36,443 bases of DNA. Origin: Paracoccaceae bacterium. Its GTDB lineage: Bacteria > Pseudomonadota > Alphaproteobacteria > Rhodobacterales > Rhodobacteraceae. A model generated the notes under the pieces. The model did no database searches. It saw only the letters and a program-made list of their open reading frames with translations, and was not told where the DNA came from. Positions 1 to 36,443 of this stretch are shown in pieces. How positions within the stretch are numbered: the stretch's first letter is position 1; the number at the start of each line of letters is the position of its first letter. The stretch lies in contig JAJUJF010000009.1 in the NCBI GenBank assembly GCA_029265455.1, positions 1 through 36,443 on the forward strand, written 5' to 3'. Made by a program: the position numbers and the translations under genes.

Positions 1-88
1 CCCATGGGCGGCCGGTTTCCCCGGCAGGGGTTCTTGACGCGGGGGCCGGGGCCTGAAACCGTCGCCGCTTCCGGACAGGGAGGAGCGC

Positions 89-2668
89 ATGCGTGTCGAG
101 GTCGAAGCCCCGGTGATCCGGCTGAGCGATTACCGTCCGCCGGCCTTCCTCGTTGACGAGGTATCGCTCGTCTTCCGCCTGGACCCTTCCGCGACGCGGG
201 TCCGGGCGCGCCTGTCCATGCGGCCGAACCCCGCGCGCGAGGACGGCCCGCACGACCTGCGCCTCGACGGCGAGGCGATGCGTCTCGTCTCCGCCGCGAT
301 CGACGGCACACCCGTTTCCGCGAATGCGCTCACGGTGGACGATACCGGGCTCACCGTCGCCGCCGCCCATGTACCGGAGGGCAGCTTCACCTGGGAATGC
401 GAGACCGAGATCGCGCCCGAAGCGAATACCGCGCTCGAAGGCCTCTATATGTCGAAGGGCATGTACTGCACCCAGTGCGAGGCCGAGGGTTTCCGCAAGA
501 TCACCTTCTATCCCGACCGGCCTGACGTGATGGCCCGTTTCCGGGTGAGGATCGAGGGGGACCTCCCGGTGCTGCTGTCGAACGGCAACCTGGTCGACGC
601 CGGCGAGGGCTGGGCGGAATGGGAGGATCCCTTCCCGAAACCCTCCTACCTCTTCGCGCTGGTCGCGGGCGACCTCGAGCATGTGAGCGATCGCTTCGTC
701 ACCGCCTCGGGCCGGGAGGTGGAACTGCGCATCTATGTGCGCGCCGGCGACGAGGGGCGCACCGCCTACGCGATGGATGCGCTGAAGCGCTCGATGCGCT
801 GGGACGAGGAAGTCTACGGCCGGGAATATGACCTCGACCTCTTCATGATCGTCGCGGTCGACGACTTCAACATGGGAGCGATGGAGAACAAGGGTCTCAA
901 CATCTTCAACTCGAAGTATGTTCTCGCCTCCCCCGAGACCGCGACCGACGCCGACTACAAGAACATCGAGGCGATCATCGCCCACGAGTATTTCCACAAC
1001 TGGACCGGCAACCGGATCACCTGCCGCGACTGGTTCCAGCTATCGCTGAAGGAGGGGCTCACGGTCTTCCGTGACCAGTGTTTCTCCGCCGATCAGCGAT
1101 CGGCCGGCGTGAAGCGCATCGAAGACGTCGCCCGCCTGCGCGGTCAGCAGTTCCGCGAGGACGCGGGCCCCCTCGCCCATCCGGTCAGGCCCCAGCAGTA
1201 TATCGAGATCAACAACTTCTACACGGCGACCGTCTACGAAAAGGGCGCCGAGGTCATCCGCATGCTCCACAGCCTCGTCGGGCCGGAGCTCTACCGCGAG
1301 GCCCTCAACCTCTATTTCGAGCGCCACGACGGCGAAGCCTGCACGATCGAGGACTGGCTGAAGGTGTTCGAGGACGTCTCGGGCCGCGACCTCTCGCAGT
1401 TCAAACGCTGGTACGAACAGGCCGGCACGCCGCGGCTCCGGGTGCGCGAGCAATGGGAGAACGGCCGCTACACCCTCACCCTCGCCCAGGAAACGCCACC
1501 CACCCCCGGCCAGCCGGAGAAGCTGCCCCTCGTGATTCCCGTCGCCTACGGGCTCCTTGCCCAGGACGGGCGCGAGCTGGCTTCCGGCCTGATCGAGTTC
1601 ACGGAAGCCGAGCAGAGCTTCACGTTCGACCTCCCCGAACGCCCGGTGCCCTCGCTGCTCCGCGGCTTCTCTGCGCCGGTGATCCTCGAACGCGAGGCCG
1701 CCGAGGGCGACCACGCCGTGCTTCTTGCGCATGATTCCGACCCCTTCAACCGCTGGGAGGCGGCGCGTGGCATGGCGCTGACGCTCCTTGCCCGGATGGC
1801 GGAGGATGAAACGGCCGAAGATCCCGCCTTCCTCGCCGGAATGCAGGCCGTGGCGGAGGATGCGGCGGCGGATCCGGCGTTCGCGGCCCTCACCCTCTCG
1901 CTTCCTTCCGAGGAGGAGGTCATCGCGCATGTCGCCGATGCCGGACGGGTGCCCGACCCCGATGCCATCCATCAGGCCCGCCGCGCCCTCGACCGGCGGC
2001 TGGCGGCGGCGCTCGGTCCGACCCTCGACTCGCTCTACCGCGAGAACGCCGTTCCCGGCCCCTACAGCCCCGATGCCGGGGCGGCGGGAAGGCGCGCGCT
2101 CAGGAACCGGGCGCTCGCGCTCCTCATGGCCCGCTCGCCGGATGCAGGCGAGGCCGAGCGCCAGTTCGAGACCGCCGAGAACATGACCGAGCGGATGGCC
2201 GCCCTCACCACCCTCGTCATCCATGACCGGGCGGAGGCCGCACTCGCGCGTTTCCACGGCGACTGGCGCCACGACCCCCTCGTCCTCGACAAATGGTTCG
2301 CGGTGCAGGCAACCTGCACCCCGCCTGCGCGCGCGGTGGAGACGGTCACGGCGCTTGCCCGGCACGAGGATTTCGACTGGCGGAACCCGAACCGCTTCCG
2401 CTCGCTGATCGGCGCCTTCGCCAGCGCCAATCCGGCGGGGCTGCACCGGCCGGATGGCGCGGGCTACCGGCTGGTGATCGACTGGCTCGCGCGGCTCGAT
2501 CCGGTCAACCCCCAGACCGCCGCCCGCATCGCCGCGAGCCTCGGGACATGGCGGTGGTTCGACCACGACCGGCAGGCGCTGATGCGGGGCGAGCTCGAGC
2601 GCCTCGCCGCGCTTCCCGGCCTTTCGCGCGACACCGGGGAAATCGTCGCGCGGCTGCTCGGGCAATAG
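89..2668 (+). CDS. pepN: Aminopeptidase N (M1 family zinc metallopeptidase)
   Basis: Cytosolic zinc aminopeptidase that removes N-terminal residues from peptides. The 859-residue length is close to the roughly 870 of E. coli PepN. The substrate-binding GAMEN motif is at residues 263-267, and the zinc site HEYFH at 299-303 (H299, E300, H303) is completed by E322 in the segment KEGLTVFRDQ. These positions lie within two residues of those I recall for E. coli PepN. The C-terminal half is the helical domain of this subfamily. The ATG has a good ribosome binding site (GGGAGGAG) six to seven bases upstream. It is followed 39 bases later by the DUF983 gene on the same strand. All catalytic residues are present, so the enzyme should be active. 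Confidence 0.97.
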   Translation: MRVEVEAPVIRLSDYRPPAFLVDEVSLVFRLDPSATRVRARLSMRPNPAREDGPHDLRLDGEAMRLVSAAIDGTPVSANALTVDDTGLTVAAAHVPEGSFTWECETEIAPEANTALEGLYMSKGMYCTQCEAEGFRKITFYPDRPDVMARFRVRIEGDLPVLLSNGNLVDAGEGWAEWEDPFPKPSYLFALVAGDLEHVSDRFVTASGREVELRIYVRAGDEGRTAYAMDALKRSMRWDEEVYGREYDLDLFMIVAVDDFNMGAMENKGLNIFNSKYVLASPETATDADYKNIEAIIAHEYFHNWTGNRITCRDWFQLSLKEGLTVFRDQCFSADQRSAGVKRIEDVARLRGQQFREDAGPLAHPVRPQQYIEINNFYTATVYEKGAEVIRMLHSLVGPELYREALNLYFERHDGEACTIEDWLKVFEDVSGRDLSQFKRWYEQAGTPRLRVREQWENGRYTLTLAQETPPTPGQPEKLPLVIPVAYGLLAQDGRELASGLIEFTEAEQSFTFDLPERPVPSLLRGFSAPVILEREAAEGDHAVLLAHDSDPFNRWEAARGMALTLLARMAEDETAEDPAFLAGMQAVAEDAAADPAFAALTLSLPSEEEVIAHVADAGRVPDPDAIHQARRALDRRLAAALGPTLDSLYRENAVPGPYSPDAGAAGRRALRNRALALLMARSPDAGEAERQFETAENMTERMAALTTLVIHDRAEAALARFHGDWRHDPLVLDKWFAVQATCTPPARAVETVTALARHEDFDWRNPNRFRSLIGAFASANPAGLHRPDGAGYRLVIDWLARLDPVNPQTAARIAASLGTWRWFDHDRQALMRGELERLAALPGLSRDTGEIVARLLGQ

Positions 2669-2707
2669 GCGGGAGGGGCTGCGCCCCGCCGCAGGGAGGA
2701 CATCGCG

Positions 2708-3082
2708 ATGACGACCCCACATCCGGCCCGCGACCTTGGCGAGGCCATGCGCCGCGGCCTGGCCAACCGCTGCCCGAACTGCGGAGAGGGGCGGATGTTC
2801 GACGGCTATCTCACCGTCGCCGGGAAATGCGCCGCATGCGGGGAGCCGCTCGGCGATTATCGCGCGGCCGACGGGCCGGCCTTCTTCACCATCTGCATCG
2901 TCGGGGCCCTGCTCGTGCCGATCCTCGGCTTCACCTTCGTGATCTTCCGGCCCGAGCCGCTGACGCTGGTCCTGATCGTCTCGGCGATCTCGGTGGTGCT
3001 GGCGCTCGTCCTGCTCCGGTTCGTGAAGGGCGCCTTCATCGGCTATCTCTGGGCGAAGCACGAGCGCGACCCCGGCGCCTGA
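2708..3082 (+). CDS. DUF983 family membrane protein with zinc ribbon
   Basis: A 124-residue protein of the DUF983 family, whose function is not established; members are frequent in alphaproteobacteria, sometimes near respiratory oxidase genes. Two CxxC pairs (C22/C25 and C41/C44) form a zinc-ribbon-like N-terminal domain. Two hydrophobic segments at about 59-80 and 86-105 are predicted membrane helices, so it is probably an inner-membrane protein with a cytosolic metal-binding head. A ribosome binding site (GGGAGGA) precedes the ATG. It lies 39 bases after pepN and may be cotranscribed with it, but nothing in the sequence links their functions. Confidence 0.85.
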   Translation: MTTPHPARDLGEAMRRGLANRCPNCGEGRMFDGYLTVAGKCAACGEPLGDYRAADGPAFFTICIVGALLVPILGFTFVIFRPEPLTLVLIVSAISVVLALVLLRFVKGAFIGYLWAKHERDPGA

Positions 3083-3099
3083 CCCCATCCCCGGCACTC

Positions 3100-3128
3100 T
3101 TGCCCCGTCCGGACGCCCCGGCTAGATG
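3100..3128 (+). promoter_or_regulatory. Candidate sigma-70 promoter for gatB
   Basis: TTGCCC at 3100-3105 and TAGATG at 3123-3128 are separated by exactly 17 bases and end 27 bases before the chosen gatB start. Matches to the -35 and -10 consensus are partial, and no transcript data are available. Confidence 0.4.
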
Positions 3129-3155
3129 GGGCGGGTGTTTTCCGCGAGGAGCCTC

Positions 3156-4640
3156 ATGGCCGAGCTTTCCTATCGCGAGCCCGATCCCAGGATCATCGCC
3201 GGCGCCACCGGCGACTGGGAACTCGTCATCGGGCTCGAGGTCCATGCCCAGGTGAAGTCGAAGGCGAAGCTCTTCTCCGGCGCCTCGACCGAATTCGGCG
3301 CCGAGCCCAACTCCAACGTCTCGCTCGTCGATGCGGCAATGCCGGGGATGCTTCCGGTCCTGAACGGCTTCTGCGTCGAGCAGGCGGTGCGTACCGGCCT
3401 CGGCCTCAAGGCGAAGATCAACCGCTTCTCGCGTTTCGACCGCAAGAACTACTTCTACCCCGACCTGCCGCAGGGCTACCAGATCAGCCAGCTCTACCAC
3501 CCGATCGTCGGCGAGGGCGAGGTGCTCGTGGACATGGAGCCCGGCATCGCCCGGCGCGTGCGGATCGAGCGCATCCATCTCGAACAGGATGCGGGCAAGC
3601 AGATCCATGATCTCGACCCGACACGCAGCCTCGTCGACCTCAACCGTACCGGCGTCGCGCTGATGGAGATCGTCTCCCGCCCGGACATCCGCGGCCCCGA
3701 GGAGGCGGCCGAATATGTCCGCAAGCTCCGCCAGATCATGCGCTATCTCGACACCTGCGACGGCAACATGCAGGAGGGCTCGCTCCGGGCCGACGTCAAC
3801 GTCTCGGTGCGCCCCAGGGGCTCGACCGAACTCGGCACCCGCTGCGAGATCAAGAACCTCAACTCGATGCGCTTCATCATGCAGGCGATCGAGGCCGAGG
3901 CGCGCCGCCAGATCGCCATCCTCGAGGACGGCGGCACGGTCGAGCAGGAGACCCGCCTCTTCGATCCCGCACGTGGCGAGACCCGCTCGATGCGCTCCAA
4001 GGAGGAGGCGCACGACTACCGCTATTTTCCCGACCCGGACCTCCTGCCGCTCGAACTCGAGGAGGAATGGATCGCGCGGATCGCGGCAAGCCTGCCCGAG
4101 CTTCCCGACGAAAAGAAGGCCCGGTTCGTCACCCAGTACGGCATGACCGAATACGACGCGGGCGTGCTTACCGCCGAACCCGCTTCCGCCGACTATTTCG
4201 AGGCGGTGGCGAAGGGCCGTGACGGCAAGCAGGCCGCGAACTGGGTGATCAACGAACTCTTCGGCCGGCTCAACAAGGAAGGCCGCGGCATCGAGGACAG
4301 CCCGATCAGGCCCGACCAGCTCGGCGGCCTTCTTGATCTGATCGCGAAAGGCGATATCTCCGGAAAGATCGCCAAGGACGTGTTCGAGATCCTCTGGACC
4401 GAAGGCGGCGACCCCGCGAGGATCGTCGAGGAACGCGGCCTGAAACAGGTGACCGACCTCGGCGCGATCGAGAAGGCCGTGGACGAGGTGATCGCTGCCA
4501 ACCCCGCCCAGGTCGAGAAGGCGCGCGGCAAGCCCTCGCTCGCTGGCTGGTTCGTCGGCCAGGTGATGAAGGCGACCGGCGGCCGCGCCAATCCGCAGGC
4601 GGTCAACGAGATCGTGCGGAAGAAACTCGGGATCGGCTAG
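3156..4640 (+). CDS. gatB: Aspartyl/glutamyl-tRNA(Asn/Gln) amidotransferase subunit B
   Basis: Subunit B of the GatCAB amidotransferase, which converts misacylated Glu-tRNA(Gln) and, where applicable, Asp-tRNA(Asn) to the amide forms, using ammonia from GatA. The hallmark N-terminal segment [12 protein letters not shown] (about 22-33) and the motif [17 protein letters not shown] identify the kinase-like catalytic half; the C-terminal part is the tail domain ending in IVRKKLGIG. The track ORF begins ten codons earlier, but I chose the ATG at 3156 (MAELSYRE, 494 residues) because GAGGAG lies just upstream and it fits the usual length. gatA and gatC are not in this window, so the subunits must be encoded elsewhere. 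Confidence 0.96.
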
Positions 4641-4715
4641 CGAGTTGCCGCGTTTTCCATGCCGGAAAGTCGTATGCACTTTCGCGGAAACGCCCGGACG
4701 ACAGGAGGGGTGCCG

Positions 4716-5237
4716 ATGGAATACGAATACCGCGTGGTTCCCGCCCCGAGGCGGCTCAGGAAGATCAAGGGCGTTCGCTCCACCCCCGAGCTTTTCGCGA
4801 CGACGCTGACCGATGCCATCAATGCCGAGGCGCGGCAGGGCTGGGAATATGTCCGCAGCGAATCGATGACGGCCGAAGGTCCCTCCGGCTGGCTGCGGCG
4901 CGGCCGGATCGTCGAGGAGACGATGATGATCTTCCGCCGCCCCCGCCCGTCGACGCCGCAGCTTCGCGGTGCCGGAGCGACGGAGCCGCTGCTCGCCCGC
5001 GCCCCCGCCGGTCACGACAGGACGCCGGAGTCCGCCGTTCCCCCTCTCTCGGGTGCCGGCAGGACCGCGGGACGCGAAGCCGCGCCCGCACCGGTCGTGC
5101 CTGGGGCGGAGCGCAACCGTCCTGCCGCCTCCGAGGCACGTGGAGATTCACTGCGTCCGGTGCCCGACGCCATGCGTTCCCGGACGCCGCCGCTGCTGCG
5201 GCCGGTGCCCCGGCACACGCCGGACGACAGGTCCTGA
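4716..5237 (+). CDS. DUF4177 domain protein with long disordered tail
   Basis: A 173-residue protein. The first 70 or so residues (MEYEYRVVPAP, with RQGWEYVRSES in the middle) resemble small DUF4177 proteins, a family without known function. The remaining 100 residues are rich in Pro, Arg, Ala and Ser with no clear fold, so they are likely disordered. The start at 4716 has AGGAGGGG upstream; the longer track start does not. It follows gatB by 75 bases and runs tail-to-tail with bolA, with only four bases between the stop codons. The base composition matches its neighbours. Confidence 0.75.
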   Translation: MEYEYRVVPAPRRLRKIKGVRSTPELFATTLTDAINAEARQGWEYVRSESMTAEGPSGWLRRGRIVEETMMIFRRPRPSTPQLRGAGATEPLLARAPAGHDRTPESAVPPLSGAGRTAGREAAPAPVVPGAERNRPAASEARGDSLRPVPDAMRSRTPPLLRPVPRHTPDDRS

Positions 5238-5241
5238 GACG

Positions 5242-5511
5242 TCAGCCGCCGCTGCCGCCGAGGTCGAGTTGAAGGGCATGCACCCGCTCCGCGAGTTCTT
5301 CGGCCAGGACCCTGTGCACGGCGCGCGCGCGTGCGAGCCGGTTCATCGCCCCGAGGCTCTCCGCGCGCATGACGACACGGAAATGCGTCTCCCCGCCCTC
5401 GCGCCAGCCGGCATGGCCGCGGTGCTTCTCGCTCTCGTCGATCACCTCGAGCCGGTCGGGCGCAAAGGCCGCCTCGAGCTTGGTCCGGATACGCTCGGCC
5501 ATTCCCGCCAT
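5242..5511 (-). CDS. bolA: BolA family protein
   Basis: A small BolA-like protein of 89 residues. The family works with monothiol glutaredoxins in iron-sulfur cluster handling and iron sensing, and some members affect cell shape. Diagnostic features are the N-terminal IRTKLEAAF, the HRGHAG segment (a family region with the conserved histidine) and THFRVVM, followed by the helix carrying RARAVHRVLAEEL. The track ORF is longer, but its first 25 residues are not BolA-like. The start could be the ATG at 5511 or the next one at 5502; neither has a strong Shine-Dalgarno sequence. It is divergent from the J-domain gene and shares a 95-base control region with it. Confidence 0.92.
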   Translation of the reverse strand: MAGMAERIRTKLEAAFAPDRLEVIDESEKHRGHAGWREGGETHFRVVMRAESLGAMNRLARARAVHRVLAEELAERVHALQLDLGGSGG

Positions 5512-5541
5512 CACATTCGTCTTTCCCTGCCGACGGCATCT

Positions 5542-5557
5542 TGGTTCCCAGGAACCA
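5542..5557. promoter_or_regulatory. Near-palindrome (possible operator) between bolA and the J-domain gene
   Basis: TGGTTCC CA GGAACCA is a perfect 7-base inverted repeat with a 2-base centre. It lies in the 95-base divergent intergenic region. A weak plus-strand promoter can be drawn around it: TTGGTT at 5541-5546, 16 bases, then TAAACT at 5563-5568, which would put the dyad between the -35 and -10 elements. It could bind a dimeric regulator of both genes; the identity of such a regulator is unknown. Confidence 0.4.
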
Positions 5558-5606
5558 GACACTAAACTACGTCGCTCGACTCGCAAGCCTGAGGTCCCGA
5601 ACGTCC

Positions 5607-6275
5607 ATGCAGCGCCGCTCGCCCTTCGACTTCGACATTTCCGTCTCCGCGGACAAGCGCCGCCGCGCGCGTGGCCGCGGCATGTCGGGCGCGGTGGAAA
5701 CCTCCTCGCGCCAGTGCGACAAGCCGGGCTGCGGCAGACCCGGGAAGTTCCGCGCCCCGAAATCGCCCGACCTGCTTGACGAGTACTGGTGGTTCTGCCT
5801 CGACCACGTGCGCGAGTACAACCAGAAGTGGAACTTCTTCGAGGGCTGTTCCGACGAGGAGCTCGAGCGCCAGTTTGCCGCAGACCGGGTCTGGGAGCGC
5901 CCGACCCGGCCCTTCCGGGACAGCATCCGCAGCGCCGGCTATTCTCCCCATGCCGAGGGCCGCGCCTGGGCGCGGTTCGGCCTTGACGATCCGCTGGACC
6001 TCCTCGGCGAAAAGGCCACGCTCAACCCCGGCCGCGACGGGCGGGCGGCCTCGGTGCGGCCCGAGCGCCGGCTGCCGCCCACGGAACGGCGGGCACTCGA
6101 CATCCTCGACGCCCGCGACCTTACGACCAAGTCCGAGATCCGCAAGCAGTACAAGACCCTCGTCAAGGATCTCCATCCCGACATGAACGGCGGCAGCCGC
6201 GCTGACGAGGCACGGCTGGCGGAGGTGGTCTGGGCCTGGGAGCAGATCAAGGCGAGCCGCAGTTTCCCCGACTGA
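5607..6275 (+). CDS. J-domain protein with N-terminal zinc-finger-like motif
   Basis: A 222-residue co-chaperone-like protein. The C-terminal 60 residues form a J-domain, with the essential HPD tripeptide at 190-192 (KDLHPDMNGG) preceded by the helix IRKQYKTLV; this would stimulate an Hsp70 such as DnaK. The N-terminal part has C37-x4-C42 and a downstream C64-x2-H67 in YWWFCLDHVREYN, which could bind zinc. The G/F-rich and CxxCxGxG regions of true DnaJ are missing, so it is a type III J protein. I chose MQRRSPFDFD as the start because it matches homologues I remember; the ribosome binding site is weak. Its place between bolA and cobS is, from memory, common in Rhodobacter relatives, but its client is unknown. 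Confidence 0.85.
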   Translation: MQRRSPFDFDISVSADKRRRARGRGMSGAVETSSRQCDKPGCGRPGKFRAPKSPDLLDEYWWFCLDHVREYNQKWNFFEGCSDEELERQFAADRVWERPTRPFRDSIRSAGYSPHAEGRAWARFGLDDPLDLLGEKATLNPGRDGRAASVRPERRLPPTERRALDILDARDLTTKSEIRKQYKTLVKDLHPDMNGGSRADEARLAEVVWAWEQIKASRSFPD

Positions 6276-6306
6276 GCGGCGCGCGTCAAGCCGCCCGCGC
6301 GCGTCG

Positions 6307-6338
6307 GGGAATGCGCCGCGATCCCGGCGCACGTTCCC
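6307..6338. other. Imperfect hairpin between the J-domain gene and cobS
   Basis: GGGAA and GCGCCG pair with CGGCGC and TTCCC around a 6-base loop, with a small internal bulge (T against ACG). It lies about 30 bases after the J-domain stop codon. No T-run follows, so it may be a rho-assisted or stability hairpin rather than an intrinsic terminator. The rest of the 177-base gap shows no riboswitch I can recognise. Confidence 0.3.
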
Positions 6339-6452
6339 GTGTGGAGCCGCGCGCCTGCACATTCCGCGGGGCCGCCGCCTTGCGCGGCACCACCTTTTGC
6401 GACACATAACCCGTGATCCCGCCCCAAGGGGGCAAAGCTTGGAGTTTGACCG

Positions 6453-7439
6453 ATGCCCGACGGCGCGCTGGAGATGCCCGCGGAACCTACGGTGACCTAT
6501 TCGGTGCGCGAACTTTTCGGCATCGACACCGACATGACCGTGAAGGGCTTCGCCGAAGCCAGCGAGCGCGTGCCCGATATCGATCCCACCTACCGCTTCG
6601 ACCCGGACACCACGCGCGCGATCCTTGCCGGCTTTGCCTTTAACCGCCGCGTGATGATCCAGGGTTATCACGGCACCGGCAAGTCCACCCATATCGAACA
6701 GGTGGCTGCCCGGCTCAACTGGCCCTGCGTGCGCGTCAACCTCGACAGCCACATCAGCCGGATCGACCTCCTCGGCAAGGACGCGATCCGCATCCGCGAC
6801 GGCAAGCAGGTGACGGAGTTCCAGGAAGGCATCCTGCCCTGGTGCCTGCGCAATCCTGTCGCGATCTGTTTCGACGAATACGATGCCGGCCGCCCGGACG
6901 TGATGTTCGTGATCCAGCGCGTGCTCGAGACCGACGGCAAGCTCACCCTTCTCGACCAGAACCGGGTGATCCGGCCCCATCCCTATTTCCGCCTCTTCGC
7001 CACCGCCAACACCATCGGCCTTGGCGACACCACCGGCCTCTACCACGGTACCCAGCAGATCAACCAGGGCCAGATGGACCGCTGGTCGATGGTGGTGACG
7101 CTGAACTACCTGCCCCATGATGCCGAAGCCGAGATCGTGCTCGCGAAATACCCCGAATACGACACGGAGGAAGGGCGCAAGATCGTCTCGCGCATGGTGA
7201 CGGTGGCCGACCTGACGCGTGCGGCCTTCATGAACGGCGATCTCTCGACGGTGATGAGCCCGCGCACGGTCCTCGCCTGGGCCGAGAACACGCGGATCTT
7301 CGGCGACATCGGCTTCGCCTTCCGCCTCACCTTCCTCAACAAATGCGACGAGCTCGAGCGCCAGACCGTCGCCGAATTCTATCAGCGCTGCTTCGACAAG
7401 GAACTGCCCGAGAGCGCGGTAAGCATGAGCCTCGGCTGA
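6453..7439 (+). CDS. cobS: Cobaltochelatase subunit CobS (AAA+ ATPase)
   Basis: ATPase subunit of the aerobic cobaltochelatase CobNST, which inserts Co2+ into hydrogenobyrinic acid a,c-diamide in the oxygen-dependent cobalamin pathway. It is a MoxR-like AAA+ protein of 328 residues. Walker A is GYHGTGKST at 71-79 and Walker B is [10 protein letters not shown], with D141 and E142. The segment [17 protein letters not shown] is highly typical of CobS. A GGAG lies nine bases before the ATG. cobT begins one base after the cobS stop, so the two are cotranscribed. cobN is not in the window. Some bacteria use CobS/CobT-like pairs for other purposes, but the close CobS-type sequence makes cobalamin synthesis the best call. 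Confidence 0.95.
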
Positions 7440-7440
7440 C

Positions 7441-9303
7441 GTGGCGAAGCCCTCCGACAACCCTGCCGACCCGTTCAAGAAGGCGCTGGCCGAGACGACC
7501 AAGGCCATGGCGAACGAGCCCGAGCTCGAGGTCGCGTTTTCGGTCGATCCGCCGGGCGTCTCCAACCGGACGATGCGGCTGCCGCAGATCACGCGACGGA
7601 TGACGCGCGAGGAGGTCCTGCTCGCGCGCGGCACCGCCGACGCCTACGCGCTGCGCCTGCGCTACCACGACGACGCCACCCACCGCCGCTACGCCCCCCG
7701 GGGCGAGACCGCGGCCCAGCTCTTCGAGGCGATGGAAACCGCGCGCTGCGAGGCGCGAGGCGCGCGCGCGATGCCGGGCACCGCCGGCAACATCGACGCG
7801 CGCATCGCCCACGAGGCCCTTCGCCTCGGCTACGGCGAGATCACCGATCCCGACAAGGTGCCGCTCGCTGCCGCTGTCGGCTATCTCGTCCGCCAGCGCG
7901 CGACCGGGCGGCCGCTGCCCGCACCGGCGCAGAACCTGCTCGATCTTGTCCGGGACCGGCTGGAAGCAACCGGCGGCGGTTTCGAAGATATCGGTGCGCT
8001 GCTCGACGACCAGCGCGCCTTCGCCCGTTTCGCCCGCCAGGTCATCGAGGATCTCGGCTTCGGCGAGCAGCTCGGCGACGATCCCGACACGGACGACGTC
8101 GAGACCGAGGACGAGGACGAGACCGACGACAGCGACGGCGATTCCGAGGAGCAGCCGGGCGACGAGAGCCAGCCCTCCGGCAACCAGCAGATGCTGCAGG
8201 AGGCGGCGATGGGGGGCGAGCCCGATCCCTCCTTCACCGAGCAGGTCGAGGCCGAGATCGACGCCGACGCCGACGAGGTCGAGACCGACGAGGCCGAGGT
8301 CACCGAACGCGCGCCCCCGCCCCATTCCGAGGCCGATCCCGAATACCGGGTCTACACGACGAAATTCGACGAGGAGGTGCGGGCCGAGGATCTCGCCGAT
8401 CCCGCCGAGCTCGACCGGCTGCGCCTCTATCTCGACCAGCAGCTCGAGCCGCTGAAGGGCGCGGTCGCGCGCCTTGCCAACCGGTTGCAGCGCCGCCTCC
8501 AGGCCCAGCAGAACCGTGCCTGGGAATTCGACCGCGAGGAAGGTACGCTCGACGCCGGCCGCCTCGCCCGCGTCGTCGCGAACCCGATGACGCCGCTCTC
8601 CTTCAAGATCGAGCGCGATACCGAGTTCCGCGACACCGTGGTGACGCTCCTGATCGACAACTCCGGCTCGATGCGCGGCCGGCCGATCTCGATCGCGGCG
8701 ATCTGCGCCGACGTGATGGCGCGCACGCTCGAGCGCTGCCAGGTCAAGGTCGAGATCCTCGGCTTCACCACCCGCGCGTGGAAGGGCGGGCAGTCGCGCG
8801 AGGCGTGGCTTGCCGAGGGCCGGCCGCCACGGCCGGGCAGGCTCAACGATCTCCGCCACATCATCTACAAGCCCGCCGACGCGCCGTGGCGGCGGGCACG
8901 GGCAAGCCTCGGCCTGATGATGAAGGAAGGCCTTCTCAAGGAGAATATCGACGGCGAGGCCCTCGAATGGGCGCATCGGCGGCTCCAGAACCGCCCCGAG
9001 TCGCGCCGCATCCTGATGGTGATCTCCGACGGGGCGCCGGTCGATGACTCCACGCTCTCGGTCAATCCGGCCACCTTCCTCGAGAAGCATCTCCGCGATG
9101 TCATCGCGATGATCGAGCGCCGCCGCGCGGTCGAGCTCATCGCCATCGGCATCGGCCACGACGTGACCCGGTACTATTCCCGCGCCGTCACCATCACCGA
9201 TGTCGAGCAGCTCGCCGGCGCCATGACCGAGCAGCTGGCCGCCCTCTTCGACAACGATCCTGTCCGTGTGACCCGCACCGCCCGGCAACGCCTGCGCGCC
9301 TGA
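7441..9303 (+). CDS. cobT: Cobaltochelatase subunit CobT (VWA domain)
   Basis: Partner of CobS in the CobNST cobaltochelatase. CobS and CobT form a two-tier ring complex that resembles the ChlI/ChlD parts of magnesium chelatase. The 620-residue protein has an N-terminal helical domain, a strongly acidic linker at about 210-290 rich in Asp and Glu, and a C-terminal von Willebrand A domain with the metal-adhesion motif DNSGS at 406-410. It starts with GTG, one base after the cobS stop codon, which suggests translational coupling. All key features are intact. A 305-base gap follows before the next gene. Confidence 0.95.
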
Positions 9304-9608
9304 CCGGCCGGCAGCGCCGCCCTTCAAGCCGCGCCGGCCGCGCGTTTCCCGGCTCGCGCGGGGCGACTCATGGGCCGGAAACCGGGTTTCCCCCGGTGAT
9401 CGCCCGATTCCTTCCGCATTCCTGCGCCGGGCACGCTGACGCGTTTACGCCCGATTAACCTCCTGTTCTTCTTCCAGATCAATGACTTGAGGGGGTTTTC
9501 ACGCGTGGGCGCCTCCTGCCCACGGCTCTTTTCGGCGCTCGCAGGCGTTGACCCGGGACGGTTAATCGGTGGAAAACATCCGCCACCTTCGCTCACGAGT
9601 TCGCGACC
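9304..9608. other. Intergenic region between cobT and pepP
   Basis: No convincing gene is present. It contains a small hairpin (GGAAAC CGG GTTTCC at 9377-9391) that might help end the cobT transcript, an AT-richer stretch around 9445-9500 that could carry the pepP promoter, and the terminator-like hairpin listed separately. I cannot point to a clear -35/-10 pair. Confidence 0.5.
9504..9532 (+). terminator. Terminator-like hairpin upstream of pepP
   Basis: CGTGGGC and GCCCACG form a 7-bp stem with a 7-base loop, followed by GCTCTTTT. It could be a weak intrinsic terminator for read-through from cobT, or an attenuator in the pepP leader. The U-tract is short and interrupted. Confidence 0.35.
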
Positions 9609-11411
9609 ATGTTCCAGGACTTCCGCCGCCGCACCACGCCCGAGACCGGCCCTGCCCGTCTCGCAGCGCTGCGTGAGGCGATGGCGGCGGCCGGTGTCGA
9701 TGCCTTCCTCGTCCCCCGCGCCGACGCCCATCAGGGCGAGAACGTCGCCCCCCGCGACGAGCGGCTCGCCTGGCTCACCGGCTTCACCGGATCGGCGGGT
9801 TTCGCCGCCGTGACCGGAGATCGCGCCGTGGTCTTCGTCGACGGCCGCTACCGGCTCCAGGTCGAGGCCGAGGTGGAGGGCACGGCCTTCGAGATCGGCC
9901 GTCACCCGGAGGAGAAGCTCGCCGACTGGCTCCGCGCGGCCCTCCCGGAAGGAGGCAGGGTCGCATTCGACCCCTGGCTTCATACCCACGGCCAGATCGC
10001 CGCCCTCGAGGCCGATCTCGAAGGGTCCGGCCTGACGCTGGTCCCTTCCGGAAATCTCGTGGACGGGATCTGGACCGACCAGCCGCCCCCGCCGGCGGCG
10101 CCGGTCATGGTCCATCCCGACAGCCTCGCCGGCCGCAGCTCGGCCGAGAAACGCGCCGCCATCGCCGGGGAGCTGCGCGGGCAGGGCATCGCGGCCTGCA
10201 TCCTCACCCTCCCCGACTCCATCGCATGGCTCCTCAACATCCGCGGCAGCGACATCCCGCGCACGCCGGTCGCCCTCGCCTTCGCCATCCTCCATGCCGA
10301 TGCCTCGGTCGATCTCTTCATCGACCCCGCCAGGGTCGACGACGCGGTGCAGGCGCATCTCGGCCCCGATATCCGTCTCCGGCCACCGCCCGCCTTCGGC
10401 CCCTCCCTCACAAGGCTCGAGGGGAAGGTCGGCGTGGACCGCGACACCGCCCCTGTCCAGGTCTCCAGCGAACTCGCGAATGGCGGGGCCGAACGCGTCT
10501 GGATGCGCGATCCCTGCATCCTTCCCAAGGCGACCAAGACCGAAGCCGAGCTCGCCGGCACCCGTGCCGCCCATCTGCGCGACGGGGCGGCGATGGCAGA
10601 ATTCCTCGCCTGGCTCGATCGCGCGGGCCCCGGCGGCGAACTGACCGAGATCGACGTCGTGCGCAGGCTCGAACAGTTCCGCCGCGACACCGGCAGGCTG
10701 CACGACATCTCCTTCGACACGATCTGCGGCGCCGGCCCGCACGGGGCGATCGTCCATTACCGGGTGAGCGAGGCGACCAACCGCCAGGTGAAGCCCGGCG
10801 AGCTGCTCCTGATCGATTCCGGCGGCCAGTATCCGGACGGCACCACCGACATCACCCGCACGGTGGCGATCGGGCCACCCGACCACTCCGCCATCGGCCC
10901 CTTCACCCGCGTCCTCAAGGGCATGATCGCCCTTTCCACCCTGCGCTGGCCCGAAGGCCTCGCCGGGCGCGACATCGACGCCATCGCCCGCGCCGCCCTC
11001 TGGCAGGCGGGACTGGACTTCGACCACGGGACCGGCCACGGCGTCGGCGCCTTCCTCGGCGTCCACGAGGGGCCGCAGGCGATCTCGCGCCGCTCCGTCG
11101 AGCCGCTGCGCCCCGGCATGATCGTCTCGAACGAGCCCGGCTACTACCGCGCGGGCGCCTTCGGCATCCGCATCGAGAATCTGCTCGCCGTCCGCACCCC
11201 GCTATTGCCCGAGGGCGGTGACCGCGCCATGCTCTCCTTCGAGACGCTGACGCTTGCTCCTGTTGATACCAGCCTTGTCGATGTCACGCTTCTCACCGGG
11301 CCGGAACGCGACTGGCTCAACGCCTATCACGATCACGTCCGGATGAGCCTCTGCCCGCTGGTGGAACCGGAAACCGCCGAGTGGCTCGCCCGCGCCTGCC
11401 TGCCCATCTGA
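9609..11411 (+). CDS. pepP: Xaa-Pro aminopeptidase (aminopeptidase P, M24 family)
   Basis: Metalloprotease that cleaves the N-terminal residue from peptides with proline in second position. The 600-residue length fits the long, eukaryote-like aminopeptidase P group with two creatinase-type N-terminal domains and a C-terminal pita-bread catalytic domain. The five metal ligands are visible: D403 (LIDSGGQY), D414 (DGTTDITRT), H477 (GTGHGVGAF), E509 (SNEPGYY) and E523 (GIRIENLL). A further conserved histidine lies in LGVHEGPQ. The ATG at 9609 has only a weak ribosome binding site. No signal peptide is seen, so the enzyme is cytosolic. The following DUF427 gene starts 47 bases after the stop. Confidence 0.94.
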   Translation: MFQDFRRRTTPETGPARLAALREAMAAAGVDAFLVPRADAHQGENVAPRDERLAWLTGFTGSAGFAAVTGDRAVVFVDGRYRLQVEAEVEGTAFEIGRHPEEKLADWLRAALPEGGRVAFDPWLHTHGQIAALEADLEGSGLTLVPSGNLVDGIWTDQPPPPAAPVMVHPDSLAGRSSAEKRAAIAGELRGQGIAACILTLPDSIAWLLNIRGSDIPRTPVALAFAILHADASVDLFIDPARVDDAVQAHLGPDIRLRPPPAFGPSLTRLEGKVGVDRDTAPVQVSSELANGGAERVWMRDPCILPKATKTEAELAGTRAAHLRDGAAMAEFLAWLDRAGPGGELTEIDVVRRLEQFRRDTGRLHDISFDTICGAGPHGAIVHYRVSEATNRQVKPGELLLIDSGGQYPDGTTDITRTVAIGPPDHSAIGPFTRVLKGMIALSTLRWPEGLAGRDIDAIARAALWQAGLDFDHGTGHGVGAFLGVHEGPQAISRRSVEPLRPGMIVSNEPGYYRAGAFGIRIENLLAVRTPLLPEGGDRAMLSFETLTLAPVDTSLVDVTLLTGPERDWLNAYHDHVRMSLCPLVEPETAEWLARACLPI

Positions 11412-11458
11412 GCCGGCCAGCGGCCGCTCTCCCACCGGAAGTTCGGAAAGGAGTCATT

Positions 11459-11812
11459 ATGATCATGATCGAGGGCAAACGCATCACCATCCGCCCTGCG
11501 GAACGGCCCTGGACGATCCGGGCCGGCGGAGCCGTCATCGGCGAGACCTCGCGTGCACTCGAACTCGACGAAGCCGGCCACGATCCGGTCATCTACTTCC
11601 CGCGCGAGGACCTCGCGATGGCCTTCCTCGAACCCTCGGAGACGCAGAGCGTCTGCCCGTTCAAGGGAAAGGCGACCTACTGGAACATCATTGCCAAGAG
11701 CGGCCCGATCCTCGACGCCGGCTGGTCCTATGACGAACCCAACCCGGAGGCGCAGGAGATCGCCGGCTACATCGCCTTCCATCCCGACCGCGTCACCGTC
11801 GAGGAAGTCTGA
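11459..11812 (+). CDS. DUF427 domain-containing protein
   Basis: A 117-residue protein of the DUF427 family, small beta-rich proteins without a firmly established function. The segment PVIYFPREDLAMAFLEPS followed by CPFKGKATYWNI is typical of the family. The track ORF starts 26 codons earlier, but AAAGGAG five bases before the ATG at 11459 sets the start; a second ATG lies two codons later. It sits downstream of pepP on the same strand and converges on recN with 36 bases between the stops. Composition matches the neighbours. Confidence 0.85.
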   Translation: MIMIEGKRITIRPAERPWTIRAGGAVIGETSRALELDEAGHDPVIYFPREDLAMAFLEPSETQSVCPFKGKATYWNIIAKSGPILDAGWSYDEPNPEAQEIAGYIAFHPDRVTVEEV

Positions 11813-11813
11813 G

Positions 11814-11847
11814 CCGGCAGTCGGCCGGATCGAACGGGGGCTGCCGG
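11814..11847. terminator. Possible bidirectional terminator between DUF427 gene and recN
   Basis: CCGGCAG at 11814-11820 and CTGCCGG at 11841-11847 form a 7-bp inverted repeat across a 20-base loop, filling most of the gap between two converging genes. There is no T-run on either side, so it is only a weak terminator candidate. Confidence 0.35.
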
Positions 11848-11848
11848 A

Positions 11849-13510
11849 TCAGCCCGCCATGAGGGCGCGCGCCGCCGCCCGCGCCTCCTCCGTCACCGTG
11901 TCCCCTGCCAGCATCCGCGCGATCTCGGCCTCGCGCGCCCGCGCATCGAGGCGAAGGATGTCCGTGCGCACGCCGCTGCGATCCACCGTCTTGCCCACCA
12001 GCCAGTGATGCGCCCCCCGCGCTGCCACCTGTGGCGAGTGCGTGACCACCAGCACCTGCGCGGTTTCCGCAAGCTGCGACAGCCGCCGCCCGACTGCGTC
12101 CGCCGTCGCGCCGCCGATGCCCCGGTCGATCTCGTCGAAGACGATGGTGAGCCCCTCGCCGCGCCCGGTGAGGCAGACCTTGAGCGCCAGCATCAGACGC
12201 GAGAGCTCGCCCCCGGAGGCGACGCGGCTGATCGGCCCCGGCGGCAGGCCGCGGCCGGTGGCGACGGTGAAGGTCACCTGATCCATGCCCTCGGGCCCGG
12301 GTTCGGCGTCTGCGACCTCGGTCACGAACCGCGCCGACTCGAGCTTCAGGGGCGGGAGCTCCTCGCTCATGCGCGCATCGAGCCGCGCCGCCGCCGCACG
12401 CCGCGCCTCGCCGAGCCGTCCGGCCACCGCGCGGTAGTGGGCCTCCGCCGCCGCACGCTCTGCCTCCCGTGCGCCGATTGCCTCCTCTCCCGCATCAAGC
12501 GCCTCGAGCCGCGCCCGCAACTCCACCGCGAGCACCGGCAGATCATCGGGAGCGACGCCATGCTTGCGGGCAAGGCCGCGGATCGCGAAGAGCCGCTCCT
12601 CGACGAGTTCGAGCTCGCCGGGATCGGCATCGAGCGCGGCCATGCAGTCGGCAAGCCCGCGTTCGGCCTCGGCGAGTTCGGCAAGCGCGCGCGTCACCGC
12701 ATCCATCGGCGCGCGCAGCATCTCCTCGAGCGCATCACCGCCCCGGACCGTCGCCGCCTCGAGCCGCTTCAGCGCATCGAGGAGCACCCCTTCCGCCCCG
12801 TCAGGCGAGAATGCGCCGGCAGCGGCGGCGAGATCCTCGCCCACCTGCGCCGCCGCCTGCAGCGCCCGGCGTCGCGCATCGAGCTCGGGCTCCTCGCCGG
12901 GCTGGGGGTCGAGGGCATCGAGCTCCGCCACGGCGTGGCGCAGGTAGTCGGCATCCCGCGCAGCTGCGGCGAATGCATCCTGTGCCGCCGCAAGCGCGGC
13001 CTCCGCCGCCCGCAACGCGCTCCAGGCCGTCCGTACCTCGGCGACAAGTCCCTCCGCCCCCGCGAAGGCGTCGAGCAGCATCCTGTGCCCGCGCGGGTCG
13101 AGGAGGCCGCGTTCGTCATGCTGCCCATGGATCTCGACCAGCCCGTCCGCGAGCATCCGCAGCGTCTCCGCCGCCACCCTCCGGTCGTTGACAAAGGCCG
13201 TCGCCCGCCCGTCGGCGCTGACGGTCCGGCGCAGGATGAGTTCGCCTTCCGCAGTGATTCCCGCCGCTTCCAGCACCGCCTCCGCGGCATGGCCGGGATC
13301 GAGGCCGAAGACCGCCTCGACCTCGCCCCGCTCCGCGCCCGGCCGCACCATGCCGGCCCGCCCCCGCCAGCCGAGGGCAAAGGCAAGGGCATCGAGCAGG
13401 ATCGACTTTCCCGCTCCCGTCTCGCCCGTCAGCACGTTGAGCCCGGGCTCGAACCGCATGTCCACCGCCTCGATCAGTGCGAGATTGCGGATGCGCAGGC
13501 TCTGGAGCAT
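11849..13510 (-). CDS. recN: DNA repair protein RecN
   Basis: SMC-like ATPase that acts in recombinational repair of double-strand breaks. The 553-residue protein begins MLQSLRIRNLALIEAVDMRF, followed by Walker A GETGAGKS at 29-36. A long Ala/Glu/Arg-rich middle is the coiled coil. The C-terminal half carries the ABC signature ASGGELSRLMLALKV, Walker B IVFDEIDRGIGG and the switch-region VTHSPQVAARG. The track ORF runs 127 codons further upstream into bamD and is not the true start. It begins two bases after the bamD stop codon, so bamD and recN are cotranscribed. It is the last gene of the minus-strand run. Confidence 0.96.
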   Translation of the reverse strand: MLQSLRIRNLALIEAVDMRFEPGLNVLTGETGAGKSILLDALAFALGWRGRAGMVRPGAERGEVEAVFGLDPGHAAEAVLEAAGITAEGELILRRTVSADGRATAFVNDRRVAAETLRMLADGLVEIHGQHDERGLLDPRGHRMLLDAFAGAEGLVAEVRTAWSALRAAEAALAAAQDAFAAAARDADYLRHAVAELDALDPQPGEEPELDARRRALQAAAQVGEDLAAAAGAFSPDGAEGVLLDALKRLEAATVRGGDALEEMLRAPMDAVTRALAELAEAERGLADCMAALDADPGELELVEERLFAIRGLARKHGVAPDDLPVLAVELRARLEALDAGEEAIGAREAERAAAEAHYRAVAGRLGEARRAAAARLDARMSEELPPLKLESARFVTEVADAEPGPEGMDQVTFTVATGRGLPPGPISRVASGGELSRLMLALKVCLTGRGEGLTIVFDEIDRGIGGATADAVGRRLSQLAETAQVLVVTHSPQVAARGAHHWLVGKTVDRSGVRTDILRLDARAREAEIARMLAGDTVTEEARAAARALMAG

Positions 13511-13512
13511 CT

Positions 13513-14343
13513 CTATCGCCAGTGGCCGAGAACGACCTGTCGGTAGATCTGGCTGAGCCAGCCGCCGCCGGCATCCTCCGGGCGCAGGCCCTGACCCGTC
13601 AGGAGCGCGTAGCTGTCCTGGTACCACCGGGTGCCGCGGAAGTTGTGGCCGAGGATCGCGGCAGCCGTCTGTGCCTCGGCGTCGAGCCCGAGCGACAGAT
13701 AGGCTTCGACCAGCCGGTGCAGCGCCTCCGGCGTATGGGTCGTGGTCTGGTAGTCCTGCACCACCACCCGGAAGCGGTTGATCGCCGCCGTGTAATGCCC
13801 TCGGGCAAGGTAATAGCGGCCGATCTCCATCTCCTTGCCGGCGAGGTGATCGAGCGCGAGATCGAACTTCATCTTCGCCGAGGCCGCCCATTCGCTGTCC
13901 GGATAGCGCTCGATGATGTCGCGCAGCTCCTGCAGCGCCTCGAGCGTGTTCTCCTGGTCGCGTCCGACATCGACGATCTGGTCATAATAGGAGAGGGCGA
14001 CGAGATACTGCGCATACGGCGCGTCCTCGTCGGCAGGGAAGAAGTCGAGGAAGCGGTTCGCGGCCGCGCGCGATTCCTCATGCCGCCCGGCCTGGTGATA
14101 GGCATAGGCCGACATCAGCATCGAGCGTTTCGCCCATTCCGAATAGGGATAGAGCCGCTCGACCTCGGCGAAGAGCTCGGCCGCCTGGCGCGGCTTGCCG
14201 CTCTCGAGAAGCGCCTCCGCATCGAGATAGATTTCCTGCGGAGTGCGGGACTCGACCGGCGGCTCCTTGGCGCCACTGCAGCCCGCAACGAGAACCAGTA
14301 ACGCGAGGATTATCCCCCGGCTCGCCCAGCGTCCGTAATTCAT
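13513..14343 (-). CDS. bamD: Outer membrane protein assembly factor BamD (lipoprotein)
   Basis: Essential lipoprotein of the BAM complex, which inserts beta-barrel proteins into the outer membrane. The 276-residue precursor has a lipoprotein signal, with a basic N-terminus, the hydrophobic stretch IILALLVLV and a lipobox ending AGC (Cys22). The rest consists of TPR-type repeats, visible as RTPQEIYLDAEALLESGKP and ELRDIIERYPDSEWA. The ATG at 14343 has GAAGGA upstream; the longer track start is not needed. It lies between lpxC and recN, so an envelope-assembly protein and a repair protein share a transcript. Confidence 0.94.
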   Translation of the reverse strand: MNYGRWASRGIILALLVLVAGCSGAKEPPVESRTPQEIYLDAEALLESGKPRQAAELFAEVERLYPYSEWAKRSMLMSAYAYHQAGRHEESRAAANRFLDFFPADEDAPYAQYLVALSYYDQIVDVGRDQENTLEALQELRDIIERYPDSEWAASAKMKFDLALDHLAGKEMEIGRYYLARGHYTAAINRFRVVVQDYQTTTHTPEALHRLVEAYLSLGLDAEAQTAAAILGHNFRGTRWYQDSYALLTGQGLRPEDAGGGWLSQIYRQVVLGHWR

Positions 14344-14400
14344 CGCGTCCTTCGGTCGTTCCTGCTGCCCTGGCGCATGCCCCTCGCCGGGGCCGGAGCC

Positions 14401-14428
14401 CATGTAGCACAAGCTTCCGGCCTGTCAC
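14401..14428 (-). promoter_or_regulatory. Candidate promoter for bamD-recN
   Basis: On the minus strand GTGACA (14428-14423) and TACATG (14406-14401) are 16 bases apart, in the 115-base gap between lpxC and bamD. The -35 element matches five of six consensus bases and the -10 element three of six. Confidence 0.3.
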
Positions 14429-14458
14429 ACCCCGGATCGCTGCTCCCCGTGCGGATCG

Positions 14459-15376
14459 TCAACCTGCGCGACGAAGCGCCGCGAGCTCGACACCGACGTC
14501 CGGCAGAACTTCGGACCCGGCCGCCTCGAGCGTCACCCGCTCCCAGGCGCCTTCGGTGGCGAAGAGCTTGCGCAGCAGGCGGTTGGTCACGCCATGCCCT
14601 GCCCGCTCGCCGTGATAGGCGCCGAGAATCGGCGCACCCGCGAGCGCGAGGTCGCCGACAGCATCGAGCATCTTGTGCCGGACAAACTCGTCGCTGCGCC
14701 GGAGCCCGCCCGGGTTCAGGACGGTCGCGCCATCGACGACGATGGCGTTCTCGAGCGAGCCGCCGAGCGCCAGGCCACGCGCCTGCATCATCTCGACATC
14801 ACCCAGCCGGCAGAAGGTCCGGCAATCGGCGAGTTCGTGAAGGAAGGTGCCGTTCGCAAGATCAAGCGCCTTCTCCTGCCGCCCGATCGCGGCCTCGGCA
14901 AAATCGATCGTGAATGCGATCTCGAACCGGTCGGCCGGCCGCAGTTCCGCCGACGCCTCGCCCTCCTCGACGCGGATCGGCGCGAGAATGCGGATCACCT
15001 CGATCGAAGTGGCCACCGGCCTCAGCCCCGCCCCCATGATCGCCGCCACGAACCGCCGCGAGGACCCGTCCATGATCGGCACTTCCGGCCCGTCGATCTC
15101 GACCACCGCGTGATGCACGCCAAGCCCCGCGAGAGCTGCCATCACATGCTCGACCGTTGCAACGGTGACACCGTCGGCGTTGCCGATGACGGTGCAGAGC
15201 GTGGTGTCGACGACGTGATCGAACCGCGCCGGAATCACGGGATCCCGATCGCTCACGTCGGTGCGATGGAACCGGATGCCTCCCTCCGCCGCCGGGCGCA
15301 AGGTGATCCGGGCCGGCCGACCGGAATGGAGACCGGTCCCGACGAGGCTTGCGGCCTGGCTGAGCGTGTACTGCAT
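14459..15376 (-). CDS. lpxC: UDP-3-O-acyl-N-acetylglucosamine deacetylase LpxC
   Basis: Zinc enzyme for the committed step of lipid A synthesis, removing the acetyl group from UDP-3-O-acyl-GlcNAc in the cytosol. The 305-residue protein matches the family length. The zinc ligands are H77 (TVEHVMAAL), H234 and D238 (FVRHKMLDAVGDL), and the catalytic H261 lies in GHGVTNRLL; all are offset by a constant few residues from E. coli LpxC. The start MQYTLSQAAS at 15376 is preceded by GAGGTGAG, while the track start adds 38 residues without family similarity. It follows ftsZ after a strong terminator, so it probably has its own promoter. Confidence 0.96.
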   Translation of the reverse strand: MQYTLSQAASLVGTGLHSGRPARITLRPAAEGGIRFHRTDVSDRDPVIPARFDHVVDTTLCTVIGNADGVTVATVEHVMAALAGLGVHHAVVEIDGPEVPIMDGSSRRFVAAIMGAGLRPVATSIEVIRILAPIRVEEGEASAELRPADRFEIAFTIDFAEAAIGRQEKALDLANGTFLHELADCRTFCRLGDVEMMQARGLALGGSLENAIVVDGATVLNPGGLRRSDEFVRHKMLDAVGDLALAGAPILGAYHGERAGHGVTNRLLRKLFATEGAWERVTLEAAGSEVLPDVGVELAALRRAG

Positions 15377-15462
15377 CGAACTCACCTCGGTAACGCCTTG
15401 AAGGCGGCGGGTTCTTCCCGCTGGTTGCGAGGCTGAGATACGCATCCCCACGCGTGCAATCA

Positions 15463-15491
15463 AATCAAGCTTTATGTCCGTTTGCGACAAA
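15463..15491 (-). promoter_or_regulatory. Candidate promoter for lpxC
   Basis: On the minus strand TTTGTC (15491-15486) and TTGATT (15468-15463) are 17 bases apart, between the ftsZ terminator and the lpxC start. The location is right, but the -10 match is poor. Confidence 0.3.
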
Positions 15492-15520
15492 GGGGTGACG
15501 GAAGCATCTCCGCGGCAACG

Positions 15521-15549
15521 AAAAAGGCATCCGGATCCCTCCGGATGCC
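15521..15549 (-). terminator. Rho-independent terminator after ftsZ
   Basis: GGCATCCGGA and TCCGGATGCC form a perfect 10-bp stem with a 4-base loop. On the minus strand it is followed directly by TTTTT, and it lies 40 bases after the ftsZ stop codon. This is a textbook intrinsic terminator and marks the likely 3' end of the dcw transcript. Confidence 0.9.
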
Positions 15550-15589
15550 TCTCCCGATGGCCCGAGGCGGCGGGCCGCCGGCTTTATGC

Positions 15590-17125
15590 TCAGTTGGCCT
15601 GGCGACGCAGGAAGGCCGGGATCTCGACCCGATCGCGCTCGGCATCCTCGAAATCGGGCTCGGGACGCCGGGCCTGCCGCGGTGCGGGAGTCCCCGGCTC
15701 AGGGCGTACGCGCGGCGCCTCGGGGTCGCGGCCATGGCCGGTCATGCGATGGATCAGGCTGTTGATGGTGAGCCGCGTCGACCGCTCCGGCTGCGGCGCC
15801 GGCTGGACATGGGAGGCGGGACGGACCGGCTCGGCCTTCGGGATGTTGTGGACGGCCCGCTGCAGGCGCGCCAGCGCCTCCGGCGACGGCTCGCCGCGAC
15901 GCATGGAGGCCGCGGCCGGTGCCACGGGCTGCTCGCCGTCCTCGACCGGGTGGGCCACCGGCGCGGCCTCGGGTTCCTCGTAGGCCGCATCCTGGGGATG
16001 CACGCCCTGCTGCGGCTGCGACCGGGCCTGCTGGACCGGGACATAGGCCGCCTGCTGGACGGGGGCCGGGCGCGGCTCGGCCGGGCGGACCACCGGCTGG
16101 GGCTCCGCCACCGGCTCGGCATCCGCCCGCTTCGGCAGCGGCATCGCTTCCGAACGCTCGAGCGCATCGATGCCGGTCGCGACGACCGAGACCCGCATCA
16201 TCCCGGTCATCTCCGGGTCGAGGGTCGAACCCACCATGATGTTGGCGTCCGGGTCGACCTCGGCGCGGATGCGGTTCGCGGCCTCGTCGAGTTCGAAGAG
16301 GGTGAGGTCGGGGCCGGCGGTAATGTTGATCAGCACGCCCTTCGCGCCCTTGAGGCTGATCTCGTCGAGGAGCGGGTTGGCGATCGCCTTCTCGGCGGCC
16401 TGCACCGCGCGGTCATCGCCGTCCGCCTCCCCCGTGCCCATCATCGCCTTGCCCATCTCGTTCATCACCGAACGGACGTCGGCGAAGTCGAGGTTGATGA
16501 TGCCGGGCCGGACCATGAGGTCGGTCACGCCCTTGACGCCCTGGTAGAGCACGTCGTCGGCGAGCGCGAAGGCCTCGGTGAAGGTGGTCTTCTCGTTGGC
16601 CAGCCGGAACAGGTTCTGGTTCGGGATGATGATGAGGGTGTCGACCTGCTTCTGCAGCTCCTCGAGCCCGCCCTCGGCCTGGCGCATGCGGCGCGCGCCC
16701 TCGAACTGGAAGGGCTTGGTCACGACACCGACGGTGAGGATGCCCATCTCGCGGGCGGCGCGGGCGATGATCGGCGCCGCCCCGGTCCCGGTGCCGCCGC
16801 CCATGCCGGCGGTGATGAAGCACATGTGGCTGCCGACGAGCCGGTCGACGATCTCCTCGATCGATTCCTCGGCAGCGGCAGCGCCCACCTCCGGCCGCGC
16901 GCCGGCGCCGAGGCCCTCGGTCACCCGGGCGCCGAGCTGGAGCTTGTTCGAGGCCCGAGACTGCTGGAGCGCCTGGTGGTCGGTATTGGCGACGACGAAC
17001 TCGCAGCCCTCGAGCTGGTTCTCGATCATGTTGTTGACGGCGTTGCCGCCGGCACCGCCGACGCCGATCACGGTGATCCGTGGCGTAAGGTCGTTCGAGA
17101 CCGGGATACTCAGTGTAAGTGCCAT
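15590..17125 (-). CDS. ftsZ: Cell division protein FtsZ
   Basis: Tubulin-like GTPase that polymerises into the Z-ring and recruits the divisome. The 511-residue protein has the nucleotide-binding [14 protein letters not shown] near residue 20, the tubulin signature GGGTGTG at 109-115 and the T7 loop NLDFADV at 211-217. From about residue 320 to 499 it has a long, Pro/Ala/Gln/Glu-rich disordered linker, as in many alphaproteobacteria. The last 12 residues, [12 protein letters not shown], are the conserved C-terminal peptide that binds FtsA and other partners. It lies 179 bases after ftsA, an unusually large gap in this cluster, which probably carries its own promoter, and is followed by a strong terminator. 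Confidence 0.98.
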
Positions 17126-17304
17126 GTTACTGCCCGCCTGCTTTGTTGATCTGCCTCTCGCGTGCCCCTGAACCGTCGGCTTCGCTGTTCTTGTGATTCG
17201 AACTTAACGAAATCAACGGGTAAGGCCACCCTTTATGCTAATCCGACCGCAATATCTTGTGGACGATCGCAAGATGAACGGATATCCTCCCGATTAACCA
17301 CAAT
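17126..17304 (-). promoter_or_regulatory. ftsA-ftsZ intergenic control region
   Basis: This 179-base gap is much richer in A and T than the surrounding genes. It holds the inverted repeat ATCTTG-N10-CAAGAT (17254-17275), a GATTC methylation-type site (17195-17199, GANTC as recognised by CcrM) next to TTAA, and TTAA-N7-TTAC (17294-17308), one base from the CtrA pattern TTAA-N7-TTAA and overlapping the ftsA stop. I could not define a convincing -35/-10 pair. It is the likely place for a separate, cell-cycle-timed ftsZ promoter. Confidence 0.45.
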
Positions 17305-18627
17305 TTACCAGTTGTCCTTGAACCAGCGCAGCGCCCGCGCCACCCGCCGGGTGCCGATCCGGTCGGCCGGCATCTCGAAATCCCAGCATTCGTCATGCGG
17401 ATGCGAGGTGTGGAGCGCGAGGCCGACGGTGGCGGCGAAGGCGGTGCCGGTCGTCGATTGCGGCAGCCCCTGCACCCGCAGCGGCTTGCCGATCCGTACT
17501 TGCCGGCCGAGGATGCGTCCTGCCACCGTCTCGAGCCCCGGCGTCTGGGCAACACCCCCGGTGAGCACGATCCGCTGCGAGGGGAGATCGTCGAACCCCG
17601 CCGCCTCCAGCCGGTCGCGCACCTCCTCGAGGATCTCCTCCATCCGCGGCCGCATCACCCCGATCAGCTCGGTGCGGGAGATCGTACGGCGGTCATGGTC
17701 CCAGTCGCCGAGGATCGACGGCAGCTCGATCATGTCGCGATCATCGAGGCCGGTTGCGACGAGGCCGCCGTGCATGGTCTTCAGCCGCTCGGCGTCGGTC
17801 ATCGATACCTGAAGCCCCTGGCAGATGTCGGAAGTGACATGCGCCCCGCCCATGCGGACCGTATCGGCATAGATCATCTGCCGCCGCACGAAGATCGAGA
17901 TGCCGGTCGCGCCCCCGCCGAGGTCGATGCAGGCGGCGCCGAGCTCCTGCTCGTCCTCGACCAGCGCGGCGAGCCCGGCGGCATAGGGGGCGCAGACAAT
18001 GCCCGCCACCTCGAGATCGCAGCGCCGGACGCAGTGGAGCACGGTCTGGATCGCCGTGGCGCCGACCGTCAGCAGATGCATGTCCACCTCGAGCCGCCGG
18101 CCGACCTGGCCGCGGGGATCGGTAAGCCCCGTACGCCCGTCGAGGACGAAATTCACCGGCAGCGCGTGGATCACCTCGCGGTCGGCCCCGTAATCGGGAA
18201 GCTCGCAGGCGGCGAGCACTTCGCCGATGTCGCGTTCACGCACGGCGCTGCCGTCGACATCGGCGGCGCCGGTCACGCCGTAGGAGCGCGGCCGCCCGCC
18301 CGAGAAGCCGACGATGACGTGATCGACACGGATATTCGCCATCTTCTGCGCGGCCTGGATTGCCGTCATCACCGCGCGCTCGGTTTCCTCCATCTCGGCG
18401 ATCTCGCCGAAACGCACCCCGCGCGAGCGGGTGTTCGCCGCGCCGATCACCCGGAAGACGCCGTGGACCGTGCGCCCGTCGGCATCGGGCTCCCCCGGCA
18501 CGAACTGGAGCACGAGGCATGCGACCTTGGAGCTGCCGATGTCGAGAACCGCGATCACGCCCCGCTTCAGCGCCGCTTCGCGACGTGCGCGCATGCCGCG
18601 CTGGATCTCGTAGAGCTTCCGCCTCAT
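17305..18627 (-). CDS. ftsA: Cell division protein FtsA
   Basis: Actin-like ATPase that ties FtsZ filaments to the inner membrane and signals to the divisome. The 440-residue protein has the phosphate-binding motif AVLDIGSSKVACLV (DIGSSK at 29-34) and a second one, CIDLGGGATGISIF. The C-terminal RRVARALRWFKDNW is an amphipathic, basic helix that fits the membrane-targeting sequence. An N-terminal extension of about 25 mostly basic residues precedes the actin fold. Its ATG overlaps the ftsQ stop codon as ATGA, so translation is coupled to ftsQ. Confidence 0.96.
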   Translation of the reverse strand: MRRKLYEIQRGMRARREAALKRGVIAVLDIGSSKVACLVLQFVPGEPDADGRTVHGVFRVIGAANTRSRGVRFGEIAEMEETERAVMTAIQAAQKMANIRVDHVIVGFSGGRPRSYGVTGAADVDGSAVRERDIGEVLAACELPDYGADREVIHALPVNFVLDGRTGLTDPRGQVGRRLEVDMHLLTVGATAIQTVLHCVRRCDLEVAGIVCAPYAAGLAALVEDEQELGAACIDLGGGATGISIFVRRQMIYADTVRMGGAHVTSDICQGLQVSMTDAERLKTMHGGLVATGLDDRDMIELPSILGDWDHDRRTISRTELIGVMRPRMEEILEEVRDRLEAAGFDDLPSQRIVLTGGVAQTPGLETVAGRILGRQVRIGKPLRVQGLPQSTTGTAFAATVGLALHTSHPHDECWDFEMPADRIGTRRVARALRWFKDNW

Positions 18628-19562
18628 GCATTGTCTCCCTGGTCACGATCGCGCCGCGCGAGGAACCCGGCCCTGGCGGATTCGGTCAGCCGCGCCGTCG
18701 GCCGGCGCATGTCGCGGAGATCGATCACCGTCACGTCCCGGTCGAGAAGCGCGCTCCCCTCCTGCATGGCCATCGCGTAACGGAGAGCCGCCGCCGGTGC
18801 TTCCGCCGGCAGCTTGATCCGCTGGTCCCGGTCGAGGACGAGGTCCCAGCGCCGCCCGCCCATCCGCACGAGACCGCGGATCCGGTCCATGACCGGCGCG
18901 GCCTCCGCCAGCAGCGCGAGCGCCTCCGGCACCGCCTGATCCGCGCCCGTACCGACAATGAGCGGCAGGTCGGCGCGCCTGAGCCGGCTGTCGACCTCGG
19001 CCACGCGCACTCCCTCGCCGTCGAGCAGCAGGAGCCCTCCGGCGGAGCGCCAGAGCACCACCGGGATCCGCTCCACCGCCCGGATCTCGAGCGCGCCCGA
19101 GGGCAATGCCCGCACCCGCGCCCGCTCGACCGCGGCCAGGGTCTCGACCCGCTCGCGCACGGCGGCGACATTGACCTCGAGCGAACTGGCAGGAAGCGAG
19201 ACGAGGGCCGCCTCGCGGATCTGCTCGGCAAGCTCGGGGCTGACGTCGGGAATGTCGAACCGCGCGATGGTGAACTGCGGCTGCTCGACCACCGCCTCTC
19301 GCACCCATGCCACCGCCGCCTCGGCGCGCGTGCGCAGGTCGAACTCGACCGCCAGCGTCCAGCCCCCGGCGATCAGCGCCGCCCCCGGCAGCACCACGTT
19401 GACGAACCGCCGCACCCCCGGCCGCAGCCAGAAGCGTGTGAGCCTGTAGCGCAGCCGCGATGGTGCCGGATCGCGGCGCAGCCGCGCCGCTTCCGGATCC
19501 CGCCGGAAACGCGGCAGGACCTGCTCCCGTCCGATGCGATGCTCCCCCCTCAGCGGCCGCAC
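18624..19562 (-). CDS. ftsQ: Cell division protein FtsQ
   Basis: Bitopic inner-membrane divisome protein that links early and late division proteins. The track ORF starts far upstream inside ddl in another frame. I chose the GTG at 19562, which has GGAGG seven bases upstream and gives 312 residues starting with [10 protein letters not shown]. The segment [16 protein letters not shown] is typical of alphaproteobacterial FtsQ. One transmembrane helix spans about 53-72, followed by a POTRA domain ([12 protein letters not shown] onward) and the periplasmic beta domain. It overlaps the end of ddl by 13 bases and the start of ftsA by four. Confidence 0.92.
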
Positions 19563-20464
19563 GAGGCATCCTCCACCATCCAGCGCACCAGCTCCCCGAA
19601 ACCGATCCCGCAATGCGCCGCCTGCTCGGGCGCGAGCGAGGTCGGGGTCATGCCTGGCTGGGTGTTGACCTCGAGGATGATGAGCCCCTCGACGCCGCGG
19701 CTCTCGTCCCAGCGGAAGTCCGCCCGGCTCACCCCGCGGCAGCCGAGCGCGCGATGTGCGCGAAGCGCATAATCGAGACAGGCGGCGGCCACCTCCTCCG
19801 GCACTGCCGCCGGCACGACATGGCGCGAGCCGCCCGGGGAATATTTCGCGTGGTAATCGTACCAGCCGTCGGCAACGATGTCGGTGACCGCAAGGGCCCG
19901 ATCTCCCATCACCGTCGTCGTCAGCTCCCGCCCCGGCACGTATCTCTCGACCATCACCGTTTCCGGCATTTCCGGCCCGAGCTGCGCCGGAGCGTTCGCC
20001 GCCTCGTGGACGAGATAGACGCCGACCGAAGACCCTTCGTTGACAGGCTTGACGACATAGGGCGGCGACATCGGATGGCCGCTTCGCGCCGCTTCGGCGC
20101 TGGTCAGCAGGCTTTCCGCAACCGGCAGGTCCGCCGCCGCGAACACCTGTTTCGCCCGCGCCTTGTCCATCGCCAGGGCAGAGGCGAGCACGCCGGAATG
20201 CGTGTAGGGAATCCCCAGCCATTCGAGGATGCCCTGGACGCATCCGTCCTCGCCCCAGCGACCATGCAGCGCGTTGAAGACGACATCCGGCCTGGCACGC
20301 GAAAGCACCTCGGGCAGATCCTGCCCGGCATCGATCTCGACTACGTCGAATCCTTCACCCCGCAGCGCAGCCGCGCATTCGCGTCCGGAGACGAGCGATA
20401 CCTCGCGCTCGGCCGACCGGCCGCCCTTGAGCACTGCGATACGGGCGCGTGTCCTGCTCGACAT
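19550..20464 (-). CDS. ddl: D-alanine--D-alanine ligase
   Basis: ATP-grasp enzyme that joins two D-alanines, supplying the dipeptide that MurF adds to the peptidoglycan precursor. The 304-residue protein shows the N-terminal [17 protein letters not shown], the central [15 protein letters not shown] and the C-terminal metal/substrate segment [15 protein letters not shown] chose the ATG at 20464, which has GAGG upstream; the track start ten codons earlier is less well supported. It follows murB after 59 bases, and its 3' end overlaps ftsQ. Confidence 0.95.
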
Positions 20465-20523
20465 GCCCGCCTCGTTCGTCGCCCCGGGGTACATTGCCCC
20501 GAAGCCTGGTTATTTGCGGGCTC

Positions 20524-21441
20524 TCATTGTTCACCGACCCGCATGATTTCCCACTCTAGACTTATTCCGGTGCTTTCCAAAACCTTTTTTCGCACAAGTT
20601 CGCCCAGGGATTCCAGATCGGCGGCTTTCGCCCCTCCGGCATTGACGAGGAAGTTCGGATGCAATGGCGACATCATCGCCCCGCCGAGCCGCGCGCCCCG
20701 CATCCCCGCCTCGTCTATGAGCTTCCAGGCCTTGAGATCATGGACATCGTCCTCGCGCCCGGTGGAGGAGAACCCCGCCGGATTGCGGAAGGTGGATCCC
20801 GCCGAGCGCTCCTTCACCGGCTGCGTCGCATCCCGTCTCGTGACCTGGGCCTCCATCCGCGCCAGGATCGCTTCGGGCGCATCCTCGGGTCCTTCCAGCA
20901 CCGCCTCCGTCAGCACCGCCCCTTCCGGTACCGCCGAGGAGCGATAGCCGAATCGCATCTCCCCGGGCCCGAGCACGATGGGGCTGCCGTCTCGCGCCAC
21001 GCCCCGCGCCTCGACGAAGACATCGGCGAGATAGGTGCCGTAGCAGCCGGCGTTCATCTTCACCGCGCCGCCGATCGTTCCGGGGATCGTGCGCAGGAAG
21101 CCGAGGTCGATTCCCGCTGCCGCCGCCTGCCGTGCCACATGGGCATCGAGTGCCGCAGCCCCGGCGATCACCCGGCGCCCCTCGATCCGGACCGCGTTGA
21201 ACCCGCGCCCGAGCCGGATCACCACACCCCGGAGGCCGCCGTCCCGGACGATGAGGTTGGAACCCACGCCTAGCGGGAACACCGGCACATCTGCCGGCAG
21301 GGCTGCAAGGAAATCCGCGAGATCATCTTCGTCCGCCGGCTGGAACAGCCAGTCCGCCGGGCCGCCCGCCCGGAGCCAGGTGAGCTCCGCAAGCGGCCTG
21401 CCCTGCGTGAGCGTACCGCGCACGGGAGGCAGGTCCCTCAC
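20524..21441 (-). CDS. murB: UDP-N-acetylenolpyruvoylglucosamine reductase
   Basis: FAD enzyme that reduces UDP-GlcNAc-enolpyruvate to UDP-MurNAc with NADPH. The 305-residue protein has the FAD-binding segment [12 protein letters not shown] (58-69), [17 protein letters not shown] (119-135) and the catalytic serine S216 in [11 protein letters not shown]. The start codon is GTG and overlaps the murC stop as GTGA. No gene lies between murC and murB. Confidence 0.96.
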
Positions 21442-22871
21442 GCCGGGATCCGCTCCTTCGTCCCGTCCTGGCCCGATCCCGCAAGCCGTGCCGGCAGCGC
21501 ATTCGTCCAGGCCGAGATCGAGCCTGCCCCGAGGCAGACCACCATGTCGCCCGGCCGCGCCTCGGCGCGCACGAATTCCGCGAGTCCCTCCTCCCCGACA
21601 AGCGCCAGCGCACGCCGGTGGCCGTTCGCGATCAGCCCGCCCACCAGCGTGTCACGGCTTACCCCTTCGATCGGCGTCTCGCCCGCCGCATAGATGTCGG
21701 TGATCGCGACGACATCGGCGTCATTGAAACAGTCGCAGAACTGGGTGAAGAGGTCGCGAAGCCGCGTGAACCGATGCGGCTGGTGCACGGCGATCACCCG
21801 GCCCTCCGCCGCCTGCCGCGCCGCCTTCAGCACCGCGGCGATCTCCACCGGGTGATGACCATAATCATCGATGATCGTGACGCCGTTCCACTCGCCGACG
21901 CGGGTGAAGCGGCGGTTGACGCCGCCGAAACCCGCGAGCGCCGACTTGATTGCCTGTACCGGCACCTTAAGATGCAGCGCCACCGCGATCGCCGCGAGCG
22001 CGTTCTGGACGTTGTGCTCGCCCGGCATCGGCAGGGACACGCCCTCGATCACCCGCCCCTCGGTATTGAGGGAAACGTCGAACACCGCGCAGCCCGCCTC
22101 GGTCCGCATGGCGCGCGCCTGCACATCCGCCTGCGGCGAGAATCCGTAGGTCACGACCCGTCGGTCGCTGATCCGCCGCACGAGAGCCTGCACTTCCGGA
22201 TGATCGATGCAGCAGACGGCAAGGCCGTAGAAGGGGATGTTGGAAACGAACTGGTCGAAGGCCGCGCGCACCGCCTCGAACGAGCCGTAATGGTCGAGAT
22301 GCTCGGGATCGATATTGGTCACGAGCGCGATCGTCGCCGGCAGCTTCACGAAGGTGCCGTCCGATTCATCGGCCTCGACCACCATCCACTGGCCTGTCCC
22401 GATCCGCGCGTTCGACCCGTAGGCATGGATGACGCCGCCGTTGATCACCGTCGGGTCCATCCCCCCCGCATCGAGCAGCGCCGCGACCATCGAGGTCGTC
22501 GTCGTCTTGCCATGTGTGCCGCCGACGGCGACGTTCGATTTCAGGCGCATGAGTTCGGCGAGCATCTCGGCCCGGCGCACCACCGGGAGACCGCGCGCCC
22601 GCGCCGCGTCGAGTTCGGGATTGCCCGGCCGGATCGCCGAGGAGATCACCACCACCTGCGCGTTCTCGAGGTTCTCCGCCTTCTGACCGATGAAGATCCG
22701 CGCGCCCTTCTCGGCGAGGCGTTCGGTGATCGCGCTCTCGCGCAGGTCGGAGCCCTGGACGGTGAAGCCGTGGTTGATCAGCACCTCGGCAATGCCGGAC
22801 ATGCCGATGCCGCCGATGCCGACGAAGTGGATGGCCCCGATGTCATGAGGAAGCCGCGTCTCGCCGTTCAT
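21438..22871 (-). CDS. murC: UDP-N-acetylmuramate--L-alanine ligase
   Basis: Mur ligase that adds the first peptide residue, L-alanine, to UDP-MurNAc with ATP. The 477-residue protein has the nucleotide-sugar motif [12 protein letters not shown] (GIGGIGM at 18-24), the P-loop [10 protein letters not shown] (118-124 core), the central domain signature [11 protein letters not shown] and the C-terminal motif [14 protein letters not shown] overlaps the murG stop as ATGA, and its own stop overlaps murB as GTGA. Confidence 0.97.
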
Positions 22872-24055
22872 GATCTCTGCTCCCGTGTGGCGAGCCGCTC
22901 CACAAGCGCCGCCAGTTCCTCGACCGCGTCCGGGCGTCCCTCCGCCCCGCTCGCCATCGCCATCGCCGCCGCCCCTTCCGGGTCGCCGAGAATCGCGGCG
23001 ATATGCCCCGCGAGGCCTGGGGAGGTCAATTCCTCCTCGCGGATCATGAAGGCGCCACCCGATTCGACGAGGCCCCGCGCATTTGCCGCCTGGTGGTCGT
23101 CCGCGGCCGCCCGGTAGGGAATGAGGATCGCCGGCCGGCCGATGGCGGTGATGTCGGCGATCGAGGAGGCACCCGCCCGGCTGATCACGAGCTGCGCCGC
23201 GACGAGCCTCTCGGGTACGTCCTCGAAGAAGGACCTCAGTTCCGCCTGCACCCCCATCTCCCGATAGAGGTCGCGCACGCGACCCATGTCCTCGGGCCGG
23301 ACCTGCTGCGCGAGGAGGAGCCGCTGCCGCATCTCCTCCGGCAGCGCCCGCACGGCCTCGGGCACGACTCGCGCGAAGAGGCCCGCGCCCTGGCTGCCGC
23401 CGATGACGAGGAGCCGGAGCGGTCCCGTTTCGGGCGGCTCGTAGGGCGCGCCCGCGCGCATCCGCACATCCGGACGCACCGGGTTGCCGGTGATCACGCC
23501 CGCCGTCCCCTCCGGCAGGTCGGTAGGCCAGGTACCGCAGGCCACCGCATCAACGCGGGTCGCGAACCAGCGGTTCACCCGGCCGAGCACGCCGTTCGCC
23601 TCGTGGATCAGCCGCGGCAGCCCGAGGAGAGTCGCCGCCGCCATCGCCGGCAGCGCCGGATAGCCGCCGAATCCGACGACGCAGGCCGGCCGCTCGCGCC
23701 GCATCGCCATGGCGCTTGACGCGATCCCGGCCGCGACCAGGCCCGGCACCATCGCCCGCCGCCAGAGCGATCCCTGCGCGAAGGATCCCGCCGCCGTCAC
23801 CTGCCGCTCGACCGCCGCCGGAAAGCCTCCGGTGTATCGCGCGCCCCGCGCGTCGGTAGCGAGGCGAACCTGCCACCCGCGCAGGAGCATCTCCTCCGCA
23901 AGCGCCTGCGCCGGGAACATGTGTCCGCCGGTGCCGCCTGCCGCGAGGACGAGAAGGGGGGCATCCGCCCGGCGGCCGAGACGCGGCACTGACGAGACCC
24001 GGGGCTCCGGCCCGGCCCCGCCCTGCGGGCGCATGTCGAGACGGGAAATGTTCAC
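22868..24055 (-). CDS. murG: Lipid II synthase MurG (GlcNAc transferase)
   Basis: Peripheral inner-membrane glycosyltransferase that adds GlcNAc to lipid I, giving lipid II. It has the G-loop [13 protein letters not shown] (GGTGGH at 40-45), [14 protein letters not shown] and the second glycine loop [13 protein letters not shown]. The GTG start at 24055 overlaps the ftsW stop as GTGA and gives 395 residues. This is longer than the usual 355-365 because of a roughly 30-residue Arg/Gly/Pro-rich N-terminal extension. An ATG at 24034 is an alternative start but would still leave an extension. Confidence 0.95.
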
Positions 24056-25215
24056 CGTGGCACCCCCAGCAGTTCGTGAAGGTCATGCTGCGGCCGCCGC
24101 CGCGTCAACGCAAGCAGCGCGCCGAGGCCGAGCCCCGCCGCGATCAGCGACGAGCCGCCGTAGGAGACAAGCGGCAGCGTCATTCCCTTCGCCGGCAGCA
24201 GCCGCACCGAGACGCCGAGATTGATCAGCGCCTGCATGCCGAGGAGCACCGCAAGCCCGGTCCCGGCGAGGCGGATGAAGGTGTCACGCTCGCGCACGAG
24301 CCGGACCAGCGAACGCACGACGATGGTCAGATAGAGCCCCATCACCAGCACGCAGAGGAGGAGGCCGAACTCCTCGGCGGCAACGGCGATGATGAAGTCG
24401 GTATGGGCATCCGGCAGCGTCCATTTCACCGTGCCGTTGCCGACGCCCACGCCGAAGATGCCGCCTTCCTGGATCGCATTCGTCGCGTAGCCGATCTGGG
24501 TGCGCGGATCGACCTCGGTGGTAAGGAAGCCGTCGATCCGCCGTGCCACATGTTCGGAACTCTGGTAGGCGGCCCAGCCGAAGGCGAGGACGCTGCCGCC
24601 CACCGCTCCGAGCAGGAGGAGCGAGGCGCCGGCCGCGAAATACATCAGACCCCAGGTGGCGATCACGAGGCCCGCCTGACCGAAATCCGGCTGCACCGCG
24701 AGAAGCGCCGTCAGCACCACCGCCACCACGAGCGAGATCGCCCGTCCCGGCGGTCCGTCGATATCGTGGCTTGCCGCCAGCACCCACCCGGTGAAGATCG
24801 CGAAGGCGGGCTTGAGGAATTCCGATGGCTGCACCGAAATCACCTTCAGCGAATACCAGCGCACCGCGCCCTTGCCGAAATCGGTGCCGAAGACCGGCAG
24901 GAAGACGAGTGCCAGCACCGCCACGGCGAAGATGATCACGCCCCCGCGCCTGATCCTCACCGGATCGAGCATCGACACCGACACCATCACGGCAAGGGCG
25001 GCAAGGCCGAAGAACGCCTGCCGGTAGACGTAGTGGAAATGGTCGAGCCCGTTCCTCACCGCCAGCGGCGGCGAGGCGGCGAGCGCGAGCAGCATGCCGA
25101 CGAGGAACAGGCCGAAGATCGCCGCAAGCGACCAGCGGTCGATCGTGCGCCACCATTCCGGCAGGATCGCCTCGCCCTGCCGCGCCGGCTGGGCGCGGAA
25201 GACCATTTCGGTCAT
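24052..25215 (-). CDS. ftsW: Lipid II polymerase/division protein FtsW (SEDS family)
   Basis: Integral membrane SEDS glycosyltransferase that polymerises septal peptidoglycan with its partner FtsI. The 387-residue protein has about ten hydrophobic helices. Family motifs include FGKGAVRWYSL, VQPSEFLKPAF, VQPDFGQAGLV, the loop DPRTQIGYATNAI and LPLVSYGGSSLIA near the C-terminus. The ATG at 25215 is preceded by a 233-base gap after the methyltransferase gene, the longest break in the murD-ftsA run, so an internal promoter is likely there. Its stop overlaps murG. Confidence 0.96.
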   Translation of the reverse strand: MTEMVFRAQPARQGEAILPEWWRTIDRWSLAAIFGLFLVGMLLALAASPPLAVRNGLDHFHYVYRQAFFGLAALAVMVSVSMLDPVRIRRGGVIIFAVAVLALVFLPVFGTDFGKGAVRWYSLKVISVQPSEFLKPAFAIFTGWVLAASHDIDGPPGRAISLVVAVVLTALLAVQPDFGQAGLVIATWGLMYFAAGASLLLLGAVGGSVLAFGWAAYQSSEHVARRIDGFLTTEVDPRTQIGYATNAIQEGGIFGVGVGNGTVKWTLPDAHTDFIIAVAAEEFGLLLCVLVMGLYLTIVVRSLVRLVRERDTFIRLAGTGLAVLLGMQALINLGVSVRLLPAKGMTLPLVSYGGSSLIAAGLGLGALLALTRRRPQHDLHELLGVPR

Positions 25216-25448
25216 CGGGAAGTACTCATCTGCCTCGTGCCTCGGTTCCGCCCGAACTTGCCGCCGGCGCGGGATTTTGGACGTACCCTATTCCTTTTCC
25301 GCCGGCTCCGCCAGCATTTCACGCGGGAAGCGGAGATTCGCCGAAAATTCCGCACGTTCCTCGTGCACCGTTGTTCCGGCCCGCCCCTGCGAGGCTGCGG
25401 CCCCGCCCGCCCGAGGTCCGGCGGCCACCGCAGCACTGTCGCGCGGGT
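25216..25448 (-). other. Intergenic gap upstream of ftsW
   Basis: This 233-base gap between the methyltransferase and ftsW has no convincing gene. A 74-codon ORF runs through it and ends in an ATGA overlap with ftsW, but it is Arg-rich and resembles no protein I know. The AT-richer stretch near 25280-25345 may hold a promoter for the ftsW-ftsA block; no clear -35/-10 pair is seen. Confidence 0.4.
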
Positions 25449-26063
25449 TCAGCGCCGCTCGGCAAGCCACACCGAATGGCGATCACAGTCCGGATCCTCG
25501 GCAATGAAGGCGCGGACGACGAGGCCGGCCTCCTCCATCACCCCCGCGTAATCCGCAGGCGACAGACTGGCATGATAGACGGGCAGTCCGCCGACACTGC
25601 CCACCGCCTCGCTCGCGTCCGGCCCGCTCGTGAAGAGGAGCGCGCCCCCCCTCTCGAGATGGCGGGCGAAGACCGGGAACATGGCCCGCTGGTCGTCGGC
25701 GGCGAGATGGAAGAAACTGTCCCAGGCAATGATGCCGCCGAAGCGCCGGCCGAGATCGAGATGCCGCATGTCGGCCCTGATCCACTCGCCCCCGGGCCAG
25801 CGCCGGCGGCAGATCGCGAGCATCGCCTCGGCGATGTCCACCCCGGTCACCCGGTAGCCGGCATCGATCAGCCAGCGCCCGATCGGCTCGCCCGAGCCGC
25901 AGCCGAGATCGAGCACCGCGCTTCCCGGCGCCACCCGTGCGCGGAACCGCTCGAGCCAGCTCCGCTCGAAGAGGACGCGCGTCCGGCCCCGGTCCCATTC
26001 CCGGGCCACCCGTTCATAGACCTCAGGGATCTCTCCCGGCGTCCCCGGCTCAGCCTTCGACAT
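25449..26063 (-). CDS. Class I SAM-dependent methyltransferase
   Basis: A 204-residue methyltransferase of unknown substrate. Motif I is [12 protein letters not shown] (core 51-60), followed by the acidic residue of motif II in [10 protein letters not shown], then the motif [11 protein letters not shown] and [15 protein letters not shown]. The track ORF starts 45 codons earlier inside murD; I chose the ATG at 26063 because similarity begins there. It overlaps the murD 3' end by 14 bases, so it is expressed with the dcw genes. A methyltransferase is not a standard member of the murD-ftsW junction. Its composition matches the cluster, so it was not acquired very recently. Small-molecule or protein methylation are both possible. 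Confidence 0.85.
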
Positions 26064-27453
26064 GCGCGCGCACCAGCGCCTCGAAGGCCTCGCCCCGCGC
26101 CTCGAAATCCGTGAACTGATCGAAACTCGCGCAGGCAGGCGCAAGCAATACGGTCTCGCCCTCCTCCGCCTCCGCGAGAGCCCGCGCCACCGCGACATCG
26201 AGCGTTCCGCTCACCTCATGCGGCACCTCGCCGAGCGTCCGCGCGAACTCCTCTGCCGCCGCGCCGATCAGGTAGGCCTTCGCCACCCGCCCGAAGAGCG
26301 GCCGCAGGCTCTCGATCCCGCCCGCCTTCGCCTCCCCGCCCACGATCCAGCGCACGCGTTCGAACGTGCCGAGCGACTTCGCCGCCGAATCGGCATTGGT
26401 CGCCTTCGAGTCGTTGACGATCCGCACGCCCCTCACGGTCGCGATCGTCTGCGCCCGGTGCCGCAGGCCGGTGAAACTGGCCAGCCCCGGCTCGATCTGC
26501 CGCGGGCCGAGGCCGAGCGCCCGCGCCGCGGCATAGGCGGCGCAGGCGTTCTGGTGGTTGTGCATCCCCGGCAGCGCCAGCATCGGCCGCAGATCGATCG
26601 ACGCCATCTGCCGGCCGCCGCGCCACTCCGCGAGGAAGCCCCGGCGCGCGAAGATGTTCCAGCCGCCATCCGCGAGCTTGCGCGTCGCCACCCGGATCAC
26701 CGGCTCGCCGCTTCCGGCCTGCTCGCGCATGACATTGGCGAGGAACCGTCCCTCCTTCTCGTCGACGCCGATCACCGACCGCCCCGGCCCCCCCTGCGTG
26801 AAGAGCCGCCGCTTTGCCGCGAAATATCCGCCGATCCCGCCGTGGCGGTCGAGATGATCAGGCGAGAGATTGAGAAAGACCGCGATATCGGGCTGCAGCG
26901 CGCGGGCGAGCTCGATCTGGTAGGACGAGAGCTCGAGCACCGTCACCTGCCCGTCCTCCGCCGGAGCGAGGTCGAGGACACCGCGGCCTATGTTGCCGCC
27001 CATCTGCACCGGCCGCCCGGCCTCGCGCAGGACATGGGCGAGAAGCGCCGTCGTCGTCGACTTGCCGTTCGACCCGGTGATCGCCACCACCTGCGGCGTG
27101 CGGTCGAACTCCGCCCAGGCCTCGGTCGCGTAGGAGCGGAAGAAGAGGCCGACATCGTTGTCGACCGCGACCCCCGCCTCCCAGGCCGCGGCAACCACGG
27201 GATGCGGCTCGGGGTAGAGATGCGGGATCCCCGGCGAGACGATCAGCGCCTTGACGCCCTCGAGCGCGTTCGCCCGGCGCAGATCGCGAATCTCCGTATC
27301 CTCCGCCGCAGCCGCCTCGCGCGCCGCCTCGCGGTCGTCCCAGGCGACGACCTCCGCGCCGCCCTCGCGCAGCGCCCGCACCGCCGGCAGGCCCGACCGC
27401 CCGAGGCCGAGCACCGCGACCCTGTCGCCGGCATAACCGCGGACCGGGATCAT
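26050..27453 (-). CDS. murD: UDP-N-acetylmuramoyl-L-alanine--D-glutamate ligase
   Basis: Mur ligase that adds D-glutamate to UDP-MurNAc-L-Ala in the cytosol. The 467-residue protein has the N-terminal Rossmann motif [12 protein letters not shown], the P-loop [11 protein letters not shown] (GSNGKST at 127-133), [12 protein letters not shown] and the C-terminal [11 protein letters not shown]. Its ATG overlaps the stop codon of the foreign-looking upstream gene as ATGA. The expected upstream neighbour is mraY, so murD translation now depends on, or is at least coupled to, that inserted gene. Its own ribosome binding site (GCGGAAAC) is weak. Confidence 0.96.
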
Positions 27454-27977
27454 TCAGAAGTTTCCGCTTGTTCGTGCACGGGCAGAAGGTGCCAGGCATT
27501 TCGATAAGGCGCCAGCCATCCTTCAGGGTAAGGATTCGGTTCTGGCCGAAAAACTCGATCATAATTTGGCAGCAAGCGACGGACGTTGCTGTCTCTTCGG
27601 GTGCGGCCATCGCGTCCGGGGTTTCTAAGCCAAACCGCGTGACTCCTGCTGACAACCTCGGCAACCATGGCACTCGGGATGACATATATTTCCGGTCGCT
27701 CCCGTTCGGTGCCCCCAAAGTCGACAAAGCAGTAGAATAGTGCGTCAGAGCAGAGACGCTCGTGCTTGACGCTCATGTGCCACCCTCCGTCTCCGCCTCG
27801 ACCCGAGCGAGTCTTGACTTGGATTGAGCACAAACAGTTCCCCTCGGTATCAGCAACGATGATGTCCATGTTGGGCACACCCGCAGGCGCAAGAGCTGCT
27901 ATGTATCCACGCCTCAGTAGCTCCGACATAACATAGTGCTCGCCTGCCGCGCCGAGTAATGAAGTTGTAGATACCAT
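27450..27977 (-). CDS. PD-(D/E)XK nuclease-like protein inserted in the dcw cluster
   Basis: A 175-residue protein that I do not recognise as any dcw gene. The N-terminal part, [20 protein letters not shown], then MDIIV (D38) and CSIQVKTRS (Q53-x-K55), with E13 in the first helix, has the layout of PD-(D/E)XK folds such as archaeal Holliday-junction resolvases and intron-associated or restriction-like endonucleases. After it come FYCFVDFGG and [15 protein letters not shown], a pattern I recall from orphan nuclease-like hypotheticals. By eye its DNA is only a little above 50 percent GC, against about 70 percent around it, and its codons are less biased, which suggests horizontal transfer. It starts 24 bases after the mraY stop with no good ribosome binding site, and its TGA overlaps the murD ATG. 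No partner methylase is nearby. The nuclease role is inferred. Confidence 0.8.
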
Positions 27978-27994
27978 TATACTTATTCTGCACT

Positions 27995-28013
27995 AAGCTG
28001 CCTACCGCAGCTT
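27995..28013 (-). repeat. Inverted repeat spanning the mraY stop codon
   Basis: AAGCTGC and GCAGCTT form a perfect 7-bp inverted repeat with a 5-base loop that contains the mraY stop codon. One arm is the last bases of mraY, the other lies in the AT-richer insert. It may be a trace of the insertion event or an RNA stem that controls read-through into the inserted gene and murD. Confidence 0.6.
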
Positions 28014-29087
28014 GAGCGTGGCCAGCCCGATCAGCGCGAGGATGATCGAGACGATCCAGAACCGGATCACGATCTGCGGCTCGGCCCAGCCCTTCTTCTC
28101 GAAATGGTGGTGGATCGGCGCCATCAGGAAGACCCGCTTCTGCGTCCGCTTGAAATAGAGCACCTGGATGATGACCGACAGCGCCTCGACCACGAAGAGG
28201 CCTCCGACGATCGCGAGCACGATCTCGTGCTTGGTCGCCACCGCGATCGCGCCGAGCGCACCCCCGAGCGCGAGCGAGCCGGTATCCCCCATGAACACTG
28301 CCGCCGGCGGCGCGTTGTACCAGAGGAACCCGAGGCCACCGCCGAGGAGCGCCGCGACGAAGACCGCGATCTCGCCGGTGCCCGGCACGTAATGCACGTC
28401 GAGATACTCGGTGAAGTCCACCCTGCCCACCGCATAGGCGATGATGCCGAGCGACGCCGCCGCGATCATCACCGGCATGATCGCGAGGCCGTCGAGCCCG
28501 TCGGTGAGATTCACCGCATTCGCCGAACCGACGATGACCAGCATCGCGAATGGCACGAAGGCCCAGCCGAGGTCGAGGAGCAGCGTCTTGAACACCGGAA
28601 AGGCGAGCTGCCCCGTCAGCGGTTCGGGATGGAGCCACATCGCCCAGGCCCCCGCCACCAGAGCCACGCCGAAGCCGATCGCCAGGCGCAGCCGCCCCGA
28701 CACGCCGGCATGGGTCTGTTTCGTCACCTTGGCATAATCGTCCGCGAAGCCGATCAGCCCGAAGGCGAGCGTCACGAACAGCACCATCCACACATAGCCG
28801 TTGTCCCAGCGCGCCCAGAGGAGCGTCGCCACCACCACCGCGGAGAGGATCAGCAGCCCCCCCATCGTCGGCGTGCCGGCCTTGGTCAGGAGATGACTCG
28901 CCGGGCCATCCTCCCGGATCGGCTGGCCCCGCCCCTGTCGCAGCCTCAGGAGATTGATGAGCGGCGGGCCGAACAGGAAGCCGAAAACGAGCGCCGTGAA
29001 GAATGCCCCGCCGGCCCGGAAGGTGATGTAGCGGAACAGGTTGAAGATGCTGACGTTCTGCGACAGCTCCGCGAAATAGTAGAACAT
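28002..29087 (-). CDS. mraY: Phospho-N-acetylmuramoyl-pentapeptide transferase
   Basis: Integral membrane enzyme that transfers phospho-MurNAc-pentapeptide to undecaprenyl phosphate, making lipid I. The 361-residue protein has about ten membrane helices. The catalytic aspartates lie in GFADDYAKV (D116, D117); further family motifs are [25 protein letters not shown] and [14 protein letters not shown]. The protein ends normally with LATLKLR, so the insertion downstream left it intact. It starts six bases after the murF stop. Confidence 0.97.
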
Positions 29088-29093
29088 GTACGA

Positions 29094-30539
29094 TCAGTTC
29101 CCAGTGCCGGCCGGCGGCCGCGCCGAGCCGAGCCGCCGCAGCGCCTCGACCACCATCGCGATCCGCGACCCGTTCGAGCCCTTGACCATCGCGACATCGC
29201 CGGGGCCCACCAGCCGCCCGGCCCGCGCCGCGAGGGCCTCTGCCGTCTCGTGCCACTCTCCCCGGCGCGAAGGCGGCAGCGCCTCGTGCAGCGAACGCAT
29301 CCGCGGCCCCGCGCAATGCACGACATCGACGGCCTCCATCCCCGGCAGATCCGCGAGCCCCGCATGGAGCGCCGCCTCGTCCGGCCCGAGTTCGAGCATG
29401 TCGCCGAGGAAGGCCACCCTCCGTCCCGAGCGGCGCAGTTCGCCCGTCCCCGGCAGCTCGGTCGCGGCAAGGACCTCGAAGGCCGCTGCCATCGCCGCCG
29501 GATTCGCGTTGTAGCTCTCGTCGATCAGCATCAGCATCCCGTCGTCGTCCTCGGGGCCGAGCGGCACCTCGATCATCGCCCCGCGTCCGATCGGCGCCTG
29601 CCATTCGCCGAGCGCGAGCGCGGCGCGCGCGAGATCGGCCCCAGCCGCCTCGGCCGCCGCCAGCGCCCCGAGCGCGTTCAGCGCCAGATGCCGCCCCGGT
29701 GCGCCGAGACGGAACATCACCTCCTGTCCGCGCGCAACGGCCCTGACCGCCGTCACGCGGCCGGCGACATGGGCGTCGATCAGCCGGTAGTCGGCGTCTT
29801 TCGCCACGCCGAACCGCACCGGCTTCGCCCCTGCCGCTTCCGCCTCGCGAAGAAGGATCGTCGTGTCGGGAATGTCGGCATTGATCACCGCGACATCCCC
29901 CGGCGCGAGCCCCCGGAAGATCGCCGCCTTCTCAACCGCGATCCCGCTCACGCTCCCGAAGGCCGCAAGATGCACCGGCGCCACCGTCGTGACGATGGCG
30001 ACATGTGGCCGGGCAAGACGCGCCAGCGGCTCGATCTCGCCCGGCGCATTCATCCCGATCTCGATCACGGCCCAGGCGGCCTCCGGGTCGAGCCGAGCCA
30101 GCGTCAGCGGCACCCCCCAGTGGTTGTTGAAACTCCGCTCCGCGGCCGAGACCTCGCCCTGGGCGCCGAGGATGGTGCGCAGCATCTCCTTGGTGCCGGT
30201 CTTGCCCACCGAGCCGGTGACCGCGATCACCCGCCCGCCGAATCTCGCCCGTCCCGCCCGGCCGAGCGCCTCGAGCGCCGCCATCACCTCCGGCACGACG
30301 AGGAGCGGCGCATCCGGGGCCACGCCGTCCGGCACACGCGACACCAGCGCCGCCGCTGCTCCCCTGGCGAATGCGTCCGCCACGAAGTCATGCCCGTCCC
30401 GCACGTCGCGCAGCGCGATGAAGAGATCGCCCGGCTGCAACCGGCGTGTGTCGATGCTGACCCCGCGGGCAACCCAGTCCCGCTCCGAGCGCCCACCGGT
30501 CGCCGCCACCGCCTCGTCGCGCGTCCAGAGCTCCCTCAT
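29094..30539 (-). CDS. murF: UDP-N-acetylmuramoyl-tripeptide--D-alanyl-D-alanine ligase
   Basis: Mur ligase that adds the D-Ala-D-Ala dipeptide made by Ddl, finishing the UDP-MurNAc-pentapeptide. The 481-residue protein has the N-terminal SIDTRRLQPGDLFIAL, the P-loop VTGSVGKTGTKEM (GSVGKTG at 109-115), FNNHWGVPLTLAR and the C-terminal VKGSNGSRIAMVVEAL. ATG overlaps the murE stop as ATGA, and mraY follows after six bases. Confidence 0.96.
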   Translation of the reverse strand: MRELWTRDEAVAATGGRSERDWVARGVSIDTRRLQPGDLFIALRDVRDGHDFVADAFARGAAAALVSRVPDGVAPDAPLLVVPEVMAALEALGRAGRARFGGRVIAVTGSVGKTGTKEMLRTILGAQGEVSAAERSFNNHWGVPLTLARLDPEAAWAVIEIGMNAPGEIEPLARLARPHVAIVTTVAPVHLAAFGSVSGIAVEKAAIFRGLAPGDVAVINADIPDTTILLREAEAAGAKPVRFGVAKDADYRLIDAHVAGRVTAVRAVARGQEVMFRLGAPGRHLALNALGALAAAEAAGADLARAALALGEWQAPIGRGAMIEVPLGPEDDDGMLMLIDESYNANPAAMAAAFEVLAATELPGTGELRRSGRRVAFLGDMLELGPDEAALHAGLADLPGMEAVDVVHCAGPRMRSLHEALPPSRRGEWHETAEALAARAGRLVGPGDVAMVKGSNGSRIAMVVEALRRLGSARPPAGTGN

Positions 30540-32026
30540 GCGCCAAGCCCATCGAGCGCCGCCACCGCCACGCTCGCCTGCTCGATGTCGTCGAAGGGAA
30601 AGACCGCGTCGCCGACGATCTGGCCGGTCTCGTGGCCCTTGCCGGCGATCAGGAGCGCATCTCCTGGCTGCAGGGCATCGACCGCCGCGAGGATCGCCTC
30701 CGCCCGGTCACCGATCTCGTTCGCTTCCGGACAGCCGGCGAGGATTGCCGCCCGGATCGTGGCCGGGTCTTCCGTGCGCGGATTGTCGTCGGTGACATAG
30801 ACGACATCCGCTCCCGCCGCCGCGGCCTCGCCCATCAGCGGCCGCTTGCCGCGATCGCGGTCGCCGCCTGCGCCGAAGAGGACGATGAGCCGCCCCATCA
30901 CATGCGGCCGCAGCGCTTCGAGCGCCGTCCGCAATGCATCCGGCGTATGTGCGTAATCGACATAGACGGCCGCGCCGTTCGCCCGCACCGCCGCCCGCTC
31001 CATCCGGCCGCGCACCGCCTCGAGCGCCGGCAGCGCGGCAAAGACCGCTTCCGCCTCCATGCCGGTCGCGATGGCCAGCCCCGCCGCCACCAGCGCATTC
31101 TCCGCCTGGAAGCCGCCGATCAGTTCGAGGCGGACCTTGTGCCGCTCGCCACCATGGGAGAACAGGACCTCCTGCCCCTCCGCGTCGAACCGCCGGCCCT
31201 CGATCCGGATCGCCGCCTCCGCCGCTCCGCCGATCCCGATCACCCGCGCGCCGCGGGCCTCCGCCACCTCCCGCAAGCGCGCCGAATGGGGGTCGCCCAG
31301 ATTGATCACCGCCGCCGCGCCGCGCGGCAGCACCCGCTCGAACAGGCCGAGCTTCGCCCGGAAATAGGCCTCGAAATCGGGATGGTAGTCGAGATGATCG
31401 CGGGTGATGTTGGTGAACGCCGCCGCCGCGAGATGCACCCCGTCGAGGCGCCGCTGCTCGAGCCCGTGGCTCGATGCCTCCATCGCCGCATGGGTCACGC
31501 CCTGATCCGCGAGATCGGCGAGGAGCGAATGGAGCGTGATCGGTTCGGGCGTGGTGTGGGTGAGCGGCTGCGCGACCGCCCCCTCGACGCCGACGGTGCC
31601 GAAGTTCACCGCCCGCTCGCCGAGGGCCTCCCAGATCTGGCGGGTGAAGGAAGCAACCGAAGTCTTGCCGTTCGTCCCCGTCACCGCCACGACCACTTCC
31701 GGCTGGCGGCCGTAGAACCGCGATGCCGCGATCGCGAGGCCACGGCGCGGGTCCTCCTGCACGATGACCGGCACCCGGAGCGGACCCGCCGCCGCTTCCG
31801 CGATCTCGACGCCGCGCGGATCGGTGAGGATCGCCACCGCCCCCATCCTGAGCGCGTAGGGGACGAATTCCGCACCATGCACCCGCGTCCCCGGCAGCGC
31901 CGCGAAGAGATGTCCCGCCCGCGTCAGCCGGCTGTCGACCGAAAGGCCGGTGATCCCGGGAAGGCTTCCCGACCAGTCGCCCGCCCGGCTCGCGCCCGCG
32001 AGGAGCCCCAGCGCCTCGAATCCCAT
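30536..32026 (-). CDS. murE: UDP-N-acetylmuramoyl-L-alanyl-D-glutamate--2,6-diaminopimelate ligase
   Basis: Mur ligase that adds meso-diaminopimelate. From the chosen start the protein has 496 residues, with the N-terminal ITGLSVDSRLTRAGHLFAAL, the P-loop VTGTNGKTSVASF (GTNGKTS at 117-123), and the DNPRTEDP segment that marks specificity for meso-DAP rather than lysine. The start is uncertain. The ATG at 32026 has AAGGA seven bases upstream and fits homologue N-termini, but the track start at 32056 also has a GAGG. It follows ftsI and overlaps murF by four bases. Confidence 0.94.
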   Translation of the reverse strand: MGFEALGLLAGASRAGDWSGSLPGITGLSVDSRLTRAGHLFAALPGTRVHGAEFVPYALRMGAVAILTDPRGVEIAEAAAGPLRVPVIVQEDPRRGLAIAASRFYGRQPEVVVAVTGTNGKTSVASFTRQIWEALGERAVNFGTVGVEGAVAQPLTHTTPEPITLHSLLADLADQGVTHAAMEASSHGLEQRRLDGVHLAAAAFTNITRDHLDYHPDFEAYFRAKLGLFERVLPRGAAAVINLGDPHSARLREVAEARGARVIGIGGAAEAAIRIEGRRFDAEGQEVLFSHGGERHKVRLELIGGFQAENALVAAGLAIATGMEAEAVFAALPALEAVRGRMERAAVRANGAAVYVDYAHTPDALRTALEALRPHVMGRLIVLFGAGGDRDRGKRPLMGEAAAAGADVVYVTDDNPRTEDPATIRAAILAGCPEANEIGDRAEAILAAVDALQPGDALLIAGKGHETGQIVGDAVFPFDDIEQASVAVAALDGLGA

Positions 32027-32093
32027 CAGCATGTCCTTGCGATCCCGGGAGCCCATTGCGACCTCGCCGCCTCCTGCCGCGGTGGGTCCGGGG

Positions 32094-33881
32094 CTAGTCG
32101 TTTCCCGCCATCGTGTAAAGAAGCGGCTCCGGCAGTTTCCGCTTCTCGATCGGCCGCATGCCGAGCAGCGGCGCGAGGCGGCGGATCGCGTCGCCCGCGA
32201 CCGGCACCGCCGTCCAGCCCGCGGTGCGGAAGGCCTGGGCGTTCTCGCGGTTCTCGGGCTCGTCGAGGCCGATCAGGAGGACATATTCGGGATCGGAAGC
32301 CGGGAAGGCGCCGACGAAGGTGGCGATCACCTTGTCCTTCGCATAGCCCCCCGTCGGCAGCGGCTTGTCGGCCGTGCCGGTCTTGCCCGCGACCTCGTAG
32401 CCCTCGATGTCGGCGAAACTCGCGGTGCCGCGGCTCACGGTCTGGCGCAGCATGTCGCGCACCTGCCGCGACACCCGTTCCGATATCACCCGCTCGCCCG
32501 TCACCGCTCCGTCCTCGAGAAGCGTCGGCGTCACGCGGATGCCTCCGTTCACCATTGCCGCATAGGCCGAGGCAAGATGAAGCGGCGTGAGCGCGATCCC
32601 GTGCCCGTAGGAGACCGTCATCGTCGTCAGGTCCGACCAGCGCGGCGGCAGCAGGGGCTTCGTCCGCTCCGCTTCCACGAGCTCGACCGGCACCGGATCG
32701 AAGAAGCCGACCCGGCGCAGGAATTCCTGCTGCGCTTCCCTGCCCTGCTCGATCGCGATCCGCGCCGTGCCGATGTTCGAGGATTTCACGATCACGTCCT
32801 CGACCGTCAGCCACGGCCCGTAGTCGCGGAAATCGCGGATCGTGTAGCGGCCCCAACGCATCGGCCCCTTGGTGTCGATCAGCGTGTCGGGCGTCACCCG
32901 CCCGGTCTCGAGGGCCTGGGCGACGGGAAAGATCTTCATCGTCGAGCCGAGTTCGTAGCGCCCCTGCGCCGCGCGGTTGAAGAGCGGGCTGTCGGCAGGA
33001 TCGCCGCTCGCCGGCAGCGCCGGACGCCGGTTCGGATCGAAATCGGGCAGGCTCGCCAGCGCCCGGATCCGGCCGGTATCGGCCTCCATCAGGATGCCGA
33101 AGGCGCCCTTGGCGTGCATCCGCTCCATTCCCGACGCGAGCACCTCCTCGAGGGCCACCTGCGCGCCGAGGTCGAGCGAGAGCCGCAGCGGCTCGTCCAC
33201 GCGTTCGGGATCACGCAGCCGCTCGTCGAACACGAATTCCACGCCTGCCGTCCCCACCACCTCGGCCGCGCGCACCCCCTCGCGCCCGAAGGAAGCCCCG
33301 CCGAGGACATGCGCCGCCACCGGACCGTTCGGGTAGAGCCGCGTCTCCCGTGGACCGAAGAGCAGCCCCGGCTCGCCGAGATCGTGCACGAGCTGCTGCT
33401 GCTCGGGCGAGATCGTCCGCTTCACCCAGAGGAACTTCCGCCCGTCGGTGAAGCGTTGATGCAGCGCCTCCGCGTCGAGATCGGGAAAGATCCGTGCCAG
33501 CCCCTCCGCTGCCGCCTTCGGATCGACCATCTCCGCGGGATGCGCATAGAGCGACACCGTGACGAGATTCGTCGCGAGGACCTCGCCGCCGCGATCGACG
33601 ATCTCGGCCCGTTTCGCCCGGATCGGCTCGACGGCATGTCTCGCCGGCGGCTCGCTCGGCACCGCGGCCGAAAGCATCGCCATCTTTCCCGCCACCGTCC
33701 CGAAGGCGATCACGAAGACGGCGCCGAGCAGCAGGAGCCGCGCCTCCGCCCGCTGCCGCTCGGCCTGCTGCATCGCCCGCAGCCGTGCGGCGCGCTCCTC
33801 GGCCTCGATGATGTCGGGATTCTCGCCCTTGGCGCGGGCGGTCAGGATGCGGGCAAGCGGGCGCAGCGGACGACGGATCAT
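32094..33881 (-). CDS. ftsI: Septal peptidoglycan transpeptidase FtsI (PBP3)
   Basis: Class B penicillin-binding protein that crosslinks septal peptidoglycan with FtsW. The 595-residue protein has a short basic cytoplasmic N-terminus, one membrane anchor around 49-66 (LLLLGAVFVIAFGTVAG), a pedestal domain and the transpeptidase domain. The active-site motifs are STMK at 313-316, SSN at 367-369 and KTGT at 500-503, so it should be active and beta-lactam sensitive in principle. ATG overlaps the ftsL stop as ATGA. Confidence 0.97.
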   Translation of the reverse strand: MIRRPLRPLARILTARAKGENPDIIEAEERAARLRAMQQAERQRAEARLLLLGAVFVIAFGTVAGKMAMLSAAVPSEPPARHAVEPIRAKRAEIVDRGGEVLATNLVTVSLYAHPAEMVDPKAAAEGLARIFPDLDAEALHQRFTDGRKFLWVKRTISPEQQQLVHDLGEPGLLFGPRETRLYPNGPVAAHVLGGASFGREGVRAAEVVGTAGVEFVFDERLRDPERVDEPLRLSLDLGAQVALEEVLASGMERMHAKGAFGILMEADTGRIRALASLPDFDPNRRPALPASGDPADSPLFNRAAQGRYELGSTMKIFPVAQALETGRVTPDTLIDTKGPMRWGRYTIRDFRDYGPWLTVEDVIVKSSNIGTARIAIEQGREAQQEFLRRVGFFDPVPVELVEAERTKPLLPPRWSDLTTMTVSYGHGIALTPLHLASAYAAMVNGGIRVTPTLLEDGAVTGERVISERVSRQVRDMLRQTVSRGTASFADIEGYEVAGKTGTADKPLPTGGYAKDKVIATFVGAFPASDPEYVLLIGLDEPENRENAQAFRTAGWTAVPVAGDAIRRLAPLLGMRPIEKRKLPEPLLYTMAGND

Positions 33882-34198
33882 TCGTTCTCTCCTCCGGGCA
33901 GGGCCACCTCGGCGGTCGGGAATGGAATTTCATCGGGATCGGCGAACTGTTCGGGCGCGATCGGCTGGAGGTCGAGGCGCGGCCCGTGGATCTCGGCGAG
34001 CGCCCGGAGCCGGTCGGGCCGGTTCAGATAGGCCCATTCCGCCTCGAGGACCGAGACCGCCTCATGAAGGCGCGCGATCTCGTGCCGGAGCGCGGCGACG
34101 CGGTCGAGCGTTGCCTGCGTCGCGTAATTCACCCGGTAGGCCCAGGTCGCCGCGGCCACGAGCAGGACAAGTCCGGAAAGATAGAGGAGCAGCCTCAC
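33878..34198 (-). CDS. ftsL: Cell division protein FtsL
   Basis: A 106-residue bitopic membrane protein of the FtsQLB complex. The track reports it only as the tail of a 409-codon ORF. The true start is the GTG at 34198, which overlaps the rsmH stop as GTGA. One membrane helix (about 3-20, [18 protein letters not shown]) is followed by a short coiled-coil segment, [22 protein letters not shown], and the motif [14 protein letters not shown] typical of FtsL. Sequence conservation in the family is low, so position in the cluster adds much of the confidence. Confidence 0.9.
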
Positions 34199-35187
34199 GC
34201 CAGGGCCTCCAGCGCCAGTGCCGGCATCCCGAGCGTGCGCGGATCGACCGGACCCGCCGGCACCTCCGTCCGTCGCGCCATACGCAGCCGCGCCGACCGC
34301 GCCCGCGGATTGGCCGCGACCTCCTCCGCATCCGCATCGACGGCCTTGCGGTTGATCAGCGTGAACCGCGGCGCCTCCCGCTCCGGCGCCGGCAGATGCC
34401 GGCTGCCGCCCGGCGCCATGCCCGAGCGGAGCTGGAGGAACCGCTTCACGATCCGGTCCTCGAGCGAATGGAACGTCACCACCGCGAGCGCGCCGCCCGG
34501 CGCCAGCACCCGCTCCGCCGCCGCGAGTCCGCGCGCAAGCTCGCCGAGTTCGTCGTTCACCGCGATCCGCAACGCCTGGAAGCTCCGCGTCGCCGGGTGG
34601 ACCTGCCCCGATTTCTGCCGTGGCAGCACGCCCTCGATGATCTGCGCGAGGCCGAGCGTCGTGCTGATCGGCACCTGCGTGCGGGCGCGCACGATCGCCC
34701 GCGCGATCCGCCGCGCCGCCCGCTCCTCGCCGTAGAAATGCAGGATGTCGGCAAGCGCCGCCTCCGGCAGCCGGTTGACGAGATCGGCGGCCGAGGGGCC
34801 AGCCTGCTCCATCCGCATGTCGAGCGGCCCGTCCCGCAGGAAGGAGAAGCCCCGTTCCGCCTCGTCGAGCTGCATCGAGGAGACGCCGATGTCGAGCACC
34901 ACCCCCGCCGCCTGCTCGACACCCGCCTCCGCCGCGATACGGTCGAGCGCACCGAACCGGCCCTCGACGACAGTGAGCTGTTCCTCGTCCCAGTCCTGCG
35001 CCGCACGGATCACGTCCGGGTCGCGGTCGATCCCGATCACCCGCTCGGCGCCGGCCGCGATGAGCGCCCGCGCATAGCCGCCCGCGCCGAGAGTGCCGTC
35101 GACCCACACGCCGGTGACCGGCTCCACCGCGCGCAGCAGCGGCCCGATCAGCACCGGAACATGCGGCGGCGCCACCACCATCATCAT
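34195..35187 (-). CDS. rsmH: 16S rRNA (cytosine-1402-N4)-methyltransferase RsmH
   Basis: SAM-dependent enzyme that methylates N4 of C1402 in 16S rRNA, formerly called MraW. The 330-residue protein has [15 protein letters not shown], the SAM motif [14 protein letters not shown] (30-38 core), GIDRDPDVI and later [11 protein letters not shown] and [12 protein letters not shown], all typical of the family. Three ATGs in a row open the gene; the first overlaps the mraZ stop as ATGA. Confidence 0.97.
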
Positions 35188-35690
35188 GACCTCGAGAAGG
35201 TATCCAGCAGCGCGAGAAGGTCGCCGTCCTCGCCCAGCTCCTCGTCGATCGCCTCCTCCAGCCTGGCCTGATCGGCCCGGTAGGCGTCGTTCTCCCAGAT
35301 CTCGAAATGCTCGCCCATGCCGGCGAAGACGGCCTCGCCGGTGATGCCGATCAGCTCCCGCAGCCGCTGGCTAAGGACGATCCGGCCGGTGTCGTCCACC
35401 GTCGCCTCGACCGACTGGGTGTGGAAGATCCGGTGGAAGGCATCGCGCAGCTTGGTGAACCGCTCCATCGACGCGATCTTCCGGTCGATCCTCTCCATTT
35501 CCGCCATCGAGAAGCACAGGAGGCACTTCTTCTTCTTCACCCAGCCGTAGACGATGACGAACTGCGGCAGCAGGCCTTCCTTCCAGTCAGGGTCGTTCTT
35601 CTCGAGGGCTCGACGGAACGAGGCGGGGATCGAGACCCGGCCCTTGCCATCGACCTTGTGGGTCGACTCGCCCCTGAACACCCTGGCCAA
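35184..35690 (-). CDS. mraZ: Transcriptional regulator MraZ
   Basis: DNA-binding AbrB/MazE-fold protein that represses the dcw cluster from its own promoter in enterobacteria. The 168-residue protein has two SpoVT-AbrB-like repeats, [14 protein letters not shown] (14-27) and [14 protein letters not shown] (99-112). The reading frame has no ATG at the right place; the best start is TTG at 35690, with AGGAG ten bases upstream. A GTG three codons later is the alternative. Four (T/C)GGG repeats with 10-base spacing, the pattern MraZ binds, lie about 245 bases upstream, which supports autoregulation. The central insert [13 protein letters not shown] differs from the homologues I recall. Confidence 0.94.
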
Positions 35691-35718
35691 CTCCGGCCTA
35701 CTCCTGTCCTCACACGCG

Positions 35719-35756
35719 AACGGCGGGCCGTGCTGCCTCGGGCACGACCCGCCGTT
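35719..35756 (-). promoter_or_regulatory. Strong stem-loop in the mraZ leader
   Basis: AACGGCGGG-C-CGTGC pairs with GCACG-A-CCCGCCGTT around an 8-base loop: 14 paired bases with one mismatch. It lies 28 bases upstream of the mraZ start, inside the presumed 5' leader. No T-run follows on either strand, so if it ends transcription it is not a standard intrinsic terminator; it could equally protect or expose an RNA processing site. Confidence 0.7.
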
Positions 35757-35920
35757 ACGTCCCTCGTGGGCCCGCCCGACAACGACTTGTTCTATGGACT
35801 GCTCGGCCTGTCCGTGTCGGGTCTCGTTCTGTATGGAAGTTCAGCGGGCCTGTATGAAACCTGCCTGAGTTCGACTTGGCGAGTCTGGTGCCCGTCTTAG
35901 CCGACCGCTTCCCTTCTCTG
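35719..35920 (-). ncRNA. Candidate UpsM-like small RNA from the dcw leader
   Basis: In Rhodobacter sphaeroides the dcw cluster has an unusually long 5' leader that gives rise to the abundant small RNA UpsM of about 200 nt. Here the candidate promoter would start transcription near 35920, and the strong stem-loop ends at 35719, giving an RNA of about 200 nt in the same position and orientation. I could not compare the primary sequence with UpsM, so this rests on position, size and the 3' stem-loop only. Confidence 0.4.
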
Positions 35921-35925
35921 CGAAG

Positions 35926-35954
35926 GGTGTACCATGGGAGGCCATGGGAAACAA
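35926..35954 (-). promoter_or_regulatory. Candidate dcw cluster promoter
   Basis: On the minus strand TTGTTT (35954-35949) and TACACC (35931-35926) are 17 bases apart and overlap two of the four MraZ-box repeats. The consensus match is modest; the position within the box array is the main support. Confidence 0.35.
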
Positions 35955-35969
35955 CGGGATTCTGTGGGC
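35935..35969. promoter_or_regulatory. MraZ-box array (operator of the dcw cluster)
   Basis: TGGGA, TGGGA, CGGGA and TGGGC occur at 35935, 35945, 35955 and 35965, exactly ten bases apart. E. coli MraZ binds TGGGN repeats separated by five bases, which is the same 10-base period. The array lies upstream of mraZ and overlaps the candidate promoter, as expected for autorepression. Confidence 0.75.
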
Positions 35970-36128
35970 AAACACGCGGACATCGCACAGGTTCATCGAC
36001 TTCCGTTAAGGAATTCCACAAGATGGACTTCAACGCCCCGAAGAAGTTGCGTCGCTGCCACAGGATTGCCACTATATCTGGAACACGCATGGGTTGCGGC
36101 GTGCGGATTTGTTAATCGCAACAGGTGC

Positions 36129-36135
36129 AAAAAAA
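36129..36135 (-). terminator. T-run downstream of rnpB
   Basis: Seven T residues on the minus strand, about 115 bases after the rnpB 3' end. The only nearby dyad, GAAGCGCTTC, has almost no room for a loop, so this is a weak terminator candidate for the rnpB transcript. Confidence 0.25.
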
Positions 36136-36204
36136 TTCGTCCGGAGGCTGCAGAAGCGCTTCCTGGCGGCGCAAAAGACACCGGAACCGCTCGAATCGCG
36201 TGCT

Positions 36205-36233
36205 GGTGGGGCGGTTTCCCATGAACCGCCACC
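36205..36233 (-). terminator. Hairpin just downstream of rnpB
   Basis: GGCGGTT and AACCGCC form a 7-bp stem around a 7-base loop, extended by GGT/ACC across a two-base bulge. It starts about 17 bases after the presumed rnpB 3' end. No T-run follows directly, so it may end the transcript with help or act as a 3' processing barrier. Confidence 0.35.
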
Positions 36234-36250
36234 TCCCGTTCACGTCGATG

Positions 36251-36443
36251 CGCGCGGACGGCCTGTAAGCCGGATTCTGTGCCGGCCCTTCCGGAACCGG
36301 CGGCGGCCATTCATCTGGGCCCGCCCTCGCGGACGGGCTCGTGCAGCCAACCCGGATCGCCTCGGCTGGGAGAAGAGCCTGGGAGCCGGAGCTCCCGCGC
36401 GATCCCTATTCGGCCTTGCTCCTGGCGGGGCTTGCCGTGCCGC
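36251..36443 (-). ncRNA. rnpB: RNase P RNA, 3' half (truncated by window end)
   Basis: Catalytic RNA of RNase P, which matures tRNA 5' ends. On the minus strand four blocks match the bacterial type A RNA as I recall it from E. coli, in the right order: GAGCAAGGCCGAATAGGG, GGGTTGGCTGCACGAGCC, CAGATGAATGG and ACAGAATCCGGCTTAC. The 5' half lies beyond the window. The 3' end is placed near 36251 from the expected P1 helix and could be off by a few bases. It precedes the dcw cluster in the same orientation. Confidence 0.95.

Follow-up and report, generated by a model that had tools for sequence, protein, structure and literature searches.

A conserved UpsM-type leader in front of mraZ and its probable partner sRNA, StsR

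The mraZ locus and its leader

The window, by which we mean the whole 36,443-nt stretch of DNA that was analyzed, ends in two minus-strand genes, mraZ and rnpB, with an intergenic gap of ~560 bases from the end of rnpB to the mraZ start.

35184..35690, minus strand: mraZ coding sequence, the first dcw gene, starting with TTG at 35690 (open reading frame and whole-genome self-match)
35701..35705, minus strand: Shine-Dalgarno sequence AGGAG, mostly unpaired in the predicted fold
36250..36443, minus strand: 3' part of rnpB (RNase P RNA; RF00010, 88.8 bits), the upstream neighbor, cut by the window end

MraZ relatives are present in 11/11 genomes of the window's genus and in 60 of 61 genomes of its family, which, judging from the named relatives, would be Rhodobacteraceae. 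Directly after rnpB lies an inverted repeat, GGCGGTTCATGGGAAACCGCC (36210-36230), with no T-run behind it.

The leader is located 5' of mraZ and on the same strand, the place from which Rhodobacter sphaeroides produces UpsM (RSs0682), the 5' leader sRNA of its dcw operon (Weber et al. 2016, PMC5089854). In that species the dcw leader measures 268 nt and the terminated sRNA 206 nt; read-through past the UpsM terminator is ~1 in 100, and RNase E generates a 130-nt fragment. UpsM comprises a hardly conserved region R1, a long hairpin R2, a short hairpin R3 and the terminator R4 (PMC5089854). A second R. sphaeroides sRNA, the 72-nt StsR, binds UpsM and the dcw leader, and this pairing promotes RNase E cleavage and lowers dcw expression in stationary phase and under stress (PMC8307010, PMC8625941, PMC11354728).

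An earlier note on this DNA had proposed an UpsM-like leader in front of mraZ and a covariance-model search as a way of checking it. Rfam 15 contains no UpsM family matching the window, and we built a covariance model of the leader (model R1) in its place. This model covers both the window (102.8 bits; 35711-35865) and the UpsM of Cereibacter johrii (135.5 bits), a close relative that stands in for R. sphaeroides in the homology comparison. Model R1 found matches in 119 of 121 order genomes, every match lying within the window's family, and a class-wide sample gave the same picture (5/5 family members; 0/284 genomes outside the family). G487 and G497, order genomes without a leader-model match, have strong StsR matches (97 and 82 bits). 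Together with the R2-R3-R4 order and the covariation of R4 described below, the model match upholds the proposal: the stretch before mraZ is an UpsM orthologue, a conserved UpsM-type leader of the dcw operon.

Hairpin R4 is maintained as an RNA structure

The structured elements of the leader, in the order in which they lie upstream of mraZ, are as follows.

35710..35718, minus strand: U-poor tail CGCGTGTGA, directly after R4
35719..35756, minus strand: terminator-type hairpin R4, 15 bp with the 8-nt loop CCGAGGCA
35761..35770, minus strand: R3, a small CCC...GGG hairpin (alignment and fold)
35775..35821, minus strand: hairpin R2, with arms CCCGACA (35821-35815) and TGTCGGG (35781-35775)

The arms of R4, read on the minus strand as AACGGCGGGTCGTGC (35756-35742) and GCACGGCCCGCCGTT (35733-35719), form 15 pairs with a single G-U among them, and exactly 28 bases (35718-35691) separate the stem from the TTG at 35690, as the earlier note had given for its strong stem-loop. 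With its flanks (48 nt), R4 folds at -35.3 kcal/mol, whereas shuffled versions average -20.3 (z -5.0) and in no case out of 200 folded as well. We compared the mraZ loci of 11 genomes of the genus and of other genera of the family, resulting in an alignment of 34 leaders. A hairpin of like build occupies the equivalent place in nearly all fetched mraZ loci, with differing stem sequences, and RNAalifold, run unguided on the alignment, returned two helices, R2 and R4. In the structure composed of these two helices, 97.1% of cells across the 34 leaders are paired and 11 pairs show double changes; within R4, 9 of the 14 modeled pairs carry double compensatory changes among the 34 relatives. The covariation score of 0.425 (0.221 in shuffles) was not reached by any of 500 shuffles, and shifting the pair partners by 1-3 columns reduced pairing to 32-47%. 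Together, the paired cells, the double changes and the shuffle and sliding controls demonstrate that R4 is kept as an RNA structure, and the covariation across related genomes that had been named as a check is present.

These results bear directly on the notion of a chance hairpin, or a terminator of rnpB, with mraZ transcribed from a separate promoter close by, as happens in E. coli. While rnpB does lie upstream on the same strand and hairpins form easily in GC-rich DNA, ~490 nt separate rnpB from R4, and the low folding energy, the covariation and the family-wide conservation all argue against such an origin. Likewise, we detected no sigma-70-like promoter close to mraZ, albeit in a weak scan that missed the predicted upstream promoter too. 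We regard this explanation as largely refuted and its remaining probability as very small.

The U-tract is the weaker half of the terminator. The 11-nt tail following R4, GTTCGCGTGTG, contains 4 T, which places it in the lowest group among the 34 relatives by plain T count; this count replaced an extended-stem terminator score, which was dropped because pairing of the U-tract with upstream purines confounded it. Given the U-poor tail, termination at R4 may be weak in the window's species. However, the U-tract of C. johrii UpsM is likewise interrupted (CTTTCGTTTC), yet its near relative R. sphaeroides stops ~99% of transcripts at this terminator (PMC5089854), so a weak U-tract is compatible with termination.

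The remainder of the leader shows a less pronounced fold. The R2 stem is conserved and its interior has diverged in the window's genus; the fold of the whole 235-nt leader was no better than that of shuffles (z -1.4), and the 204-nt RNA folded alone has a competing fold. R4 stayed intact when the leader was cofolded with StsR, and the Shine-Dalgarno sequence is not sequestered. We considered a leader that descends from UpsM and whose R4 is no longer a good terminator, serving mainly to protect the RNA or to shape mraZ translation, with control exerted through StsR pairing and RNase E. Such a state would account for a U-tract among the poorest of the 34 relatives, for a distance from R4 to the start codon of 28 nt rather than the ~36-90 nt seen in most relatives outside the genus, and for the undisturbed R4 in the StsR cofold. 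The compensatory changes that keep R4 intact, the freely accessible Shine-Dalgarno sequence and the C. johrii precedent speak against it, and overall we consider it unlikely.

Site A and the StsR-like partner sRNA

The most conserved part of the leader in the 34-leader alignment is not the hairpin but an upstream segment, site A, whose 18-nt core GGCAGGTTTCATACAGGC (35865-35848) is near-invariant and lies ~90 nt upstream of R4.

35848..35866, minus strand: site A, AGGCAGGTTTCATACAGGC, perfect 19-nt complement of a StsR-like sRNA encoded in the same genome
35798..35805, minus strand: site B, CGAGCAGT, located in the loop of R2; complement of the StsR 5' end ACUGCUCG and putative contact site
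Contig C89 of the same genome (G000:C89:3357-3436; L041:1457-1535), minus strand: StsR-like sRNA gene, 103.4 bits

The genome that contains the window carries a second copy of site A on contig C89, in a gap flanked by an SDR dehydrogenase-like gene and an opposite-strand open reading frame. The view of this copy as a chance 12-mer did not hold up: a 14-mer of site A occurs in at least two copies in 57 of 101 family genomes (hand count from a table), compared to two matches of the reversed control pattern in all 101 genomes together. Reading 30 multi-copy loci revealed that almost every copy located away from mraZ lies antisense to an sRNA that ends in a terminator. This sRNA consists of (C)ACTGCTCGATAGGTTTCTTGCCTGTATGAAACCTGCCTCAA followed by a covarying terminator with a clean U-run, is preceded by a conserved promoter (CTTGG...TATAA), and folds (z -4.9) into the terminator and a hairpin whose loop displays UUGCCUGUAU; its single-stranded 5' end hardly varies, being unchanged in nearly all copies. 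G013, G051, G053 and G103 each contain the 14-nt motif in three exact copies, of which the third may represent a further target or an additional StsR.

A covariance model of the sRNA (model R2, distinct from hairpin R2), also built here, found it in 28 of 30 chosen genomes, and in 17 of 19 genomes selected mostly because their leaders were weak or missing. Matches to this model outside the family (~30 bits) were set aside as terminator resemblance. When leader and sRNA were searched against Rfam, no StsR family was present and no family scored above threshold for the sRNA, the weak suhB, Leu_leader and Hrs13 matches reflecting terminator resemblance only.

Grutzner et al. (2021) reportedly described StsR as a 72-nt sRNA targeting UpsM. 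Transcription dependent on RpoHI/RpoHII is a further trait of StsR. The sRNA found here is separately encoded, has a predicted length of 72-76 nt, ends in an intrinsic terminator and is complementary to the UpsM leader; its C. johrii copy would be 72 nt long if it begins with ACTGC and ends at the fourth U (hand count), the length published for StsR (PMC8307010). Based on this agreement in length and on the UpsM complementarity, we take the sRNA to be StsR. The C89 sRNA is thus very probably StsR, an assignment by size and partner rather than by a sequence match to published StsR.

In the window's genome, leader and sRNA are able to form 19 contiguous base pairs, a perfect complementarity that, at the level of sequence, corresponds to the pairing of UpsM with StsR, and the best duplex between the whole sRNA and the whole leader RNA lies beyond all 500 shuffles. 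Hfq binding and stress-dependent RNase E cleavage are traits of UpsM; Hfq is encoded in the same genome as the window, and a dependence on Hfq and RNase E would be expected here as well. By hand count, the RNase E cut that shortens R. sphaeroides UpsM from 206 to 130 nt (nucleotide 76/77) maps just 3' of site A in C. johrii.

Some genomes have site A changes that StsR does not compensate, and the argument for pairing is thus one from conservation and perfect complementarity, not from trans-covariation. A candidate case of trans-covariation in G039 was rejected, since the divergent StsR scored -20.9 with its own leader as against -27.7 for canonical StsR, indicating no compensation. In the congener G010 (L011) there is no StsR match, site A is broken and R4 is intact with a strong U-tract, a single case that is suggestive of site A decay accompanying StsR loss. 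The idea derived from it, that site A decays only upon StsR loss, was weakened by genus g343 (G450, G452, G457, G471; L258-L261), in which StsR is kept and the middle of site A is changed, with GGCAGG and ACAGGC retained at its two ends.

In 28 of the 34 leaders, the R2 loop contains CGAGCAG, to which the unpaired StsR 5' end, ACUGCUCG, is complementary; in the window this match extends to the 8 nt of site B. Since these sequences are related and thus not independent, a second contact between the StsR 5' end and site B is a possible, hypothetical one. The same 5' end could alternatively act on the terminator, with ACUGCUCGAU pairing with the 5' arm and loop of R4 and opening it, which would make StsR an antiterminator. 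Outside the window's genus, 9-10 of 10 positions of the R4 arm and loop pair in most species when G-U is counted, and the StsR 5' end is single-stranded and near-constant across copies. However, these matches again come from related, non-independent sequences, the window's genus lacks the CAGUG loop and pairs at 8 of 10 positions, and the window's R4 remains intact in the cofold with StsR. Furthermore, StsR was reported to lower dcw mRNA (PMC11354728). We therefore regard antitermination as improbable.

A more elaborate scheme would combine both contacts into a family-wide, two-site UpsM-StsR switch whose second contact has moved. The StsR 5' end would invade the terminator in most of the family; the window's genus would have lost the terminator-loop site and lengthened the R2-loop contact; in the window's species the U-tract would have decayed, shifting control from termination to cleavage, and the MraZ repeats described below would add a second feedback loop. 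Taken as a whole, this scheme is speculative, and we think it has little chance of being correct in full.

Predicted promoter region, proposed circuit and known systems

Upstream of the leader, the alignment points to a promoter and to a set of repeats.

35715..35918, minus strand: predicted UpsM-like RNA, ~204 nt (ends by analogy with C. johrii)
35926..35931, minus strand: predicted -10 element TACACC (alignment)
35949..35954, minus strand: predicted -35 element TTGTTT (alignment; 17-nt spacer)
35935..35969, minus strand: four MraZ-box-like repeats with a 10-nt period, overlapping the -35 element and the spacer

In C. johrii, the position 268 nt before mraZ lies a few bases downstream of a conserved -10 element, CATCCC, and nucleotide 206 of the leader lands in the U-tract behind R4; the published ends are thus in keeping with the conserved promoter. 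By analogy, transcription in the window would start near 35918, giving an untranslated region of ~228 nt and an RNA of ~204 nt. The leader length of about 230 bases in the earlier note agrees with this prediction, and the end it had set at 35920 is near the predicted 5' end.

The repeats read TGGGA ggcca TGGGA aacaa CGGGA ttctg TGGGC on the plus strand, and we presume their likeness to MraZ boxes from the E. coli MraZ consensus, which we take to be of the TGGGA type. On the leader strand, the window has four TCCCA-type repeats and most relatives have two or more, such that a putative TGGGN-type operator is present as far as its sequence goes. E. coli MraZ is an autorepressor and binds to MraZ boxes that lie upstream of the dcw cluster (PMC8475190). 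The location of the repeats at the UpsM promoter suggests a feedback in which MraZ would bind there and act on UpsM and dcw jointly.

We propose that a promoter with the MraZ-box-like repeats in its spacer starts transcription ~228 nt before mraZ, and that the leader RNA folds as R2, R3 and R4. Part of the polymerases would stop at R4 and free the ~204-nt sRNA, and only the remainder would read into mraZ and the division genes; partial termination at R4 would thereby set the basal share of transcripts entering mraZ. The C89 sRNA would pair with site A over 19 nt, and perhaps with site B by its 5' end, the sRNA loop GCCUGUAU and the CCUGCC downstream of it being the likely first contacts. We assign a probability of about 0.82 to this joint reading of an UpsM-type leader with partial R4 termination, a StsR-like partner sRNA and a MraZ-box-like promoter.

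By extension, RNA-level control of entry into the division operon probably operates in essentially the whole family and not in R. sphaeroides alone, with leader and partner sRNA mostly retained together. Covariance models are now available for two RNAs without a matching Rfam family, and the complementarity, the cleavage position beside site A and the MraZ-like repeats provide testable predictions that join division, stress and MraZ feedback. What is new is a further UpsM member whose partner sRNA could be located within the same genome; the UpsM/StsR circuit was already known, and it is this known control circuit that is well preserved here, not a new kind of system.

Compared to R. sphaeroides UpsM, the window's leader shares the position before mraZ, the R2-R3-R4 order, the predicted promoter position, a GGCA-containing terminator loop and site A (the last as read in C. 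johrii), with a predicted RNA of ~204 vs. 206 nt and a leader of ~228 vs. 268 nt. It differs in having no ACAUCCCCCCAGGUGG element in the interior of R2, an R4 loop of CCGAGGCA rather than of the CAGUGGCAGC type, an R4 nearer to mraZ and a poorer U-tract. The C89 sRNA resembles StsR in being separately encoded, ~72-76 nt long, equipped with its own promoter and an intrinsic terminator, and perfectly complementary to the UpsM leader, and a StsR-like sRNA is present in both C. johrii and the window's genome. The E. coli mraZ1p leader likewise has MraZ-box-like repeats at the mraZ promoter; however, its untranslated region is 38 nt with no terminator (PMC5089854), whereas the boxes in the window overlap the UpsM promoter, ~245-280 nt ahead of mraZ. 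In the Listeria riboswitch leaders SreA and SreB, a leader is also ended early and has a proposed role in trans, but the window's leader, with no evident ligand-binding aptamer, is not a SAM riboswitch.
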